In this document: one piece after another, positions 1 through 64,000 of the stretch
Position numbering within the stretch: position 1 is the first letter of the stretch
How the letters are laid out: each line of letters opens with the position of its first letter
NCBI GenBank assembly: GCA_019973575.1
Contig: BPUI01000001.1
Coordinates: 1,686,342 to 1,750,341, forward strand
DNA length: 64,000 nucleotides
Origin: Gemmatimonadetes bacterium T265
GTDB lineage: Bacteria; Gemmatimonadota; Gemmatimonadetes; Gemmatimonadales; Gemmatimonadaceae
Reading direction: 5' to 3'
The notes under the pieces: model-generated
Told to the model about the DNA's origin: nothing
What the model saw: the letters and a program-made list of their open reading frames with translations, nothing else
Database searches by the model: none
Translations under genes and position numbers: made by a program

Positions 1-663
1 CCGCCGAGCGACGCGGTCGTGCTGTTCGACGGGCGCGACCTGTCGCAGTGGGTGACGGTGAGCGACGGCTCGCCCGCGCGCTGGACGGTGGCCGACGGGA
101 TCGTCACCGTCAACAAGCCGACGGGCAACATCGAGACGAAGCGCCGCTTCACGAACTACCAGCTGCACCTCGAGTGGCGCGTGCCGCCGGACGTGACGGG
201 GAGCGGCCAGCTGCGCGGCAACAGCGGCGTCTTCCTCGCCTCGACGGGCAAGGGCGACGCGGGCTATGAGCTGCAGATCATGGACTCGTACAACAACCCG
301 ACGTACGTCAACGGGCAGGCGGGGAGCATCTACAAGCAGTACCCGCCGCTCGCCAACGCGAGCCGCCGGCCGGGCGAGTGGCAGGGCTACGACGTGGTCT
401 GGACCGCGCCGACGTTCAACGCCGACGGGACGCTCAAGACGCCGGCCTACGTGACGGCGTACCACAACGGCGTGCTCGTGCAGAACCACGCCGAGCTGAA
501 GGGCCAGACGCTCTACGTCGGCCGCCCCTCGTACACGGCGCACGGGCCCGCGCCCATCAAGCTGCAGGCGCACGGGGACCCGAGCCCGCCGCTCAGCTTC
601 CGGAACATCTGGGTGCGCGAGCTGCCCGCGGGGCCGCAGGCGCCGGTGCCGCCCGTGCCGTGA
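1..663 (+). CDS. DUF1080 / 3-keto-disaccharide hydrolase-like protein, 5' end outside window
   Basis: The reading frame is open from the first base, so the true start lies upstream; the GTG at 19 is only the first internal start. The protein has the DUF1080 hallmarks in order: VLFDGRDLSQW near the beginning, NSGVFL, YELQIMDSY, GEWQGYDVVW, and a closing segment with IKLQAHG and FRNIWVREL. The family has a concanavalin-like beta-sandwich fold; members act on, or bind, sugars (3-keto-disaccharide hydrolase is the current family name) and are usually exported. No signal peptide can be seen because the N-terminus is missing. A short proline/valine tail ends the protein. The family call is secure; the substrate is unknown. 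Confidence 0.85.
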   Translation, partial: PPSDAVVLFDGRDLSQWVTVSDGSPARWTVADGIVTVNKPTGNIETKRRFTNYQLHLEWRVPPDVTGSGQLRGNSGVFLASTGKGDAGYELQIMDSYNNPTYVNGQAGSIYKQYPPLANASRRPGEWQGYDVVWTAPTFNADGTLKTPAYVTAYHNGVLVQNHAELKGQTLYVGRPSYTAHGPAPIKLQAHGDPSPPLSFRNIWVRELPAGPQAPVPPVP

Positions 664-669
664 GCCGCG

Positions 670-717
670 GCGCCTAACGCGGCGCCTAACGAAGCGCCTA
701 GCGAAGCGCCTGACGCG
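670..717. repeat. Four tandem 12-bp units containing GCCTAAC variants
   Basis: Four consecutive imperfect 12-mers start at 670, 682, 694 and 706: GCGCCTAACGCG, GCGCCTAACGAA, GCGCCTAGCGAA and GCGCCTGACGCG. The first two contain the heptamer GCCTAAC that recurs through the window. The array fills the gap between two convergent genes and runs into the 3' end of the minus-strand acetyltransferase gene, whose last codons and TAG stop are made of it. Confidence 0.8.
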
Positions 718-1225
718 GCGCGCGCGGCCCGCCCCCCGCGAGCCGCGGGAGCGCGTCCCCGTCCACACGCATGATCCGCCACTCGGTCATCATGCGCGCG
801 CCGATCGCCTCGTAGAACCCGATCGCGGGCGCGTTCCAGTCGAGCACGCTCCACTCGAACCGCCCGCAGCCGCGCGCGACGGCCACGCCCGCGAGGTACT
901 CCAGCAGCGCCCGCCCGACCCCGCGCCCGCGCGCGGCGGGCCGCACGAAGAGGTCCTCGAGGTACAGCCCGCGCCGCGCCTCCCACGTCGAGTAGTTGTG
1001 GAACCAGAGCGCGAACCCCTGCGGCGCGCCGTCGACCTCCGCGATCACCACCTCCGCCTGCGGCCGCGCGCCGAACAGGCTCGCCGCGAGCGCCGCCTCG
1101 GTCGCGTGGCACTCGTCGCGCGCGCGCTCGTACTCGGCCAACTCCCGCACGAGCGCGAGAATAAGTGGGACATCGGCCGCGGTCGCGGGCCGGAGAGCAA
1201 CGCCGGGGGGAAGGGGGGCAGGCAT
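698..1225 (-). CDS. GNAT family N-acetyltransferase
   Basis: A 175-residue protein of typical GNAT length. It shows the acetyl-CoA pyrophosphate-binding motif RGRGVGRALL, preceded by the strand LYLEDLFVRP, and the C-terminal motif with N-x-PAIGFYEAIGA. The pattern LRPATAADVPLILALVREL at the start and LEDLFV in the middle is that of the SAT/diamine acetyltransferase-like branch, so an amine or amino-acid substrate is possible but not shown. I chose the ATG at 1225; the frame stays open further upstream but without domain similarity. Its C-terminus is encoded by the 12-bp repeat array. It is divergent from the peptidase gene with about 260 bases between, in which I see short CAACCGCG-rich repeats but no clear promoter. 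Confidence 0.85.
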   Translation of the reverse strand: MPAPLPPGVALRPATAADVPLILALVRELAEYERARDECHATEAALAASLFGARPQAEVVIAEVDGAPQGFALWFHNYSTWEARRGLYLEDLFVRPAARGRGVGRALLEYLAGVAVARGCGRFEWSVLDWNAPAIGFYEAIGARMMTEWRIMRVDGDALPRLAGGGPRAPRQALR

Positions 1226-1489
1226 GGGGGCAAGTTCGCACGCCGGCCGTCGCGGTCCAACCGCCCCACCAACCGCGACGCTCCAGCAGCGCCTTCTCAA
1301 CAGCGCCTCACCAACCGCGCCCGATCAACCGCGCCCCCCGCACGTCTTCCCGAGTCCGGGGTACGGCAGTCCATCCCCCCCCGGGCAGCGCCCGCAGCCG
1401 GTCGCCCGTATGAGGGGGTACGTCCGGGAGGAGCCCGCCGTCCATTGCCGCCGGCCGGCCCACCTCCGCCGCCTTCTCTTTCCGACCTC

Positions 1490-3247
1490 ATGTCCCGTTT
1501 CGCACGCCTCGGCGCTCTCTCTGCGGCGGCCGTCCTCGCGCTCGCGCCCGGCGCGGCGCGCGCGCAGGCCGCGGCCGACGCCGTCCCCGCGCCCGCCGCG
1601 CCGCTCCCGCTCAAGCACGCCCCGCAGCCGACCACCGGCGCGATCACGGCCGCCGACCTCATGACCCGGCTCTACATCTTCGCCGACGACTCGATGATGG
1701 GGCGCGAGGCGGGGACGGAGGGCAACGTCAAGGGCACCAACTACATCGCGAGCGAGGTCCGCCGCCTCGGCCTCAAGCCGGCCGGCGAGGACGGCGGCTA
1801 CTTCCAGACGCTGCCCTTCAAGAAGATCATGCTCGACCCGTCCTCGTCGATCGTGATCGGCGGCACGGGGACGCCGGCCCGCCTCGCCGCGGGCACGGAC
1901 TGGGCCGCCGCGGGACGGAAGAGCGTGAGCCTGCACGACCTCCCCGTCGTCTACGGCGGCACGCTCGGCGACTCGACGGCCATGATCAGCGGCGACCAGG
2001 CCGCGGGCAAGATGGTCGTCTTCGCGGTCTCGAACGTCCGCGCCCCGCAACTCCGCCGCGGCTTCGGCGACACGTACGCGAAGGCGGCCGCGATCGTGGT
2101 CTCCGGCCCGTTCCTCGATCCAATCGTACCGCGCTATGCGCGCCCGCAGACGTTCGTGGACGACCCGTCCAGGGTGGCGCCCACGCCGAACGGGCCGTCG
2201 ACGCTGCTGCTCACCACGGCCGCAGCCGGCCAACTGTTCGCGTCGCCCATGGCGGGGCTCGCGCCCGGCGCGCCCGGCCGCCCGGTCACGCTCGAGCTCA
2301 AGCTCGACATCACGCCCGTGCCGTTCCCGGCGCGCAACGTCGTCGCGATCCTCCCCGGGCGCGACCCGGCGGTGGCCGGCGAGTACGTCGCGATCGGCGG
2401 CCACAACGACCACATCGGGACCAACACCCGCCCGGTGGACCACGACTCGATCCGCATCTACAACCACCTCGTGCGGCCGGGCGGCGCGGAGGACCAGCAG
2501 AAGCAGGCCACGCCCGAGCAGCAGGCGCAGGTGAACCAGATGCTCGCCGACTGGCGCAAGGCGCACCCGAACTCGATGCGCGCCGACAGCATCAGCAACG
2601 GCGCCGACGACGACGGCTCGGGCTCGGTGAGCGTGCTCGAGATCGCCGAGAAGTTCGCCTCGCTCAAGGGGAACGACCGGCCGCGCCGCTCGATCCTCTT
2701 CGTCTGGCACGTCGGCGAGGAGAAGGGCCTGTTAGGCAGCGAGTACTACACCGACCACCCGACGGTGCCGCGCGACTCGATCGTCGCGCAGCTCAACATG
2801 GACATGGTCGGCCGCGGGCGTGCGAGCGACGTCACCGGGCAGTCGGCCGCGGGGCAGGCGCTGCACGGCGGCCCGGACTACCTGCAGCTCGTCGGCTCGC
2901 GCCGGCTCTCGACCGAGCTCGGCAACCTCGTCGAGCAGGTGAACAAGGACGACAAGTCGGGCTTCGTGTTCGACTACTCGATGGACGCGAACGGGCACCC
3001 GATGAACATCTACTGCCGCAGCGACCACTACGAGTACGCGCGCTACGGCATCCCGATCGTCTTCTTCACCACGGGCGGGCACTCGGACTACCACCAGGTG
3101 ACCGACGAGCCGGAGTACATCGACTACGACCACATGGCGCGCGTCGACAACCTGGTCTACGACATCGCGCAGAAGGTGGCGAACCTCGACCACCGCGTCG
3201 TCGTCGACCAGCCGAAGCCCGACCCGCACGGGGTCTGCCGGCAGTAG
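1490..3247 (+). CDS. Secreted M28 family zinc peptidase
   Basis: A 585-residue protein starting at the ATG at 1490, directly followed by a classical signal peptide (basic start, Ala/Leu-rich core, cleavage after GAARA). The frame is open upstream to 998, but that part is compositional noise. A protease-associated-like insert occupies about residues 150-260. The M28 dinuclear zinc site is visible: GGHNDHIG (His305 with Asp307), GADDDGSGS (Asp373 region), GEEKGLLGS (Glu410-Glu411), LNMDMVG (Asp438) and GGHSDYH (His531). These enzymes remove N-terminal residues from peptides outside the cytoplasm. An insert rich in Gln at about 333-365 lies between the first two metal motifs. The codon TTA in GLLGS lies within a GTTAGGC heptamer. 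Confidence 0.93.
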   Translation: MSRFARLGALSAAAVLALAPGAARAQAAADAVPAPAAPLPLKHAPQPTTGAITAADLMTRLYIFADDSMMGREAGTEGNVKGTNYIASEVRRLGLKPAGEDGGYFQTLPFKKIMLDPSSSIVIGGTGTPARLAAGTDWAAAGRKSVSLHDLPVVYGGTLGDSTAMISGDQAAGKMVVFAVSNVRAPQLRRGFGDTYAKAAAIVVSGPFLDPIVPRYARPQTFVDDPSRVAPTPNGPSTLLLTTAAAGQLFASPMAGLAPGAPGRPVTLELKLDITPVPFPARNVVAILPGRDPAVAGEYVAIGGHNDHIGTNTRPVDHDSIRIYNHLVRPGGAEDQQKQATPEQQAQVNQMLADWRKAHPNSMRADSISNGADDDGSGSVSVLEIAEKFASLKGNDRPRRSILFVWHVGEEKGLLGSEYYTDHPTVPRDSIVAQLNMDMVGRGRASDVTGQSAAGQALHGGPDYLQLVGSRRLSTELGNLVEQVNKDDKSGFVFDYSMDANGHPMNIYCRSDHYEYARYGIPIVFFTTGGHSDYHQVTDEPEYIDYDHMARVDNLVYDIAQKVANLDHRVVVDQPKPDPHGVCRQ

Positions 3248-3274
3248 GCCGGCGATAGGGCGCGGGTACCGTCC

Positions 3275-4948
3275 GTGGCCGGACGCCCCCGAATGGCCTC
3301 CACTCGCCCCGTCCCGCGGGCCACCCCCGTCGCGACGTGCGTGACCGACGTCGAGATCGGGCGCCTGCTCGCCCCGCTCGACGGGCTCGGGGCGTACGGC
3401 GCGGTCCGGGCGGTCGCCCGGCTGGGCGGCGTCCCGGTCGCGGGCGTCCAGCTCCCCGTGCGGGACGGGCGGGTGGGGGTGGAGGCGCTCGTCGACGCGC
3501 TCGCGGGCGGGCACGCCGCGGAGCTGACGCGGTACCTGCTGCGACGATGGCTGGCGCGCGCGGCGGACGTCGGCGCGCCGGCGTGGGACGCGATCGCGGG
3601 CGGCGACGTCGCCCCGCTCGCGGCCCTCCCCGACCCACCGGACCCGCCGCTGCCGGCGGTGACGGTGGCGGTGTGCACGCGCGACCGGCCCGACGACCTC
3701 GCGCGCTGCCTGACCGCGCTCGCCGCCCTGGATTATCCCGAGTACCAGGTGCTCGTCGTCGACAACGCGCCGCGCACGGACGCGACCGAGCGACTGGTCC
3801 GCGACCAGTTCGGCGGGATGCGGTACGTGCGCGAGCCGCGTCCGGGGCTCGACTGGGCGCGAAACCGGGCGATTGTCGAAGCAACGGGGGAGGTGCTCGC
3901 CTTCACGGACGATGACGTGGTGGTCGACCCGGGGTGGCTGCGGGCGCTGGGACGGGTGTTCGGCGCGTCGCCGGCGGTGATGGCGGTGACGGGGATGATC
4001 GAGCCCGCCGAGCTCGAGACGCGTGCGCAGGTCGATTTCGAGGCGTACTGCGGCTTCGGTCACGGCTGGGCACGGCGCTGGACGTACCAGCCGCGGCGCG
4101 CCGGGCACGCCGAGTACCGGCACCACAGCGGCGGCGCCCTCGGGACCGGCGCGAACATGGCATACCGGCGCGCGCTCTTCGACACGCTCGGCGGATTCGA
4201 CCCCGCGCTCGACGTCGGGACGGTGACGCAGGGCGGCGGCGACATCGAGATGTTCTTCCGCGTGGTGCAGGAGGGGCAGCTGCTCGTCTACGCGCCCGAG
4301 GCGTTCGTGCGGCACCGCCACCGGCGCGGTTACGACGAACTGCGCCGGCAGCTCGGGACGTGGGGGAGCGGGTACCACGCCTTCCTCCGGCGCAGCCGGC
4401 GGGCGTACCCGGAGGAGCACCGAGCCTTCGACCGGCTCGCCTGGTGGTGGTGGGGTGAGTACGTCGTGCCCGGCATCCTCCTCGGCTCGATCGGTCGCCG
4501 ACCCGCGATCGCGACGCTGCGGCGCCACGAACTGTTCGGCACGCTCCGCGGGCTGCGCTCCTACGACCGGGCGGCGCGGCGCGCCCGCGATCTGCTCGCC
4601 CGGTATCCGGACGAGCCGACCGTCCTGCCGCGGCCGAGCGCTGCGCGGGGGGCCGCGCCGGACCTCGAGCGTCGCGCGACACGGACCGTGTCGATCGACG
4701 CGCCCGTGGCGACGCCGCTCGAGGACGTCGGCGAGGTGGCGACAGTCCAGCTGCTGGTGACCGCGCACGGGCGTCCGGTGGCCGAAGCGGTCGCGGTGCC
4801 GGAATGCGGACGCGTTTCTGTCGCGCAACTGCACGACGTGATCGCGGCGGCGCTCACCCGGCAGCTCCTCACCGATGCGTCGAGTGCCGAGGCCGCGACG
4901 CGGTCACTCGCCGGCTGGCTCGGCGGGAGCGGCGGGGCGGCTTCGTAG
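3275..4948 (+). CDS. Family 2 glycosyltransferase with duplicated accessory domain
   Basis: A 557-residue protein (551 if the ATG at 3293 is used). The GT-A fold core begins with VTVAVCTRDRP at about 130, has VVDNA at 161 and TDDDVVVD at 211 (metal-binding DxD-type acid cluster), and continues to about 440 with a GGFDP segment. A small extra domain occurs twice: at about 22-95 and again at about 480-545. Both copies follow the pattern V-D/E-I...PL...Y/V...V...G-x-P-V...V-P...G-x-V. The same domain begins the GT2 protein at 58680-60023. The gene is convergent with the flippase gene and overlaps its 3' end by 45 bases. Acceptor and sugar are unknown; a role in the neighbouring surface polysaccharide is inferred. 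Confidence 0.88.
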   Translation: MAGRPRMASTRPVPRATPVATCVTDVEIGRLLAPLDGLGAYGAVRAVARLGGVPVAGVQLPVRDGRVGVEALVDALAGGHAAELTRYLLRRWLARAADVGAPAWDAIAGGDVAPLAALPDPPDPPLPAVTVAVCTRDRPDDLARCLTALAALDYPEYQVLVVDNAPRTDATERLVRDQFGGMRYVREPRPGLDWARNRAIVEATGEVLAFTDDDVVVDPGWLRALGRVFGASPAVMAVTGMIEPAELETRAQVDFEAYCGFGHGWARRWTYQPRRAGHAEYRHHSGGALGTGANMAYRRALFDTLGGFDPALDVGTVTQGGGDIEMFFRVVQEGQLLVYAPEAFVRHRHRRGYDELRRQLGTWGSGYHAFLRRSRRAYPEEHRAFDRLAWWWWGEYVVPGILLGSIGRRPAIATLRRHELFGTLRGLRSYDRAARRARDLLARYPDEPTVLPRPSAARGAAPDLERRATRTVSIDAPVATPLEDVGEVATVQLLVTAHGRPVAEAVAVPECGRVSVAQLHDVIAAALTRQLLTDASSAEAATRSLAGWLGGSGGAAS

Positions 4949-6466
4949 GCGTGGCCGGACGGCGGCGACGAGCGTGTCGACAACGCCGAGCCGCAGCCGT
5001 CGGTCGAGCAGCGCGAAGGTCAGTCCCGTGACGGCGAGCGCGCCGACGCCGCCCGCGACGAGTCCGGCCATGCCGGGCACGGGCCGGACGACCACCGCGG
5101 CAGCACACGCGCCCGCCAGGGCTGCCGCCGCGATCGCGCCGAGTGGGCGGAACAGACCCTGGAACGGGCGGTCCAGGGCGCGCCGGGCGAACTGCACGCA
5201 GCCCACCCAGACGACCAGTTCCGCGCCCAGCCGGGCGAGGGCCGCGCCGGCGATGCCGGCCGCGTGGGCGAGCGGCCAGACGAGCGCGACGGTGGTCACG
5301 CTGGCGAGCGCGTAGAGCGCCACGACGGTCTGGGGCCTGCCCCGTCCCTGGAGGAGCGGGGACGTCGCGTCGTAGAGGAGGGAGAGCGCCGCCATCGCGG
5401 CGAGCAGCTGGACGACGACGGCGGTGCCCCGCCACGCCGGCCCGAACAGGGCGGTGAGCCGGGGCGCGAGCACGACGAGCGCGGCGTAGGCGGGGAGCAG
5501 CACCGCGCAGAGGGCGACGATCGACGCCCGGTACGCGCGTCCGGCCTCGCGGTCGTCGGTCTGGAGCCGGGCGTGCACGGCGAAGGCGACCGTCTTGATG
5601 GTCGGGCGGGTCAGGTCGCGGGGCGTCGTCGCGAGGGTCGTCGCGAGCGCGTATCGGCCGAGGGCGTCGGTCCCGAGGGCGCGCGCGATCACCGCGCGCA
5701 GCGTCGCCTCGCCGATCATCCCGACGATGCCGCCCGCGAGCACCCAGCGCCCGAAGCGCAGGAGTTCGCGGGCGCGCCCGGGGTCGACGACGAAGCGCGG
5801 GCGGTAGGGTGCGTACACGTACGAGGCGACGGTGCCCACGACGACCGTGCTCAGATTCCCGGCCACGAGCGCCCAGTGGCCGCGCGACAGCGCGAACCCG
5901 AGCGCGACCGCGGTGCCGAGGACCGACGCCGCGAGGTCGATCCCGACGAGCGCCCGGTAGCGGAGCCGCCGCTCCAACTCGGCGACCCGTACGCTCGCCA
6001 CGGCGACGAGCACGGGCCGGATGGCGAGCGCCCGCACGAAGACCGTCGCGCGCGGGTCGCCACACGCGGCGGCGAAGACCGGCGCGCCGGCCGCGAGCAC
6101 GACGCCGATGAGCGCGCCGCGCAGCACGCCCACGGTCCACGCGACGTCGTAGTCGCGGCGCGCCACCTCGACGCGCTGGACGAGCGCCGGCGCCATGCCG
6201 ACGTCGGTGAGGCCGAGGAGGAATTCCAGCGGGACGAGCGCAATCGCGAACAGCCCGAAGTCGGCCGGCGCGAGGAGGCGCGCCAACACCAGCGTGCGCG
6301 CCAGCGCGACGAGCTTGCCGCCCAGCACGCCCATCCCCCGCCACCCGACGGCCGCACCCGCCCGCGCGAGCGCGCCGGCCGACGCGTCGGGCGCATCGAG
6401 GTCGGGGTCGGCGTCGGCGCTCTCCGCCGGGCCCCGGCGCTCGACGGCCTCGGGGGGGGCGCTCAT
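4904..6466 (-). CDS. Oligosaccharide flippase (Wzx/MOP superfamily)
   Basis: A 520-residue polytopic membrane protein, the usual size for Wzx-type translocases that flip undecaprenyl-linked repeat units to the periplasm. Repeated hydrophobic segments start with GGKLVALARTLVLARLLAP, a characteristic first-helix pattern of the polysaccharide_synt family, followed by the loop with ADFGLFAIA. The N-terminal 40 residues are acidic and cytoplasmic. I chose the ATG at 6466; upstream in-frame sequence is Arg-rich and overlaps the divergent deacetylase. It is the last flippase-type gene at the left end of the locus. Together with the ABC exporter at 35.3-37.5 kb it gives the locus two possible export routes. 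Confidence 0.87.
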   Translation of the reverse strand: MSAPPEAVERRGPAESADADPDLDAPDASAGALARAGAAVGWRGMGVLGGKLVALARTLVLARLLAPADFGLFAIALVPLEFLLGLTDVGMAPALVQRVEVARRDYDVAWTVGVLRGALIGVVLAAGAPVFAAACGDPRATVFVRALAIRPVLVAVASVRVAELERRLRYRALVGIDLAASVLGTAVALGFALSRGHWALVAGNLSTVVVGTVASYVYAPYRPRFVVDPGRARELLRFGRWVLAGGIVGMIGEATLRAVIARALGTDALGRYALATTLATTPRDLTRPTIKTVAFAVHARLQTDDREAGRAYRASIVALCAVLLPAYAALVVLAPRLTALFGPAWRGTAVVVQLLAAMAALSLLYDATSPLLQGRGRPQTVVALYALASVTTVALVWPLAHAAGIAGAALARLGAELVVWVGCVQFARRALDRPFQGLFRPLGAIAAAALAGACAAAVVVRPVPGMAGLVAGGVGALAVTGLTFALLDRRLRLGVVDTLVAAVRPRLRSRPAAPAEPAGE

Positions 6467-6510
6467 ATTGCGCCCGCCGTGCGCCGCCTCATCCGCCGAT
6501 CCCCCGGTCG

Positions 6511-7539
6511 TTGCCGTCGTTCCCCGCCCGGCTGAGCGCGGGCGCGGTGCGGGCGTGCCGCGCGCCCGCGGTGAGGCGCGGCGCGCTGCGCGTCGCGGCC
6601 GCCCGCGGGCGCGCGCTCGTCCTCCTGTACCACCGCGTGACGCCGGCGGGTGCGTCCCCGGCCGACGTGGTGCCGGTCGTGTCGACCGCACGGTTCCGCG
6701 CGCAGCTCGAGGCGCTCGCGGCGGCCGGCGACGTCGTACCGCTCGCGGCGCTCGACGAGCCGGCGGACACGCGGCGCCGCCCGCGCTTCGCGCTCACCTT
6801 CGACGACGACGAGCCGGCGCACGTCGAGCACGCGCTGCCGGTGCTGCGCGCGCTCGGCCTGCCGGCGACGTTCTTCCTCATGGGGCGCGCGCTGCACGGA
6901 CTCGGCCCCCCCTGGTGGGTGCTGCTCGAGCGCGAGATCGCGCGCCGCGGCCTGCGCGCGACGGCCGACGCGCTCGGCGTCGCCGCCGGAACGCCCGGGG
7001 AACTTGCGGCCGCGTGCGAGGGGACGCTGTTGGCCGAGCGCGTTGCGCGCGCCTTCGCGCCGGGCGAGGGGGCCTCACTCCTCTCCGCCGCCGACGTGCG
7101 CGCGCTGGCCGCCGCGGGCATGGAGGTGGGCTTCCACACGCTCCACCATCTCGTGCTCACCGGGCTGTCGGCGGCTGACGCGCGCGCCGCGTTGCACGAC
7201 GGCCGCGCCGCGCTCGCGGCGGCCGCGGGCGCGGCGGTCGAGCGCGTCTCGTACCCGCACGGGTGCGTCGACGCCCGGGTCGCGGCGCTCGCCCGTGACG
7301 TGGGGTACCAGGCCGCGTACCGGACCGGCGGACGCCCGGTAGCCACGCCGGTCGGGGCCCGCGCCGATCGATGGTCGCTCGGCCGGTGGGAGCCCGGCCC
7401 GCTCGTGCCCGACACGCTCGTCGCCCACGCCGCGTTCCGCCTCACCCTGCCGGCCGGCGCGCCACGACGATCCAGTTTGCCGGCCAGCGGCGCGCGAGCG
7501 GCCGGAGCGACACGTCGAGCAACGTCCCCACCCCGCTGA
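6511..7539 (+). CDS. Polysaccharide deacetylase (NodB domain, CE4)
   Basis: A 342-residue protein with a NodB-type fold. It has LVLLYHRV near residue 37, the catalytic motif 1 TFDDD at 96-100 (catalytic base and metal Asp), motif 2 FHTLHH at 208-213 (the two zinc-binding His), and SYPHG at about 245. The family removes N-acetyl groups from polysaccharides or peptidoglycan. The start is uncertain: TTG at 6511 is the first possible start, GTG at 6547 is an alternative; no good ribosome-binding site distinguishes them. No signal peptide is evident, so the place of action is unclear. The gene is the only plus-strand member inside the left part of the locus and overlaps the end of the minus-strand methyltransferase gene by 98 bases. 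Confidence 0.85.
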   Translation: MPSFPARLSAGAVRACRAPAVRRGALRVAAARGRALVLLYHRVTPAGASPADVVPVVSTARFRAQLEALAAAGDVVPLAALDEPADTRRRPRFALTFDDDEPAHVEHALPVLRALGLPATFFLMGRALHGLGPPWWVLLEREIARRGLRATADALGVAAGTPGELAAACEGTLLAERVARAFAPGEGASLLSAADVRALAAAGMEVGFHTLHHLVLTGLSAADARAALHDGRAALAAAAGAAVERVSYPHGCVDARVAALARDVGYQAAYRTGGRPVATPVGARADRWSLGRWEPGPLVPDTLVAHAAFRLTLPAGAPRRSSLPASGARAAGATRRATSPPR

Positions 7540-8167
7540 GCGCGAGCCCGACCGGCGGGAGCACCGCGCGGAGCGCCGGCCAGCGGCGGGCGGCGCCGAG
7601 CGCGAGGCTGCTGGGGAGGTAGGCGAGCCCGCTGCCGACGCCCCCGAACCCGCGCACGTCGGCGTCCCAGCCGGCGAACAGCGCGCGCAAGTCGGCCGCG
7701 GTGAGGCGGCGCTCGCTCGGGACTTCGCGGCGGAAGACGTGCGGCACGGTGGCGACCGCGTGCGCGCCGGGCGCGAGCACGCGGTACATCTCGCGCACCG
7801 CGCGCGCGGGATCGTCCACGAGGTAGAGCGCCTGCGTGCAGAGCACGAGCGAGAAGGTGCCGTCCGCGAACGGCAGCGGCAAATCGGCGACGACGTCCGC
7901 GCGCGCGAAGTGGCGGTCGCGGTCGACGCCGACCACGGTTTGCCGGGGGAGCATCTCGCGGTAGGGCTGCGTGCCGCAGTAGAGGTCGAGCGCGGGCCCG
8001 TCCGCGTGGGGGAGCCGTGCGAACGCCGCGGCGAGCGCGCGTCGGAGCCCGGCGAGGTGCAGGTAGTCGGGTTGGGTCGGGCGCGGGGTGTGGCGCTCGC
8101 GGCGGATGCGCTCGACGACGTGGTCCGGGAGCGGGGGCCGGTCCGCGACCCGTCCACGCGCGGTCAC
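7442..8167 (-). CDS. Class I SAM-dependent methyltransferase
   Basis: A 241-residue protein with a Methyltransf_11-type core: DLYCGTQPYREM at about 61 (SAM-binding motif I with Cys in place of a Gly), VVGVDRD (motif II), and LPFADGTFSLVLCTQ (motif IV). The GTG at 8167 was chosen because it overlaps the TGA stop of the upstream glycosyltransferase (GTGA), an arrangement used again and again in this locus; the frame extends further upstream only into the neighbour. It probably methylates a sugar or a lipid-linked glycan; the acceptor cannot be read from the sequence. Confidence 0.82.
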   Translation of the reverse strand: MTARGRVADRPPLPDHVVERIRRERHTPRPTQPDYLHLAGLRRALAAAFARLPHADGPALDLYCGTQPYREMLPRQTVVGVDRDRHFARADVVADLPLPFADGTFSLVLCTQALYLVDDPARAVREMYRVLAPGAHAVATVPHVFRREVPSERRLTAADLRALFAGWDADVRGFGGVGSGLAYLPSSLALGAARRWPALRAVLPPVGLALSGVGTLLDVSLRPLARRWPANWIVVARRPAG

Positions 8168-9111
8168 GCCGGGAGCGCGCGGAGCCACGCCTCCGCGCGC
8201 GCGATCCAGGCCGCGTCGGCCCCGTGCCGGGTGAGGGTGCGGTGGACGATGCCCGGGTGGACGAGCGCGACCGCCGCGCGCCCGACCGAGACGAGGTCGC
8301 CGGACGCGAGCGCGCGGGCGTAGGCGCTCATCGCGGCCAGCCGCCGCCCGGCGCGCAGGAGGTTCCACGCGGCCCAGCGGTGGGCGAAGGCGCGGTCCAC
8401 CCCCGCGCCGAGTCGCGCCTCGATGTAGGTGATCTCGTGGTCGACGACGTCGCTGTCGCGCGACGCGTTTCCGGTGTGAAGCCGGTATGCCACGGCGGGC
8501 TCGGGTACGACCGCGGGCGGGCCGAGCCGCGCGAGGCGGATCCAGAGGTCCCAGTCGGCCATGTGGCGCAGGACCGGGTCGAAGCCGCCCGCGGTGCGGA
8601 GCGCGTCGGCGCGGACGAGGACGTTCGACGCGCCCGCGGGCACGGCGTTGCGGCGCGGCAGGCGCTCGACGATCCGCTCGGCCGGGGGCGGCGGGGTGCC
8701 GGCGACGATCCGGAGTCCGCCGCGCGGCGTTTCGGTGAACGACACGCTCCCGCTACACGCCCACGCGCGCCCGAGCCGCTCGGCCGCCTCCACCTGGCCG
8801 GCGAGCTTGTCCGGAGCCCACAGGTCGTCGTCGTCGAGGAAGGCGACCCACCCGCCCGAGGCCGCGGCGATGCCGGTGTTGCGCGCGACGGAGACGCCCT
8901 GACGGCGCGGGTGGCGGAGGAGCGTTAGGCGGCGGTCGTCGAAGCCGGCGAGCGTGGCGGCGGTGTCGTCGGCCGAGCCGTCGTCGACGACGATGACCTC
9001 GAGCGCGACGCCGCGCTGGGCGAGCACGCTGCGGACGGTGCGCGCTAGGAGGGCGCCGCGGTCGCAGGTGGGGACGACGACGCTGACGGACGGCGTGGAC
9101 GGTTCCTGCAT
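8164..9111 (-). CDS. Family 2 glycosyltransferase
   Basis: A 315-residue GT-A enzyme. SVVVPTCDRGALL starts at residue 9, VVDDGSADDT follows at about 40, and the metal-binding acid cluster is FLDDDDLW near 90. A second acidic patch, HMADWDLWIRLARLG, marks the acceptor side, as usual in GT2. No membrane segment. It overlaps the following methyltransferase by four bases and lies three bases from the upstream GT2 gene, so all three are probably one transcript. The closest internal relative in the window is the adjacent gene at 9115-10068, suggesting a tandem duplication followed by divergence. Confidence 0.9.
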   Translation of the reverse strand: MQEPSTPSVSVVVPTCDRGALLARTVRSVLAQRGVALEVIVVDDGSADDTAATLAGFDDRRLTLLRHPRRQGVSVARNTGIAAASGGWVAFLDDDDLWAPDKLAGQVEAAERLGRAWACSGSVSFTETPRGGLRIVAGTPPPPAERIVERLPRRNAVPAGASNVLVRADALRTAGGFDPVLRHMADWDLWIRLARLGPPAVVPEPAVAYRLHTGNASRDSDVVDHEITYIEARLGAGVDRAFAHRWAAWNLLRAGRRLAAMSAYARALASGDLVSVGRAAVALVHPGIVHRTLTRHGADAAWIARAEAWLRALPA

Positions 9112-9114
9112 GCG

Positions 9115-10068
9115 TCAACCGTTCCGCAGGCCGACGCGCGCGAACCGCTGCCGGTACACGCGGCGCAGCGTGTACCACGGCGCCGCCGCCGCCGCGAGCG
9201 CCCCGAACCGCAGCGCGCGCCACCGCCGCCCCTCGCCGTGCCAGAGCGCGGCCGAGCGGTACCACACCTCGGCGCGGTCGCGCCACCGCTCGCGCCAGCC
9301 GGGGCGGTAGGCCGCCGCGAACGCCTCCCAGGTCAGCTCGCCCCCGGCGTCCCGCACGCCGAGCCGTTGCCGGACGAAGCGCGCGTACTGGTTCACCAGC
9401 AGCCGCCGGCGCGCCATCGCGCTCTCGGGGTGGATGCGGTAGGAGCCGAGCACGCGCGGCACGCAGCGCACGCGACCCAGGCGCGCCAGCCGGGCCATGA
9501 ACTCGAGGTCCTCCGCCTCGCGCAGCGCGGGGTCGAACCCGCCGAGTGTGTCGAACGCCGCACGCCGCACCACGAGGCACGACGACACGGGGAAGGGCGC
9601 GAGCTCCGCGCGCGCAACGAGCGCGTGCGCCGCGTCGTCGATCTCCTGCCCCGTCTCGCCGAGCACGCGGCCGGTGGACGAGATGTAGCGCATGAACGAG
9701 CCGACGCCCGCCGCGTCGGGGTGCGCCGCGAGCCAGGCGAGCTGCGTCGCGAGCTTGTCCGCGTCCCACACGTCGTCCGCGTCGAGGAAGGCGACGTACG
9801 CCGACGGGCGCGCCGCGGCGACGCCGAGGTTCCGCGCCCGCGCGCGGCCACCGTTAGGCACATGGAGAACGCGCACGCGGCGGTCGTCGAGCGCGCGCGC
9901 GACCGCGAGGGTGTCGTCCGTGGACCCGTCGTCGACGACGACGAGCTCCAGCGCGGCGTGCGTCTGCGCGAGCGCCGAGCGCGCCGCCTCGCCGAGGTAG
10001 CGCGCCGCGTTGTAGGCGGGGATGACGACGCACGCCGCGTCGCCCGGCACGCTGTCCGCGTCCGTCAC
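9115..10068 (-). CDS. Family 2 glycosyltransferase
   Basis: A 317-residue GT2 protein with CVVIPAYNAARYLGEAARS near the start, VVDDGSTDDT, and the metal-binding loop FLDADDVWDADK. The second acidic motif is REAEDLEFMARLARLG. The frame is open for another 400 codons upstream, but that part has no recognisable domain and covers the next gene in another frame. I therefore take the GTG at 10068, which overlaps the upstream gene's TGA as GTGA. The Pro-Asn pair in HVPNGG is encoded by CCTAAC inside the recurrent heptamer. Confidence 0.9.
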   Translation of the reverse strand: MTDADSVPGDAACVVIPAYNAARYLGEAARSALAQTHAALELVVVDDGSTDDTLAVARALDDRRVRVLHVPNGGRARARNLGVAAARPSAYVAFLDADDVWDADKLATQLAWLAAHPDAAGVGSFMRYISSTGRVLGETGQEIDDAAHALVARAELAPFPVSSCLVVRRAAFDTLGGFDPALREAEDLEFMARLARLGRVRCVPRVLGSYRIHPESAMARRRLLVNQYARFVRQRLGVRDAGGELTWEAFAAAYRPGWRERWRDRAEVWYRSAALWHGEGRRWRALRFGALAAAAAPWYTLRRVYRQRFARVGLRNG

Positions 10069-11357
10069 CGCGACCCCACGACCGCGCCGTGCTCCGGCGC
10101 CGCGCCGGAGTGCACCGCGCGTGGGTGCATGGGGGCCGCTGCACCCGCCGCGAGGGCTTCGCGCAGCGAGTCGCCGAGTTGCCTCACCGCGGCCGCCTGG
10201 TCGAGCGTGGGGCCGGTCGCGGTCGGGGGCGTGCGACTGAAGTGCGTCATCGCCGCCGCGAGCCGGCGCGCGGTCTCGCGCGGGCGCCCCGGCGGGACGA
10301 GGGCGACGCGCGACGCGTCGGTGTTTGCCGCCGCGATCGTCCGCGCGCCGCCGTTGGCGAGCACGATCACGGGCGCGCCGCGCAGCATCGCCTCGGCCAG
10401 CGCGAGCCCGCCCTCCTCGCGCATCCCGGTGAACAGCGCCGCCGCCGCCGTGTCGAGGAGCGCGAACAGCCGCTCGCGCGGCACCAGACCGAGGAAGGTC
10501 ACACGCCCGGCCACTCCGAGCCGGACGGCGAGCCGCTCCAGCGCGCGGCGCTCCGGGCCGTCGCCGAGGATCGTGAGGCGCACGTCGTCCGGGGCCTGCG
10601 CGACCGCGTGGACGGCGAGCCGCGGCCCCTTGCGCGACTCGAGCGCGGCCGCGAACAGCAGCTCCCGCCCGCGTGCGGCGGGCGCGGGCGCGGGCGGCAC
10701 ATCGACGAGGAGCGCGTGGTTGAGCACCAGCGCCCGCGCGCGGAGCGCCGCCGGCAGTTGGGCGCGCGTCTCCTCGTTCTGCACGACGCGCACGGTCGCG
10801 CGCCGCCACGTGCCCCGCGTCGCGGGGCGCAGCGCACACAGGCGGACCGCCGCGACGTCGGCGACCTCGCCGAGGACGCCGCGGGCGCCGAGCGCGGGCC
10901 AGAGGGCGGGCGGTGTGGTCGCCGCCCCGCCCACGGGGCCCCAGACCGACGGGATGCCTAACGAAGCGACGGGCGACGGCAGCCAGTAGGTCGAGTACGA
11001 GGCGTGGCACGCGACGTCGAACGGGTGCTCGGCGTGCAGACGCGCCGCGGCCCGCGCCGCGTTGGGCAACCAGCGCAGGTAGGCGACGAACCAGCCGAGC
11101 CGCCCTCGCCCCGCCCGCCGCGGCGTACGCGCCTCGGGAACGACGACGAAGCGGAGGCGCGCCGCCGCGCCCGGGTGCGCCTCCGCCCAACGCCCGACCC
11201 CGTCGGCGTGCTCGGGTCCGACCAGCACGGTGCAGTCCGCCGACTCGGCCAGCGCGCGCACCACGCCCCACCCCGCGCCGGGCTCGGACCCGCGCCCCGG
11301 CTCGCACGCGTACGCGAACACCACGGCGCGCGGGCCGGCCGCGGCCGGTCCGCTCAC
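10065..11357 (-). CDS. Family 4 glycosyltransferase (GT-B fold)
   Basis: A 430-residue protein. N-terminal half: AVVFAYACEPGRGSEPGAGW, the opening typical of a GT4 subgroup in exopolysaccharide loci, then WGPVGGA. The C-terminal nucleotide-sugar-binding half has LLFAAALESRKGPRL, LTILGDGPER, and the EX7E-type region FTGMREEGGLALAEAMLRG. The GTG at 11357 overlaps the upstream stop (GTGA). It is presumably cytoplasmic or peripheral at the inner membrane and adds one sugar to the lipid-linked repeat unit. Confidence 0.9.
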   Translation of the reverse strand: MSGPAAAGPRAVVFAYACEPGRGSEPGAGWGVVRALAESADCTVLVGPEHADGVGRWAEAHPGAAARLRFVVVPEARTPRRAGRGRLGWFVAYLRWLPNAARAAARLHAEHPFDVACHASYSTYWLPSPVASLGIPSVWGPVGGAATTPPALWPALGARGVLGEVADVAAVRLCALRPATRGTWRRATVRVVQNEETRAQLPAALRARALVLNHALLVDVPPAPAPAARGRELLFAAALESRKGPRLAVHAVAQAPDDVRLTILGDGPERRALERLAVRLGVAGRVTFLGLVPRERLFALLDTAAAALFTGMREEGGLALAEAMLRGAPVIVLANGGARTIAAANTDASRVALVPPGRPRETARRLAAAMTHFSRTPPTATGPTLDQAAAVRQLGDSLREALAAGAAAPMHPRAVHSGAAPEHGAVVGSR

Positions 11358-12568
11358 CGCCGCTCCGCCGCGCGCGCCGTCGCGCGCTCGTAGATGTCCA
11401 TCAGCCGCGCGTAGGCGTGGTCGGCCGTATAGCGGGCCTCGAACTCGCGCCTCGCGGCCGCGCCCATGTTCAGGCGCTCGCACGGGTGGTCGAAGGCCCA
11501 CTCCGCGGCCCGGGCGAGCGCGTCGACGTCGCCCGGCACGAAGTGGCGCCCCGTGCGCCCGTGCTCGATGATCTCCGCCGCGGCGCCGTGCCCGGCGGCC
11601 ACGACGGGCAGCCCGGTCGCGAACGCCTCCGCGAGCGCCATCGGGAAGTTCTCGTAGCACTCGGACGGGAAGACGAGGAACGCCGCGTCGCGCATGAGGG
11701 CGAGGACGTCGGCCCGGGGGCGCGCGCCGAGGAACTCCACGCCGGGGACGGTGCGGTCGAGCGTGGACTCGAGCGGCCCCGAGCCGACGATCTTCAGCGG
11801 CCGCGGCTCGGCGAGTCTGTGCCAGGCGCCGAGCAGGGTGCCTAACCCCTTCTCGGGCGAGAGGCGGCCGACGAACAGCGCGTACCCGGCGTCGTGGCGC
11901 CCGGCGCCCGGGTCGTCGCCGACGAAGCTCGGGCGCACCATGATGCGGTCCGCAGGCAGGCCGCCTTCGACGAACTTGCGCCGCGCGAACTCGGTGTGCG
12001 CGACGTACACGTCGACCGCGCGCTCGTACGTGCCGGCCGTCCAGTGGACCGCGAGCATCCCGGCGGTCGCGGCCGACGCGGGGCGGCTGTCGCGGTAGCA
12101 CGCGTGCGCGACGCCCGGCCACTTCACGCGGCGCGTGAGGCAGTCCTCGCAGACGCGGCCGTCGCGGAAGAGGACGGCGTTGGGGCAGAGCAGGCGGTAG
12201 TTGTGGAGCGACTGCACGACCGCGACGCCCGCATCGCGCGCGGCGGCGTAGGCGGCGGGGGAGACGAGCGGGAAGGTGTTGTGGAAGTGCGCGACCGCGG
12301 GGCGCTCGCGGGCGAGCAGGGCGCCGAGATCGTGCCTAACGTCGGGGTTCCACACGGCGGCGCGGGCGGCGGCGGCAGCGGTCATCGCGGCGATCGCGCG
12401 GTTGTCGACGTCGTAGCGGGCGACCGGGTGGCCGCGCGCTTCGAGGAGCGCGACGTCGACGGCCACGGCGGCGTCCTCGCCGCCGGGTTGGAGGTAGCGG
12501 TTGTGGACGACGGCCACGCTCCACCCCGGCGCCGGCACGCACAGCTCTTCGCCGTGGGAAACGATCAT
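11354..12568 (-). CDS. Family 4 glycosyltransferase (GT-B fold)
   Basis: A 404-residue protein counting from the ATG at 12568. The conserved fold starts at about residue 18 with VAVVHNRYLQPGGED, so in-frame GTG codons at residues 11 and 18 are alternative starts. A four-cysteine segment (CPN..., CEDC, HACYR) at about 130-165 is typical of this GT4 subgroup. The donor half has ALFVGRLSPEKG, IVGSGPLE and FPSECYENFPMALAEAFATG (EX7E motif). It is the first gene of the tightly packed block 7.4-12.6 kb, with a 400-base gap upstream, so a promoter would be expected in that gap. Confidence 0.9.
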   Translation of the reverse strand: MIVSHGEELCVPAPGWSVAVVHNRYLQPGGEDAAVAVDVALLEARGHPVARYDVDNRAIAAMTAAAAARAAVWNPDVRHDLGALLARERPAVAHFHNTFPLVSPAAYAAARDAGVAVVQSLHNYRLLCPNAVLFRDGRVCEDCLTRRVKWPGVAHACYRDSRPASAATAGMLAVHWTAGTYERAVDVYVAHTEFARRKFVEGGLPADRIMVRPSFVGDDPGAGRHDAGYALFVGRLSPEKGLGTLLGAWHRLAEPRPLKIVGSGPLESTLDRTVPGVEFLGARPRADVLALMRDAAFLVFPSECYENFPMALAEAFATGLPVVAAGHGAAAEIIEHGRTGRHFVPGDVDALARAAEWAFDHPCERLNMGAAARREFEARYTADHAYARLMDIYERATARAAERR

Positions 12569-12968
12569 GAAGCTGCTTGTTGATCGGGCCTATGTCCGCG
12601 CACCCCGGCGCATGCAGGTGCTGGCGATGGTAGTACGTACCTGGCTCTGTTGGCAGCGGCGGCAGCACAGAGGCGTCCGCGCATGGACAGCGTTCGATCG
12701 AGTGATCATCCAGCTTCTCACGCCGACGGTGTTGCGCCCGCCGGCGAGCACCTCCCGCACGAGAGGGATGAGCGCGCACAGGCTCTTGCCATCGATCGTA
12801 TCCAGTGCTTACCGGCGGCGCGCCGAGATATCGCTCCCAACCGATCACCGCGAATCCCGTTCAGCGACTCACCGCGAATCCCGTTCAGCGACTGTTCCAG
12901 AGCTCCTGGCGGAAATATGCACCTGTAACGAGAGTGCGAGACGCGACCGGGGTAATACGCAGCGAGTA
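12569..12968. other. 400-base non-coding gap at the edge of a low-G+C segment
   Basis: No convincing gene. Frames on both strands are open but match nothing I recognise and change frame often. The gap holds a perfect 24-bp tandem duplication (12845-12892) and marks the change from very G+C-rich sequence on the left to a distinctly more A+T-rich stretch on the right. It could be eroded gene remains from an insertion or deletion event; it should also contain the promoter of the 11354-12568 gene. Confidence 0.5.
12845..12892. repeat. Perfect 24-bp tandem duplication
   Basis: Two adjacent identical 24-base units, 12845-12868 and 12869-12892, beginning TCACCGCGAATCCCG and ending TTCAGCGAC. The unit length is a multiple of three but no gene covers it convincingly. 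It is most simply a replication-slippage duplication. Confidence 0.9.
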
Positions 12969-13982
12969 CTACGCATGGGCACGCCCTCGCCAACGTCGCA
13001 CGGCGTGGCGGCCGAGCGTCCTCAGATTGCTCGGCAGTGCGTACTCGCCAAGGTGAGCTTGCAACTCCAACCGGCTCCGCCGCCCCGGCGGGAGCCGCTG
13101 CAGAAGGCTCGCGCTCCAGTCAGCTATGCTGTCGAAAGTCGCTTCGGGCGAGAAGTAGGCCTCCCAAGTCGCGCGTGCGATCGTACTCATTGTCTCGAAT
13201 CGCTCTTCGAGTGACTCCAGCAGCGTAGGTAGTGCGTCGACGTTCGCTTCCGGAACACGAACGCAAAACGCGTCCCATTCCGGCCCGGTCGGAAGTACGA
13301 TGTCATCGGCAATCACCACCGGTACACAGCCCGCTTCCATCGCCTCGAACAGGCGGATACTGGAAGCAGCGACACCACGTGGGCAGAGTGCGAACTTCGT
13401 CTGACTCAGGCCTTCGCGGAATCGCTCGTACAGTTGCTCGACTGTGTGCAGCTCTCGGTGGTACCACGGGTCTCCTCTACTGGCCGACGAGTCCACCAGG
13501 AGGGCGCGCGGATGCCGCAGCTGAAGCAACTTTGCGCGGATGCGGTGTGTCCAACTCGAACCGACGAAGCTGAAGAGGTAATGTCTTTGCGGCGAACCCA
13601 GCACAGGGTCGAAACCGTGCCGGCGTATATGACTCGATATGTAATGACCGCCGCATACCCAGCCTTGCTTCGCCCAGAAGGGTGTTGCCGCAGGGTACAC
13701 GCCTGGCAGGGTCGGGTAAATTCGGTCGTCGGGACAGTAGCAAAACAGTTTGTTTCTGTACTCGTGATAGATCGCGCTCGTCCGCAGATCCAGAAAATGT
13801 GGACCGAACGCCTCACCCTGTACTGGGGCGAGAATCAGGTCGGCATGTTCCATCCGACTAACTCGGCGGTGCCGGTAGGGCCGATCGCGTGCCGTACTGC
13901 CGACCAGACCGTCGTAGCACGCCCGCTCATAAGTAGACGCGGACGATCTGATTAGCGCCGGGTCAAGGATGTAAACGTCCAT
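12969..13982 (-). CDS. Exostosin-like (GT47-type) glycosyltransferase
   Basis: A 337-residue protein. The C-terminal half has the exostosin signature: SQTKFALCPRG, then SIRLFEAMEAGCVPVVIAD, followed by the acceptor region ending in a conserved glutamate-rich helix. The N-terminal half carries FVGSSWTHRIR. Exostosin-family enzymes are GT-B-fold transferases that in bacteria add sugars to surface glycans. Base composition is lower in G+C than the flanking genes and codon choice is more relaxed, which suggests later acquisition. The ATG at 13982 is the only reasonable start. It is separated from both neighbours by gaps, unlike the rest of the locus. Confidence 0.8.
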   Translation of the reverse strand: MDVYILDPALIRSSASTYERACYDGLVGSTARDRPYRHRRVSRMEHADLILAPVQGEAFGPHFLDLRTSAIYHEYRNKLFCYCPDDRIYPTLPGVYPAATPFWAKQGWVCGGHYISSHIRRHGFDPVLGSPQRHYLFSFVGSSWTHRIRAKLLQLRHPRALLVDSSASRGDPWYHRELHTVEQLYERFREGLSQTKFALCPRGVAASSIRLFEAMEAGCVPVVIADDIVLPTGPEWDAFCVRVPEANVDALPTLLESLEERFETMSTIARATWEAYFSPEATFDSIADWSASLLQRLPPGRRSRLELQAHLGEYALPSNLRTLGRHAVRRWRGRAHA

Positions 13983-14164
13983 CGGTCACACGCTGGGTGA
14001 ACGATCTAGACAAATGGAGCCCCAAGTACGAAGCGATCGCGGTCGTCGACAACGTCTTGGACGTACGTGGCCAAGCAGAACGTCGCGCGTTCGCACGATG
14101 CGCCAGCACGCGTTGCTAGACCGGCTTGATCAGCCGTCCGGCCCCAGGCGCTCCGGCGCCTTCG

Positions 14165-14947
14165 TCAAGTTCCGGCGACAGTCCGAAGGAAGAAACCGTT
14201 AGGCTTCGCAAACGCGACCATTCTGTAGCCGTTGTCTGCGAGTAGAGCGACAACCGATTCGTGCGTGGCCGAGTATAGATCGAAGCCGTGCAACTCGACA
14301 ACGATCACGTAAGGGCGGTATTGAGGCATTCGCAACGACCGCAGGACTTCCAGATCGTGACCTTCGACGTCCACGGTGAGCAGCTCAAAATCATGCGGAG
14401 CGTTATGAGCGTCCAGAATGTCAGCCAACGGCTGCGTAGTTACCCGGTGCCGGGCGCGGATGCTTCGATGCCGACTCCATTCGCTGACGTGCGAATCGTC
14501 GAGCGACGAAACGAGATTGTCGTCGAATTCGGTGAAGGTCCGCAGTTCCACACCATTCGACACAGCTGCATGAACGCTGGTGTCGCGCGGTCGGATGCGG
14601 CGGTGCAAACGTACGAGGTTTGAGTTCGCGTCGACGGTGACACCGCGCCATCCGCGTTGATACAAGGCAAACGTGTTCGAGTACCTCACCGGATGGTTGC
14701 TTCCTACATCGACGTAATAACGTGTCGGTGTGGGGATCGAATTCAGGATCGACCCGATTATGCGGTCTTCCCCGTACTGTCCGTACGACGGGATCGAGTA
14801 CCGGTCAAGTAAATAGCGAGTCACCCAGGCACCGGCTATAAGGGTGGCTGACGCCGGACCGAACTGCCCATACAGCGTACGCATCTGATGACTTCGCGTC
14901 ATAAAGGGCGGAGTTACGTGAAGTGTAGGTCGATGCCGCCGAATCAT
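14165..14947 (-). CDS. FkbM family methyltransferase
   Basis: A 260-residue protein. Motifs: SYGQYGEDRII near residue 54, the SAM-binding strand YYVDVGSNHPVRYSNT, GVTVDANSN, and the later LLTVDVEGHDLEVLRS that defines FkbM-type enzymes. These methylate hydroxyl groups, often of sugars. In the nearby sequence 14221-14280 only 32 of 60 bases are G or C, against 48 of 60 in 9241-9300, so this gene stands out by composition. The N-terminal 20 residues are of uncertain reality; the ATG codons at residues 16 and 22 are alternative starts. It probably acts on the same glycan as its neighbours. Confidence 0.82.
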   Translation of the reverse strand: MIRRHRPTLHVTPPFMTRSHQMRTLYGQFGPASATLIAGAWVTRYLLDRYSIPSYGQYGEDRIIGSILNSIPTPTRYYVDVGSNHPVRYSNTFALYQRGWRGVTVDANSNLVRLHRRIRPRDTSVHAAVSNGVELRTFTEFDDNLVSSLDDSHVSEWSRHRSIRARHRVTTQPLADILDAHNAPHDFELLTVDVEGHDLEVLRSLRMPQYRPYVIVVELHGFDLYSATHESVVALLADNGYRMVAFAKPNGFFLRTVAGT

Positions 14948-15232
14948 GGCGGAAGACCGCTGTCGGCGAATTCCGTTCTATGTGTGAGCAGCCAGTCCGA
15001 GGGGGACGCAGTCAGTCATCATCACGCACTCACGCGCGCGACACCGAGATGTAGCTGTACGCGCGATCGGTTATGCCCAGCGACATGCTGTGGAGATGCT
15101 TGATCCATCGGCTAGGTGGAGAGCATAGGAAGGGCATCAACACCGCGGAATGCTTCAGTGTCGATCTTGGCACACCAACGCCGTTGGCCTACCCGGCGCC
15201 CGATCAGAGTTTGACCGCCGTACAATCTCGGC
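14948..15232. other. 285-base gap without a recognised gene
   Basis: Low-G+C sequence between the FkbM gene and the SDR gene. I see no coding region I can support, no strong inverted repeat and no clear promoter hexamers. It is the right border of the low-G+C segment. Confidence 0.4.
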
Positions 15233-16279
15233 TTACACCTCTGAGGGCCGCGGTCGCCGCCCGGTCCCGTCCAGGTAATACGTCATCGTATTCTGCAGAG
15301 CGCTCCGCAAGCTGTGCCGCGGCGTCCAGCCTATAGCACACATCTTGGCTACGTTAGGCGCCTCACGGTCCCCGTCCTCGTACCCCTCGCCGTAGAAGGC
15401 CTCACCGCTCACCACCTCCACCGTCGACCGCGCCGGCTCGCCGGTGAGCTCCTCCCACAGCTCCCGCATGAGCGCCGCGAAGTCCCGGACCGTCACCTCG
15501 TTGTCCGGGTTCCCGACGTTGAAGATCTGGTTGCGCGTCCGCTCCGGCTGGTCGAGGATCGCGCGGAACGCCGCCGTCCCGTCGCGCACGTCGAGGAACG
15601 CGCGCCGCGCCGTCCCGCCGCCGACCAGGCGCATGGGCCCGCCCGTGAGCAGGGCCGACATGAAGTGCGGGAACACGCGCGGCCCGCCCGTCGCCCCGGC
15701 GGGCACGAGGTAGTCGATGCGCGGGCCGAGGAAGTTGAACGGCCGGACGATCGTGTAGCGCAGCTCCCCCGCGGCGCCGTGCGCGTAGAGCACGCGCTCG
15801 AGCAGCTGCTTGCCGACCGCGTAGATCCACCGCTGCTTGTTCACCGGCCCGAACACGGAGTCGGTCGCGTCCTCGGTGTACGGCGCGCCGGTGATCTTCC
15901 CGTACACCTCGGCCGACGAGTACTGGATGAGCCACTTGTCTGCCGCGACGCAGAGGCGTGCGACGTCGAGGTTGCGCAGGAAGTTGAGCTCGAAAACGTC
16001 GAGCGGGTGCGTGACGTAGAGGCTCGGGTTCGCGTGCGCGATGAGGTCGACGACGACGTCCGCCTGGCGCACGAGCGTACCGACGAGCGACATCGCCTCG
16101 CGGATGTCGGCGTGGTGGAACGTCCACCGCCGGCGCGCGTCGGGCGGGAGCGCGTCGAGCACCTCGACGAGCTTCTCGTCGGTGCGGTCCAGCCCGACCA
16201 CCTCGTGGCCCCAGCGGAGCAGGCCGTCGACGAGGTGTGAGCCGATGAAGCCTCCGGCGCCGAGCACGACGACGTTCAT
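15233..16279 (-). CDS. UDP-glucuronate-decarboxylase-like SDR (ArnA-C / U4kpxs type)
   Basis: A 348-residue extended short-chain dehydrogenase. NAD-binding GAGGFIGSHL lies at residues 7-16, the catalytic set is SSAEVYGK and YAVGK (Tyr-x-x-x-Lys), and the segment GPVNKQRWIYAVGKQLLERV is very close to the one in the ArnA dehydrogenase domain and in UDP-apiose/xylose synthases. This supports oxidative decarboxylation of UDP-glucuronate to UDP-4-keto-pentose or UDP-xylose. The exact product depends on residues I cannot test here. The ATG at 16279 overlaps the upstream stop (ATGA). It would supply a pentose donor to the glycosyltransferases around it. Confidence 0.82.
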   Translation of the reverse strand: MNVVVLGAGGFIGSHLVDGLLRWGHEVVGLDRTDEKLVEVLDALPPDARRRWTFHHADIREAMSLVGTLVRQADVVVDLIAHANPSLYVTHPLDVFELNFLRNLDVARLCVAADKWLIQYSSAEVYGKITGAPYTEDATDSVFGPVNKQRWIYAVGKQLLERVLYAHGAAGELRYTIVRPFNFLGPRIDYLVPAGATGGPRVFPHFMSALLTGGPMRLVGGGTARRAFLDVRDGTAAFRAILDQPERTRNQIFNVGNPDNEVTVRDFAALMRELWEELTGEPARSTVEVVSGEAFYGEGYEDGDREAPNVAKMCAIGWTPRHSLRSALQNTMTYYLDGTGRRPRPSEV

Positions 16280-17349
16280 GCCACTCCTCCCGGGACAAGT
16301 GCCACTCGCGACCACCGCGCCCTGAACGCTAGTGCGGGTCGCTCGATGCAGAAATACGACGCGAGGGACGTCGCCGCGATGCCCGCGAGTGCGGCCGGCA
16401 GCGCGCGCACGACGCCCGGACCCGCGTGGACGCGGGTGAGGAAGGGCTGCTGCCAGAGGTAGATCGAGTACGACAGCCGCCCGATGCCCGTCATCACGGG
16501 ATGCTCGAGCGCGCGCGTGTCGATCCCGCCACCGACGAGCACCCGACCCAAGACCGCCACGGCGAGCAGCGTTTCGACAGTGAGGTACACGGGCAGCAGC
16601 GACTCTACAACGCTCGCCGTGAGGACCCACGCGAGTAGGGCCGGCACCATTAGACGCAGCGGGAGCGCGCGGAAAACCGCGCAGAGCCGCTCGCGGTAGG
16701 CGCGGCGGGCTGTCGCCAGCGCGAGGCAGCAGCCGACGAGGATCGAATCCATGCGGAAGTCCGTGCGCAGGTAGAACACGTCGCTCTCGTACGGATACAG
16801 GCGTCGGGCGATCGCGTAGCCGCGCCACGCCGCGCAGGCGAGTGCGACACCGGCCGCCACGCCGAGGGCGCGCCGGGTGCCGACCCCCACCAGTACCGCG
16901 GGCCACACCGCGTAGAACTGTTCCTCGAGCGACAGCGTCCAAATGTGGCTCAGCGTCTGCCCGCGGCCGGCCCAGTTGCGGACGAAGAGCAGGCACGCGA
17001 GCACCGCCTTCCACGTCGCGTCCGTCACGACGCCGAGCAGCATGAGCGTGCACACCACGGCCATGAATACCCAGAAGGCCGGGAGGATGCGCAGGGCGCG
17101 GCGCGCGTAGAACGCGCGCAGGTCGATGCGGCCGGTGGCGAGCTGCTCGCGCTGGAGGAGGCCCGTGATGAGATACCCGCTCAGGACGAAGAAGAGGAGC
17201 ACGCCGAGTCCCCCGAGCTCGCCGACGCGCCCGCGGCCGAACGTGTAGTAGCCGACGTGCCCCGCGATCACGAGCAGGATCGCGACGGCGCGCAGGCCGT
17301 CGAGCCGGGGGACACGCGCGTCGCCGCCACCGCGGTACTCGACGGTCAC
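16276..17349 (-). CDS. Acyltransferase 3 family membrane protein (OafA/YrhL-like)
   Basis: A 357-residue polytopic protein with about ten hydrophobic segments. The first carries RLDGLRAVAILLVIAGH with the catalytic His; then FFVLSGYLITG and the cytoplasmic RRALRILPAFW, all hallmarks of the family. Such proteins transfer acetyl or other acyl groups to exported sugars. The GTG at 17349 overlaps the upstream TGA (GTGA); a GTG three codons upstream (17358) is the alternative. Most likely it O-acylates the polysaccharide or its lipid-linked precursor. Confidence 0.9.
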   Translation of the reverse strand: MTVEYRGGGDARVPRLDGLRAVAILLVIAGHVGYYTFGRGRVGELGGLGVLLFFVLSGYLITGLLQREQLATGRIDLRAFYARRALRILPAFWVFMAVVCTLMLLGVVTDATWKAVLACLLFVRNWAGRGQTLSHIWTLSLEEQFYAVWPAVLVGVGTRRALGVAAGVALACAAWRGYAIARRLYPYESDVFYLRTDFRMDSILVGCCLALATARRAYRERLCAVFRALPLRLMVPALLAWVLTASVVESLLPVYLTVETLLAVAVLGRVLVGGGIDTRALEHPVMTGIGRLSYSIYLWQQPFLTRVHAGPGVVRALPAALAGIAATSLASYFCIERPALAFRARWSRVALVPGGVA

Positions 17350-18494
17350 GTGAAGCACGCCTCACGTCGTACCCGCCCGGACGTAGACGACGCCGGCGCC
17401 CGGGCGCCGAACGCGGGATACACGCGCGCGAGGAGGTCGAAAAACCTCGCACGAAACACCTCCTCGCCGTACGACTCTGCGTGCCGCCGTAAGGCGCGCG
17501 CATCCCACGCCGCCGACTCCGCCCGCCGCACCGCGTCGTCCAGCGCGGCCGGCGTCTGCTCGTCGAAGAACACTCCCGTCTGCCCGTCCACGACCGTGTC
17601 GAGCACCCCACCGCGCCGGAATGCGATCACCGGCCGTCCGGACGCGTTCGCCTCGAGCGGCACGATCCCAAAATCCTCCTCGCCGGGGAAGACCACCGCG
17701 CGGCAGCGCGCGTAGTGGTCGGCTACGACCTCATCCGGCTGGCGCCCGAGAAAGCGCACATTCGGCCGCGCGCGCGCTTCGAGATCCGCCCGCTCCGGGC
17801 CATCGCCTATGACGACGAGCCGCCGACCCGACCGGCTGAACGCGTCGACGACGAGGTCGACGCGCTTGTACGGGTTGAGCCGAGACACGAGGAGGTGAAA
17901 GTCGTCGGTGACCGGCGACAGCTGATAGCGCGACAGGTCCACCGGCGCCGGGATGACCTCGCTCTCGCGGCCGTAGCACCGCCGGACGCGCTCCGCGACG
18001 ACCGTCGAGTTCACGACGTAGACGTCGGGCCGCGACGCCGTACGCGCGTCCCAACTCCGCAGGTACGCGATCATCGCCGGCAGCGCCACCCGCATCGCGC
18101 GCCCGTACGACTCGCGCGCCACGTATCGGTCGTAGTCCCACGCGAAGCGCATCGGCGTGTGGCAGTAGCAGACGTGCAGCGCGGACGGCGGGGCGATCGC
18201 GCCCTTGCCGAACGCGCTGCTGCTGCTGATCACGAGGTCGTAGCCCGACAGGTCGAAGCTCTCGATCGCGCGCGGGTAGAGCGGGAGGTACTTCTTGAAG
18301 TGTCGCCGGAGTCCTGGGAGCCGCTGCATCCACGACGGGCGGATGTCCGCGTCGCGGAGCGACGGCCAGAGCGACGCCCGGTCGAGGACCGACGTGAAGA
18401 TCGGCGCGTCGGGGAACATGCCGTGCAGCGTCCCGACGACGCGCTCGGCGCCGCCCGCCTGGTTCAGGTAATCGTGTACAATCGCGACTTTCAC
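17346..18494 (-). CDS. Family 4 glycosyltransferase (WbaZ/mannosyltransferase-like)
   Basis: A 382-residue GT4 protein. The opening KVAIVHDYLNQAGGAERV and the block YCHTPMRFAWDYDRYV are characteristic of a subgroup often called WbaZ-like mannosyltransferases. The donor half has LLVSRLNPYKRVDLVV, VIGDGPER and FPGEEDFGIVPLEANASGRP (EX7E motif). GTG start at 18494 with GTGA overlap to the upstream gene. The mannose assignment is by family resemblance only. Confidence 0.88.
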   Translation of the reverse strand: MKVAIVHDYLNQAGGAERVVGTLHGMFPDAPIFTSVLDRASLWPSLRDADIRPSWMQRLPGLRRHFKKYLPLYPRAIESFDLSGYDLVISSSSAFGKGAIAPPSALHVCYCHTPMRFAWDYDRYVARESYGRAMRVALPAMIAYLRSWDARTASRPDVYVVNSTVVAERVRRCYGRESEVIPAPVDLSRYQLSPVTDDFHLLVSRLNPYKRVDLVVDAFSRSGRRLVVIGDGPERADLEARARPNVRFLGRQPDEVVADHYARCRAVVFPGEEDFGIVPLEANASGRPVIAFRRGGVLDTVVDGQTGVFFDEQTPAALDDAVRRAESAAWDARALRRHAESYGEEVFRARFFDLLARVYPAFGARAPASSTSGRVRREACFT

Positions 18495-19642
18495 TGGCCC
18501 GACACCTCGGTGATCTCGCGCGACACGCCGGCGAGCATCGCGTCCATGCTGAAGCGCGCGGCGGCGTCGGCGCGCCCCGCCGCGGCCACCACCGCCCCGG
18601 CGTCGGTGCGCAGCAGGGCGGCGATTGCCGCGGCCAACCGCGCCGCGTCCTCGGGCGGCACGAGCGCGCCCGTCTCGCCGTCGCGCACGATCTCGACGGC
18701 GCCCCCGCCGCGCGTCGCGACGACCGGCCGGCCCGCCAGCATCCCCTCGACGATCACGCGCCCGAACGGCTCGGCGCTCACCGACGTGTGCACGACCACG
18801 TCCGCGACCCGCATGAGCGTCTCGACGTCGGCGCGGAAGCCGAGGAAGTGCACGCGGTCCGCGACGCCGAGCGCGGCGGCGCGTGCGCGCAGTCCGGTCG
18901 CGTAGTCCACCTCGCCGAAGAGCGCGTCGCCCACCACGAGCGCGTGCACGCCCGGCAGGCGCGGGAGCGCGTCGAGCAGGACGTGCTGCCCCTTCCACGG
19001 CGACAGCCGGCCGAACACACCGACCGCCGGCGCGTCGCCTAACCCGAGCGCCGCGCGCGCGGCCGCGGCGTCCGCGTCGCGCACGGCGGCGAACGCGGCC
19101 GCGTCGATGCCGTTGTACACCACGCGCACCTTGCCCGCGCGCCCGCCGCGCCCGACGAACGCGTCGGCGGTGGCGCACGAGTTCGCGACCACGCGCGCCG
19201 CGCGGCCGTTGGCGAGCGCGACGACCGCGCGCACGTTGGTGCGGCTGAAGTGCTCGCCGCTGAGGATGTCGCGCAGGTGCCAAATCACCGGGCGCCGCGC
19301 CGCCGCCCCGGCCGCGGTCGCGACGACGAACGCCTTCTGCGAGTTCGCGTAGATGACGTCGTGCGCGCGCGCGAGCCGCGCCACCGCCCGCGCGACGCCG
19401 AGCAGGCCGGCGAGCGCCGCGGGGCTCGGGACGGCGCTCTCGCGGCGGAGGCCGCGCGTCGCCGCGGACGCGGTCAGGAGCACCGTGCGCACGCCGGCCG
19501 CGCGGAGCCGCTCGCCGAACGGCCCGTCGGCCATGAGCGCGACCGTCGAGCTCCCGGCGTGGTGGCGCGCGATGTCGAGCAGCGACAGCTCCGCGCCGCC
19601 CAACACGCCGACGTGGTCGAGGAAGAGCACGCGGGCCGTCAC
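18491..19642 (-). CDS. Family 4 glycosyltransferase (GT-B fold)
   Basis: A 383-residue protein with ARVLFLDHVGVLGGAELSL at the N-terminus, WHLRDILSGEHFSRTN, NSCATADAF, and the donor half with VGVFGRLSPWKGQHVLL, VHTSVSAEPFGRVIVEGMLAG (EX7E motif) and a closing helix. GTG at 19642 overlaps the stop of the AsnB-GT4 fusion (GTGA). The Leu codon in LGLGD is TTA within a GTTAGGC heptamer. Confidence 0.88.
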   Translation of the reverse strand: MTARVLFLDHVGVLGGAELSLLDIARHHAGSSTVALMADGPFGERLRAAGVRTVLLTASAATRGLRRESAVPSPAALAGLLGVARAVARLARAHDVIYANSQKAFVVATAAGAAARRPVIWHLRDILSGEHFSRTNVRAVVALANGRAARVVANSCATADAFVGRGGRAGKVRVVYNGIDAAAFAAVRDADAAAARAALGLGDAPAVGVFGRLSPWKGQHVLLDALPRLPGVHALVVGDALFGEVDYATGLRARAAALGVADRVHFLGFRADVETLMRVADVVVHTSVSAEPFGRVIVEGMLAGRPVVATRGGGAVEIVRDGETGALVPPEDAARLAAAIAALLRTDAGAVVAAAGRADAAARFSMDAMLAGVSREITEVSGQ

Positions 19643-22600
19643 CGGAGCGCCTCCTCGTACACGGCGCGGATCTGCGCCGCGACCACGGGCCAGCTGTAGC
19701 GCTCGCGCGCGAAACGCTCGCACGCGGCCGCGTCGGGGAGCGGGAGCGTGCCGTCGAGGGCGCGGCCGATGCCGTCGGCGATCGCCGCGGGGCCGGTGGC
19801 GCCGAGGACGAGGTCGCGCGACAGCCCCTCGACCACCTCGGGCAGCGACCCGACGGGCGTGACGAGGGCCGGCGTCCCCGCCGCGAGCGATTCGGCCACG
19901 ATGAGGCCGAACCCTTCGAGCGCGACCGTCGGGACGACGCTGACGGTCGCCGCCCGGTACGCGAGCGGCAGGTCCTCGTCCGCGACGAAGCCTAACATTC
20001 GGACGCTGTCCTGCACGCCGAGCCCGTCGATGCGCCGCTGGAGCTCGCCGGCGATCGCACCCTTGCCGGCGATCAGGACGAGCACGTCGGGGACGCGGCG
20101 CCGGATCTCGGGTACGGCGTCGACCAGATCCTCGAGCCCCATCCGGCGCGCGAGCCGCCGCACGGCGAGCACGATCGGCTGGTCGGCGGGCCACCCGAGC
20201 CGGCGGCGCGCCTCGCCGCGCGACGCGCCGGTCGCGAACCGGTCGACGTCGACCGCGCCCGGGACCACGCGGATGCGGTCGCGCGGCACGCCGTAGCGCT
20301 CGTGCAGGACGCGTTCGAACGCGCGCGAGAGGACGACGCAGCGCGACGCGGTGCGGTATACGGCCGTCTCGAACCGGTGCTTCGTCCTGACGCTCGCCCA
20401 GCCCGCGCCCTCCACCTCCGACTCCAGCGCCCACGGCCCGTGGAAGTGCACGACGAGCGGCCGCCCGCGGAGCAGGCCGAGAGCGGGGTAGGTGTAGAGC
20501 GCGAAGTGCGAGACGACGAGCTTGCGTGTCGGGTCGGCCACGAACTGGCGCACCGCGTCGCGCGTCCGGCGCCAGCGCTCGCGCAGCGGCGCCGTTTGTG
20601 GGGCCATCGCCTCGACTGCGCCACCCGACGTCTGCACGACCGCGTCCGATCCTGCGACCACCCCCCGTACCCGAACGCCGACGTCCGGCAGCGACGCCGT
20701 GAGCCCGTGGTAGTAGCGGTTGAGTCCTCCCGCCTCCTCCCCGAACCACCCCATGCCGATCTGCATCGTCTCGATCGGCGCGGCGCCGGTGTGCCTAACG
20801 AATGGACGCGCCGGGCCGTCGGCGCCCTCCCGGAGCGCGTCGATCGGATCGTTGCGGCCGAGCGTACGGTCGATCGACTGCCTGGCCCACGTCTCGAGTA
20901 CGAGCAGCGTCCATAGCTGCTCGCCCCAGTCGCGGGCGCCGCGCGCGTGCTCGTCGAGCATCCGGCGCACGAACGCCGGCCGGACCCACCCGCGCCGCTG
21001 AAAGGTGCGGCCGTCGAGTACCGCGCGGAGGAGGGGCGCGTGGGCGGTGCTCATCCACTGCCCGACCGGCGCGACGAAGCCCCGCTTGCGACGGTAGATC
21101 ACATCGTGCGGCAGGTAGCGCTCGGCGAGCCGCTTCAGGAGGTACTTGGTCGCGTACCCCTTGAGCCGGACCGCGGTCGGGATCCGCGCGGCGAACTCGA
21201 TCAGCGCCCGGTCGAGGAAGGGCGAGCGCGCCTCGAGCGAGTGCGCCATCGTCGCCACGTCCATCTTGACGAGCAGCTGGTCGGGCAGGTAGGTCGCAAA
21301 GTCGCCGTAGAGCGCGCGGTCGACGTCGTCCTCGCCCGGCGCGCGGTCCCACACGGCGCCGTACAGCGCGTCCGGGTGCTCGGCGCCCTGGAGCGCCGGC
21401 CCGTACGCTTCGTCGCGAAACGACCGAAATCCACGGTCGTACACGAACGCGTCCCGTGCCGACCCGCGCCCCGCCTCTGCGAGCATCCAGGCCCGCCGCA
21501 GACGCCCGTGCGCCTGGCGGGCGAGCGCCCCGGCGATGACCGCGCGCGCGGCGGCCGGCGCGCGGCGGTAGGCGGCGGCGGCGCGCGCGACCACCGGGCG
21601 CGCGTAGCCGCCGAACACCTCGTCGCCGCCGTCGCCGTTCAGCGCGACCGTGACGTGCCGGCGGGCGAGGCGCGCGACGGCGTAGCTCGGCACGATCGAG
21701 ACGTCGGCGAGCGGCTGGCCGTAGTGCCAGACGATCTCGGGGAGCGCGCGCAGCTCGGACGGCCCGATCACGTCCTCGTGCAGGCGGACGCCCCAGCGCT
21801 GGGCCACGGCGCGCGCGTATTGCCGCTCGTCGAACTTCGGGTCGTCGAAACCGATCACGACCGCCTCGACGGCGCTGCTCGACTCCTGCGCCATCATCGA
21901 AACGATCAGACCGGAGTCCACACCTCCCGAGAGGAAGGCGCCGAGCGGGACGTCGCTGACGAGGCGCTTGCGGACGGACGCGCGCAGCAGCGTGTCCGTC
22001 TGTTCCAGAACGTCCTGCTCCGACTCGCGCAGCTTCGGGGCGAACAGCAGGTCCCAGTAGCGGGTGACCGTCGTGGTCCCGCGGTCCGCGTCGAACACGA
22101 GGGCGTGTGCGGGCGGTAGGTGCTCGACGCCTTCGTACATCGTCATCGGCGCCGGCACGGCCTGGTACGTCAGGTACGCGTCGAGCGCGGCGGTGCTCAC
22201 ATCGGGCGTGCACGGGAGGAGCTCGAGTACCGCGTGCAACGTGGAGGCGAAGTAGAGGCTTCCGCCCCGACGACTGAAGTAGAGCGGCTTCTTGCCGACG
22301 CGGTCGCGGGCGGCGTACAGCGTGCGGGCGTGCGCGTCCCAGATCGCGAACGCGAACATCCCGTCGACGCGCGCCAGCAGCCCCTCCCACCCCCACTCGG
22401 CGAAGCCGTGGAGCAGCACCTCGGAGTCGGTGTGCGATTCGAAGTGGTGACGCGCCTCGAGCGCGCGGCGCAGCTCGCGGAAGTTGTAGATCTCGCCGTT
22501 GAAGACGAGCGTTAGGCGACCGTCGCCGGCCTGCATCGGCTGGTGGCCGGCGGCGCTGAGGTCGAGGATCGAAAGGCGGCGGAAGCCGAACGCGACGTCC

Positions 22601-22719
22601 TCCCCGACGCTCAAGCCCGCGTCGTCGGGCCCGCGGTGCCGCATCACCTCGCAGGCGCGCGCGAGGCGCGCCTCGAGGCTGCGCGACGCGGGCCCGACTA
22701 CGCCGACGATGCCACACAT
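19639..22719 (-). CDS. Asparagine synthetase-glycosyltransferase fusion (AsnB + GT4)
   Basis: One uninterrupted 1026-residue frame joins two complete enzymes. Residues 1-640 are a class II glutamine-hydrolysing asparagine synthetase: Cys2 nucleophile (MCGIVG), RHRGPDD, NGEIYN, the PPi-loop SGGVDSG at 264-270 and NGDGGDE at 361-367. Residues 652-1026 are a full GT4 glycosyltransferase: MQIGMGWFGEEAGGLNRYYHGL, VVHFHGPW, RIRVVPGAVDVDRF, VRRLARRMGLEDLV and VALEGFGLIVAESLAAG. The linker (about 640-651) contains a GTTAGGC heptamer. An ATG at 20766 could serve as an internal start for the GT4 half. AsnB paralogues in polysaccharide loci are thought to amidate sugar acids; here the amidation and sugar transfer could be coupled. 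A lost stop codon between former neighbours is the simplest origin. Confidence 0.88.
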   Translation of the reverse strand: MCGIVGVVGPASRSLEARLARACEVMRHRGPDDAGLSVGEDVAFGFRRLSILDLSAAGHQPMQAGDGRLTLVFNGEIYNFRELRRALEARHHFESHTDSEVLLHGFAEWGWEGLLARVDGMFAFAIWDAHARTLYAARDRVGKKPLYFSRRGGSLYFASTLHAVLELLPCTPDVSTAALDAYLTYQAVPAPMTMYEGVEHLPPAHALVFDADRGTTTVTRYWDLLFAPKLRESEQDVLEQTDTLLRASVRKRLVSDVPLGAFLSGGVDSGLIVSMMAQESSSAVEAVVIGFDDPKFDERQYARAVAQRWGVRLHEDVIGPSELRALPEIVWHYGQPLADVSIVPSYAVARLARRHVTVALNGDGGDEVFGGYARPVVARAAAAYRRAPAAARAVIAGALARQAHGRLRRAWMLAEAGRGSARDAFVYDRGFRSFRDEAYGPALQGAEHPDALYGAVWDRAPGEDDVDRALYGDFATYLPDQLLVKMDVATMAHSLEARSPFLDRALIEFAARIPTAVRLKGYATKYLLKRLAERYLPHDVIYRRKRGFVAPVGQWMSTAHAPLLRAVLDGRTFQRRGWVRPAFVRRMLDEHARGARDWGEQLWTLLVLETWARQSIDRTLGRNDPIDALREGADGPARPFVRHTGAAPIETMQIGMGWFGEEAGGLNRYYHGLTASLPDVGVRVRGVVAGSDAVVQTSGGAVEAMAPQTAPLRERWRRTRDAVRQFVADPTRKLVVSHFALYTYPALGLLRGRPLVVHFHGPWALESEVEGAGWASVRTKHRFETAVYRTASRCVVLSRAFERVLHERYGVPRDRIRVVPGAVDVDRFATGASRGEARRRLGWPADQPIVLAVRRLARRMGLEDLVDAVPEIRRRVPDVLVLIAGKGAIAGELQRRIDGLGVQDSVRMLGFVADEDLPLAYRAATVSVVPTVALEGFGLIVAESLAAGTPALVTPVGSLPEVVEGLSRDLVLGATGPAAIADGIGRALDGTLPLPDAAACERFARERYSWPVVAAQIRAVYEEALR

Positions 22720-22732
22720 GGAACGGGCGGCC

Positions 22733-23938
22733 TCAGTGCGGAGCGGGAGAGGAGAGGCCGCCGAGCGCCTCGATTTCCGCGGCCATCGCTTCCCACGTGT
22801 GCGTGCGGAGCGCCGCGGACAGCGGGGCGAAGCGCTGCTTCCAGGCGGTCATCTCGGAGCGCCAACTGCGGAGCGTGCGGACGAGCCCTGCGACGTCGTC
22901 TGAGGACGCGAGGAGCAGACCTTCCTGCAGTGGTCCGTAGCGTTCCGCCGCCCCGGCGACGCGGGACACGACCGCCGGCACCCCGCGGCAGATCGCCTCC
23001 TGCACGTTGAGGCCGTACGGCTCGTAGCGGACCGGGCTCACGAGCAGGTCGGCCGCGGCGAGGAGGTCGCGGACGCGTTGGGTGAAGCCGAGGAAGCGGA
23101 TTCGGTGTGACAACCCGGCGCGCGCCGTGCGCTCGACCCAGCGGGGGAGCCCGCGACCGCCGCCGGCGACCCAGAGGTCCGCGTCCCAGTCCGGGGTGGC
23201 GCAGAGGGCGCGCCACGCGGCCCAGAGCGTGTCGAAGCCCTTGCGCTCGTCGTACCCCATGGCGCCCACGAACACGACGACGGGCCGGCCGGGTGTCGCG
23301 CCGAGCCACGTGCGTGCGGCCGCGATCTCGGGCTCGGACGCGGGCATCCACGTCGGGTCGCTGCCGAGGTAGACGACGCGGACGCGCTCCGGCTCGATGC
23401 CGAGGCGCGTGACGAGGTCGTCCCGGGTGCGCTCGGAGTTGGCGACGAGCGTCCTGGCGCGCCCGAGCGCACGCCGCTCGCCGGCGCGCGCTCGGGCGCT
23501 CGTGATTCGGTGTTTGACGCGGAACCACGCGGGGGCGGACGCGTCGTAACGGTTGGCAGCGTGGTGGACGTAGTGCACCCAGTTCAGGCCGGGCCAGTTA
23601 CAGTTGCTGCCGTTCGCGACGACGCGCGTGGCCGGCGCGCGCGTCGTGACTTCCCGCGCGATGCGACGGCCGAGCCGGTGCAGAACGGACTCGCCGAGCA
23701 GGAACGAGCCCGCGGGGTGCGCCGCGAGGTGGACGCACGCGTTCGGGCGCCGCGCGAGGTCGTCCGTCACCGAGTGCGCGACGAGGTGGACCTCCGACCC
23801 GCGGTCGAGCAGGTGCCGCGCGAGCGCGGCGTTCGCCTTGTCCATGCCGCCGTGGTCGTGGAAGCTGCCGGCGACGATCACCCACGGCGCGGACGCGTCA
23901 GGCGCGCGCACGTTGGTCACCGAGGTACGGGACGGCAT
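22733..23938 (-). CDS. Family 4 glycosyltransferase (GT-B fold)
   Basis: A 401-residue protein. N-terminal half: WVIVAGSFHDHGGMDKANAA, HYVHHAANRY, VANSERTRDDL. Donor half: VVFVGAMGYDERKGFDTL, WVAGGGRGLPRW, RFLGF, SPVRYEPYGLNVQEAICRG (EX7E-type). It overlaps the start region of the upstream membrane protein gene by 41 bases; a shorter start inside the first 20 residues is possible. It probably extends the lipid-linked repeat unit. Confidence 0.87.
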   Translation of the reverse strand: MPSRTSVTNVRAPDASAPWVIVAGSFHDHGGMDKANAALARHLLDRGSEVHLVAHSVTDDLARRPNACVHLAAHPAGSFLLGESVLHRLGRRIAREVTTRAPATRVVANGSNCNWPGLNWVHYVHHAANRYDASAPAWFRVKHRITSARARAGERRALGRARTLVANSERTRDDLVTRLGIEPERVRVVYLGSDPTWMPASEPEIAAARTWLGATPGRPVVVFVGAMGYDERKGFDTLWAAWRALCATPDWDADLWVAGGGRGLPRWVERTARAGLSHRIRFLGFTQRVRDLLAAADLLVSPVRYEPYGLNVQEAICRGVPAVVSRVAGAAERYGPLQEGLLLASSDDVAGLVRTLRSWRSEMTAWKQRFAPLSAALRTHTWEAMAAEIEALGGLSSPAPH

Positions 23939-25310
23939 GCTGCGGGCCGGCGAACTGCGGGACGGCGTCGACGCGCGGACTCGCGCTCCACGGGCGCGCG
24001 CCGGCCACGACGCCGCGGCGCGCGCCGTCGCGCCCGGTCAGCATCCAGCCCGTGCAGAGGAGGAGCAGCGCCGATTGCGGGATGGCCGTCAGCATCCCGA
24101 GGCCGATCCAGGCGGTCGAGAAGTACGTGGCCCCGACCGTCCACGCGAGGCGCCGGCCGAGGAACCAGGGGTCCCCCGCCGCGCTCGGCCGCCGCATGAA
24201 CGCCCAGCCGAGGAACACGACCCAGAGCGTCAGCCCGGGGAACCCCTGCTCGAGGGCGATCTTCGCGTATTCATTCTCGATCGCTACTAAATCGTGAACA
24301 CGGTTTCGGAGGAAGTACGGCATGTTCGTGCCGCCCCCGCCGAGGCCGTTCCCGAGCGGGTGCTCGGCAAGGATCGTGAAGACGTCCCGGTTGGCGCTGT
24401 ACCCGACGCGCGTGGAGACGTACTCCGTGTCCTGCAGCGTCTTGAACCGCTGCAGCCGCGAGTCCTTCGCGACGAGGACGCCGACGGCGAGGATCGCGAC
24501 GACCGCTCCGACGCGGTAGATCACCCGAACGCGCCCCGAGAACGTCGCGACGAGCAGCACGACGAACATCACGAGGGCGTGGTACCGCGACGCGGCGAGG
24601 AACACCCCGAGCCCGCTCGCGACGAGCGCCGACATTAGCAGGAGGCGCTGCCAGAGCGCGCTCCCACGGCGTGCCCACGCCCCGATCAGCAGTGGCAGTG
24701 TGACGACCATCGTGCCGCCATAAGCGTGCGACGTGGGGAAGGTCGACGGGATGCGGTACGAGCGCGCGACCCCGGCTCCGAAGCCGCCCGCGTCGTCCTG
24801 CAGGAAGTTGAGCTCCGTTACCGCGTTGTGCGGCAGGAACTTCTCGAGCCCGAACGTGAACTCCGCCGCGCCGAAGGCGAACGCGACGACGTTGAGTGCG
24901 GCGCACCAGAGCGCTAGCCGGTACACGTCGCGCGACGTGAGGCGGCCACCGAGCAGCATGAATGGCAGCACGAGGACGGCGGCGCGCAGCCCAACGAGTT
25001 GTACCAGCGGCTCCTGCGTCGGCACCGCCATCAGCAGGACCGGCCACGCAGCGAGCGCGATCGTCCACAGGCGCGTCCCCTTCGACTCTCGCGGCTCCCC
25101 CTCCGCGGGCATCCTGAAGAGCTGAACGACGTACAGCCCAATCACCGCGCTGTCGAAGACGAAGTGCGAGGCCGACGACGGCACGACCGCACGCAGGTAC
25201 CCGTACCAGTAACCGACCGCCATCGTCGCCCCGAGACCGCCGACGAGCGAGCGCCGCCCCGCGATGACCGCGATCACGAACGTGGAGACGCACAGGATGA
25301 ATCCGGTCAT
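23898..25310 (-). CDS. O-antigen ligase / polymerase family membrane protein
   Basis: A 470-residue protein with about ten hydrophobic segments. The large periplasmic loop region contains the family's typical elements: FPTSHAYGGTM in the middle, then NPLGNGLGGGG-like sequence (HPLGNGLGGGGT) and AIENEYAKIALEQGFPGL, the Wzy_C/WaaL-type block. These enzymes join lipid-linked glycan units or transfer them to an acceptor in the periplasm. Whether this one is a Wzy polymerase or a ligase cannot be decided by eye. The C-terminal 30 residues are soluble. A second member of the family is at 52714-54153. Confidence 0.85.
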   Translation of the reverse strand: MTGFILCVSTFVIAVIAGRRSLVGGLGATMAVGYWYGYLRAVVPSSASHFVFDSAVIGLYVVQLFRMPAEGEPRESKGTRLWTIALAAWPVLLMAVPTQEPLVQLVGLRAAVLVLPFMLLGGRLTSRDVYRLALWCAALNVVAFAFGAAEFTFGLEKFLPHNAVTELNFLQDDAGGFGAGVARSYRIPSTFPTSHAYGGTMVVTLPLLIGAWARRGSALWQRLLLMSALVASGLGVFLAASRYHALVMFVVLLVATFSGRVRVIYRVGAVVAILAVGVLVAKDSRLQRFKTLQDTEYVSTRVGYSANRDVFTILAEHPLGNGLGGGGTNMPYFLRNRVHDLVAIENEYAKIALEQGFPGLTLWVVFLGWAFMRRPSAAGDPWFLGRRLAWTVGATYFSTAWIGLGMLTAIPQSALLLLCTGWMLTGRDGARRGVVAGARPWSASPRVDAVPQFAGPQHAVPYLGDQRARA

Positions 25311-25316
25311 GCGTCC

Positions 25317-26489
25317 TCAGCCGAAGGCGGCAGATCGAACGGCCGGCATCGCGATCGAGGTGAAGAGTCCGGCGAGGCGTGCTAGCTGTCTGACCGGGTT
25401 GCACAGATGCGCAGCGCGCGCCGGACCGGCGGCGCCGAGCCGCGCGCGCATCGCGTCGTCATCGACGAGCCGCGTGAGCGCAGCCGCGAGGGCATCCACG
25501 TCGCCCGGAGGTGTACGGACGCCGCAGCCGTCGTCGACGATCTCCCGCGCGCCGCCCATGTCGGTGGTCACGACCGGCAGGCCTGCGTAGAGTGCTTCGA
25601 CGTACACGATCCCGAACGGCTCTGCTCCTGCATTCGGCTGACAGAAGACGTCGGCCGCCCGCAGCAGGCGCGGCACGTCGGCGCGCTGCCCGCAGAAGCG
25701 TATCCGATCCACGACCCCGTTCGACGCGGCCTCGTCGCGTACTGCGCGCTCGTACGCCTCGTCCTCCGGCCGCTGCGCGGCACCGACGATCCACGCGACC
25801 CACCCCGGGCGCGCGCGCATCGCGCCGAGGGCGCGCACAAGGTTCAGGTGACCCTTCCACGGCTGCATGCGACTGACCTGTATGATCACAGTCGCGTCGG
25901 GCGGCGTCGCGAGCGCCTCGCGCACGGACGTGCGGACCTCGGCTCGGGCGGGCGCGGTCTCGTCGGGTGCGTCCGGCGGCACCGGATAGTACATGATGTC
26001 TACGGGCGATTGCGGATACAGTGCCCTGAGCGTTTCCGCGCTGAACGCGCTGTTCGACACGGTGTGGTCGGGCGGCGAGCGCCGCGCCCAGCGCTCGGTC
26101 CAGTGGCGGCCGGACAGGCGGTCGTGCTGCCAGAACACGACCGGTATTCCCACCGCTCCGGCCACGGGTGCGAACACAGCCTGTGGCCATGCGGCGTGGC
26201 ACACCACGACGTCGAACGCGCCCGACGCGAGCAGCCGGCGTAAGTCCGCGCGCGCCCGTCGAATCGACAGCGGGCGACTGGCTCGCGCCTCGCCTAACAC
26301 GTGGACGGGGGCCCCGGTACGTCGGAGCTCGTCGACCAAGCGTCCCTCGTAGCAGACGCCAAACGCCGGCGCCATCGAGGGGCAAAGATGTCGGAAGCGC
26401 GCGAGGGTGACGAGGAGAGTCTCAATCCCCCCAAAAATGCGGCCGTGGGCGACGTGCAGCACGCGCGTCGTCGAACGAATGAAAGTCAT
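25317..26489 (-). CDS. Family 4 glycosyltransferase (GT-B fold)
   Basis: A 390-residue protein. VLHVAHGRIFGGIETLLV begins the N-terminal half; VFWQHDRLSGRHWTER and NSAFSAETLRALYP follow. Donor half: IQVSRMQPWKGHLNLV, IRFCGQRADVPRLL, QPNAGAEPFGIVYVEALYAG (EX7E motif), TTDMGGAREIV. ATG at 26489 was preferred to upstream in-frame codons because these lie in the neighbour; four bases separate the two genes. Confidence 0.88.
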   Translation of the reverse strand: MTFIRSTTRVLHVAHGRIFGGIETLLVTLARFRHLCPSMAPAFGVCYEGRLVDELRRTGAPVHVLGEARASRPLSIRRARADLRRLLASGAFDVVVCHAAWPQAVFAPVAGAVGIPVVFWQHDRLSGRHWTERWARRSPPDHTVSNSAFSAETLRALYPQSPVDIMYYPVPPDAPDETAPARAEVRTSVREALATPPDATVIIQVSRMQPWKGHLNLVRALGAMRARPGWVAWIVGAAQRPEDEAYERAVRDEAASNGVVDRIRFCGQRADVPRLLRAADVFCQPNAGAEPFGIVYVEALYAGLPVVTTDMGGAREIVDDGCGVRTPPGDVDALAAALTRLVDDDAMRARLGAAGPARAAHLCNPVRQLARLAGLFTSIAMPAVRSAAFG

Positions 26490-26493
26490 AGCG

Positions 26494-27699
26494 TCAGGCG
26501 GCAAGGCGCTGCTCGAAGAACTCGAGGTGTTGCCGCGCGATGACCGGCCACGCGTACACAGAATGCGCGCGCTCGAGCCCTTGTCGCGCCATTTCGGCGC
26601 GGGCTCGCGGGGAGGCGAGCAGATCTTCGAGCGCCGATACCCAGCCAGCCTCATCGCGCTCTCCAACAACGCGGCCGGCATCGGCGACGACGAATGGGAT
26701 CTCCCCACTGTCGCTCGCGAGGACCGGAACTCCGGACGCGAATGCTTCGATCAGCATGCGCCCGAGTTGCTCGCGCCACGCGGGCGTGGTCTGGCTCGGC
26801 GCAGTGAGCAGGTCCATCGCGCAGAGGTACGCTGGTACCTCGGCGTGGCGTACACCGGTGACGATACGTACCCGATCTCCGTGGCGCGCGGCCCAGCGTT
26901 CCAGGTGCTCGCGCATCGGACCGCTACCCACGAACAGGGCTCGCCAGCCCGCGTGCAACTTGTCGAGCGCACCCGTGAGCAGGTCAATCCCCTTCTCGGG
27001 TACGAACCGGCCGAGGTAGCCGACCACCGGCGCGCCGTCGGCCGTCCACCCCAACATTTCGCGCACGCTACGGCCGGCCGAGGCGTTCGGGCCGAAGTAG
27101 TCTGTGTCTACGCCGAGCGGCACGACCTGGTAGGGCCGCCGGTCGTAGCCACGTGGCACGAGAGTTCGAGCTACCGACGTTCCGGCGGCCAGCCACCCGG
27201 ACGCGCGACGAACGCAGTAGCGTTCGAAGGCCGAGAACGGCGGCGGGTACCGCTTGTCGATGTTCTGAAACGTGTAGAACACAAGCGGCGTGCCCGCGGG
27301 GGTCCACCACGCAACCTGCGCGGCGGAGACGTTGAACGGCTCCTCCCAGCAGTGCACCAAGTCCCACCCTTGCCGTAACACCTGGCGCAAGCGTGTCCCG
27401 TAACTCAGGAGATGCAGGTTCCGCGTCAGGTAGGCCGGTACGGGCTCGACGTGGCAGCACTCACCGTCGGCGGGCTCCAGCGGAACGGGACGCAGGTCGC
27501 CGTGGATGAACGACGGAGCCACAGCGGTCACCTCCCATCGCCCCGCGCCAGCGCGCCCCATCTCATGTGCGAGGCGGCGGTTGAGCGCGACCCCGTAGGA
27601 GTGGGCGATCGAAACGAGACGGAGCGGACGACGGCGCGACAAGGGACTCGGCAGTGAGCGGACGGAATTACAGGTGCGCTCCGGCACTCGCCGGAGCAT
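26494..27699 (-). CDS. Family 4 glycosyltransferase (GT-B fold)
   Basis: A 401-residue protein from the ATG at 27699; GTG at 27687 is the alternative, and either overlaps the end of the upstream gene. Motifs: LVSIAHSYGVALNRRLAHEM, WDLVHCWEEPFNVSAAQ, FYTFQNIDKRYPPPF (a block seen in a GT4 subgroup), VPLGVDTDYFGP, VGYLGRFVPEKGIDLL, LFVGSGPMREHL, LIEAFASGVPVLASDSGEIP. The second half of the EX7E region reads WREQLGRMLIEAFASG, so the first Glu is slightly displaced from the usual FPS-x-x-E context. Confidence 0.87.
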   Translation of the reverse strand: MLRRVPERTCNSVRSLPSPLSRRRPLRLVSIAHSYGVALNRRLAHEMGRAGAGRWEVTAVAPSFIHGDLRPVPLEPADGECCHVEPVPAYLTRNLHLLSYGTRLRQVLRQGWDLVHCWEEPFNVSAAQVAWWTPAGTPLVFYTFQNIDKRYPPPFSAFERYCVRRASGWLAAGTSVARTLVPRGYDRRPYQVVPLGVDTDYFGPNASAGRSVREMLGWTADGAPVVGYLGRFVPEKGIDLLTGALDKLHAGWRALFVGSGPMREHLERWAARHGDRVRIVTGVRHAEVPAYLCAMDLLTAPSQTTPAWREQLGRMLIEAFASGVPVLASDSGEIPFVVADAGRVVGERDEAGWVSALEDLLASPRARAEMARQGLERAHSVYAWPVIARQHLEFFEQRLAA

Positions 27700-28882
27700 G
27701 TGGCGGTGCGACGTGGAGTACCCTCGCCGTCGTCGCCGGTGAGGACCGGAGCGCGGCGAGCGTGTGTGAGAGTGCGAACCGCCGCTCGTACAGTGCCGCG
27801 CCCGCGAGCCCGATCCGCTCGCGGGCGGCAGCGTCGCTGAGTAGCTGCTCGGCAACGCCGAGCAACGCGGCGGCTGAGTCATCCGGCGCGAGCGCAACGG
27901 CGCCGCTATCCCGCCAGAGGCTCTCGGTAAGACGACCGTCGACCGTCACGATCGGGACGCCGAGCGCGAGCCCGGCGAGGAGACTCGTGCGCCGGCTGCT
28001 CACCCCATCCGGGTACGGTTGGATGAGCAGGTCGCACGCCGCGAGATGCGCGGCCACCTCCTCGAGGGGTAGCGTCCCCGCGACGTGTAGCCGGTCCGCA
28101 ACCGCCGGGTGTGCGCGGCGCATACGCGCCCCGAGTTCGTCCGAGCGCCGCCCTACAAGGAGCGTTGAACAATCCGGGTGCCCAGCGAGGATGCCGGCGA
28201 GCGCGCCGGCTACCTTCATGCCGCCCGCGTGCCCCGCGACGCCGAAGTGCCCAACGAGCAGGCCCTCCCCACTCGCGACGAATTGATCGCGCACGTTCCG
28301 AACCTCGTGCGGGCCCACCATCGTGGGGACCGTACTCGGGACCGGCAACCAGTCGGCGCTGCGCTGCTCGTGGGAGACGGCGTCGAGCATGGTCGCCCAG
28401 GCGGGAATGGACACGAACGTCCGCGACGCCGCGCCACGTGTTAGGCGAGCCATGAATCGCGTAACGTGCGCCTGCGCCCACCGGTGCGCGCCGCGCATCT
28501 CGGACGGCGTGAGGGCGACCTCGTGGAACATCACCCACGGTCGATCGGCGTGCCGGTGCCGAAGCCAGAGCGGGAAGAGCAGGTTCATGCCTTTGCCGCC
28601 GAAGCCTTGAGGCACGTACTGCACGAGTAACCGGTACGGCTGCCGCAAGTCGGCCAACTCGCGATCCAACGCAGCGAGCGCGCGCGGGCCGTACCGTCCG
28701 GGTAAGCGGTGCACGGTCACGCCCGGACTGCTCGGAGTCACACCGGCGGCCGGCGGGGCCCACACGTGTACCTCGTCACCCGAGGCGGCCAGTCCGGTCG
28801 CGACCGCGTGCGTGTAGTCCGCTACGCCGCCGAGCTGAGGCGGGTACTCGACGGTGATGATGGCCCACCGCTGGGCACCCAT
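27668..28882 (-). CDS. Family 4 glycosyltransferase-like protein
   Basis: A 404-residue protein from the ATG at 28882, which directly precedes the conserved WAIITVEYPPQLGGVADYTH. GTG codons at 28921 and 28957 would add 13 or 25 residues. The donor half is less canonical than in its neighbours: LLVGHFGVAGHAGGMKV, STLLVGRRSDEL, LIQPYPDGVSSRRTSLLAGLALGVP. The usual E-x7-E pair is therefore replaced, with Pro-Asp-Gly and Arg-Arg in that loop, so either an unusual donor site or a different catalytic arrangement is possible. Such divergent GT4 proteins occur in capsule loci. Confidence 0.78.
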   Translation of the reverse strand: MGAQRWAIITVEYPPQLGGVADYTHAVATGLAASGDEVHVWAPPAAGVTPSSPGVTVHRLPGRYGPRALAALDRELADLRQPYRLLVQYVPQGFGGKGMNLLFPLWLRHRHADRPWVMFHEVALTPSEMRGAHRWAQAHVTRFMARLTRGAASRTFVSIPAWATMLDAVSHEQRSADWLPVPSTVPTMVGPHEVRNVRDQFVASGEGLLVGHFGVAGHAGGMKVAGALAGILAGHPDCSTLLVGRRSDELGARMRRAHPAVADRLHVAGTLPLEEVAAHLAACDLLIQPYPDGVSSRRTSLLAGLALGVPIVTVDGRLTESLWRDSGAVALAPDDSAAALLGVAEQLLSDAAARERIGLAGAALYERRFALSHTLAALRSSPATTARVLHVAPPHAPASAGAHL

Positions 28883-28958
28883 CCGCCCCGGTTGCGACAG
28901 GCCGCTCGAATCGTGGGTCACGTGACGTCGCCGCCGCGCGTGGCCTTTGCGTCGCACT

Positions 28959-30128
28959 TCACGCCGGCACCGCTAGCCGTTGCGCTCGGCGTGCGACGTA
29001 AGTGTCCGCCGTTGCCCGGGCGATCGCGGCCCACGAAAATTCCCGTGCCGTCCGCCGCGCAGTCTCACGCGCGCGTGCCAGTGCCGTGCGGTCGAGTAGC
29101 AGCTCCGCCACCCGAGAGGCCATGCCTAACGCGTCGCCCGGGGGCACGAGGTATTCCGGGCCGAGCATCTCGCCGGGTCCGGGCGCGTCGTACGCGATCA
29201 CGGGGATGCCAGCTGCCAGCATCTCGAGGACGCCAAATCCGAATCCTTCCAGGTACGAAGGGAAGACGCCAACACTGCACCCGGCGAGCAGCGATGCCAA
29301 TTCGTCCGGCCGGAACCGCGGATGAATCTCGAGGCGGGACTGCAACCGCCGCGGGAAGGCGTAACGGACCGCGTCCGCGGTCGGGAAAAGGCCGGCAGTG
29401 CCGAGCAACCGGAACCGGACCGTGGGCACACGATCGGCGACGTGCTCCACGATGGCCGGAAAGTCCAACGCTCCCTTCCGGTAATCGAACGTGCCGACGA
29501 AGACGACCGTTGGAGGAGCTGACGGTTCGATCAGCGGTTCTTCGAGGAGCGCGTGTTGCGCCGCCGGGATCCCAAACGGGAGTACGACGACCTTCTCGTG
29601 CGGAACCCCGCGGCGAGTCAGCTCGTCACGGTCGCGGCGGTTGCTGACGTTCACGAGGTCCGCCTCGCGCACGGTGCGGTCCCCGCGTGCGATGCGCGAC
29701 CGCTCCTCGGCAGACCGCTCGCGTCCATGAAGTAGGCGTCCCACCGCGTGCCGCATCCCGCGCGGCCGCGGAATCTGTACCGTTCCCAGGTGTTGCACGA
29801 GCAGCACGGATCGCGCGACGACGAGCGTATCTGGAGGGAACAGGCGCCGGTCGTACGGCAGATCCTCGTGGTCGACGTCGAGTACGTCGTAATCGGACCC
29901 GTGTTCAGTCAAATAGTCGCGGAGCCGTGCGGTGTAGCGGTCGCGGTCGGCTGGGGCGCCGGCGCGTTGCACGCCCAGGTCAGCAGGCTGCAGGAGATCG
30001 CAATGCCACCCCAGCCCCCGCAGTTCGTCGGCGAGCTCGATGAGGACCTTCGGCGCGCCGAGCTGGCGGGTGAGCGGGTGCGGACTACAGAACAGGATGC
30101 GCGGCTGACGCGCGGGCACGGTCAGCAC
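28959..30128 (-). CDS. Family 4 glycosyltransferase (GT-B fold)
   Basis: A 389-residue protein. ILFCSPHPLTRQLGAPKVLIELADEL opens a fold with a charged middle (YDVLDVDHEDLPYD). The donor half shows VVFVGTFDYRKGALDFP, FRLLGTAGLF, FPSYLEGFGFGVLEMLAAG (EX7E motif) and AYDAPGPGEML. It overlaps the start of the upstream gene's end by seven bases. Composition is intermediate between the G+C-rich flanks and the low-G+C segment at 13-15 kb. Confidence 0.87.
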   Translation of the reverse strand: MLTVPARQPRILFCSPHPLTRQLGAPKVLIELADELRGLGWHCDLLQPADLGVQRAGAPADRDRYTARLRDYLTEHGSDYDVLDVDHEDLPYDRRLFPPDTLVVARSVLLVQHLGTVQIPRPRGMRHAVGRLLHGRERSAEERSRIARGDRTVREADLVNVSNRRDRDELTRRGVPHEKVVVLPFGIPAAQHALLEEPLIEPSAPPTVVFVGTFDYRKGALDFPAIVEHVADRVPTVRFRLLGTAGLFPTADAVRYAFPRRLQSRLEIHPRFRPDELASLLAGCSVGVFPSYLEGFGFGVLEMLAAGIPVIAYDAPGPGEMLGPEYLVPPGDALGMASRVAELLLDRTALARARETARRTAREFSWAAIARATADTYVARRAQRLAVPA

Positions 30129-31396
30129 GTGCGCTGGCCGCGGAACATCGCGGACTCGTCGTGCGATCTGCTCAAGGCATCGCGGTAGGTCTGCTCGATT
30201 TGGTCGATGACGCGAGGCCAGCTGTACCGCTCGACGGCGACAGCGCGGTTACGCTCGCCCATCTGGCGCATCATGTCGGGACAGGCCAGGAGGTCGACCA
30301 ACGCCTGTGCAAGGGCATCGGCATCGCCGGGGGGGACCTTGCGCCCGCCGTCCGCTCGGACAAGGTGCTGAAGTCCACCCGCGTCGGTCACCACGACGGG
30401 CTTGCCGCACGCCATCGCCTCGAGCGCGCTGAGACCGAACGGCTCGCCATCCGACGGAAGGCAATACACGGAAGACGCGCGCATCAGATCGCGCACCGTT
30501 GTCCGGTCGACTGCCCCCAGCAGTCGTACCTGGTTGCTGGCGCGCAGTCCGTTCAGGCGCGATTCGACCTCGCCGCGGAGTGGACCGTCCCCGGCCACGA
30601 CGAGCCGGCAATCGGGGATGCTCTGCACCACTTGGTCGAACGACTCGAGCAGGGTGAGGATCCCCTTACGTTCGTGCAGGCCCGCCAGAAAGAGGATCAC
30701 GGGCACGCCGTCGGCGGGGCCGCATTTCGCGTCATCGGGTACGAAGAACTCTGTGTCCACGCCGTACGGGACCACGCGGACTCGCCCGACCACGTCGTCC
30801 GATGCCGCGAGCAGGCGCGCGCTCGCGCTCGGCGTGGACAGCACGAGCGCCGCGGCGTTCTTCTGTTGATACCGCTCGGCCCACGCGACGAGCGGCCCGG
30901 TGACGGCCAAACCGACGTGACCCGCTGCAGATGTCGGAATGCGAACCGAACTCGCAGATGCGGGCCATTGCGGCACGTACTGCCCGAGGATGAGCGGCAA
31001 CCCCGTGCCGACGAGTGCGGCGCTCAGGCCGGGATTCACCGGGTTGAGCTGATGAATGAGATCGACGTGATGTCTACGACGCACGTGGTTCAGCACCCGC
31101 CGCACCCGGACCATGTACTCGACCGGACGTGCAGTCGCGAATGGCAACCGCATTCCGACCGCGTGTAGCACCACGCCGGCCGGCAACGGCCCGCGCAGAT
31201 CCGAACGGTCGACCGCGATATGAAGTTCGTGCCCGCGCTCTGCCAACCGGCGTATGACCTCGTACGCGGCCAGCCCGTCGCCGTATGCTTGGCAGTCCGT
31301 GAGGAAATCCGACGGGTGGGATATGAAGATCGAGAGCCGGGGCACACTCGGCTGCGCGTACGAGTTCCTCCGCCGCCCTGCTTGCGTGAGTGACAT
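30122..31396 (-). CDS. Family 4 glycosyltransferase (GT-B fold)
   Basis: A 424-residue protein starting at the ATG at 31396, 23 bases after the stop of the upstream SDR gene. Motifs: LSIFISHPSDFLTDCQAYGDGL, HQLNPVNPG, ILGQYVPQWPAS, RVVPYGVDTEFF, ILFLAGLHERKGILTLL, LVVAGDGPLRGEVE, LPSDGEPFGLSALEAMACGKP (EX7E motif). The first 25 residues are Arg/Gln-rich and may not all be translated. It probably acts in repeat-unit assembly. Confidence 0.88.
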   Translation of the reverse strand: MSLTQAGRRRNSYAQPSVPRLSIFISHPSDFLTDCQAYGDGLAAYEVIRRLAERGHELHIAVDRSDLRGPLPAGVVLHAVGMRLPFATARPVEYMVRVRRVLNHVRRRHHVDLIHQLNPVNPGLSAALVGTGLPLILGQYVPQWPASASSVRIPTSAAGHVGLAVTGPLVAWAERYQQKNAAALVLSTPSASARLLAASDDVVGRVRVVPYGVDTEFFVPDDAKCGPADGVPVILFLAGLHERKGILTLLESFDQVVQSIPDCRLVVAGDGPLRGEVESRLNGLRASNQVRLLGAVDRTTVRDLMRASSVYCLPSDGEPFGLSALEAMACGKPVVVTDAGGLQHLVRADGGRKVPPGDADALAQALVDLLACPDMMRQMGERNRAVAVERYSWPRVIDQIEQTYRDALSRSHDESAMFRGQRTC

Positions 31397-31419
31397 GCGT
31401 CGGCGCCGTTCGCGTATGC

Positions 31420-32430
31420 TCAGCGGCCGGGCGTCAAGGCCGGCGCGCGGTCGGCGCGTACGTCGGTGCGATCGAACCACTCGATTGTCCGGAGCAGTCC
31501 CTCACTCAGCGGTATACGCGGGTTGTAGCCGAGCTCCCGCAGCGCATCGATCGACACCTCCCACCGCTGCGCATCTCCGGCCCAACTGCTGCCGGTAAAG
31601 CAGATCGCTGCGGTGTCGGCCAACCCGCGCGCGCGCAACACCATGCTCGCCAAACTGGCGACCGAGTAACTCGTGCCCGACGACACGTTATACGACTCGC
31701 CACATCGCCCGCGCGCCGCGAGCACGCAAAGCCCGCGCACGGTGTCGGAGACGTACGTGAAGTCGCGTGTCTGCCGGCCCGACCCCAACACTTCGAGGCG
31801 GGATGGGTCGCGTCGCAACTTCTTGAGGAGGTCGAGTACGACGAACCGCGTCATGCGCGGGCCGTACGTGTTGAACAGGCGCGCGACGACCACAGGCGTC
31901 CCGTACACCTGCCAGAACATTCTCGCTGTGACCTCGGCCTGCAGCTTGCTGGCGCCGTACGGCGAAATGGGAACGAGCGCAGCGTCCTCGCGCATCGGAA
32001 ATAGCACCGGCTCGCCATACACCGCCCCCGACGACGCTAGCACCACCCGCGCGCTGCTCGCTGCGGTGCGCAAAACATCGAGGACGACGAACGACCCGCC
32101 GCAATTCGTCGTGAAGTCGTACGCCGGATCTTCCACCGACCCCGGGACTGAGGCGTTGGCGGCTAGGTGAAACACGAGCCGCGGCTTCGCGTCGGCGACG
32201 ACGGCCGCGACGACGTCGCGGTCGCGCACGTCGCCGCACACCACCGCGATCCGATCGGCGACCTCATCGAGGTTGGCGACCGCGCCCGCGCGCATGTTGT
32301 CGAGCACGGTGACGTCTGCCCCTGCCGCCACAAGCTGCTCGACAAGGTGTGACCCAATGAAGCCGCACCCGCCGGTGACGAGCACGGGGAGGCCGTGGAA
32401 CGGCGTGGGCGAGTCGATAGCGTCAGCCAC
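31420..32430 (-). CDS. NAD-dependent epimerase/dehydratase (GalE-like SDR)
   Basis: A 336-residue extended SDR. VLVTGGCGFIGSHLVEQL forms the dinucleotide site, FHLAANAS follows, and the catalytic set is SSGAVYG and YGASK (Tyr-x-x-x-Lys). GSGRQTRDFTYVSDTVRG is the usual substrate-loop block of UDP-sugar 4-epimerases and related dehydratases. GTG at 32430 was chosen; it overlaps the upstream GT4 stop by eight bases. It makes a nucleotide sugar for the locus; 4-epimerase activity is the most likely, without proof. Confidence 0.87.
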   Translation of the reverse strand: MADAIDSPTPFHGLPVLVTGGCGFIGSHLVEQLVAAGADVTVLDNMRAGAVANLDEVADRIAVVCGDVRDRDVVAAVVADAKPRLVFHLAANASVPGSVEDPAYDFTTNCGGSFVVLDVLRTAASSARVVLASSGAVYGEPVLFPMREDAALVPISPYGASKLQAEVTARMFWQVYGTPVVVARLFNTYGPRMTRFVVLDLLKKLRRDPSRLEVLGSGRQTRDFTYVSDTVRGLCVLAARGRCGESYNVSSGTSYSVASLASMVLRARGLADTAAICFTGSSWAGDAQRWEVSIDALRELGYNPRIPLSEGLLRTIEWFDRTDVRADRAPALTPGR

Positions 32431-33658
32431 GCGCGCCCGCCTTGCTGTGCCGAACGGTGGCCGCCGCGTACACGGCGAGCAACTGCTTCGCGACCGTCGG
32501 GACCGCGTACCGCCGCTCGACGAGATCGCGACCACGTAGCCCCATCTCGCGTCGCTCGACCGGCGCGGTGAGCAGCCGCGTGAGAGCCCCGGCCACATCC
32601 GCCGCGCTCTGCGGCACACTCAGGCCGCCGCCGTTTCCCTGGACGAGATCGCGCAGCCCCGGCGCCTCGCCCCCGACGACGGGTTTGCCGTAGCTCCACG
32701 CCTCGAGGTACACGGTGGGCAGGATCTCGCTGACGGACGGCATGCAGAACACGTCGCAGGCGGCAAGTGCGTCTCCCTTCTCCTGACGGCTCAACGGGCC
32801 GAGGTAGCGGATGCGCGGGTCGACTTGCGCAAACCACCGCCCGGAGTCGCGATTGGCGGGGCCGATGAATACGAACCTCGCGTCCGGCACCCGCTCCCAC
32901 ACCCGCTCGGTCGCGGCGAGGATGGCTGGAGCGCCCTTGGCCGCAACCATACGACCCACGAACAGAACGACCGGCGCGTCGCCGAGCCCATGTCGCGCGC
33001 GGAACTCCGCCGGCCAAACCGCGGCCGGCAGGTCGGGCGAGACACCCACGACGTGGAGCAATTCGTTCGGCACGCCGATCTCGCGTAAGTGATCGCGGTC
33101 CGTGTCGACGAGCCCGATCACGGCGTTCGCCCGGCGGTAGTACGCCACGTCTTCGGGGCCTTCGCCCCATTGCTGCGGGTGCACGAAGGGGGTGCAGACG
33201 AACGGCACACCGGCGCGGCGTGCGGCCTCCTCGGCGGCCCAGCCGAGGTAGTCACCGGCGAGCGAGTGCACGATGTCGGCACCGCGTACGATATCTCCGA
33301 GCTTCGGGAGGAAAACCGCACGATAGGATCGGTAACCGAAACGATTCAGCTCGTGATAGCGGTAGCGCGGGAGCACCGGCACGGCACGGACAGCGATGGG
33401 TAGGAGTCGGAGCCGTTCGGCGGGCGTGGGAGTGACCGCGTAGACCGGAACCGCTCCGTCGTCGTAGCTGGCGGCTGCTGGGGCGAGCGTACTGTGGTGT
33501 AGTGACGCTAGTCGTGGCGGAAGACGGTTTGCCGTGAAATTGCCCGCCACGACGCTGACGTCGTGCGCGCTCGACAGCTCGTGAGCGACTTGCCGCGCGT
33601 GCGTTTCGACGCCGCCGATAAACGGGTGGTAGTGCTGGGTGACGATCGTGATTCGCAT
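32423..33658 (-). CDS. Family 4 glycosyltransferase (GT-B fold)
   Basis: A 411-residue protein. ITIVTQHYHPFIGGVETHARQ is a textbook GT4 opening; HSLAGDYLGW, CTPFVHPQQWGEG and VGVSPDLPA follow. Donor half: VLFVGRMVAAKGAPAIL, FVFIGPANRDSG, MPSVSEILPTVYLEAWSYGKP (EX7E motif). Start ATG at 33658 leaves no gap: the upstream GT2 stop begins at 33659. It shares the same transcription unit as the flanking genes. Confidence 0.9.
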   Translation of the reverse strand: MRITIVTQHYHPFIGGVETHARQVAHELSSAHDVSVVAGNFTANRLPPRLASLHHSTLAPAAASYDDGAVPVYAVTPTPAERLRLLPIAVRAVPVLPRYRYHELNRFGYRSYRAVFLPKLGDIVRGADIVHSLAGDYLGWAAEEAARRAGVPFVCTPFVHPQQWGEGPEDVAYYRRANAVIGLVDTDRDHLREIGVPNELLHVVGVSPDLPAAVWPAEFRARHGLGDAPVVLFVGRMVAAKGAPAILAATERVWERVPDARFVFIGPANRDSGRWFAQVDPRIRYLGPLSRQEKGDALAACDVFCMPSVSEILPTVYLEAWSYGKPVVGGEAPGLRDLVQGNGGGLSVPQSAADVAGALTRLLTAPVERREMGLRGRDLVERRYAVPTVAKQLLAVYAAATVRHSKAGARG

Positions 33659-34648
33659 TCAGGTACCGGCGATCGAGCGATGCGCGCCGACCGCTCCAGA
33701 AGACGAGATCGAGATCAGCCCCAGGACATACCTGCGGACGGCGCCGGTGCAGAACTGAGCGGCGCGGGTGAACTCCCCGCGCGCGAGGTAGCGACGCGCC
33801 GCTGCCAGCCCGACGTAGGGCATGAGGCGTTCCTGCCGGAATCGGTCGGCCGCGTCAACGACAGCGCGCTCATGGGGACGTAGCCCCGACTTGGATTTCC
33901 AAGTCTCGTAAAGCTTCCGCTCTTGTTGTGCGAATCTTCGCGTGTCAGCCGTCGCCTGCACCGAGTGGCGGCGGTAGCGGACGAGGCGCCGGTCGAGACG
34001 GTGTACCGTCGTGCGCAACGCGATGCGCAAGAATAAATCGGTATCTTCAAACGGCTGCCCGAACGACTCATCCCAGCCGCCCGAATCTTCGTACACGGTG
34101 CGGCGAATTACGGCGAGCGACGGGAGAAGCGCCGCCTGACAGAAGATTGAGACGAACGACGTCTCCGGCTCACACGAAGGCACGGTTGTAAGGCCCAACC
34201 GCGTCGGGACGTAGCGCGGTACGAGAAAGTGCTGGCCAGGTCCCACTCCCGTCGCGATCGGCGATCCGTCCTCGCGCGTGTACTGCGGGACGCAGTAGGC
34301 GAGGCCTACGTGCGGGCGTTCGTCAAGGTACGAAACTAATTCCTCCAGCATCGTCGGCTCGAGGCAGTCGTCGGCATCGAGAAAGAGTAGGTACGCGCTC
34401 TCGGGCGAGGCTGCATGCACGCCGCGGTTGCGCGCCGCGGCAACACCGCGCTTCGCTTGCCGAACGACCAGCATGCGCGGCTCGGCAGCCGCGAGGGCCA
34501 GTGCCAGGTCGGCGCTCGCGTCCGTGCTCCCGTCGTCGACGACGATGTGCTCCCAATCCGTAAGCGTCTGAGCCTGAACGCTGCGCGTCGTCTCGGCGAG
34601 GAAGCGCGCGCCGTTAAAGCAGGGGGTGACGACGCTGACCTTACGCAT
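33659..34648 (-). CDS. Family 2 glycosyltransferase
   Basis: A 329-residue GT-A protein. VSVVTPCFNGARFL, VVDDGSTDASADL, FLDADDCLEP (metal site) and FGQPFEDTDLFLRIALR (second acidic motif) appear in the canonical order. The gene overlaps the upstream methyltransferase by eight bases. No transmembrane helix. The linker between the metal site and the second acidic motif is longer than usual. Confidence 0.9.
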   Translation of the reverse strand: MRKVSVVTPCFNGARFLAETTRSVQAQTLTDWEHIVVDDGSTDASADLALALAAAEPRMLVVRQAKRGVAAARNRGVHAASPESAYLLFLDADDCLEPTMLEELVSYLDERPHVGLAYCVPQYTREDGSPIATGVGPGQHFLVPRYVPTRLGLTTVPSCEPETSFVSIFCQAALLPSLAVIRRTVYEDSGGWDESFGQPFEDTDLFLRIALRTTVHRLDRRLVRYRRHSVQATADTRRFAQQERKLYETWKSKSGLRPHERAVVDAADRFRQERLMPYVGLAAARRYLARGEFTRAAQFCTGAVRRYVLGLISISSSGAVGAHRSIAGT

Positions 34649-35345
34649 GTGCCGTCGGCGGCGTGTAGCCCGGCTCGCTCCAGCGGACGCGGCGTAGCCA
34701 GACCAGATTGTCGACGTGTCCGGAGAACTGCCAGAGCCCGCTCGCGAGCGCGTCGCCGATCGTCCGGGCTACGCCCTCGAACGCGACAGCGTCGTGGAAG
34801 GCGAGAGTGCCACCATCGGCTATCCACGGGGTCACCAGCGCGACCTCGGCGCTGACAGCATCGTAGCTGTGATCACCGTCGAGAAATACGAGGCTTAGCG
34901 GAACCCGGACGTCCACCGCGCAGAGCTGGTCGCTTCGCTTGCGGATCGGAGTGATGACGCGGCGAAACGCCTCGGTGTTTCGAGAGAATTCAGCGAATGT
35001 GTCCCGTTCGCCGCCCGGTATAGTATTATTATGCCAAGTATCAACGCAGAACAGGTGCCCGCGACGCTGTGCCAGTCCGGACGCTAGCACACAGCTTGAC
35101 GCTCCGAGGTACGATCCGATCTCGAGGACCTTCGCGCCGTCCGGGCAGTTGACGGCGAGGTCGAACAGCGCCCTCAACTCGCGCAGAGTCGTCCACGTCG
35201 GCACGCGCGCAACGGTCGGCGCGCCGAGGCCGCGGAGCGTGCGTCGGAGTAGGATCTCGTCTATTCGCTCCGCCCCATTCTTCAGCCTGTACGATGTGTG
35301 CCGGAGCAAGCGCGGAAGGAGGTGCGGGTCGGTCGGTCGGGTCAT
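34641..35345 (-). CDS. Class I SAM methyltransferase (Methyltransf_24 / CmcI-like)
   Basis: A 234-residue protein. SAM-binding strand VLEIGSYLGASSCVL, CVDTWHNN, then VFLDGDHSYDAVSAEV and LAFHDAV, the pattern of the Methyltransf_24 family, which includes sugar O-methyltransferases of surface-glycan loci. It starts at 35345 with an ATGA overlap to the ABC ATPase gene. Because Wzt-type exporters of terminally modified O-antigens are often next to a methyltransferase, this one could make the chain terminator that the Wzt C-terminal domain reads; that link is an inference from order. Confidence 0.85.
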   Translation of the reverse strand: MTRPTDPHLLPRLLRHTSYRLKNGAERIDEILLRRTLRGLGAPTVARVPTWTTLRELRALFDLAVNCPDGAKVLEIGSYLGASSCVLASGLAQRRGHLFCVDTWHNNTIPGGERDTFAEFSRNTEAFRRVITPIRKRSDQLCAVDVRVPLSLVFLDGDHSYDAVSAEVALVTPWIADGGTLAFHDAVAFEGVARTIGDALASGLWQFSGHVDNLVWLRRVRWSEPGYTPPTAHA

Positions 35346-36580
35346 CGATCTGGTGTCCCGGCGGGAGACTGAGGATGGTACTCGACCGTGGTGTGGGGCA
35401 CGACGTAGCCATGGTCCGGTGTGTGTGGGTACGTCCGATTCCGCGTAGGTGACGCTTGTACTTCAAAGCCCACACAGCCTTTGACTTCGTCGAGCGTCTC
35501 CGTATTGTGAGTCCCCGCCCAGACCGTGACGAGGTAGCTGCCGGGTATTAGGGGGGGCAGGTCGACGTCGAGCCGCACCTCATGCGTGCGCACATCATCC
35601 CGGATGAATCCTTGCACCGTCGGGAGCGGCTGCATGATTGCTATGCCGCCCGCGTCGAGAATCTCGAGCGCGACGAATGCGGGCCTGTGCGGCGAATTCG
35701 TCGCGAACCGAACGTCAACGGCGAGTCGGTGCGTCGGCTGATCCCCGGTGAGAGTCACGTCGACGCTCTCGATTGTTAGAGGGCGTGTGACGTCGAGCGT
35801 ACGCGTCCAATGGCCGCCCGTGCGGTAACGAGCGTCCGCGCTATAAATCCGCAGGCAGTCGTCGACGGTGCCGTCGCACACTACTTCGCCCTTATGCAGT
35901 ACGAGTCCGCGGGAGCAGAGTTCGCGGACCGCGCCGAGGTTGTGGCTGACGAAGAACACCGTGCGGCCGCTCGCGGCGACGTCCTTCATCTTTCCGAGGC
36001 ACTTCGCCTGGAACTCGGCGTCGCCGACGGCAAGCACCTCGTCGACGAGCAAGATCTCGGGTTCGAGGTGGGCGGCGACAGCGAACGCGAGGCGGAGGTG
36101 CATCCCGCTGCTGTAGCGCTTGACGGGTGTGTCGAGGAACTGCTCCACCCCGGCGAACGCGACGATCTCGTCGAACTTTGCGCGCACCTCGCGGCGCGAC
36201 ATGCCGAGGATGGTCCCGTTGAGAAACACGTTCTCGCGCCCGGTGAACTCGGGGTGGAAGCCGGTGCCCACCTCAAGCAGACTACCAACGCGGCCGTACA
36301 GGTCGACCGCGCCGCGGGTCGGTTCCGTAATGCGGCTCAACACCTTCAGCAACGTGCTCTTGCCGGCGCCGTTTCGGCCGATCACTCCGACGACGTCCCC
36401 TGAATCGATCCTGAACGACACGTCGGAAAGAGCCCAGAACGTTTCGCGGCTCCGCGCCACAATCGGTCGGCGTACGCGATGCATGATCGCGCTGCCGAGC
36501 GTCGAGTGACGCTCGGTGGCGTGGCTGATGGTGTACGCCTTCGACAGACCGTCGACGACGACCGCGGCGTCAGATGACAT
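35342..36580 (-). CDS. wzt: Polysaccharide ABC exporter ATPase with C-terminal carbohydrate-binding domain (Wzt-like)
   Basis: A 412-residue protein. ATPase part (1-245): Walker A GRNGAGKST at 68-76, signature YSSGMHLRLAFAVAAH, Walker B ILLVDEVLAVGD and the switch His in FFVSHNL. The C-terminal part (about 250-412) is a beta-rich domain like the Wzt O-antigen-binding domain (TIESVDVTLTGD, PPLIPGSYLVTVWAGTHN), which in known systems recognises the modified non-reducing end before export. ATG at 36580 overlaps the permease gene by 11 bases. It works with the permease at 36570-37508. Confidence 0.92.
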   Translation of the reverse strand: MSSDAAVVVDGLSKAYTISHATERHSTLGSAIMHRVRRPIVARSRETFWALSDVSFRIDSGDVVGVIGRNGAGKSTLLKVLSRITEPTRGAVDLYGRVGSLLEVGTGFHPEFTGRENVFLNGTILGMSRREVRAKFDEIVAFAGVEQFLDTPVKRYSSGMHLRLAFAVAAHLEPEILLVDEVLAVGDAEFQAKCLGKMKDVAASGRTVFFVSHNLGAVRELCSRGLVLHKGEVVCDGTVDDCLRIYSADARYRTGGHWTRTLDVTRPLTIESVDVTLTGDQPTHRLAVDVRFATNSPHRPAFVALEILDAGGIAIMQPLPTVQGFIRDDVRTHEVRLDVDLPPLIPGSYLVTVWAGTHNTETLDEVKGCVGFEVQASPTRNRTYPHTPDHGYVVPHTTVEYHPQSPAGTPDR

Positions 36581-37508
36581 CGGCGAGTTGCGCCTCCGCG
36601 CGCCGGAAGACCCACGCACCGAGTCCGAACGCGGCGACACCCATGAGCACTGAATAGCCGAGGGCCGGCCACGACGGACGCCCGGTCCCGAGTAGCGTCC
36701 ATCGGAACGCCTCGAACAGGCTCGTCAGTGGATTGAACAGGAAGGCGCGCTGCAGATGTGGCGGCACCGCGGAGATCGCGTACGCCACGGGGCTCGCATA
36801 GAGTAGAAACTGCGTCGCGACGGGAAGCAGGTGCTGTACGTCCCTGTATCGCGCCGCTGCCGTGGCGACCACGAACCCGATACCGAGTGCGAATAATTGC
36901 AGGCTCGCAAACAGAAGCGGCACCGCGACGACCGCCGGATGTAACCGGACGCCGTACCAGACGAGGAGCACCGCGAGGAGCGCACTTCCAACCAGGAAAT
37001 CGAGCGTCGTCGCGAACAGTGTCGAAAGCGGGAGCAAGAGCCGTGGGAAGTAGACCTTCGTTAGCAAGTTCTGATGCTGCACGAGCGACGTGCCCGCCCG
37101 GGTGAGCGTGCTCTGGAACGCGTTCCAGGCCAAGAACCCGACGTACGAAAACAAGAAGTACGGAACGCCGTCGCTCGGCAGCTTGGCCACCATCCCGAAC
37201 ACGACGGAAAGGATGCCGGCAGCGACGAGCGGCTGGAGGACGACCCACGCCACGCCGAGCACCGTCTGCTTATAGCGCAGCCTAACGTCGCGCATCCCGA
37301 GCGCGACGAGTAGGTCGCGCGCTGCCCACACCTCGCGCAGTCCCAGTGCTGCCCGACGCCGGCCGGCGCGGATCGCGACGTGGTGCGCGCGCTCGCGTGA
37401 CGTCCGCACCTCGGGCGAGCGGTCCAGACCCGGTAACTCTGACTCCGACGGGCGAGGCGGGCGCGTCACCGAGTCGAGCGCCCGTGGCGCACCAGAAGCC
37501 GCGGTCAC
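36570..37508 (-). CDS. wzm: Polysaccharide ABC exporter permease (Wzm-like)
   Basis: A 312-residue ABC-2-type membrane protein. The core begins after about 65 soluble residues with LLVALGMRDVRLRYKQTVLGVAW, the conserved cytoplasmic elbow of Wzm/TagG proteins, followed by six hydrophobic segments; RDVQHLLPVATQFLLYASPVAYA and the FNPLTSLFEAFRW loop are family marks. The long N-terminus makes the start uncertain: I took GTG at 37508; GTG at 37607 is possible. About 200 bases separate it from the upstream methyltransferase, one of the few real gaps in the locus. Confidence 0.9.
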   Translation of the reverse strand: MTAASGAPRALDSVTRPPRPSESELPGLDRSPEVRTSRERAHHVAIRAGRRRAALGLREVWAARDLLVALGMRDVRLRYKQTVLGVAWVVLQPLVAAGILSVVFGMVAKLPSDGVPYFLFSYVGFLAWNAFQSTLTRAGTSLVQHQNLLTKVYFPRLLLPLSTLFATTLDFLVGSALLAVLLVWYGVRLHPAVVAVPLLFASLQLFALGIGFVVATAAARYRDVQHLLPVATQFLLYASPVAYAISAVPPHLQRAFLFNPLTSLFEAFRWTLLGTGRPSWPALGYSVLMGVAAFGLGAWVFRRAEAQLADVI

Positions 37509-37621
37509 GCGCCGGCCCGCGCGACGAGGGCAGTCCGGTGTGCGCCAGTCCGCTGATGCCCATTGCCAATCACCAGAATGCTCGAGGATACATGGCCGTG
37601 ATGGCACAAAATCCGATTACC

Positions 37622-37644
37622 GCGACGCGACGGTGCGGCGTCGC
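37622..37644 (-). terminator. Weak hairpin in the gap between methyltransferase and Wzm-like gene
   Basis: Inverted repeat GCGACGC (37622-37628) and GCGTCGC (37638-37644) with a nine-base loop, about 70 bases beyond the methyltransferase stop on the minus strand. A short T run (TTTT) occurs about ten bases further on. This could end or attenuate transcription into the ABC exporter genes, but the stem is short for such G+C-rich DNA. Confidence 0.25.
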
Positions 37645-37713
37645 TGATCCGGCGGTGCGACGCGGCTGTAGACGCGACGCGGCGAGCCCAGTACGTCAGA
37701 ATGACGACGCGCA

Positions 37714-38544
37714 TCACGACGCTGGTTGAGTAGCTGGGCCACGACGGCAGCGCACGACCTGCCGGTACGAGTATTGTCGGAGCGCGGGCACGTTGAAGAC
37801 GAGGCGGTCCAAGCCGCTGCAGACCCGGCTAACGATCTTGCGCCGGTACCTGAACAGTTTCGCATCGATGTAGAAGAAGCAGAGAAACCGTGGGTACTCG
37901 ACCTCGGTCGTTGAGAAGGCACGCCCGAACTCGCGCAGCCTACCGCGCGTAAGCGGGTACTCGTCGTCGGAACTCCATTTCGGGATGCCCCAGCGGCCGC
38001 AGACGTTGTCACGGGCGAACATTAGTAAGCGGTTATTCGCGCAGTTCTCGAGGAATACCGCGCTGCCGTCGGGCGCGAGCACGCGAGCGATCTCTCGCCC
38101 GAACCCCCCTGCATCGGTCATGTGGTGGATGATGTCCTGGCCGTGAACGGCGTCAAAGAAGCCGTCGGGGAACTCGAGCGCCATCGCAGACATCACCGCC
38201 GCGTGGACGCGCTCGCTGAGCCCGTGTAGTGCGGCGCGGCGCTTCGCGACCGCGACACTCCCCGGCGAGATGTCGACCGCCCACACTTCAGCGCCACGGC
38301 TCGCCAAAACCACGGCCCACTCGCCCGTGCCGCAGCCGACGTCGAGCACGCGGCGACCATGAAGATCTCCCAGGAGGGCCAACGCGCGTACCGCGAGCGC
38401 GTCGCCCGTGTTCGGTATACGCCGCAGGTCGTCGTCGCTGACCCGAGCCGCCTGTGCGTCCCAATACGCCGCCTCACGGTCGTCCACCGTCGGCAGGGCC
38501 AACGCAGTCGCACCGTCGCCGGCTTCCGCGAATTGGCCCGTCAT
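37714..38544 (-). CDS. Class I SAM-dependent methyltransferase
   Basis: A 276-residue protein with a Methyltransf_11/25 core: VLDVGCGTGEWAVVL, VWAVDISPGSVAVA, FDAVHGQDIIHHM and IARVLAPDGSAVFLEN. The C-terminal 80 residues (RYRRKIVSRVCSGLDRLV) are typical of sugar or lipid methyltransferases in polysaccharide loci. ATG at 38544 overlaps the stop of the initiating transferase gene (ATGA). Acceptor unknown. Confidence 0.87.
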   Translation of the reverse strand: MTGQFAEAGDGATALALPTVDDREAAYWDAQAARVSDDDLRRIPNTGDALAVRALALLGDLHGRRVLDVGCGTGEWAVVLASRGAEVWAVDISPGSVAVAKRRAALHGLSERVHAAVMSAMALEFPDGFFDAVHGQDIIHHMTDAGGFGREIARVLAPDGSAVFLENCANNRLLMFARDNVCGRWGIPKWSSDDEYPLTRGRLREFGRAFSTTEVEYPRFLCFFYIDAKLFRYRRKIVSRVCSGLDRLVFNVPALRQYSYRQVVRCRRGPATQPAS

Positions 38545-40097
38545 AGCGCCCCCGCCCGCCCGAACACCGCCGGCACCGTGCGCGCCAGGATCCCAACGTC
38601 CCGCCACAAGGTCCACCCCCGCATGTACTCCGTCTCTAGCCGCACGACCTCGTCGAAGTCCGTGATCGCGTTCCGCCCCGCCACCTGCCACGGCCCCGTT
38701 ACCCCCGGTTTCATGTCGAACCGCACATAATCATGGTCGTCGTACACCGCGAGTTCCGTGAACATCGGCGGCCGCGGCCCGACGAGCGACATGTCGCCCC
38801 GCACCACGTTCCACAGCTGCGGCAGCTCGTCCAGGCTCGTCGCCCGCAGCACGCGCCCGAGCGGCGTGACGCGCGGGTCGTTCTTCACCTTGAACAGCCG
38901 CCCGTCGCCGTAGATGTTCTGCGCGTCCAGCGCCGCGCGCCGGGCGTCGGCGTCGGCGACCATGCTGCGGAACTTGTACATCTTGAACGGCCGGCCGCCC
39001 TCCCCCACGCGCACCTGCCGGTAGACCGCCGGCCCGCGCGACGTCGCGCGCACGAGCGCCGCGAGCGCGAGCAGCGCCGGCGAGAGCGCGACGAGGCCGG
39101 CCGTCGCCAGCGCGAGGTCGAACGCCCGCTTCGCGGCGAGCTGGCCGCCGCGGAGCGTCGGGCGCGTGAGCTGGACGACCGGCAGGCCGCCGATCGTCGC
39201 GTGCGCCGCCTGCAGCCCGGCCGTGCCCGACAGCCGCCGCATCGCGAGCACGCGGCACCCCGCGGAGTCGGCCAGACCGACCACGTCGCCCATCGTCCCC
39301 ACGCCGATGTCGCCGCACAAGAGCACCGCGTCGACGCGCTGCGCGAAAAGAATCCGCACGAGATCCGGGACTCCGCCGGCCGCGTCGGCGTCGGGCTCGG
39401 CGTCCGTGTGCACGTAGCCGACGATCGTGCAGGCGCGCTCCTGGTCCACGTGCCCCCGCAGCGCGCGGCGGCAGTCTTCGGCCGGGCCGACGGCAAGGAC
39501 GCGCACGGTGGACACGGGCATCGCGCGCAACCACCCGACGCACCGATCGACCAGCAGCCGTTCGACGAGCAGGACGGCACTCACCGCACACGCGCAGAGG
39601 ACGAAGCTGAGCGCGCTGTAGATCGAGAACGCGCTCGCCGCGCCGTGCAGCGTCACGCTCGCCCAGAACCGGTCCCAGGAGATCAGTGCGACCCCGAGCG
39701 CGGTGCCGACCACCACGGCGCGCCCGCTCTTCCGCCCCTTACCGCCCGTGTAGGCGCCGACGGCCCACAGCCCGAGCACGAGCGCGGCCGTGAACTCGTA
39801 CGGGTAGAGCGACCCCTTGGGCAGCAGCAGCCGCGCGACTTCCTGGATCCCCGTGCCGAGGAGTCCCCCCTCGCGCAGCTCGCCGAGCGCGAAGCGGAGC
39901 GCCGCGAGCGCGGCGAGGTCGGCCGCGAGCAGTCCCGCGCGGCGCGCCGCCGCGCGCAGCATGTGCTTGCGCATCGCGGCCCGCGCCCGCATCTGGAGCA
40001 GGACCGGGTACGGTAGCGTCGGCGTCCGGGCCCCCGCGCCTTGCGGGAACACACGGGCGTCGGCGGCGCGCGGCAGCGCGGGCGCAAGACTGCTCAT
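38541..40097 (-). CDS. Initiating sugar-phosphate transferase (WbaP/CpsE-type, five-helix)
   Basis: A 518-residue polyprenyl-phosphate glycosylphosphotransferase. The N-terminal half has about four hydrophobic segments, then a CoA-binding-like cytosolic domain (VRVLAVGPAEDCRRAL). The catalytic C-terminus starts with KRAFDLALATAGLVALSP (reentrant helix), then KMYKFRSM, DELPQLWNVVRGDMSLVGPRP and KPGVTGPWQVAGRNAI. It attaches the first sugar phosphate to undecaprenyl phosphate in the inner membrane and so begins repeat-unit synthesis. A shorter, second enzyme of this class is at 54150-54905. Confidence 0.93.
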   Translation of the reverse strand: MSSLAPALPRAADARVFPQGAGARTPTLPYPVLLQMRARAAMRKHMLRAAARRAGLLAADLAALAALRFALGELREGGLLGTGIQEVARLLLPKGSLYPYEFTAALVLGLWAVGAYTGGKGRKSGRAVVVGTALGVALISWDRFWASVTLHGAASAFSIYSALSFVLCACAVSAVLLVERLLVDRCVGWLRAMPVSTVRVLAVGPAEDCRRALRGHVDQERACTIVGYVHTDAEPDADAAGGVPDLVRILFAQRVDAVLLCGDIGVGTMGDVVGLADSAGCRVLAMRRLSGTAGLQAAHATIGGLPVVQLTRPTLRGGQLAAKRAFDLALATAGLVALSPALLALAALVRATSRGPAVYRQVRVGEGGRPFKMYKFRSMVADADARRAALDAQNIYGDGRLFKVKNDPRVTPLGRVLRATSLDELPQLWNVVRGDMSLVGPRPPMFTELAVYDDHDYVRFDMKPGVTGPWQVAGRNAITDFDEVVRLETEYMRGWTLWRDVGILARTVPAVFGRAGAL

Positions 40098-40227
40098 CGC
40101 AAGCGGGGGTGTGGGGCGGGAGCACGGCGGCCGGAGGAACCGGCGCGGCGCGCGGGACGGGCGGCGGGCGGGCGCCCCGCCGGGCGTGACGCGGCCCGGA
40201 GCGGCGCCGCGTTAGGAGGCAGTCGCG

Positions 40228-42723
40228 TTAGGCAGCCGCTGGCGAGGTCGTCGAGTAGTAGGTGTAGTAGTTGTAGTAGTACGGGCTGTACTGCGGCACG
40301 ACGTTGTCGGGGTCGTTGAGCGCGACGCCGAGCAGGCGCGCGCCCACCGTGGCGAGCTGGCCTGCCGCGGCCTGCGCCTCGTCGCGCGCCGTCGTCCCGG
40401 CGCGCACGACGAGCAGCACGCCGTCGGCGTTCGTGCCGAGGATCGCCGCGTCGGCCACCGCGAGCACCGGCGGCGTGTCGAGGATGACGAGGTCGTACCG
40501 GTCGGAGAGCGCCTGCAGGAGCTCGCCCATCTGCGGGCTGCTGAGCAGCTGCGAGGGGCTGCTCAGGACGTGGGCGGAGAGCAGGAGCGACAGATTCGGC
40601 ACGCCGGCCGCGGGCAGCACCGCGGCATCGATCGAGGCGTGGCCGAGCAGGACGTCGCCCAGCCCGACCTCGGGGCGCACGTCGAACGCGTAGTGCAGGC
40701 TCGGGCGGCGGAGGTCGCAGTCGACGAGCAGCACCCGCTGGCCGTGCGCGGCGAAGCACGCGGCGATGTTGGCGGCGATCGTCGTCTTGCCGTCGCGCGG
40801 GGCCGGGCTCGTGATCACGAGCCGGCGCAGCTGCTCGGACGGGCGCGAGAACCGCAGATTGGTGCGGAGCGTGACGTACGCTTCGGCCTCGGGCGAGCCC
40901 GAAGTCGCGGTCGTGGCGACGAGCGCGTACTTGCGCGCCCGGCGCGTGCGGCGCCGCGCGGCCTTCGCGAACGCGCGCGCGGCCGCCCGCGGGTCGGCGG
41001 GGCCCTGGTCCGGACGGCTGTCCCGGGCACGGTTCCGGCGGACCGCCGCGACCGCGGCGGTCATGTCGGCGGACGGGACGACGGTGAGGAGCGGCGCGTG
41101 CAGCAGCCGCTCGACGTCCTCACGGCGGTAAATCGAGGTGTCGAGGCCCTCGCGCGCGTACGCGCCGCCGACGCCGAGCACGAGGCCGACGAGCAGGCCG
41201 ACGAACAGCTTGGGCAGCGGACCGCTGCCCACGGGACGCGTGGGCAGGACGGCGAGGTCGACGACCTCGACCTGCCCGACGTCGACCGCTTCCGCGATCT
41301 TCGCGCGCTGGTACTCCTCGCGGAGCTGGTCGCCCATCTTGCGCAGCGCGTCCGTCTGCGTCGACAGGCGCACCTCTTCCGCCTCGGTCTGCGGTAGTTG
41401 ACTCAACGCCGCCGCGCTGCGCGCCCGGTTGCTGTCGAGCACCGAGATCTTGGCCGTGAGCGACGAGACGTGGCTGCGCACCGCGCTCACCAGGCTCGCC
41501 CGCGTGCCGGCGATGAGCGAGTCGAGCCGCACCACGTCCGGGTGCGTCGCCGCCGAGGCCCACGGGCCGGTGGTCAGCGAGTCGCGCATCGTCTGGTACT
41601 GGGCAAGCTGCGTGTAGAGCGGGGTCACCACCGGGTCCCCGGCGATGCCCGGCGCCGACACGAGGGCCCGCACGCCGGCGTCCACCGCGGCCCCACGTGA
41701 GGCGTGCTCGAGTCGCGCGAGCAGGTCTTGCGACACACTGCGATCGGCCGCGAGCGCGTTGCGTTGGTCGCCGGCCTCCATGAGCCCGTGCTGCTCGGCG
41801 GTGTACTTGTCCTTCGTCCCGAACGTCTGCGCGCTGCTGCGGAACGAGGCGAGCGCACCCTCGGCGCTCGCGAGTGTCGCCTCGTTCTGCCGCAGCTGGC
41901 CTTCGACGAACTCGCGGCGCCGACGCGAATCCTGCACCGCGCTCTCCGTGCTCGCGGTCCGGAACGCTTCGATCGCCGCGTTGACGGCGCGCTGCGCCGT
42001 GTACGGGTCGTCCGCGGTATACTCGACGTCGATGACGTCCGACTCCGGGCGCGGCGTCGCCCGCAGGCCGCCGACGATCTGGGTGATGACCTGCTCGCGA
42101 GGCGCGACGTACACCGCCCCGCCGTGCTTCTCCGCGTCGGTGCCGGGCGAACCGGTGACGACGAAGCGCACGTCTGGGTAGTCGACCGGTACGCCGTACG
42201 CGGCCTGCCGCGTGCCGCGGTGCCCGCGCACCGTGACGCCGGCGGGGCCGAACCGCACCGCGAGCGTCTCCGCCGCCGCCCGCGGCGAGACGGTGACGCT
42301 GTCGAGGACGGCCGGCGAGAAGCCGAGCGGTCGGAGAAGCAGGACCGGTACTTGAGAGACGACTGCGGCCGCCACGGTGCGGCTCGTGAGCACCTGGATC
42401 TGCGTCTTGATCGGGTCGCCGTACGTGGTCGCCGACGCCTGACGGTCGTCGTTGGCCAGCCGCCCGGCGAGCGCCTCCCGCGAATTCGTGAGGCGGATCG
42501 CGGCCGTGGCCCGGTACACGTGAGGAGCCGAGAGCGCCCAATACGCCGAGGCGGCGGTGACGGCGGCCGTGACGATGACGATGAGCCACCGTCGCCGCGT
42601 GAGGAGCGCGACGAGTTCGCGCAGCTGGACGGACTCGGTCGACGACGGCTCGCCGGCCGGGAAGGCGGGCGTCTCCGGGACGGGTGTGTAGTTGTTAGGC
42701 CGCTGCTGCGTGATGGTCGACAT
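40228..42723 (-). CDS. Polysaccharide co-polymerase / bacterial tyrosine kinase (Wzc-like)
   Basis: An 831-residue protein. Wzz domain with first membrane helix at about 46-64, long periplasmic coiled-coil region (about 260-480, Ala/Gln/Glu-rich), second helix at about 505-525, then the BY-kinase: Walker A in SPAPRDGKTTIAA at 639-651, Walker A' LLVDCDLRRP, Walker B LVILDTPP at 745-752. The C-terminal tail has eight tyrosines in residues 812-823, the usual autophosphorylation cluster. It controls chain length and export together with the Wza-like protein. No partner phosphatase (Wzb) is seen in the window. About 130 bases of G+C-rich DNA separate it from the initiating transferase gene. Confidence 0.95.
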   Translation of the reverse strand: MSTITQQRPNNYTPVPETPAFPAGEPSSTESVQLRELVALLTRRRWLIVIVTAAVTAASAYWALSAPHVYRATAAIRLTNSREALAGRLANDDRQASATTYGDPIKTQIQVLTSRTVAAAVVSQVPVLLLRPLGFSPAVLDSVTVSPRAAAETLAVRFGPAGVTVRGHRGTRQAAYGVPVDYPDVRFVVTGSPGTDAEKHGGAVYVAPREQVITQIVGGLRATPRPESDVIDVEYTADDPYTAQRAVNAAIEAFRTASTESAVQDSRRRREFVEGQLRQNEATLASAEGALASFRSSAQTFGTKDKYTAEQHGLMEAGDQRNALAADRSVSQDLLARLEHASRGAAVDAGVRALVSAPGIAGDPVVTPLYTQLAQYQTMRDSLTTGPWASAATHPDVVRLDSLIAGTRASLVSAVRSHVSSLTAKISVLDSNRARSAAALSQLPQTEAEEVRLSTQTDALRKMGDQLREEYQRAKIAEAVDVGQVEVVDLAVLPTRPVGSGPLPKLFVGLLVGLVLGVGGAYAREGLDTSIYRREDVERLLHAPLLTVVPSADMTAAVAAVRRNRARDSRPDQGPADPRAAARAFAKAARRRTRRARKYALVATTATSGSPEAEAYVTLRTNLRFSRPSEQLRRLVITSPAPRDGKTTIAANIAACFAAHGQRVLLVDCDLRRPSLHYAFDVRPEVGLGDVLLGHASIDAAVLPAAGVPNLSLLLSAHVLSSPSQLLSSPQMGELLQALSDRYDLVILDTPPVLAVADAAILGTNADGVLLVVRAGTTARDEAQAAAGQLATVGARLLGVALNDPDNVVPQYSPYYYNYYTYYSTTSPAAA

Positions 42724-42770
42724 GCTGCATTCGGACGGCGGGAAGGACGCGGTCGCGGGACGGGTGGCCG

Positions 42771-43439
42771 CTATCGCCTGATGATGAGCACGGTGATCGA
42801 CGCGATGGCTGCTCCCAGGCTCGCGAGCGGGGCGATGGTGTCGCGCAGGACGTCGCGTTGCCGGCCGACGAAGATCCGGTCGCCCGACTGCACGGGCATC
42901 CGCACGGCCGCGCCGTCGGCGCTCGTGAGGTCGAGCAGGTACGTGCGACCGCCGCGAAGGAGACTCACGCGGTCGAGTCGCCCGCGGTCGTCCGGACCGC
43001 CGGCCAGGGCGACGGCCTGCGCGATGTTCGTCTCGGGGGCGAGGCGGTACAGATTCGGCGTCCGCACGTCGCCGCCGACCGCGACCTGGAAGAGCGGGTC
43101 GAGCGAGATTTGTGGGGCGGCCTCGTAGCGAAGGAGGTACGTGCGGACGCGCTCCTGCGCCGCCGCGACCGGCAGCCCCGCCACCTTGACGTCCTGGTAC
43201 AGCGGGTGCTTGAGCGAACTGTCGGCGGCGACGAGGAACTCGCCGCTGAGCTCCGCCTTACGCCAGACGGTGACCCGGACATAGTCGCCTGGCGCGATTA
43301 ACACACCACGCGACGAGTCCGTCGCCGGCGAGTGCACGGCGGCCCCGGCGGGCGGGGCGATCGGACTCGCGGCGGGTTGGGCGAGTGCGGCCCCCGGCAC
43401 TCCGAACAGTGCTAGGGCGCGGATGACGAGCGATCGCAC
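42771..43439 (-). CDS. Polysaccharide export outer-membrane protein (Wza-like, SLBB)
   Basis: A 222-residue protein from GTG at 43439, immediately followed by a signal peptide (RSLVIRALALFGVPGAALAQ). The poly_export domain has IAPGDYVRVTVWRKAELSGEF, DSSLKHPLYQDVKV and RVRTYLLRYEA; the SLBB part has VAVGGDVRTPNLYRL, TNIAQAVALAGGPDDRG and VQSGDRIFVG. A C-terminal hydrophobic stretch (LASLGAAIASITVLIIR) could anchor it. An ATG at 43568 in the same frame would add 43 Arg-rich residues before the signal peptide and is less likely. It is the first gene of the large minus-strand polysaccharide operon. Confidence 0.88.
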   Translation of the reverse strand: MRSLVIRALALFGVPGAALAQPAASPIAPPAGAAVHSPATDSSRGVLIAPGDYVRVTVWRKAELSGEFLVAADSSLKHPLYQDVKVAGLPVAAAQERVRTYLLRYEAAPQISLDPLFQVAVGGDVRTPNLYRLAPETNIAQAVALAGGPDDRGRLDRVSLLRGGRTYLLDLTSADGAAVRMPVQSGDRIFVGRQRDVLRDTIAPLASLGAAIASITVLIIRR

Positions 43440-43576
43440 GTGGCGGGCGAGGCGGGGACGGCGGGAGCGTGACCGGTGGGCGGTCGCGCGGAGCAATGCG
43501 GGGAGACGGCCCGGTGACGTGGCGTCAACGACCGTCGGCCGCTCTGACCGGGAGCGACATTGCTGCATGTACACTG

Positions 43577-43602
43577 CACAAGCAGTTGTTTGCCTGCTTG
43601 TG
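43577..43602. promoter_or_regulatory. Perfect inverted repeat upstream of the Wza-like gene
   Basis: CACAAGCAG (43577-43585) and CTGCTTGTG (43594-43602), nine-base arms and an eight-base spacer, in an otherwise A+T-richer intergenic stretch. It is placed about 140 bases before the chosen start and downstream of the TTGACA at 43638-43643, so it could be an operator or a 5' leader hairpin of the polysaccharide operon. Confidence 0.5.
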
Positions 43603-43967
43603 ATGGCAAACACCAGTCTGTGGCTCCTGTGATGCTCTGTCAAGGTGACGTCTGCGTCACGTTTCTGCTGCATCACGGGCAATCGCGCGTGCACGGGGTT
43701 CGGCACATAACCGATCCAAAGCACTGACGCGTGTTCTGCGCTGCACAGGTGCTCGGTCTCCGCGGGCGTGCCGGCTGGTCAGGACGGCGCGTGTTAGGTC
43801 GCGGTAGGCGGACGCCGCGTGACAGGATTGCGCGGTCTTGTCATTCGCGGCCGCGTGCCGTATCGTGGCGCATGGGGCATGCTGCAGCCGCGACCTGCTC
43901 CGGCCGAGTGCACACGTCGCGCGGTGCGCCGTCGCCCGTCGCGTCGCCACTCACGCTGTCGGAGCGG
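43603..43967. other. Intergenic region between Wza-like gene and MauE-thioredoxin gene
   Basis: No gene found. Apart from the elements listed at 43577-43660 and the hairpin at 43961-43977, I see only short open frames without similarity. Transcription of the MauE gene probably ends at its left edge and that of the polysaccharide operon begins at its right-hand part. Confidence 0.45.
43638..43660 (-). promoter_or_regulatory. Candidate promoter -35 box with adjacent inverted repeat
   Basis: On the minus strand a consensus TTGACA lies at 43643-43638, with no good -10 box at 17 bases (CAGACT). Just upstream is GTGACG-TCTG-CGTCAC (43645-43660), a six-base-arm inverted repeat. The two elements fit a regulated promoter for the wza-wzc operon, but the weak -10 leaves this tentative. 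Confidence 0.35.
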
Positions 43968-43977
43968 TTACCGCTCC
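43961..43977 (-). terminator. Hairpin whose loop is the stop codon of the MauE-thioredoxin gene
   Basis: GGAGCGG (43961-43967) and CCGCTCC (43971-43977) form perfect seven-base arms around a three-base loop, and the loop is exactly the TAA stop (minus strand). No T tract follows, so it may protect the 3' end or slow translation rather than act as an intrinsic terminator. Confidence 0.35.
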
Positions 43978-44978
43978 GCCGATGTCTCGAGCGCGGCACG
44001 TGCGTCCTCACGTGCATCGTGTTGCACGTTCGGAAAGAACGCCCGGTTGAAGCGCGTCAGGAATTCGGGCGCGATGTTCCCCACCCACTTCGACGTGATG
44101 ACGCCGTGCTCGATCAGCACCGTGGTCGGGACCGCCGATACCAGGCGGTCCAGCCGGGACCGTCGGAGGGAGACGACGGGGAAGCGGATCCCATGCTCCG
44201 CGACAAATCCCTGCCGGGCCTCCGCCGGGGCGCCCACGACGCCGACGACGTCCGGGAGCTCGGGAGACCCGTGAACCACGTTCAGGACGCGCACCCATTG
44301 ATGGCAGAACGGGCAGTCGGTGCCGAGATACGCGACCAACCGTTCCTGGGGCTCCGAGGACACGGCTCCAGCGGCCCACGCCGCACGCCACCGCCGTCCG
44401 GGCTTGAGCGGGTTCAGGTCGATCAGCGGCCGGCCGTTCGCGCTCTCGTGATGCTGTGCGACACCGGTGAGCACCCCTGTGACTACAGCGAGTCCGACCA
44501 CGAGGCACACCTTCCAGAAGGAGCCCGGCTCGCGAGCGCCGGCCGTCCAGGCCAGCAGCAGAAGCGTAGCGTAGAGCGCGTTCAACCCGACGCTCTGGGC
44601 GACCGACGGCGTGAAGTACCCACCGTAGCAGCCGCAGTCCGTGACTCGTCCGCTCCGCACGCTCCAGAAGCTGGCAGCGCCGAGGAGCAGGACGCCGACG
44701 GCGGTGACCGGCAGGGTAGGTCCGGGTGTCAGCCCGACGAGCAGCGCGACGCCGAGGCCCGTCTCGACGGCCGCCACGGCGACGACCGTGGCCGCGAGGA
44801 GGCGGGCCGGGATCCAGCCGAGTCGCGAAAGGTGCGCCTGGAAGTTCAGTGGTGCGAGGGCTTTGACCGCGCCGGCATAGACGAACACCGCCCCGACGAA
44901 CGCCGGGCCGAGGCGGGCCGCCATCGTCAGCTTCAATAGAGCCGGCGCGATGGCCGACGTAGCAGTGATGACGCTCAT
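43968..44978 (-). CDS. MauE/DoxX-type membrane protein fused to a thioredoxin-like domain
   Basis: A 336-residue protein. Residues 1-175 form a MauE-like bundle of four to five membrane helices with the family's cysteine motif DCGCYGG at 114-120; residues 205-320 form a thioredoxin-like domain with active-site CPFC at 222-225 and a cis-Pro region (SAVPTTVLIE). MauE is needed for the disulfide-rich subunit of methylamine dehydrogenase in methylotrophs, so a role in disulfide formation or reduction outside the cytoplasm is plausible. It is divergent from the nucleotidyltransferase-kinase-PqqD genes with only 77 bases between, and the product of that cluster is cysteine-rich, so the two are probably linked. 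Start ATG at 44978. Confidence 0.83.
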   Translation of the reverse strand: MSVITATSAIAPALLKLTMAARLGPAFVGAVFVYAGAVKALAPLNFQAHLSRLGWIPARLLAATVVAVAAVETGLGVALLVGLTPGPTLPVTAVGVLLLGAASFWSVRSGRVTDCGCYGGYFTPSVAQSVGLNALYATLLLLAWTAGAREPGSFWKVCLVVGLAVVTGVLTGVAQHHESANGRPLIDLNPLKPGRRWRAAWAAGAVSSEPQERLVAYLGTDCPFCHQWVRVLNVVHGSPELPDVVGVVGAPAEARQGFVAEHGIRFPVVSLRRSRLDRLVSAVPTTVLIEHGVITSKWVGNIAPEFLTRFNRAFFPNVQHDAREDARAALETSAER

Positions 44979-45055
44979 GGGGTCACAAGGCCGGCGTGCG
45001 GAGTCGAAATGCAGAAGCGATGCGGAACCTACATGCCGACCAACGCGCCCGTAGC

Positions 45056-46234
45056 ATGAGCGTCGCGGTGGCTCGCTCGCCGTCGCCGGAGGAGCGGCTG
45101 GTCCTCGCGACCTGCCGCACGCCGATGACCGGCGCGGCGCGACGGCGCGCGGAGGCGTTGCTCGACGGCCCGCTCGACTGGCAGGCGGTGTTCGCGTGCG
45201 CCGGGCGGTGGCAGGTGGAGCCGGTCGCATTCACCAACCTGCTCGCGATCGCCGGAGAAGCGCTGCCCCAGGCGACGCGCCAGGAAGCGACGACCCGTTG
45301 CTGGACGGCACGCGCGCGATCGTGGAAGCTAACAACCGTTCTGCTCGACCTGCTCCGCCTGTTAGAGGGCGCCGGCATTCCCGTCATCGTCCTGAAAGGG
45401 CCTGCGATCGGCCTCGTGGCCTACGGCGACGTGACAATGCGGACCTTCAACGATCTCGACCTGCTGGTCCAACCCGCCGACGTTCGCCAGGCCCGTTCGC
45501 TGCTCGTCGACGCGGGTTACAGGGCGTATTACGATCCGCGCCAGGAGCTGTCCCGATTGAAGGGTCAACACCCGCTCGAGTTCTCGGACGGCCGCACGCA
45601 CGTCGATCTTCACACGACGCTTTTCTCTCGCTACCTGAAGCTCGACATCGACGCCGCCGCCGCGTGGCGCGACGCGCGCACGGTGCCGTGCCTCGATTCG
45701 ACCATTCGCGTGCTCGCGCGGCACCACCTCTACGTGTACCTGTGCGCTCACGGCGCAAAACATCAGTGGCAGCTGTTCCGCTGGGTGTGCGACGTCGCGC
45801 AACTGGACGCCTCGCTCGAGCCGACAGACGTGGAGCGCATCACGGCCCTCGCCACCACGGTCGGGGCACGTCGCCTGGTCGCGTTGGGGACGCGGCTCGC
45901 CGGCCGGATATCTGGCGGTGCGCCGACGAACGTCGACGCCGACCGCATGGAATCGGAGGCGGCGACGCGTGCGCTCGTCCGGCAGGTCGAAACCGCCTGG
46001 TTCGGCGCGCCGGCCCGGGGTGATGGCGGACTCCTGGCCGTGCTCCATCCGTCGCTGCGTGGCCTTGGCTACTGGATGGCCGCCCGCGAGCGGGTGTGGG
46101 ATCGTCTGATCGCTCCGATGCGGCTCGCCGTCTCGTCGTCGGCCCGTGACGCGCGCGCCGGCTCTCTACGCGGCCTCTGGCGACCGTTGCGGCTGGCAGC
46201 CGGTGTGGTGCAACGCGCCGTGCTGCACAGGTAG
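45056..46234 (+). CDS. Nucleotidyltransferase family protein (NTP_transf_5 type)
   Basis: A 392-residue protein (ATG at 45056; ATG at 45020 or GTG at 44996 would add 12 or 20 residues). The core VIVLKGPAIGLVAYGD (110-125) and RTFNDLDLLVQP (129-140) is the signature of the NTP_transf_5 family, with the D-x-D pair of a nucleotidyltransferase fold. Members regularly accompany PqqD-like proteins and HPr-kinase-like proteins in peptide-modification and glycan clusters. Target unknown; transfer of a nucleotide to the peptide or to a sugar is possible. First gene of a plus-strand operon of at least three. Confidence 0.85.
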   Translation: MSVAVARSPSPEERLVLATCRTPMTGAARRRAEALLDGPLDWQAVFACAGRWQVEPVAFTNLLAIAGEALPQATRQEATTRCWTARARSWKLTTVLLDLLRLLEGAGIPVIVLKGPAIGLVAYGDVTMRTFNDLDLLVQPADVRQARSLLVDAGYRAYYDPRQELSRLKGQHPLEFSDGRTHVDLHTTLFSRYLKLDIDAAAAWRDARTVPCLDSTIRVLARHHLYVYLCAHGAKHQWQLFRWVCDVAQLDASLEPTDVERITALATTVGARRLVALGTRLAGRISGGAPTNVDADRMESEAATRALVRQVETAWFGAPARGDGGLLAVLHPSLRGLGYWMAARERVWDRLIAPMRLAVSSSARDARAGSLRGLWRPLRLAAGVVQRAVLHR

Positions 46235-46246
46235 CAATCACGCCAC

Positions 46247-47128
46247 ATGCCGGACCTCTATTTGGACTTCGACGGACGCCAGCTCCGCGTTCGCACCGAC
46301 GTGCCGGAAGTGCACGACCACATCGCGCGCGTGCACGCGCCCATGCTCGTGCCCGAAGTCACTCGACTGGTGGGAGACCTGCTGGTCGACGCCGTGCCGG
46401 GTGGGCATCGCATGCGCGGCGCGTCCGAACTCACGCTGCAGGGCAGGGCCGACGACCTGTTCATCCACATCAAGGCGGACATCATCTACCAGATGATCAC
46501 GTCGCGGCCCGATCTGCTCTGGCTTCACGCAGGCGCGGTAGAGAAGGACGGGGTCGCGGTGGTCGTCTCCGGACCTCCAGGGCGGGGCAAGAGCACGCTC
46601 GTGACGTTGCTCGCCCGGGCGGGATGGCGCCTCATGTCGGACGACGTCCTCGCGCTGGACATGTGCGCCGACGTCGTCGTCCCGTTCCCGCAGCTCCCGA
46701 ATCCGCGCGTCTTCCCAGGGCGGGAGGTGACCGGCGACGACTTCTACGCACTTCAACGGGAGCTGGCCGTCATGCCGGCCGAGGCGTTCCATCGGGAGCG
46801 GACCCGCTTGGGCGCCGTGATCTTTCCCTGTTTCCAGCCGGGGGCCGAGCCGGATCTGGTCCGCCGCCGACCGGGTGAGGGCGCCCTGGACATGTTGCGC
46901 AATTGCGTGAATGTTGCAGACCACAAGGCGGCGGCGGTGGCCCGGGCGGCCGGCCTCGCCCGCGTCGTCCCGATGTACAGCCTGACGTACGGCGTGGCCG
47001 CCTCCGCTGTTGACCAGATTCAGCGCCTTCTCGACTCCGTGCTCGTCCACGCCGCATCAATGTGCGACGGGGTCGGCCCCGCAGTTGCATCACTCCCACC
47101 GAAACCCACCCCATCGGAGTCGACATGA
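46247..47128 (+). CDS. HPr-kinase-related P-loop protein (HprK-rel-A type)
   Basis: A 293-residue protein. DLLWLHAGAVEKDGVAVVVSG leads into Walker A GPPGRGKST at 109-117, followed by GWRLMSDDVLALD at 127-137, the arrangement of the HprK-related family (kinase fold of HPr serine kinase, without the HPr partner). It lies 12 bases after the nucleotidyltransferase gene and overlaps the PqqD-domain gene by four bases (ATGA). Lasso-peptide clusters of Firmicutes use a related kinase to phosphorylate the peptide C-terminus, so a peptide is a plausible substrate here, as an inference. No canonical substrate-binding loop is recognisable. Confidence 0.85.
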   Translation: MPDLYLDFDGRQLRVRTDVPEVHDHIARVHAPMLVPEVTRLVGDLLVDAVPGGHRMRGASELTLQGRADDLFIHIKADIIYQMITSRPDLLWLHAGAVEKDGVAVVVSGPPGRGKSTLVTLLARAGWRLMSDDVLALDMCADVVVPFPQLPNPRVFPGREVTGDDFYALQRELAVMPAEAFHRERTRLGAVIFPCFQPGAEPDLVRRRPGEGALDMLRNCVNVADHKAAAVARAAGLARVVPMYSLTYGVAASAVDQIQRLLDSVLVHAASMCDGVGPAVASLPPKPTPSEST

Positions 47129-47676
47129 TGTTCCTGCCCCGCCCCCGTAATGGCCTGCGTCGCCATCGTATCGAGGATCAGGTCCTGGTCTACGATGCGC
47201 GTACCGACCGGACGCACCTCCTCGACCACGCTACGGGAACCGTCCTCGACTTGCTCGAGGAGGGCGGGCGACCGCCCGAGGCGCTCGTTGTCGAACTCGG
47301 GCGTCGGATTGACCGGCCTGCCGATGACGCTCTGGTGACGCTGGCGCTCGATGAGCTGCGCAAAGCGGAGCTGCTCGACGAGGACCGGTCCCCGGCTCCG
47401 CTGAACGAGGTCAGCCGCCGTCAGCTGCTGCGGCGCGCCGGCCTGGTCGGGGCGACGGCGCTCCTCGTTCCGACGATCGTGTCGCTGACGGCGAACCCAT
47501 TGTATGCGGCGAGTCCGTCGCCGTGTTCACAGTCTTCGGGTAGGCTGGCTGGATGTAAGTGCAGTATGCTCACCGGAAGCAGCGTTTGCGCGAGCGGCTG
47601 CTGTAAGTCGAACGGCAGCTCTGGCAATGGCGAGAACACCTGCGTGGCTAAAGGTTCCGGGATCCAGTGCTACTGA
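47125..47676 (+). CDS. PqqD-domain protein fused to twin-arginine-like segment and eight-cysteine C-terminal domain
   Basis: A 183-residue protein; ATG at 47125 overlaps the kinase stop. Residues 8-85 form a PqqD/RRE-like winged-helix domain (YDARTDRTHLLDHATGTVLDLLEEGG, ALDELRKAELLDE). At 97-105 comes SRRQLLRRA, resembling a Tat motif, followed by a hydrophobic stretch (106-123) and a possible signal-peptidase site near PLYAAS (125-130). The last 54 residues contain cysteines at 134, 144, 146, 155, 159, 160, 173 and 182 in a Gly/Ser-rich sequence, the spacing of a small disulfide-bonded or otherwise cross-linked peptide. PqqD proteins normally bind a separate precursor's leader; here the binding domain and a precursor-like tail seem to be one chain. 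Function not established. Confidence 0.8.
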   Translation: MMFLPRPRNGLRRHRIEDQVLVYDARTDRTHLLDHATGTVLDLLEEGGRPPEALVVELGRRIDRPADDALVTLALDELRKAELLDEDRSPAPLNEVSRRQLLRRAGLVGATALLVPTIVSLTANPLYAASPSPCSQSSGRLAGCKCSMLTGSSVCASGCCKSNGSSGNGENTCVAKGSGIQCY

Positions 47677-47762
47677 GGCTGAGTCGAGAGGTATAACTCG
47701 GTACCCGGGAGCGCCGGTGGTCAAGCACTTCGAACGACCTGTCAATTTGCCCTCATCTAGCT

Positions 47763-48096
47763 GACCGGGTTACAGCTTGATGCCGGGCAGCGCTCCGCGC
47801 TGCTCATCCTCGACGAGGCGACGAGTGCGCTCGACTCGGAGAACGAGCGGCGCATCCAGGCGGCGATCGCCGAACTGCACGGGCGCCCCACGATCCTCGT
47901 CATCACGCACCGCCTCGCGGCCGTGCGCGACGCGGACCTGATCCACGTGGTCGAAGGCGGGCGCGTGGTGGAGTCGGGCACGTGGGACGCGTTGCTGGCC
48001 GACGCGGGGCGGTTCCGCGCGCTCTGCGCCGCGCAGGCGATCGTCGCCGACGCTGCAGCCGAGCACGGAGCGGTCGTCGGCGAGCCGGTCGCGTAA
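47763..48096 (+). pseudogene. C-terminal remnant of an ABC exporter ATPase
   Basis: An open stretch after a TAG at 47758-47760 translates as the last ~110 residues of an exporter ATPase: AGQRSALLILDEATSALD (Walker B with D-loop), then TILVITHRLAAVRDADLIHV (switch His) and a normal C-terminus. Walker A, the membrane domain and most of the signature motif are absent: the sequence jumps from LQLDAGQ straight to the strand before Walker B, as if about 15 residues and everything upstream were deleted. No usable start codon is near. It sits directly behind the PqqD-domain gene, where an exporter of the peptide would be expected. Its TAA overlaps the next gene's ATG. Confidence 0.8.
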
Positions 48097-49640
48097 TGGC
48101 GCGGCGCCCGCGCGGGGGCGGCCGCGGGCCGCGCGGCGGCGCGCGCTTCAGCCGTGCGCGCTTCGCGCTCGTCGCGGCCGGCGTCGCGGCCACGGGCGCC
48201 GCGGGAGTGGCCACGGTCATCGCCGGGCGCACGCCTGGCGACGAACGCGTCGACCCGCTCGCGCTCGCCGCGGTGGCCGCGCTCACCATCGACGTTCGCG
48301 CGACGCGCCTCGCACCGGGCGATACGGCCCGGGTCGTTGCGACGGCGCGGAACGTGGTCGACCAACCGCTCCCGGGCCGGCTGGTCACCTGGACGACGAG
48401 CGATTCGGGCGTCGTCACGGTCACCCCGCGCGGCGACGTGCGCGCCGTCGCGCCCGGCACGGCCGTGCTCGAGGCGGCGTGTCAGGGGCAGTCGACCGAC
48501 GTCGCGATCACCGTCGTGGGCCGGGTCGACACGGTCGGCGTGCGCCCGGGCGACGAGCTGCAGGTGCTCGTCGCGGCGGCGGAGGAAGGCACGGTCTTCG
48601 TCATCAGGGCCGGCGTGCACCACGGCGACAGCGTCGTGCCGAAGAACGGCATGACCTTCGTCGGCGAGCCCGGCGCGGTGCTCACCGGCGACGACCGCGC
48701 GCCATTCGCGTTCTCGGGCAACGCGGACCCGTACCCGCGCAACGTCGTCATCCGCGACCTCGTGATCGAGCACTACGCCTCGCCCGCGCAGGCGGGCGCG
48801 GTGCGCGCCGACGTCGAGGCGGGCGCGTGGACCGTCGAGGACTGCGAGGTGCGCGACAACGCCGGGGGCGGGATCCTCATCGGGCCGCGCGCGCGCATCC
48901 TGCGCAACCGCGTGCACCACAACGGGCAGATCGGCGTGTCAGGCAGCGGCGACGGCGTGCTCGTCGAAGGGAACGAGATCGCCTACAACAACCCGCGCGC
49001 CGAGTACGACATGTACTGGGAGGCCGGGGGGACGAAGTTCGCGCGCACGCGCGACCTCGTCGTGCGGGGCAACTTCGTCCACCACAACCACGGCCCGGGG
49101 CTGTGGACGGACATCGACAACGTGCGCACGCTCTACGAGCGCAACCGCGTCGAGGACAACGCCGAGTCGGGGATCTTCCACGAGATCGGGTACGCGGCCG
49201 TGATCCGCCACAACGAGTCGCGGCGGAACGGCGCGGGCGCGGTGCCGCGCGGGTGGGTGTCGGGGGCGGGGATCCTCGTCAACTCGTCGTCGGACGTGGA
49301 GATCTACGGGAACCTCGTCGAGGGCAACCACAACGGGATCACCGCGATCGAGGCGAACCGCGGGCGCGGGGCGTACGGACCGTACGTGCTGCGCGACCTG
49401 TACGTGCACGACAACACGGTCGCGATGCGCGAGGGGGCCACCGGGGTCGCGACGTCGGGGTGGCGGCGGCTCGTCGACCGCGCGACGTACGCGGCGCACC
49501 ACAACCGCTTCACGGCGAACACTTACCGGCTCGGTCCCAACCGGCAATACTTCCGCTGGAGTAACACGTGGCTCACGGCGGCGGAGTGGCGGGCGGCGGG
49601 GCAGGACGTGACGGGCACGTTCGCGCCCGACGCCCGGTGA
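48096..49640 (+). CDS. Right-handed parallel beta-helix protein with Ig-like domain
   Basis: A 514-residue protein. Basic N-terminus and a hydrophobic Ala/Val/Gly-rich helix (about 22-44) for membrane anchoring or export; residues 55-145 form a BIG2-type Ig-like domain (SDSGVVTVTPRGDVRAVAPG); residues 150-510 are beta-helix repeats of polysaccharide-lyase/inverting hydrolase type, rich in Asn turns (VRDNAGGGILIG, RVHHNGQIGVSG, VHHNHGPGLWTD). Such proteins cleave or bind acidic polysaccharides, or act as epimerases. TAATG overlap with the ABC remnant suggests the two once belonged to one operon. Catalytic residues cannot be named with confidence. Confidence 0.82.
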   Translation: MARRPRGGGRGPRGGARFSRARFALVAAGVAATGAAGVATVIAGRTPGDERVDPLALAAVAALTIDVRATRLAPGDTARVVATARNVVDQPLPGRLVTWTTSDSGVVTVTPRGDVRAVAPGTAVLEAACQGQSTDVAITVVGRVDTVGVRPGDELQVLVAAAEEGTVFVIRAGVHHGDSVVPKNGMTFVGEPGAVLTGDDRAPFAFSGNADPYPRNVVIRDLVIEHYASPAQAGAVRADVEAGAWTVEDCEVRDNAGGGILIGPRARILRNRVHHNGQIGVSGSGDGVLVEGNEIAYNNPRAEYDMYWEAGGTKFARTRDLVVRGNFVHHNHGPGLWTDIDNVRTLYERNRVEDNAESGIFHEIGYAAVIRHNESRRNGAGAVPRGWVSGAGILVNSSSDVEIYGNLVEGNHNGITAIEANRGRGAYGPYVLRDLYVHDNTVAMREGATGVATSGWRRLVDRATYAAHHNRFTANTYRLGPNRQYFRWSNTWLTAAEWRAAGQDVTGTFAPDAR

Positions 49641-49662
49641 CGGCGTTCTGATCTTCCCGATC

Positions 49663-51474
49663 ATGCTTCCTCTCTGCCATGCCGCGGCGGTCGCCGTCGT
49701 GACGACGTGCGCCGCCCGCGCGACGCCCGACACGGTGACGCCGCCGGCGCGGGCCGTCGGCGCACGCCCAACGGACAGCGCTGCGGCGTCGGGGGGTCCG
49801 GTGGAGATGCTCGGGGTGGTGTCGGCGGCTCAGCTCCGCGACGGCCTCGGCTTCGCGGTCGAGCCGAGCCGTCCCTGGGAACTGCAGCTCGCCCGGGACG
49901 TCGGCGCGCGCGAGGTCCGGATGCAGTTCGGCTGGAACGACGTCGAGCCTGCGGCCGGCCGACTGGTGCTGACCCCGGTGATGCGCGAGGCGCTCGCAAC
50001 GGCCGCCCGACTCGGCCTGCGGCCGCTGATCGTCGCGGCGTACGGACCCGCGTCGACGCGCCTGCCGCTGTTCACGCTGCGCGCCCCGGCGGCGCGTGGC
50101 GACAGCGTGCTGTCGCTCGAGTTGTCGCCCGCGCTCGCCGACGTCCGGCGCGGGCATTCCTACGCCCAAGCCCCCGACGGATCGCAGTTGGTCGCCGAAG
50201 GCTACTGGGCCTACCAGGGCGCGTACGTCTCGTCGGTCGATCGCGACTCGAACCGCGTCGTACTCGCCGCGCCGCTGACCCGGACTCTGAACGCCGGGGA
50301 GCGCGTGGCGATCAACAACCGCCTCTACCCGCCGCCGGTCGCCGGTGCGCCTAACGATTCCGGACTCGCCGCGTACGTGCGGTACGCGCGGTTTCTGGCG
50401 GCGCAGCTCGCGGGCGCCGGGCTCGCCGGCCACGTCGAGCTCTGGAACGAGCCGGCCTGGGCGCACGACCGGTGGGACGGCGGCGAGGGGTGCTTCTTCG
50501 CGTCCGGCGTCGAGCGGAGTACCTGCCGCTCGATCAACTACGACCTCGCGAAGGCGCTGCTCGGCACCGCCCCTCCGGGCGGCGTCCGGTACACGTGGGG
50601 CGGGACACACAAGACCGGGTTCGCGACGCTCATCACCGGAGCGTCCGGCGGCATCCGCACCGCAGTCACGCGCGAGCAGATCGAAGGGAGCGTGAGCGAG
50701 GAATCCTTCCACCCGTACGGCCGCACCCCGGAGTGGCACGCGTGGAACCCGGACTGCCTGTCGCGGCCCGGGGTCGCCAACGTGTTTGCCACCTGCGCGC
50801 TCGTCGGTACGAACCCGACGTCGAACTTCAAGTGGGCGCGCAAAGTTGCGATCGACCATCTCAACCTCGACGGCTGGACGATCGACCAGACCGTGTCGGA
50901 AGCCGGAATCCGGATCGCCGACGCGGCGACCAAGGCGCGCTACCTCCTGCGTTTCTACCTCGCGCACCACGCGCTGGGGTTCCGGCGGATCGACTTCTAC
51001 CGCCTGGCCGATGCGCCCGCGTCGGGCCCCAACTACGGCGTCGTCGACGCGAACACCCGCGAGCCGATGCTGCCGTACCGGGCGCTGCAGGCCTTGATGA
51101 ATCAGTTGGACGACGTCGGAACCGCCCCGCCGGCGGAGTACGACAACGGTGGCCTACCGACGGTCGTCAAGGCGCAGACGACCTGGCCCGTCACCACGGT
51201 CGTGGTCGCGGGCCGCCGGTCCGGCGCTGTTCGGAACACCATGCTCCTTACTCTCTGGCAGCGGCCCTACCCGAAAACGGGCCGCGAGGAGTTCGAGCAG
51301 ATCTCCCGGCCCGACCCGGGGCGCGTTGCGGTCCGCGTGCCGACCGGGTACCACGTCGTCCGCGCATGGTCGCTCGTCGATCAGAGCCCCGTCGCGGTCG
51401 TGCCCGTCCGGGCGGGAATCGCCGAGGTGCGCGTGACGGACGATCCGGTTGCGATGCGCTTTGCGCCACGATAG
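49663..51474 (+). CDS. Secreted GH-clan-A-like protein (GH39-type resemblance)
   Basis: A 603-residue protein. The N-terminus is short and hydrophobic with a possible lipobox (VVTTC at about 12-16) but lacks the usual basic residues, so the start may be wrong. The barrel shows REVRMQFGWNDVEP, LRPLIVAAYG, and HVELWNEPAW at about residue 263, in which Asn-Glu-Pro holds the general acid/base Glu of clan A glycosidases; a nucleophile candidate is in TVSEAGIR at about 410. The C-terminal 110 residues form a beta-sandwich. It may process the polysaccharide made by the neighbouring loci. Family number is tentative. The CCTAAC in GAPNDS belongs to the recurrent heptamer. Confidence 0.7.
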   Translation: MLPLCHAAAVAVVTTCAARATPDTVTPPARAVGARPTDSAAASGGPVEMLGVVSAAQLRDGLGFAVEPSRPWELQLARDVGAREVRMQFGWNDVEPAAGRLVLTPVMREALATAARLGLRPLIVAAYGPASTRLPLFTLRAPAARGDSVLSLELSPALADVRRGHSYAQAPDGSQLVAEGYWAYQGAYVSSVDRDSNRVVLAAPLTRTLNAGERVAINNRLYPPPVAGAPNDSGLAAYVRYARFLAAQLAGAGLAGHVELWNEPAWAHDRWDGGEGCFFASGVERSTCRSINYDLAKALLGTAPPGGVRYTWGGTHKTGFATLITGASGGIRTAVTREQIEGSVSEESFHPYGRTPEWHAWNPDCLSRPGVANVFATCALVGTNPTSNFKWARKVAIDHLNLDGWTIDQTVSEAGIRIADAATKARYLLRFYLAHHALGFRRIDFYRLADAPASGPNYGVVDANTREPMLPYRALQALMNQLDDVGTAPPAEYDNGGLPTVVKAQTTWPVTTVVVAGRRSGAVRNTMLLTLWQRPYPKTGREEFEQISRPDPGRVAVRVPTGYHVVRAWSLVDQSPVAVVPVRAGIAEVRVTDDPVAMRFAPR

Positions 51475-51494
51475 GCCCGCACAGGTTCCGACGC

Positions 51495-52181
51495 TCAGCC
51501 CGCGCGTCCGCCCTGCCGCTCGTCGCTCAGAATGGCCGCGGAGACGATGGGGTGCGCCCACACCGGAATCTCCACGGCGGGCGCGACCGCGATGATGCGG
51601 CCGGTCGCGATGTGGAGCAGCAGTCGGAGCGCCGGCGCCACGCCCGCATCGGGGTCTCCCTCGACGCTGTTGTCATAGACCAAAAGGGACGTGAGCCGGG
51701 GCAGGAGCGCGACCAGATGCTCGCGACTCCGTCGGTAGCGTTCGCGAATCTTCGCCTCGGGGATGTCGTGACCACCCCGGGCGACCCGCGCCCGCACGCG
51801 GGCAATATGGCGCTCCGGCGAGTCCAGGCCGACGTAGCGCATCACGACCTCGATCCCGGTATCGAGCGCGCGTCCGAGGAGCATCGCGATGGTGGCGCCG
51901 CCGAGCGTCGTCTCGAATGCGAAGTCCTCGCGGCGCGCGATGGCCCGCTCGAGCCCTGCACGTCCCGCGTCCCAGGCGCGCGCGTTGGCTGCCGCGTGGG
52001 GCAGCCCCGGGTCCTCGGCCCGGAGCGCGCGCGCCTCCTCGTCGGGGTTGAAATAGGCGCCGCCGCGCGCCCGGATCGTCTCGCCGACGATACTGCTCTT
52101 GCCCGCGCCGTTGACGCCGGCGATGACGGTGATCCGTGCGAAGCTGTGCGGAGGGCCGGGGCCTTGCGCCCCCTCCGTCAC
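51495..52181 (-). CDS. Zeta-toxin-like P-loop kinase
   Basis: A 228-residue protein. ITVIAGVNGAGKSS puts Walker A at 22-30; AYFNPDEEAR and FAFETTLGG (the Phe-Glu-Thr-Thr loop) match zeta-type enzymes, and YVGLDSPERHIARVRARV with RYRRSREHL supplies the arginine-rich lid. Zeta toxins phosphorylate UDP-N-acetylglucosamine and block wall synthesis. GTG start at 52181 overlaps the stop of the antitoxin gene (GTGA), so translation is coupled. It stands between two polysaccharide gene groups, where it may stabilise the region. Confidence 0.8.
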   Translation of the reverse strand: MTEGAQGPGPPHSFARITVIAGVNGAGKSSIVGETIRARGGAYFNPDEEARALRAEDPGLPHAAANARAWDAGRAGLERAIARREDFAFETTLGGATIAMLLGRALDTGIEVVMRYVGLDSPERHIARVRARVARGGHDIPEAKIRERYRRSREHLVALLPRLTSLLVYDNSVEGDPDAGVAPALRLLLHIATGRIIAVAPAVEIPVWAHPIVSAAILSDERQGGRAG

Positions 52182-52546
52182 GCGGCCACGGCTGCGCAGC
52201 GGCGGGCGGCGTCCACCGCCGCCCGGCCCATCTCCTCGGGGGAGGCGTTCACGGCCTCGGCGGTCGCTGCGCGGACGGCCGTGTCCTGCATGCGCGCGTA
52301 CAGAGCTTCGAATCGCGCGCCGAGTGCCTCGAGCGTGCCGGCCTCCTGCGCGACGAGCTGGCGGTAGCGGTCGACCGGGACTACCACGGCGCGCACGGCG
52401 TTGTGGCGCGTGACGGCGACCACCTGGCCACCCGTGACGGCGTCGAGAACCTGCCCGAAGGCGTTCTGCACCTCCGTCGCTGGAATCGTCCGCGCGATTC
52501 CGGGGAGCGCGGGTGGTGCGGCGGCGTCATGTGCGGAGTCGGACAT
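52178..52546 (-). CDS. Phd/YefM-type antitoxin
   Basis: A 122-residue protein. IPATEVQNAFGQVLDAVTGGQVVAVTRHN at about 20-48 and AVVVPVDRYRQL form the Phd/YefM DNA-binding fold; the Ala/Glu-rich C-terminus (about 65-122) would bind the toxin. ATG at 52546 is preceded by a strong ribosome-binding site GGAGG (52551-52555, minus strand). The palindrome at 52584-52600 lies just upstream and suits autorepression. Pairing of a Phd-type antitoxin with a zeta-type toxin is uncommon. Confidence 0.82.
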   Translation of the reverse strand: MSDSAHDAAAPPALPGIARTIPATEVQNAFGQVLDAVTGGQVVAVTRHNAVRAVVVPVDRYRQLVAQEAGTLEALGARFEALYARMQDTAVRAATAEAVNASPEEMGRAAVDAARRCAAVAA

Positions 52547-52583
52547 GGGACCTCCGGAAGCGGACGATCGGCAACGTGTCGAT

Positions 52584-52600
52584 TTCGCCAATATGGCGAA
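52584..52600. promoter_or_regulatory. Palindromic operator of the toxin-antitoxin genes
   Basis: TTCGCCA-ATA-TGGCGAA is a perfect seven-base-arm palindrome 38 bases upstream of the antitoxin start. Phd/YefM antitoxins bind short palindromes over their own promoter, so this is the expected autoregulation site. It is the most A+T-rich spot in the 167-base gap. Confidence 0.65.
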
Positions 52601-52713
52601 CCTGCCGCGCGCCGGCCAGCGCTCCTCACGCGAAGCCGTCCGGCATCTGTCGGCTCTTGGAATGGGCGAGAACCGGACGATCGGTTACGACCGCCTGTAC
52701 GCCGTCGACCTCA

Positions 52714-54153
52714 CTATCCGCGCCGTCGCCGCCGGATCGGGTACCGCGGTTCCCACGCCCACCGCGCGTCCATCGGATCGGCCAGCGTCCCGCGCGGCGC
52801 GAGGGGCGTCGCGCCCGGCGCCGGACGCCGCCCGCCCGCGCTCAGCGCCCCCGCGCCCAGCCCTGCCCCCACGAGCACGCCCACCGGGCCGACGACGAAC
52901 GGGTAGATGATCGCGTTGTCGGTCACCATCGGCAGCATGAGGCCGACGAGCGCGAGGAGCCCCGCGAGTGCGAGCTGCCCGGACGCGTCGTCGCCTGTGG
53001 CGTCGCCCTCCCCAAAGCCCTCGGCCGCCCCGGACCGCTCGGCGCGCCGCCAGTCGCGGACCAGGGCGCGCCCCCAGGTCACGAAGGCCGCGACGAGGGC
53101 GACGAGCCCGACGAGGCCGAGGTCGTGCCAGATGCGCAGGTAGTCGTTGTGTGGGTGCCCGACGTCCGGCCAGCGGTCGTTCATCACCGCCTGGCTCGAC
53201 CCGATGCCCTTGCCGACGATCGGCGCCTCGAGCGCGGAGGCGGTGACGTGCGCCCAGAAGAGGGGCCGGTCGCTGTCGTTGATCTCGGCGTTGTCGAGCG
53301 TGACGGTCGTGCCCGGCCGCGCCGCGTCGCCGCGGAACACACGCGCGCGGAACGGCCCGACGGTCAGGACCGCGCCGAGCGCGAGCGCCAACCCGATGCC
53401 CGGCAGCGCGAGCCGCGGCAGCCCCGCGCGCGGCCGGGCCCGGTAGTGCAGCACCGCCGTGGTGGCGACCAGCACGAGCGCAGTCGCGGTGGCCATGCGC
53501 GACAGACTCACGAACATCGCCGCCACCCAGAGCGTGACCGGGATGAGGTCCCACGCGCGGCCGTAGTACCAGCGGGCGAGGTGCCACGCGAGCGGCGCGA
53601 GGCCCGTGAGGGCGACGGCGCGCGGCTGCACGAGCCACCGGGCCTCCTGCATCGCGAGCGTCCACCCCTGCCGGGCAAGGCTCGCCGCGACGAGTCCGAG
53701 TGCGACGACGTCGAGGACGCGCACGCCCCACTCCAGCACCAGTTCGGTACGCGCGCGGCTGCGCGCCGCGAGGGCGCCCGCGCTCGCGACCGAGGCGCCG
53801 AGGAGCACGTAGGCGACGAAGTTCTGCAGCCCGTGCACGTCGGGGGGCGCCCACGCGAGACTCGCCAGGCCCCAGGCGAGGAGCGCGCCGAGTGGCGCGA
53901 GCCGGGTGAGCAGCCGCCGCGGGTACCGGGCGCATGCGAGGAGCACGAACGCCGCCACCACCGACTCGCCGACCGTCAGGGCGCCGAGCCCGCTCATCGG
54001 GCCGACGGCGCGTGTCCGGGGCACGTCGACGATCCCGCCGAGGGCGAGCGGAAGCGCGCCGAGGGCGAACAGGGCCCACGGCGGCGGGCGGCGTCCCGAG
54101 CGGCGCGGGGCGGCGTCGACGTCGGTGGCGGCGAGCGCCGGCGGCGCACTCAT
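52714..54153 (-). CDS. O-antigen ligase / polymerase family membrane protein
   Basis: A 479-residue polytopic protein. About eleven hydrophobic segments; the periplasmic loop and C-terminal block contain GKGIGSSQAVMNDRWPD and GHPHNDYLRIWHDLGLVGL, in which His-Asn-x-x-Leu is the Wzy_C/WaaL hallmark. ATG at 54153 overlaps the stop of the sugar-transferase gene (ATGA). The C-terminal 40 residues are soluble and basic. Together with the adjacent initiating enzyme it suggests an independent second polysaccharide or glycosylation pathway. Confidence 0.87.
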   Translation of the reverse strand: MSAPPALAATDVDAAPRRSGRRPPPWALFALGALPLALGGIVDVPRTRAVGPMSGLGALTVGESVVAAFVLLACARYPRRLLTRLAPLGALLAWGLASLAWAPPDVHGLQNFVAYVLLGASVASAGALAARSRARTELVLEWGVRVLDVVALGLVAASLARQGWTLAMQEARWLVQPRAVALTGLAPLAWHLARWYYGRAWDLIPVTLWVAAMFVSLSRMATATALVLVATTAVLHYRARPRAGLPRLALPGIGLALALGAVLTVGPFRARVFRGDAARPGTTVTLDNAEINDSDRPLFWAHVTASALEAPIVGKGIGSSQAVMNDRWPDVGHPHNDYLRIWHDLGLVGLVALVAAFVTWGRALVRDWRRAERSGAAEGFGEGDATGDDASGQLALAGLLALVGLMLPMVTDNAIIYPFVVGPVGVLVGAGLGAGALSAGGRRPAPGATPLAPRGTLADPMDARWAWEPRYPIRRRRRG

Positions 54154-54905
54154 GCGCCCGTCAGGGCGCGGAGCGCGCGCGCCGCGGTGCCCACCAGGAT
54201 GCGGGCGTCGAGCGCGGCCGACGCGCACGCGGCGTAGGCGAGGTCGTACTCGAGCTGCTCGTGCATCGGGCGGGACCGGTCGCCGCAGAGCTGCCACAGC
54301 CCGGTAATGCCCGGCGTCGCGCGCAACCGCTCGCGCTCGAGCGGGGTGTAGCGGTCGACGATGAACGGCATCTCGGGGCGCGGGCCGACGAGGCGCATCT
54401 CGCCGCGGAGCACGTTGTAGAGCTGCGGGAGCTCGTCGAGCCCCGCGGGCCGCAAGAGGCGGCCGACGCGCGTGACCGCGGGGTCGGCGTCGCCCGGCGA
54501 GCGCGCGTACGGCGGCGCGTCCGCGCGCATCGTGCGGAACTTCCAGATGCGGAAGCGCCGTCCGTCGCGCCCGACGCGCTCCTGGGCAAAGAGCACGGGG
54601 CCGGGCGAGTCGGCCCGGATCGCGGCGGCGGCGAGCAGCCACACGGGGGCGGTGAGGACCGCGAGGAGCGCCGCGGCGCCGACGTCGAAGGCGCGCCCGA
54701 GCCGCCGCGACCGGGGCACGCCGCCGCCGACCGGGAGGACGAGCACGTCGCGCCCGGCGACGTCCGTGCGCCAGGCCGCCGGAAGCCGGCGCGGCCCCGG
54801 GCCGGCCGGCACGATGCCGACCCGCGCGCCCCGCGCGCGCGCGGTGGAGCAGGCCGTGCGCAGCCGGTCCGGATCGAGGGGCGCGGTCACCAGCACCACG
54901 TTCAC
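54150..54905 (-). CDS. Second initiating sugar transferase (bacterial sugar transferase family)
   Basis: A 251-residue protein with an N-terminal soluble region (about 70 residues), a single hydrophobic segment (VGAAALLAVLTAPVWLLAAAAI) and the catalytic block: IWKFRTM, LDELPQLYNVLRGEMRLVGPRPE, PGITGLWQL. The absence of the four-helix N-terminal half distinguishes it from the 518-residue enzyme at 38541-40097. It should transfer a sugar phosphate to undecaprenyl phosphate. It is ten bases downstream of the lasso-B2-like gene. Confidence 0.9.
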   Translation of the reverse strand: MNVVLVTAPLDPDRLRTACSTARARGARVGIVPAGPGPRRLPAAWRTDVAGRDVLVLPVGGGVPRSRRLGRAFDVGAAALLAVLTAPVWLLAAAAIRADSPGPVLFAQERVGRDGRRFRIWKFRTMRADAPPYARSPGDADPAVTRVGRLLRPAGLDELPQLYNVLRGEMRLVGPRPEMPFIVDRYTPLERERLRATPGITGLWQLCGDRSRPMHEQLEYDLAYAACASAALDARILVGTAARALRALTGA

Positions 54906-54915
54906 GGGCGGCGCG

Positions 54916-55368
54916 TCAGACGCGCCGGATGACGGTGTACGGCCCCGTGCCCGCGGCCAGGTCGTCCACCACGCGGCCGTCGACCTCGACCCAGGCGTGC
55001 GCGGCGAACGGCTGGGCGCGCACGCCGATGACGACGTCGGCCGGCACGCCGCGCCGCCGCAGCACGACGGCGCACGCCGCCGCCCGCTGCAGGCAGGCGA
55101 CGTGAGTGACCTGGCCGCGGAGCGCGCGGTCGAGGGCGGTCCGCGTCTCCGCGATCACGGCGCGGCGCCGGTCGGGCGGGATGGGGCGGACGCCGCGCTG
55201 GACGGCGAGGAGGCGCTCGACGCCGCGCAGCCCCGCCGCCGCCAGCACCCCGCGCACGAGGACGAGCGCGCCCCACGCGTGACCGGCCCGGGCGACCGCG
55301 CGCAGCGGCCGGCGTCGCGCGGGAGGGGCCGCCGTCGCGGCGACCTCCATCAGCTCGGGACGGCGCAT
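54916..55368 (-). CDS. Lasso peptide biosynthesis B2-like protein (transglutaminase fold)
   Basis: A 150-residue protein. CLQRAAACAVVLRRRGVPA at 92-110 gives the catalytic Cys92 on its helix, FAAHAWVEVDG at 121-131 gives His124, and an Asp follows at 135-136: the Cys-His-Asp triad of the Transglut_core3/lasso-B2 family. VIGVRAQPF is also diagnostic. In lasso clusters B2 removes the leader peptide with the help of the PqqD-like B1. Here no B1, no cyclase and no precursor is adjacent; such stand-alone B2 genes occur in polysaccharide loci with unknown role. The PqqD-domain gene 7.5 kb away on the other strand is the only candidate partner. Confidence 0.85.
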   Translation of the reverse strand: MRRPELMEVAATAAPPARRRPLRAVARAGHAWGALVLVRGVLAAAGLRGVERLLAVQRGVRPIPPDRRRAVIAETRTALDRALRGQVTHVACLQRAAACAVVLRRRGVPADVVIGVRAQPFAAHAWVEVDGRVVDDLAAGTGPYTVIRRV

Positions 55369-55416
55369 GTGTCGGGTGCGGGTGGGACGTCGTGGGCGGC
55401 GGACCGGCCCATGGTA

Positions 55417-56457
55417 CTACGCACGCCCCGCCCGATCGATGCCGACGTCGGCGCCGCGTCGACGCTCCGCGCCTCGGGCCATCGCCGGGGAGGAGGGAGC
55501 TGGCGCGGCCGGTCCGCGCAGCAACCCCCAGGCCGCACTCGCGAACTTGAAGTCGCGCATCCACAGCTCCGGCGCGGTCCCCATGGCCCGGGCGAACCGG
55601 TACCGCAACTCGCAGGTGATGGCCCGCCGCCACGCCCACCGTGGCCGGCCGAACAGGCTCGCGACCCCGGGCGGCACGTCGAGGCCGGCCGAGGCGCCGG
55701 CGCCGAGGTAGAAGCTGCGGAGATATGCGAGCGTCTGCCGGTCCGCGCAGATCAGGTGCTCGACGGGCGCGTTCGGCACCCACCACCCCGTCGCGCCGGC
55801 GTCGAGGATGGCGCGCACCACGGCGGTCTCCTCACCCCCGCCCATCCCCGTGCCCACGCGGCCGAGCCGGGGCGAGTACGGGTGGCGGCGCTGCTCGTCG
55901 GCGCGCACCACGTAGTTGGCGCCGAAGGGGATCTGCTCGCCGCCGAGCGGGACCGGGGCAGGCCCGAGGTCGAGGAGCGCGAGCGCGTGGCCCACGTCGG
56001 GGAGCGCGCGGACGAGCCAGGACGGCGGGTCGGGCTCGAAGCGCGGGCGGATCGGGCCGCCGAACAGCGCCGCGTCGGGGTGCCGCCGCACGGCCTCGGC
56101 GTACCCGGCGAGCCAGTCGCGGCCGACGAACACGTCGTCGTCGGTCCACACCACGTACGCGCCGCGCGCCGCCGCCACGGCCGCGTTGCGCGCGTGCGAG
56201 AGCCCGAGGCGTGTCTCGAACACGCGGCGCAGCGGCAGCCGGTCGGTGTAGGCGTCGAGCACGCGCGCCGTGTCGTCGGTCGAGTGGTTGTCGACGACGA
56301 TCAGCTCCCAGCGGAGCCCCGCGGGGACGTGCTGCGCGACGTGGCTCTCGAGCGTGCGGCGCAGAAACGCGGCGCGGTTCCACGTGCACACGGCCACCGA
56401 GAAGAACGGCGCGTCGGCGTCGTCGGCGGGCGTCACGCCGTCGGCGGGCGTCAGCAC
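55417..56457 (-). CDS. Family 2 glycosyltransferase
   Basis: A 346-residue GT-A protein. FFSVAVCTWNRAAFL, VVDNHSTDDT, VWTDDDVFVGRDWL (metal site) and GGGEETAVVRAIL (second acidic motif) occur in order. The middle GGPIRPRFEPDPP loop is shared with a family common in exopolysaccharide clusters. The C-terminal 40 residues are Ala/Pro/Arg-rich and poorly conserved. It overlaps the next upstream GT2 gene by seven bases. Confidence 0.9.
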   Translation of the reverse strand: MLTPADGVTPADDADAPFFSVAVCTWNRAAFLRRTLESHVAQHVPAGLRWELIVVDNHSTDDTARVLDAYTDRLPLRRVFETRLGLSHARNAAVAAARGAYVVWTDDDVFVGRDWLAGYAEAVRRHPDAALFGGPIRPRFEPDPPSWLVRALPDVGHALALLDLGPAPVPLGGEQIPFGANYVVRADEQRRHPYSPRLGRVGTGMGGGEETAVVRAILDAGATGWWVPNAPVEHLICADRQTLAYLRSFYLGAGASAGLDVPPGVASLFGRPRWAWRRAITCELRYRFARAMGTAPELWMRDFKFASAAWGLLRGPAAPAPSSPAMARGAERRRGADVGIDRAGRA

Positions 56458-57410
56458 GGGCGGTCGCCCCCCGGGGCGCCCCGGGCCGTGCGGCGGGCGC
56501 CGGGGCGCGTCGCGTACCGCGTCACGTAGTGCGCCCCGCCGATCAGCTCACCGACGACGCGCGACGCATACCCGCGGGTGCGCCCGCGCACGCCGTCGCG
56601 CAGCAGCAGGGCCCAGGCGCGCGCGCCGATCCGCCGCGACCCCGGGCGGAGCAGCAGGGCCGCGTGGTACGCGCCGCGCCCGCGCGTGTACGAGCGCTCG
56701 AGCGCCGCCACGCCCGGCCCCGCGCGGCGGCCGTGGTGGTGGCGCACGGTCGGCCCCGGGAAGTAGCCGCCCGCGACGCCGAGCGCACTCGCGCGCGCGG
56801 CCATGTCGACGTCCTCGCAGTTGAATGGCGCGCCCGGCCCCATCGCGGGGTCGAAGGCGCCGGCCGCGCACACCACCGCGCGGCGGAACGCCATGTTCGC
56901 GCCCTGGACGAGCCCGGGCCAGACGTACCGGTGCGGGTGGATCCGGAACGCGGTCTCGTCGGTGCGGACCGTGATCGGGTAGTCGGCGGGGTCGTGCAGC
57001 AGCACCCGGCCGCCCCCGTAGCCGACGGCCGGGTCGACGAACACCTCGGCCCACCGGTCGAGGAAGTCGGCGGCCGGGTAGCAGTCGTCGTCGGTGAAGC
57101 AGAGCAGCGGGGCGCGCGCCGCGGCCACCCCGGCGTTGCGCGCCCGCGCGAGCCCGGGCGTCTCCTCACGCACGACGGTGACGGCCGCGGGCGCGCCGGG
57201 CACCTGCGGCGCGCGCGCGGCCTCGGCGGCGAAGCGCGCGAGCAGCGCGGGCGTCGCGTCGCGCGAGCCGTTGTCGACGAGCACCAGCTCCCACACGTGC
57301 GCGGCGCGCAGCGCGCCGAGCGCGTCCAGCGTCGGGGCGAGGCGCGCGGCGCGGTCGCGCGTGCAGACGACGAGCGCGAGCGCGGGCGGCGCCACCCCGA
57401 CGTCACACAC
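56451..57410 (-). CDS. Family 2 glycosyltransferase
   Basis: A 319-residue protein. LALVVCTRDRAARL, VLVDNGSRDAT, CFTDDDCYPAADFL (metal site) and GPGAPFNCEDVDMAARA (second acidic motif). It resembles its two neighbours on either side, so this group of four GT2 genes (55.4-60.0 kb) probably arose partly by tandem duplication. It overlaps the upstream gene by eight bases. Confidence 0.9.
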   Translation of the reverse strand: MCDVGVAPPALALVVCTRDRAARLAPTLDALGALRAAHVWELVLVDNGSRDATPALLARFAAEAARAPQVPGAPAAVTVVREETPGLARARNAGVAAARAPLLCFTDDDCYPAADFLDRWAEVFVDPAVGYGGGRVLLHDPADYPITVRTDETAFRIHPHRYVWPGLVQGANMAFRRAVVCAAGAFDPAMGPGAPFNCEDVDMAARASALGVAGGYFPGPTVRHHHGRRAGPGVAALERSYTRGRGAYHAALLLRPGSRRIGARAWALLLRDGVRGRTRGYASRVVGELIGGAHYVTRYATRPGARRTARGAPGGDRPC

Positions 57411-58683
57411 GGGACGGCCCGGGGGTGAAGAGCGACGTGCCGGCGCGTTCGGCCTCGAGCAGGATCGGGACGACGAGCCCGTGCCCGATGACGTCGGCGA
57501 GCGCCTCGCGGAGCGGGCGCATCACCGGCCCGGGCAGCCGCACCGTGCCGAGCGGGCGCCCGCCCGCGGTCACCGCGATCTCGCTCGGCCCGTGCACCCA
57601 GAAGCCGTCGGGCGCCGCGCCCAGGCCGCCGCGGACGTCGACGTGCTGCACGGGCAGCGTGGCCTCGCGCCGGAACGCGTCGAGCGCGTCGAGCGAGCCG
57701 AGCACGTCGTAGACGCCGCGCCAGTAGTAGTAGGCGCCCATCCGGTCGAGCCGGCGCTTCCAGCGGACGCGGCGGCGGAGGCGTTCGTCGAGCGCGAGCC
57801 ACGCCGCATTGGCGCGCCGCACGCGGGCCGACAGCTCGACCGGCGCGAAGGCGGCGTGCAGGATCCGGCGCTCGTCCGGGTCGTCGGGTTCGGGGGTCGC
57901 GGCGCGGATGCCGGCGCGCAGCTCGGGGTGCTTGCGCCCGAGCAGCACGTCGGCGCTCCCCTCCTGCCGCCGCGTGCGGAAAAAGGTGGCGTAGCTCGTG
58001 AAGCGGTGGTGGTGCATCGCGTGCGCGCGCCGGTCGGCGACGAACCGCACGCCCGCGCGGAGCAGGCGGTAGCCGAGGTCATAGTCTTCGCCGCCGTAGC
58101 CGCGGAAGGCGGGGTCGAAGCCGCCGCTCACGAGGTAGTCCTCGCGGCGGAGCGAGACGTTGCCCGCGCAGAAGTCGACGTAGCAGGGTGCGCGGCCCGG
58201 GCGCGCGCGGGCCGTGTAGAGATCCTCCCACCACGACCACATCTGCTGCGTGTAGAAGGGGTGCGCCGCCTCGCGCACGATCTCGCAGTCGCCCAGCACG
58301 GCCACGCGCGCGCCGGGCGGGTGGCCGGCGAGGTGGCGGGCGACGAGGTCCGGCTCGGGGACGACGTCGTCGTCGAGGAAGAGGAGGAGCGGCGCGGCGG
58401 CCGCGCGGGCGCCGGCGTCGCGCGCGGCCGCCTGGCCGCCGTTGGCGCGCGACTCCCAGCGCAGCCGCGGGAGCCGGCCGCCGCGCTGCCACGCCGCGAG
58501 CATCGCGTCGGAGCCGTCGGTGCTGCCGTCGAGGACGACGAGCACCTCGAAGGCGTCGGGCGGTACGCCGCGCTGGGCCGCGAGCCCGCCGAGGACCATC
58601 TCGAGCGTGTGCCGCCGGTTGTAGCTCGGGACGACGACGCTGATCGCGGGGGCGCCGGCCGGCGCACGGGGCGCGGCGGTCAC
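57403..58683 (-). CDS. Family 2 glycosyltransferase with C-terminal extension
   Basis: A 426-residue protein from GTG at 58683, which overlaps the upstream stop (GTGA). ISVVVPSYNRRHTL, VVLDGSTDGSD, FLDDDVVPEPDLV (metal site), GGFDPAFRGYGGEDYDLGYRL (second acidic motif, Glu-Asp). A Trp/Tyr-rich loop (QQMWSWWEDLY) precedes the latter. The last 120 residues (after about 305) form an extra region ending in a short beta-rich piece with no recognised family. The much longer open frame to 59718 is an overlap artefact. Confidence 0.88.
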   Translation of the reverse strand: MTAAPRAPAGAPAISVVVPSYNRRHTLEMVLGGLAAQRGVPPDAFEVLVVLDGSTDGSDAMLAAWQRGGRLPRLRWESRANGGQAAARDAGARAAAAPLLLFLDDDVVPEPDLVARHLAGHPPGARVAVLGDCEIVREAAHPFYTQQMWSWWEDLYTARARPGRAPCYVDFCAGNVSLRREDYLVSGGFDPAFRGYGGEDYDLGYRLLRAGVRFVADRRAHAMHHHRFTSYATFFRTRRQEGSADVLLGRKHPELRAGIRAATPEPDDPDERRILHAAFAPVELSARVRRANAAWLALDERLRRRVRWKRRLDRMGAYYYWRGVYDVLGSLDALDAFRREATLPVQHVDVRGGLGAAPDGFWVHGPSEIAVTAGGRPLGTVRLPGPVMRPLREALADVIGHGLVVPILLEAERAGTSLFTPGPSRV

Positions 58684-60023
58684 GCGACGCTCCGGGCGAC
58701 GGCGCCTCCCGCGGCGGCGTGGTCGGTGGTGTTCGGGGCGGCCGCGGCGTCGGCCAGGCGGTAGCGGCGCTCGCGGCCGCGGCTGCGCAGGTACGCCCAC
58801 GGCCCGACGGCGATGCCGCGCACGTACGCGAACACGAGGTCGCGCGGCAGCGCGCTCGGCCGGCGCAGCAGCACGCGGGCGAGCAGGCGCACGTGGTCGT
58901 GGCGCACCCACTGGAGCGCGGTCCGCGCGGCGCCGAGGTCGCGGTGCTCGACGAGGCAGCGCGTGAGGAAGGCGAAGCCGCCGACGCTGTAGCCGTAGAG
59001 CGTGCGCTTGAGCGGCGCGTACTCGCGGCGGTGGCGGTGCCAGACGACCGCGTCGGGCGTGTAGACGACGTGGTGGCCCGCGGCGAGCAGGAGGAAGAGG
59101 GCGTACGTGTCGCCGCCGGTGAGCGTGACCGTGCCGGCGTCGAGCTCGACGTCGAAGAGGCGCATGCCGACGACGAGCGACCGGCGGAAGGCGACGTTCG
59201 CCCCCGCCCCGGCCGCCCCGGCCGCGCTCGGCGGGAAGTGGCGCGGGTCGAAGACGCGGCGGGTGTACCCGCGGCCGAACCCGCCGTAGCGCTCGAACAG
59301 CCACTGCGCGGAGGTCTCGATCTCGAGCGGCATCGTGAGCCCGGTCACGGCCGCGACGCGCGAGTCGGCGAAGGGCTCGAGCATGCGCCCGATCCAGGGC
59401 GGGTCGACGACCACGTCGTCGTCGGTGTAGACGACGATCTCGCCGCGCGCGGCGCGCGCGCCGGTGGCGCGGGCCCAGTTGAGGCCCGGCCGGTCCTCGC
59501 GCAGGTAGCGGACGACGGGCCGGGCCGCGCCGCGCGCGTCGGGCGGGGCGGCCGCGTACTCCGCGACGACGCGGGCGGTGGCGTCGTCGGCCGAGGCGTT
59601 GTCGACGACGACGATCTCGCCCGCCGGGGCGCCGGGCGGGACGTCCATCGTGGTGAGCGCGCGCAGGCAGCGGCGCAGGTCGTCGGCCCGGTCGCGCGTG
59701 CAGACGACGACGCTCCAACTCGGCGGCGCGTCGGTCGCGGCGGGCGCGTCCCCGTCGCCGTCGAGCAACCAGCTCCGGACGGCGCGCGTGGCGAGCGTCG
59801 CGCGCGCCCAGCCGTCGGCGGCGATCATGGCGCGGACGGCCGCGGCGTGCACGACCTCGTCGGGCGCGGCGACGTTGACGGTCGTCAGCGTGCGGCCGCG
59901 CCAGCGCACGAGAATGAGCGCGCGCCGGTATCCCGCGACGTCCCAGTGGTCGGGAAGCGGGTCGGCGAGGTCGACGTCGAAGACGCGGGTCCGCTCGAAG
60001 TGCGGAGAGGTCGGCGGGATCAC
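58680..60023 (-). CDS. Family 2 glycosyltransferase with N-terminal accessory domain
   Basis: A 447-residue protein. Residues 10-85 form the small accessory domain also present twice in the GT2 at 3275-4948 (pattern V-D-L...PL...Y...V-R-x-x-G-x-x-L...V). The GT-A core starts at about 102 with SWSVVVCTRDRADDL; VVDNASADDAT, YTDDDVVVDPPWI and a TGGDTYALFL acidic region follow. First gene of the second minus-strand group; the inverted repeat at 60101-60131 lies about 80 bases upstream. Confidence 0.9.
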   Translation of the reverse strand: MIPPTSPHFERTRVFDVDLADPLPDHWDVAGYRRALILVRWRGRTLTTVNVAAPDEVVHAAAVRAMIAADGWARATLATRAVRSWLLDGDGDAPAATDAPPSWSVVVCTRDRADDLRRCLRALTTMDVPPGAPAGEIVVVDNASADDATARVVAEYAAAPPDARGAARPVVRYLREDRPGLNWARATGARAARGEIVVYTDDDVVVDPPWIGRMLEPFADSRVAAVTGLTMPLEIETSAQWLFERYGGFGRGYTRRVFDPRHFPPSAAGAAGAGANVAFRRSLVVGMRLFDVELDAGTVTLTGGDTYALFLLLAAGHHVVYTPDAVVWHRHRREYAPLKRTLYGYSVGGFAFLTRCLVEHRDLGAARTALQWVRHDHVRLLARVLLRRPSALPRDLVFAYVRGIAVGPWAYLRSRGRERRYRLADAAAAPNTTDHAAAGGAVARSVA

Positions 60024-60100
60024 GCAGTGCGGCGCGGTGCCGGATGCTGGGACATGACGAACGGGCGGAGGCGGGCGAGCGCGCCCCGGCGTCGCGCGAA

Positions 60101-60131
60101 CCGGATTACGTGGTCGTCATCCGTAATCCGG
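60101..60131. promoter_or_regulatory. Perfect ten-base inverted repeat upstream of the GT2 group
   Basis: CCGGATTACG (60101-60110) and CGTAATCCGG (60122-60131) with an 11-base spacer lie in the 198-base gap between the M50 protease gene (ends 60222) and the GT2 start at 60023, both on the minus strand. It could be an operator for the GT2 group or a terminator stem of the protease gene; there is no T run after it on the minus strand, which favours an operator. Confidence 0.5.
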
Positions 60132-60221
60132 GATGATTCTTAACCGCGCGTCGCCGCTCCGGGCAACGTGTGGCAGCGGTGCTCCGCCGGGGGCGGCGGC
60201 GGGCGTCGCGGGCCGTGCGCG

Positions 60222-60785
60222 CTACCCCTGCCGACGCGTGCCCAGCGTGCCCAGCGTGCGCAGCGCGTGCAGGGCGCGCGACCCGTCGGTCCCGAGCCCG
60301 GGCACGAGCTGGAGCGCGCCGCAGACGCTGAACACGACGGCGTCGAGCAGGCTCCAGTGCACCAGGCCGGCGACGGAGGATGCTGCGGCGCCCGGCAGCG
60401 GCGTGACGGCGGCCGCAAGCGCGACCGCGCAGGCCAGACTCGCGAGCGGGCCGGCGAGGGCGATCGCCGCCTGCGCGGCGGCGCAGCCGTCGAGCCCCGG
60501 ACCGTGCGCGCGGGCGTGGCCGGCGGCGGGGCAGAGGCGCACGTGGAGCGAGAGCCAGTGGAGGGGCGGCCACGGCAGGCGGATGCGGACGCCGGGGCCG
60601 AGGCCGACGACGACGCGGACCCGCGTCGCGCCGCGGGCGCGGGCCACGAAGGCGTGCGCGAGCTCGTGGGAGAGGGAGCCGAGCACGGCCCCGATCCACG
60701 CCGCCGCGAGGCACCCGGCGAGTCCCGGCCGCGCGCCGAGCACGGGGCCGAGTGGGGCGACGAGCGCGAGCACGGAACGGAGCAT
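60222..60785 (-). CDS. M50 (site-2-protease-like) membrane metalloprotease
   Basis: A 187-residue protein. HELAH at 40-44 is the HExxH zinc motif inside a membrane helix; the second motif is VPGLGTDGSRAL near residue 165, corresponding to the N/L-x-x-P-x-x-x-x-D-G of S2P enzymes and giving the third zinc ligand. Four hydrophobic segments, no PDZ domain. Short S2P-like proteins of this kind occur beside surface-protein or peptide genes; the substrate is unknown. ATG at 60785; the frame is open far upstream over the divergent gene, without domain similarity. Confidence 0.82.
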   Translation of the reverse strand: MLRSVLALVAPLGPVLGARPGLAGCLAAAWIGAVLGSLSHELAHAFVARARGATRVRVVVGLGPGVRIRLPWPPLHWLSLHVRLCPAAGHARAHGPGLDGCAAAQAAIALAGPLASLACAVALAAAVTPLPGAAASSVAGLVHWSLLDAVVFSVCGALQLVPGLGTDGSRALHALRTLGTLGTRRQG

Positions 60786-61028
60786 CGGGCGGCGGGGCGG
60801 AGTCCACGGGAGTGCGGGGCGGCACGCGCGGGGCGTGCGCGTAACGCGACGCCCGTGCCGCGCACGCGCAACCGCCGCCGCCGCGACCGCCGCGCCGGGG
60901 CCGCCGCGTCTGCGACGTCGCGCCGCAGCAGGATCGCTCCTCTGGCGCCGATCGTTCCCTGGCTGCACTGTAGGGTGCTGTACTTCCTGCCTCAGTTCGG
61001 CTCCGCAGTTCCCTCCGCCGCGCGCCCG

Positions 61029-62900
61029 ATGTGCCGTTCCCGCCTGCTCCGCTACGGCCTTGCCGTCATACCGCTCGTCACGGCCTGTGACCGAAACCGC
61101 GTCACCGGACCGAACGTCTCCGGCCTCGATCCCCTCACGATCCAGCGCGTCATCGTCCAGCCGGACGTGGACACGGTGGCGGTCGCCGACACGATCACCG
61201 CCGCGGCGCGGCGCCAACTCAAGGCGGCCGTGGTCCTGAAGACCGGCGAGACCGTCACCAACGTCGCGGTCGCCTGGTCGTCGTCCGACCCGCGCGTCGC
61301 GGTCGTGGACACGGCGGGGCTCGTCACCCCGCGCGACACGGGCACCGTGCGGATCCGCGCGAGCGCGAGCGTGGCGGCGGAGGCGACCGTCGTCGTCCGC
61401 TACGCGACGGCGCGCGTCACGCTCGCCGCCTCGGCGTCCCCGGTGCTCCAGGGCGACTCGTTGACGCTGACGGCCCGGGCGCTCGACGCGTCGGGGCAGC
61501 CGGTCGGCGGCGTGCGCTACGTGTTCGGGTCGTCGGACCCGGCGCGGGCGAGCGTCGACTCGACGGGGCGCGTGCACGTCGCGGCCGGCGCCGACACGGG
61601 CCAGGTGACGTTCACCGTGGCGGGGGGCGGGAGGACCGCGTCGACCACGGTCAGCGTGATGCGGCGCGCGTTCGCGGTGAGCACGAGCGCGCTCCCGTCG
61701 GCGGCCGGGATCGTCGCGGCGGGCGACTTCACGTGCGGGCGCCTGGCGGTCCGCGGCACCTACTGCTGGGGGCGCAACGACAGTACGCAGCTCGGCACGG
61801 TGATTCGTGACACCGTCTGCGTGGACGACATCGCCGACCCGACGCGGCCGAGCATCGCGTGCGCGCTCGCCCCCGCACGGCAGGGCGCGGGGCCGGCGTT
61901 GGTGCAGCTCGCCGCAGGCGGCGCACACGCGTGCGGGCTCGACGCGGGCGGCGCGGCCTACTGCTGGGGCGCGTCGAGCATCGGGCAGACGGGGACGGGC
62001 AAGCGCGTGGCCGCCGTCGCCCAGGCGACGCCCGTGTCGACGAGCTTGCGCTTCGCCTCGATCTCTGCGGGGCGCGCGCACACGTGCGCGCTCGACGTGG
62101 GCGGGAGCGCGTACTGCTGGGGCGAGGACTTCGCCGGCCAGCTCGGCGACGAGCGCCGGCTGGCGAGCACGACGCCGATCCCGGTCGGGGGCGGGCACAC
62201 GTTCACGCAGATCACCGCGGGCCTCAATCACACGTGCGCGCTCGACGCCGCCGGGCGCGCGTACTGCTGGGGCGCGGGCCGCTCGGGGCAGCTCGGCCAG
62301 AACACGCGCGCGTTGGCGGACACGCCCGTCGTCGTGACCGGCGGGCTCACGTTCGTCCGGCTGAGCGCGGGCGGCATCTCGCCGCAGGACCTCGCGCCGG
62401 CCGTCGGCGACACGACGCGGGGCGCGACGTACGCGCCCGACCTGTTCGGCACGGACCCGGGCCCCGCCGACACGCTCAACGCCGTCACCTGCGGCGTCAC
62501 GACGTCGCACGACGCCTACTGCTGGGGCGCGGGCGTGCGCGGCCAGCTCGGCAACGGGTCGAACACGTCGAGCCTCGTCCCGGTGCTCGTCGCGGGCGGC
62601 GGCGGCTACACCGACGTCAGCGTCGGCGGGTCGCACGTCTGCGCGCTGCGCAACGGGGAGGCGGTGTGCTGGGGCGCGTACGACCTCGGGCTGCAGCCGA
62701 GCGTCGGGATCGGCAACGCCCCGTTCCGGGTGATGCCGGGGACCACGTTCGCGACGATTTCGAGCGGGCGGCGCCACGCGTGCGCGACGACGCCTAACGG
62801 CGACGGTTACTGCTGGGGCTCCAACGTCTTCGGCCCGTTCGGCGACGGGCTGCAGGCGCTGATCCGCCGGGCGCCGGCGCGCGTGCTCACGCCGCCGTGA
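61029..62900 (+). CDS. Lipoprotein with Ig-like (BIG2) domains and RCC1-type repeats
   Basis: A 623-residue protein. Signal peptide with lipobox LVTAC, Cys20 as the lipidated residue. Residues 35-205 hold two BIG2-type Ig-like domains (SSSDPRVAVVDTAGLVTP; FGSSDPARASVDSTGRV). Residues 225-623 are RCC1-like repeats, each with the pair C-x-L/T...YCWG (for example HACGLDAGGAAYCWG, HTCALDVGGSAYCWG), giving about seven blades with a disulfide-type Cys pair. Such lipoproteins are frequent in Gemmatimonadota and probably face the outside. ATG at 61029; the frame is open upstream but without sense. Confidence 0.88.
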   Translation: MCRSRLLRYGLAVIPLVTACDRNRVTGPNVSGLDPLTIQRVIVQPDVDTVAVADTITAAARRQLKAAVVLKTGETVTNVAVAWSSSDPRVAVVDTAGLVTPRDTGTVRIRASASVAAEATVVVRYATARVTLAASASPVLQGDSLTLTARALDASGQPVGGVRYVFGSSDPARASVDSTGRVHVAAGADTGQVTFTVAGGGRTASTTVSVMRRAFAVSTSALPSAAGIVAAGDFTCGRLAVRGTYCWGRNDSTQLGTVIRDTVCVDDIADPTRPSIACALAPARQGAGPALVQLAAGGAHACGLDAGGAAYCWGASSIGQTGTGKRVAAVAQATPVSTSLRFASISAGRAHTCALDVGGSAYCWGEDFAGQLGDERRLASTTPIPVGGGHTFTQITAGLNHTCALDAAGRAYCWGAGRSGQLGQNTRALADTPVVVTGGLTFVRLSAGGISPQDLAPAVGDTTRGATYAPDLFGTDPGPADTLNAVTCGVTTSHDAYCWGAGVRGQLGNGSNTSSLVPVLVAGGGGYTDVSVGGSHVCALRNGEAVCWGAYDLGLQPSVGIGNAPFRVMPGTTFATISSGRRHACATTPNGDGYCWGSNVFGPFGDGLQALIRRAPARVLTPP

Positions 62901-63313
62901 CCGCGGGCCCGGCCCGGCGCGCGGTCCCGCGGCGCGCCGCCGCGCCGCGCGCCACACCCGGGGCGTGGTCGTGGGCGGTCGCGGGGCTGTGGCTCGCCGC
63001 GCAGCTCGTGTTCCCCGCGGTCCAGCTGTCGCACCGCCCCGCCCGGTTCGGCTGGCACATGTACGCCGACCTCCGCGAGTTCCCCGTGCTCGTCGGCGTC
63101 GTCGCGCCGCGGGGCGACGCGTCCGCCGCGGGCCGCCGCGACACGATCGACGTCGCCGCGTTCCTCGCCTTCCAGCGCGGCGACGTCGGCCCCGACTTCG
63201 TCCGGCGCCTCGTCGCGCACGTCTGCGCGCGGCGCCCGCAGTACGCGGCCGTCGAGGAGCGCGACGCCGCCCACGCGCACGGGCCGCCGGTCCGCGTCAC
63301 GCCGTGCCGCTGA
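62897..63313 (+). CDS. Small protein associated with HTTM gene
   Basis: A 138-residue protein; its GTG overlaps the lipoprotein stop (GTGA). One hydrophobic segment at about 24-45 (WSWAVAGLWLAAQLVFPAVQL), then HRPARFGWHMYADL, a stretch seen in proteins and domains that go with HTTM/vitamin-K-carboxylase-like membrane proteins. It overlaps the next gene by ten bases, so the two are surely co-translated. Function unknown. Confidence 0.7.
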   Translation: MTAGPARRAVPRRAAAPRATPGAWSWAVAGLWLAAQLVFPAVQLSHRPARFGWHMYADLREFPVLVGVVAPRGDASAAGRRDTIDVAAFLAFQRGDVGPDFVRRLVAHVCARRPQYAAVEERDAAHAHGPPVRVTPCR

Positions 63314-64000
63314 CCCTCGCCGGCCTGCGGGCGGTCGTGGACCGCCCGCCCGGCGCGTGGGTGCCGCAGGTCGCCACGGCGCGCGCGCTCGCCGGCGTCG
63401 CGTCGCTCTGCATGGCCGTCGCCGAAGTGCGGCCGCTTCGACGGCTCGGCCTGCCGGACGTGCTGCGGCTTCCCTACGCGCTGCCGGACTTCGCGGTCAC
63501 CCCGGGCGTCGCCGCCACCGCCCTCGGCGTGTGGGTCGCCTGCGGCGTGTGCTTCGCCCTCGGCTGGCACGCGCGCGCGGCGGGCGTGGGGCTCGCGCTG
63601 GTGATGAGCGGCGTCCTGCTCCTCGACGAGCAGACGTACAGCAACCACCTGTACCTCGCGGTGCTCGTCGTCGTGCTGCTCGTCTGGGCCGACGCGACGG
63701 CGCGCCGGAACCCGGCGGTGCCCGTGCTGCTGCTCCGCACGCAGGTGTCGCTCGTCTACGGCTGGACGGCCGTCGCGAAGCTGAACGCGACGTTCCTGAG
63801 CGGGGCCGCCGTCTTCGCCGCGCTCCCGTGGGCGGTGCGGACGCCGCTGCTCGCGCGCGGGCTGGCCGCGCCCGTGGCGATGCTGCTCGCGGTGACGACG
63901 GTCGTGCTCGAGCTCTGGATCGCGGTGTCGCTGTGGCGGCCGGGCGCGCGGCGGGACGCGTGCGTGGCGGGGGTCGCGCTGCACGCGGGGATGGTCGCGC
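63304..64000 (+). CDS. HTTM domain (vitamin-K-dependent-carboxylase-like) membrane protein, 3' end outside window
   Basis: Open from GTG at 63304 to the window end (over 230 codons). Several hydrophobic segments; LLLDEQTYSNHLYLAVLVVVLL is the HTTM hallmark (the conserved Asn-His in a helix), and VYGWTAVAKLNATFLSG corresponds to the following conserved loop. HTTM proteins are bacterial relatives of gamma-carboxylases of unknown activity. The end of the gene cannot be seen. Confidence 0.82.
   Translation, partial: MPLTLAGLRAVVDRPPGAWVPQVATARALAGVASLCMAVAEVRPLRRLGLPDVLRLPYALPDFAVTPGVAATALGVWVACGVCFALGWHARAAGVGLALVMSGVLLLDEQTYSNHLYLAVLVVVLLVWADATARRNPAVPVLLLRTQVSLVYGWTAVAKLNATFLSGAAVFAALPWAVRTPLLARGLAAPVAMLLAVTTVVLELWIAVSLWRPGARRDACVAGVALHAGMVA

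Follow-up and report, generated by a model that had tools for sequence, protein, structure and literature searches.

The window analysed here, 64,000 nucleotides of Gemmatimonadetes bacterium T265 (GCA_019973575.1, BPUI01000001.1:1686342-1750341), carries at positions 43968-47676 four genes, which encode, on the minus strand, a MauE-thioredoxin (MauE-Trx) protein and, on the plus strand, an NTP_transf_5 protein, an HprK-related kinase and a PqqD-like protein with a cysteine-rich tail. We put at about one in two the probability that these genes form a ribosomal-peptide maturation cassette, whose precursor, endowed with its own RRE, would be phosphorylated, exported by the Tat pathway, cleaved and oxidized by MauE-Trx. 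We propose rather more tentatively that such cassettes define a RiPP-like class in which RRE, Tat signal and hypervariable core lie in one polypeptide, modified by an HprK-type kinase and NTP_transf_5 and exported by Tat, and to which the Gemmatimonadaceae branch adds a MauE-Trx oxidant, yielding phosphorylated, disulfide-rich mini-proteins.

Organization of the cassette

All features lie where a first-pass annotation of this DNA had placed them, and profile matches bear out the gene names that it had given (Table 1). The tight operon, with its 12-base gap and ATGA overlap, and the divergent membrane-protein gene 77 bases away are likewise confirmed in the sequence. A sigma-70 consensus scan recognized no promoter in the divergent gap. 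Wza, BY-kinase and sugar transferase genes flank the cassette in the window, and a beta-helix protein is also encoded in its neighbourhood.

Table 1. Features of the T265 cassette and of its downstream border
Feature	Position	Strand	Basis or remark
MauE-thioredoxin fusion, ~336 aa	43968..44978	-	ATG at 44978; PF07291 E 5.6e-14
Divergent intergenic region, 77 bases, presumed promoters	44979..45055		sequence
NTP_transf_5 nucleotidyltransferase-like protein	45056..46234	+	PF14907 E 1.9e-53
HprK-related kinase	46247..47128	+	TIGR04352 E 1e-25; 12-base gap after NTP_transf_5
PqqD-related fusion protein, 183 aa, candidate precursor with built-in RRE	47125..47676	+	TIGR04353 E 6.3e-7; ATGA overlap with kinase gene
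RRE/PqqD-like domain, residues 1-85	47125..47379	+	TIGR04353 match residues 17-84; Foldseek
Twin-arginine-type signal SRRQLLRRAGLVGATALLVPTIVSLTANPLYAA, residues 97-129	47413..47511	+	RR, Pro116, V/I118 conserved in 27/27 fusions
Ser-rich mature tail of 54 aa with 8 Cys; candidate core peptide	47512..47673	+	sequence
Junction, low-GC spacer (0.58), cassette to broken ABC gene	47677..47790		composition
Truncated ABC exporter ATPase C-terminus	47791..48096 (open stretch with the match, 47761-48096)	+	best match PRK13657, 3.2e-27

The same four genes are found together in five Gemmatimonadaceae genomes, T265 included, a grouping that puts their clustering above chance. The idea of one coherent cassette, put forward in the first-pass annotation, thus holds in relatives: the neighbourhood check that went with it, run in Gemmatimonadota, found co-occurrence and not the lack of it.

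Both enzymes of the operon keep their catalytic motifs. The kinase scores 90.4 bits with TIGR04352, below the cut-off of 200, and carries the motifs HAGAV, GRGKST (Walker A) and SDD; in the HprK alignment the histidine is kept in 21/22 sequences, the Walker lysine in 21/22 and the aspartate in 22/22. Lasso peptide kinases depend on histidine, lysine and aspartate residues of this kind (PMC9266682). In the NTP_transf_5 protein the KG, DxD and His residues are intact, K, G, R, D and D being invariant in 18/18 sequences.

A three-part fusion protein

The PqqD-related protein consists of an RRE (PqqD-type) domain, a twin-arginine-type signal and a hypervariable tail. It had been annotated as a PqqD-peptide fusion; a fusion it is, but the twin-arginine signal between the PqqD domain and the cysteine tail had been overlooked. 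Its TIGR04353 score, 30.2 bits, is just under the cut-off of 35. The high-confidence model of residues 1-85 shows three strands and then three helices (predicted elements E11-16, E19-24, E29-34, H35-46, H51-62 and H68-80), the arrangement by which an RRE is defined (PMC12710340). The top solved neighbours of this model in Foldseek are the lasso RRE TbiB1 (E 1.4e-4) and other RREs so that, as modelled, the PqqD domain is structurally an RRE. The cysteine tail stays unresolved in the structure model.

The signal region comprises an SRR-type motif, a hydrophobic stretch and a terminal AxA. It reaches 14.7 bits with TIGR01409, below the cut-off of 16.7, and the curated TAT models score just under threshold for the window's protein; the arginine pair, the proline of the hydrophobic stretch and the valine or isoleucine two positions on are each kept in every full fusion (Table 1). 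Lasso-type RREs bind a [Y/W]xxPx[L/V/I/F/A] sequence (PMC13381572), which the P-x-[VI] of the signal recalls, and by this analogy the twin-arginine signal region may also serve as the RRE recognition sequence. A serine or threonine follows soon after the AxA in every copy (27 full fusions, read by eye), although this might reflect the preference of signal peptidase alone.

Relatives of the fusion protein

The survey of relatives covered the phylum Gemmatimonadota, where a phylum search and fetched neighbourhoods gave 27 full fusions with the RRE-signal-tail architecture. A genome-contig profile search with a 4-row alignment returned two loci, both from Gemmatimonadota, and the plasmid collection one match, on Gemmatirosa plasmid 1; the viral collection, searched with the window's fusion, held no relatives.

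When fusions with cysteine tails are compared in pairs, their leaders are 35-90% identical, whereas their tails, cysteines apart, share only 13-42% identity. Cysteine-rich tails occur in 16 of the 27 full fusions and contain 6, 8 or 10 cysteines, an even number in 16/16; the chance of this is 1.5e-5 if the tails are independent and ~2e-3 if the count is restricted to the nine or so distinct spacings. The remaining tails are Gln/Asn-rich, Ser/Thr/Pro-rich, Ig-like or very short. Tandem or multiple fusions occur in genomes G188, G242, G305 and G276, the last of which has, besides a full cassette (L035), an orphan fusion (L036) without HprK, NTP_transf_5 or MauE genes within 10 kb. Kept heads, diverging tails, even cysteine numbers and an orphan copy are, judging from the sequences, how precursors behave. 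As to the fold of the tails, the knottin spacing C-C-CC-C-C fits those of G276 and G369 only, and the window's tail does not conform to it. These two tails give weak matches to Tachystatin/UPF0506 and to knottin structures in the PDB; for the G369 tail, modelling put strands at cystine-knot-like places, at modest confidence and without a Foldseek match.

An HprK gene is found near most fusions and an NTP_transf_5 gene near many. At two loci of family f5 (L042 and L043), the fusion gene lies, judged from protein sequences, between rpoC and rpsL, and at L043 it is accompanied by HprK and NTP_transf_5 genes. This setting of L043 suggests that the minimal unit is HprK, fusion and NTP_transf_5, independent of polysaccharide loci.

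The MauE-thioredoxin protein

The window's MauE protein scores 53 bits with PF07291, against a cut-off of 27. Its membrane part carries a DCGCYG motif (CGCYG in 7/7 sequences), and its C-terminal part is thioredoxin-like, with a CPFC motif and weak matches to MauD/ResA. Among the 177 genomes of the window's family, at least 12 carry the fusion and six encode MauE-Trx, and the fusion is present in all six, as expected if MauE-Trx and the PqqD-Cys fusion co-occur. The chance of six out of six falling in 12 of 177 genomes is P 2e-8, uncorrected for kinship. Moreover, in this family MauE-Trx is found in 6/6 genomes with cysteine-tailed fusions as against 0/6 of the others (Fisher 0.002), counts that are not independent since four of the six MauE-Trx genomes belong to one genus; the association perhaps amounts to two events.

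The MauE-Trx gene is linked to the cassette in 6/6 genomes of the family, in a varying order: divergent before NTP_transf_5 (window, G246), between the fusion and NTP_transf_5 genes (G276, G369), or downstream of the fusion after a 16-base gap (G080). At the G127 locus, a contig end cuts the cassette and the fusion has an internal stop; a second MauE-Trx gene stands alone elsewhere. On a single origin of the MauE association the trees differ: the five MauE loci all group in the NTP_transf_5 tree (79%); the fusion and HprK trees set Gemmatirosa apart. Cysteine-rich fusions of families f5 and f2 have no linked MauE-Trx gene at their loci, and MauE-Trx is therefore accessory at most: a branch-specific accessory for the cysteine tail. 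The earlier proposal that MauE serves the cassette is thus consistent with the linkage seen in the window's family, but does not extend to all cysteine-rich fusions.

Export and the neighbouring ABC gene

The fragment behind the cassette is the C-terminus of a real MsbA-like ABC ATPase, which starts at about the Walker B/D-loop; the membrane domain, Walker A and the signature are all missing from it. Its GC3, like that of the next gene, is 0.93-0.96, whereas the cassette has 0.77-0.85; a search with the window's ABC tail alone as query gave no ABC match in the surroundings of the relatives' cassettes. The best account of this tail is that an older gene was disrupted on the arrival of the cassette or of the genes to its left; it is probably a broken gene outside the system. 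The composition step and the lack of ABC matches in relatives led us to reject the idea that the cassette includes an ABC exporter. The first-pass annotation, which had counted the exporter in and had suggested looking for an intact one in relatives, was right that the tail is exporter-derived but not that it belongs to the system. The Tat-like signal within the fusion points to another route of export, and TatC is encoded in eight of nine genomes tested (the host and 7/8 others). From the sequences, Tat would explain export better than an ABC exporter.

Proposed pathway

The fusion would be made in the cytosol, where its N-terminal RRE would dock the HprK-related kinase and/or the NTP_transf_5 enzyme. 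By analogy with the LPP system described below, the docked enzymes would phosphorylate and further modify a serine or threonine of the core carried on the same chain, probably close to the AxA-S junction. The internal twin-arginine signal would then direct the protein to Tat export, followed by cleavage after AxA. In this lineage, the membrane-bound MauE-Trx would finally oxidize the cysteine-rich core, giving a disulfide-stabilized mini-protein outside the cytoplasm.

Relation to known systems

The closest known system is the LPP (linear polyphosphorylated peptide) family of Bacillota (PMC13381572, Nat Commun 2026), in which clusters encoding an HprK-like kinase, an RRE and an NTP transferase, also found in capsule loci, make polyphosphorylated peptides. 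The HprK-like kinase adds up to four phosphates to Ser3 of the core, leader cleavage needs the RRE, and deletion of lppN, the NTP transferase gene, has no visible effect; the clusters include a discrete RRE, a SipW-like SpI peptidase and an MsbA-type exporter (PMC13381572). The T265 cassette has the same core genes for kinase, NTP transferase and RRE, is likewise set in a polysaccharide locus, and belongs to a group of fusions that, like LPP precursors, have a conserved N-terminus and a highly variable C-terminus. In contrast, its RRE is the N-terminal part of the 183-residue fusion and so is joined to the putative precursor, and its four genes fill the interval 43968-47676 without SpI peptidase, intact MsbA exporter or separate precursor. 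It adds a Tat-type signal, cysteine-rich cores and MauE-Trx. Since its RRE is not discrete and it includes neither SpI nor an exporter, the T265 cassette is not LPP by definition.

Paeninodin-type lasso peptide systems share an HprK-like kinase with conserved His, Lys and Asp and a B1-like RRE (PadeK/ThcoK; PMC9266682), with an NTP transferase as accessory (PMC13381572), but the T265 cassette has no lasso cyclase or B2 peptidase and the window's tail lacks a C-terminal serine. The asparagine synthase encoded at 19642-22719 in the window has GATase and GT4 domains. The best named family for the T265 kinase and PqqD domains is the HPr-rel-A system (NCBIfam TIGR04352/TIGR04353), although both score below cut-off and the PqqD protein is extended by the Tat-type signal and the putative core. 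By analogy, the T265 cassette would work like the kinase branch of the LPP, lasso and HPr-rel-A systems.

The small cysteine-rich MauA of methylamine dehydrogenase, as van der Palen (1997, as cited in PMC7794033) reportedly described, has a twin-arginine leader and is matured by MauE and a thioredoxin-like partner. The T265 fusion resembles it in its cysteines, its twin-arginine-type signal and the accompanying MauE and thioredoxin-like parts; its tail, however, has no TTQ tryptophan pair and is a small peptide, not an enzyme subunit. In Streptomyces, MauE homologues adjoin decRiPPter-predicted precursors with at least eight cysteines; the gene sets differ, HprK or NTP_transf_5 not being mentioned in the available text of that study (PMC7794033). 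The literature searched yielded neither the HPr-rel-A names, nor HprK-related together with PqqD, nor an RRE-precursor fusion. The parts of the cassette are known, but the papers searched show no arrangement with RRE and core in one chain.

Alternative explanations

PqqD domains normally bind their peptides in trans, TIGR04353 bears the name of a peptide chaperone, and some tails are very short or of low complexity. The fusion could accordingly be a membrane-anchored RRE or chaperone and not a substrate, its cytosolic PqqD domain delivering an unlinked precursor and its tail serving as a periplasmic anchor or sensor. We consider this unlikely, since no small ORF other than the fusion turned up repeatedly in the cassettes, and HprK, fusion and NTP_transf_5 genes directly follow one another in G241 (L043) and G226 (L039). 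In addition, the tails show the variability of cores, occur in tandem copies and hold to even cysteine counts, and an orphan fusion devoid of enzymes would make little sense for a chaperone. Another possibility is that the cassette serves the adjoining exopolysaccharide locus, its kinase and nucleotidyltransferase acting on polysaccharide or regulators and the cysteine-rich exported protein being an attached surface protein. The genes flanking the window's cassette favour this, as do three loci (L035, L037 and L038) lying, as read by eye, amid sugar-nucleotide and acyltransferase-like genes; the rpoC-rpsL loci of family f5, which are away from any exopolysaccharide locus, make it quite improbable.

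The MsbA-like nature of the ABC tail, a type of exporter that belongs to LPP clusters (PMC13381572), would also suit a decayed LPP- or paeninodin-like system that once had a discrete precursor and an MsbA-type exporter, in which case the present fusion would join the RRE to a leftover, and the ABC tail would be what remains of the exporter. This is very doubtful: the same architecture is intact in five genomes with no ABC gene nearby, composition changes between the ABC tail and the cassette, and neither kinase nor transferase has lost its catalytic motifs. Finally, MauE and MauD are known from methylamine dehydrogenase (PMC7794033), and MauE-Trx might support a quinone-cofactor protein. The cassettes showed no further mau genes, and the probability of this is close to negligible; a TTQ-type cofactor was rejected, being impossible in the window's tail, which has no tryptophan.

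Implications

If the reading as a precursor with its own RRE is correct, a substrate can itself contain the RRE and leave by Tat export in place of a dedicated ABC pump, and MauE-type membrane oxidants would gain a defined small substrate. The idea is testable, since Gemmatirosa kalamazoonensis KBS708, which is in culture, carries a version of the cassette on plasmid 1. The finding bears on the role of NTP_transf_5 proteins in such clusters, given the silent lppN deletion in LPP, and, should the reading hold, it would extend the HprK/NTP_transf_5 peptide family past Bacillota and lasso peptides.

Other genes in the window

A single open reading frame encodes GATase_7 and Asn_synthase (asparagine synthase) domains fused to a GT4 glycosyltransferase. 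GC3 is lower in the exostosin-type GT47 and FkbM methyltransferase genes, which appear to be recent acquisitions. A Zeta-toxin-like AAA_33 kinase gene adjoins a Phd/YefM-type antitoxin gene, and the two probably form a toxin-antitoxin pair.

Features and their coordinates
Feature	Location	Remarks
GT47 and FkbM methyltransferase genes	window 12969-14947	GC3 0.64-0.67
Asparagine synthase-GT4 ORF	window 19639-22719	1026 aa
Antitoxin (PF02604) and AAA_33 kinase	window 51495-52591	
Gemmatirosa kalamazoonensis KBS708 cassette	G080:C3:1039300-1043900 = NZ_CP007129.1 (L045, L131)	plasmid 1, 1.1 Mb
Orphan RRE-Tat-Cys fusion	L036:9895-10485	10 Cys
Fusion with Ig-like tail	L104:1-754	runs to contig end

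Genomic settings of the fusion

The sole named cultured carrier found was Gemmatirosa kalamazoonensis KBS708, in which HprK, the fusion and MauE-Trx are consecutive, with NTP5 on the opposite strand. The orphan fusion has no modification genes within 10 kb, and another (L104) has a tail in which an Ig-like region gives way to a stretch of poly-Ser that extends to the end of the contig. In family f5, the fusion is flanked by rpoC and rpsL-rpsG-fusA (neighbourhoods L042, L043 and L046) or was found on the rpsG/rpsL side (L044); it is accompanied by HprK and NTP5 in L043 and interrupted in L046. This interval is an unusual location for a peptide maturation unit.

Follow-up and report, generated by a model that had tools for sequence, protein, structure and literature searches.

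A candidate RiPP-like precursor combining a PqqD/RRE domain, a Tat-type signal and a variable cysteine tail in Gemmatimonadota and Acidobacteriota

Described systems and the genes of the locus

In the discovery of RiPP clusters, the RRE is used as the handle and the precursor is sought as a separate small gene. In borosins, the core peptide and the modification machinery share one polypeptide; the fused part is a methyltransferase and not an RRE, and there is no Tat signal. The LPP clusters, which contain a kinase, a nucleotidyltransferase and an RRE, yield polyphosphopeptides, are located in polysaccharide loci and were reported as limited to Bacillota (Popov et al. 2026, PMC13381572). Their kinase, LppK, phosphorylates Ser3 of the LPP core, beside the cut site (PMC13381572). 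In pseudomycoidin, a Ser is phosphorylated by a kinase and hexoses are added by a nucleotidyltransferase (PMC9266682). In both LPP and paeninodin/pseudomycoidin, a separate RRE delivers the precursor whose Ser gets modified (PMC13381572, PMC9266682). No description of an RRE-precursor fusion or of a PqqD protein with a Tat signal was found in the open-access literature. A 2025 survey showed that 21% of PqqD-annotated proteins were larger than a discrete RRE and otherwise unannotated (PMC12710340), and proteins of the RRE-Tat-tail type may be among these, unexplained.

The window analysed was a stretch of 64,000 nucleotides from Gemmatimonadetes bacterium T265. On its forward strand, an NTP_transf_5 nucleotidyltransferase with an NDLD catalytic-type motif (44996..46234; PF14907, E 2e-53) was followed by an HprK-like kinase with HAG, Walker A (GPPGRGKST) and SDD motifs (46247..47128; TIGR04352, E 1e-25), and the kinase by a gene at 47125..47676 whose 183-aa product consists of an RRE (PqqD) domain, a Tat-type signal and a cysteine tail and is a candidate self-contained precursor. 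The sequence-only reading had picked out this 183-residue frame, and its length and coordinates were exactly reproduced. The start codon overlaps the kinase stop as ATGA and is preceded by GGAG 5 nt ahead, so that the two genes are probably translated together. With this coupled start, the GGAG and homologues in Gemmatimonadota and Acidobacteriota, the frame is a real gene. Promoter and terminator scans of the locus gave nothing informative.

The system has an RRE, an HprK-like kinase and an NTP transferase in common with LPP, as well as the lack of a lasso cyclase. Both also have a constant N-terminus and a variable C-terminus, predicted signal-peptidase-type processing and a polysaccharide setting. 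Of the features that define LPP, the HprK-like kinase was found in the cluster, and so was an NTP transferase by its PF14907 match, the putative counterpart of LppN. The LPP leader motif YxxPxVLxHQxIxFETxxS was absent from the 183-aa protein, in which no [YW]xxP could be read either. LPP clusters have a discrete RRE with a separate precursor, whereas the RRE was fused to the tail in 60/60 proteins of the present family. LPP clusters also have an MsbA-like exporter and a leader peptidase of their own that is SpI-like, whereas Tat export is predicted for the 183-aa protein; clustering of the neighbours showed no SpI-like peptidase among the conserved ones, and the only ABC exporter gene in the window was an ATPase remnant. 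The family core is usually Cys-rich with the Cys presumably paired, unlike that of LPP.

The kinase, the nucleotidyltransferase and an RRE of the B1 fold are likewise common to paeninodin/pseudomycoidin, but the module has no macrolactam cyclase or B2 and its precursor would not be separate. Membership of the lasso class was rejected: no B2-type match was found in 10/22 genomes or among the neighbours, and the B2-like gene of the window lies in another operon. The best curated models for the RRE protein and the kinase were TIGR04353 and TIGR04352 (HprK_rel_A), and both scored under the cut-off (for the kinase, 90 bits against a curated cut-off of 200). The TIGR04353 model spans only the RRE, with no Tat-Cys extension. 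The family was not filed under LPP, lasso or HPr-rel-A because defining features were absent or curated cut-offs were missed. By analogy, the system is best described as working like the LPP type with an altered layout. The sequence-only reading had treated the protein without its kinase and nucleotidyltransferase partners, the adjacent MauE-thioredoxin gene and LPP as the closest known family, and its account is extended here on these points.

The partner genes were conserved across the family. A kinase was found within 2.5 kb of the family gene in 39/60 loci (same strand in 34) and a nucleotidyltransferase within 3.5 kb in 38/60 (same strand in 36), while both were near in 29/60, partners being missing near some loci partly because of contig ends. 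By rough pattern searches, a DxD motif was retained in most nucleotidyltransferases, and HAG, Walker A and SD[DE] in most kinases. The kinase-RRE-nucleotidyltransferase trio recurs in two phyla. When the neighbours were clustered, polysaccharide and housekeeping genes were found and no further dedicated RiPP enzyme was conserved nearby. The conserved kinase and nucleotidyltransferase point to Ser phosphorylation or decoration, beyond cross-linking alone.

The locus lies in a polysaccharide region with many glycosyltransferases. Directly downstream of the RRE gene, a start-less stretch (47761..48040, forward strand; LDEATSALDSE...THRLAAVRDADLI) was read by eye from its translation as the C-terminal end of an exporter-type ABC ATPase. 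Pfam gave no match for it at E 1e-5. It is a probable pseudogene by its sequence and may be what is left of an exporter that the system once had. A 603-aa protein without a Pfam match is encoded at 49663-51474 on the forward strand, next to a protein that combines a right-handed beta-helix and a bacterial Ig-like domain (47982-49640). A lasso peptide B2-like protease (54916-55368, reverse strand; NF033537, E 3e-23) was located in a glycosyltransferase/O-antigen ligase operon, and no lasso precursor or dedicated cyclase was seen near it. An asparagine synthase and a group 1 glycosyltransferase were fused in one 1026-aa frame at 19639-22719 on the reverse strand.

The family, its RRE domain and the Tat-type signal

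A single-sequence search found relatives in 22/395 Gemmatimonadota genomes, some of the weakest matches being doubtful, and one relative, with a six-Cys tail, is encoded near 1041000 on NZ_CP007129.1, a replicon of Gemmatirosa kalamazoonensis. A profile search of Acidobacteriota (E 1e-6) gave matches in 47/297 genomes. About half of these were clearly full-length, and a single genome had as many as six. One acidobacterial genome (G594; L120, L145) had six profile matches, including three tandem genes with differing Cys frameworks that, by their sequences, look as in a diversified peptide set. The family comparison covered 60 proteins from sampled genomes of Gemmatimonadota and Acidobacteriota, and the RRE-tail fusion was present in all of them. 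An alignment of 19 sequences showed 10/183 invariant positions, R98 and R99 among them.

The N-terminal domain (residues 1-85, 47125..47379, forward strand) has three strands and three helices. TIGR04353 (HPr-rel-A PqqD) matched the 183-aa protein with E 6e-7 and 30.2 bits against a curated cut-off of 35, and relatives passed the Pfam PqqD cut-off of 23.4 bits with 34.9, 32.1 and 36.7. AlphaFold2, run with an MSA of 19 family sequences, gave the three-strand, three-helix RRE fold with a pLDDT of ~97 across residues 11-80. Foldseek with this RRE model ranked TbiB1, a lasso peptide B1 protein, first, followed by other RRE domains, and VIA-align gave Z scores of 10.8 for TbiB1 and 10.5 for a second lasso B1; 6jx3 is a lasso B1 match of the domain. 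The TbiB1 structure was solved together with its leader peptide. A PDB sequence search with the 183-aa protein returned only TbiB1 (E 0.14) and one chance match. The resemblance to PqqD, on which the sequence-only reading depended, is significant in both profile and fold, and the structure prediction suggested there returned the RRE fold for this domain.

The PqqD domain is followed by SRRQLLRRAG at residues 97-106, where the SRRQLLRRA motif had been placed. The predicted Tat-type signal (residues 97-128, 47413..47508, forward strand) comprises SRRQLLRR, a hydrophobic helix, Pro116 and an AxA-like site, LYA/AS. The twin arginine was kept in 60/60 family proteins, of which 53/60 fitted [STN]RRx-hydrophobic-hydrophobic, and Pro116 was invariant together with R98 and R99 in the 19-sequence alignment. 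An AxA-type site was present in 55/60, and tatC is encoded in the genome. The features of a Tat substrate, namely twin arginine, hydrophobic stretch, AxA-type site and TatC in the genome, were thus all present in the family. Pfam TAT_signal matched the 183-aa protein with E 0.056, and the Pfam and NCBIfam Tat models stayed below their cut-offs; one relative (L058) exceeded a Tat model cut-off with 21.3 against 16.7. The Tat assignment rests on the family because the curated models are weak for the 183-aa protein alone. The Tat-like segment suggested in the sequence-only reading is therefore upheld by the twin arginine, the AxA-type site and TatC, and was poorly recognised by curated models in the protein itself. 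A Ser/Thr was found within 4 residues past the AxA site in 51/55 proteins, including most with Cys-free tails, and immediately N-terminal to the first Cys in 34/53 Cys-bearing tails.

The cysteine tail and the MauE-thioredoxin gene

The predicted released peptide (residues 129-183, 47509..47673, forward strand) begins ASPSPC and has eight Cys in the framework C-C-C-C-CC-C-C. The eight positions listed in the sequence-only reading (134, 144, 146, 155, 159, 160, 173 and 182) were all reproduced. Eight Cys in 54 residues against a family background of 1.3% gave p ~6e-7, and across the family Cys made up ~16% of the tail against 1.3% of the part before it. With tail starts placed without reference to Cys, the number of tail Cys was 2, 6, 8, 10 or 12 in 52/53 Cys-bearing tails; the sole odd tail (L036) belongs to a broken locus, where an in-frame stop occurs close to the end of the contig. 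The binomial p for parity was 6e-15 assuming independent rows, and such p-values are too strong because the sequences are related; among distinct Cys frameworks, 14/15 were even. Even tail Cys numbers are the expected mark of disulfide pairing.

Between proteins with 0.85-1.0 PqqD identity, mean identity was 0.95 in the Tat part and 0.46 in the tail (0.37 without aligned Cys). At this level of comparison, the PqqD part is conserved and the tail hypervariable across the family, the outcome that a check of homologues was expected to give under the sequence-only reading. Even Cys numbers, the signal-peptidase site and the conserved Ser/Thr show that the tail is also not random. Cys was absent from the tail in 7/60 relatives, several of these tails being Asn/Gln-rich. 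Three proteins of one genus (L039, L040 and L041) have Cys-free Asn/Gln-rich tails (GQNNNNQGQNQQ) in which the RR, the AxA site and the following Ser are kept, and two of their genes sit close together.

AlphaFold2 gave no confident structure for the tail of the 183-aa protein (pLDDT 44-52). For four acidobacterial tails with the framework C-C-CC-C-C, the best PDB sequence matches were solely inhibitor-cystine-knot-like peptides. The model of an acidobacterial C-C-CC-C-C tail (pLDDT 92-93) resembles inhibitor-cystine-knot peptides with Foldseek E >0.1, which is suggestive only of a knottin-like fold in some acidobacterial tails. A knottin assignment was unsupported for the 183-aa protein, in which the Cys order is C-C-C-C-CC-C-C and not C-C-CC-C-C and no confident model was obtained.

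A fusion of a MauE-like membrane protein and a thioredoxin-like domain, of a type linked to disulfide chemistry and bearing the motifs DCGCYGG and CPFC, is encoded at 43968..44978 on the reverse strand (PF07291, E 1e-13), with its start set at an internal Met, divergent from the nucleotidyltransferase-kinase-RRE run. In Gemmatimonadaceae, five Cys-tail loci had a MauE-thioredoxin gene within 4 kb; none was near the Cys-free loci or the single Cys-tail gene that stands isolated (Fisher p 0.048, few loci). Strong MauE matches were limited to 22/395 Gemmatimonadota genomes. MauE was common in acidobacterial genomes and adjoined a family gene only once among the fetched loci, beside a 12-Cys tail. 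A general MauE linkage was rejected on account of this one adjacent case outside Gemmatimonadaceae, which arose independently. The decRiPPter report places mauE homologues next to candidate precursors that contain 8 Cys or more, as at the present locus; the mauE families presented there are from Streptomyces clusters, and the passage on them describes no RRE-precursor fusion (PMC7794033).

Proposed mechanism and alternative explanations

The 183-aa protein is probably a RiPP-like precursor that has an RRE of its own in cis; it would undergo modification in the cytoplasm, be exported by Tat and, once cleaved, yield a disulfide-rich peptide. Binding in cis, phosphorylation, export, processing and disulfide formation, and with them the biological role of the protein, are proposed as follows. 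The N-terminal RRE would remain cytoplasmic and draw both partner enzymes, HprK-like kinase and NTP_transf_5, to its own fused tail. The likeliest target of phosphorylation would be the conserved Ser/Thr just past the future cleavage site (SPSP in the 183-aa protein), and sugar or nucleotide transfer onto the Ser/Thr may follow. The twin-arginine signal would then carry the C-terminus out, signal peptidase would cleave at the AxA-type site (LYA/AS) to free the Cys-rich tail, and the Cys would pair, in Gemmatimonadaceae perhaps aided by the adjacent MauE-thioredoxin. The variable tail and the conserved PqqD part favour the precursor with its own recognition domain put forward in the sequence-only reading. 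The exported, cross-linked tail proposed there agrees with the even Cys numbers and the signal-peptidase site, through which processing and disulfides are suggested, but not with the 7/60 Cys-free tails. More tentatively, the proteins may form a RiPP class spanning at least two phyla, in which the RRE and Tat parts serve as leader and the fast-evolving disulfide core, sometimes knottin-like, additionally receives phosphate or sugar groups close to its N-terminus.

Discrete RREs of lasso and LPP systems work in trans, several genomes have more than one copy of the gene, and tails are short or Cys-free in 7/60 proteins, all of which would suit a membrane-anchored RRE that acts in trans, with the helix as an uncleaved anchor, the Cys tail as a domain with a structural or sensing role in the periplasm, and another, unlinked peptide as substrate. 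This is unlikely, since the surroundings of the loci showed no further conserved gene for a small peptide (ORFs <110 aa covered in part), an AxA-type site is present in 55/60 and a purely structural domain is not expected to evolve fastest. Still less likely is a Tat-secreted disulfide mini-protein in which PqqD is an export chaperone only, retaining the precursor until it is ready, and the kinase and nucleotidyltransferase serve, for example, exopolysaccharide synthesis: polysaccharide genes adjoin the module and the MauE linkage suits plain oxidative folding, but the trio is conserved in two phyla and acts on peptides in characterised systems. It is hardly credible that the locus is a decaying lasso-peptide cluster with B1 joined by chance to a leftover ORF. 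The ABC ATPase remnant immediately downstream and the B2-like gene 7 kb off would fit such decay, but the fusion and the invariant RR are kept in 60 proteins, 10/22 module-bearing genomes lack any B2-type match and the module has no lasso cyclase or precursor; a fusion conserved in two phyla contradicts this explanation.

If the precursor reading is true, a precursor hidden within an RRE protein would make its cluster appear to have no substrate. Through the fusion, the kinase/nucleotidyltransferase pair would gain a candidate substrate, and RiPP enzymes would be connected with Tat export and disulfide folding. The variable disulfide-type peptides of the family would then form a natural library in soil phyla.
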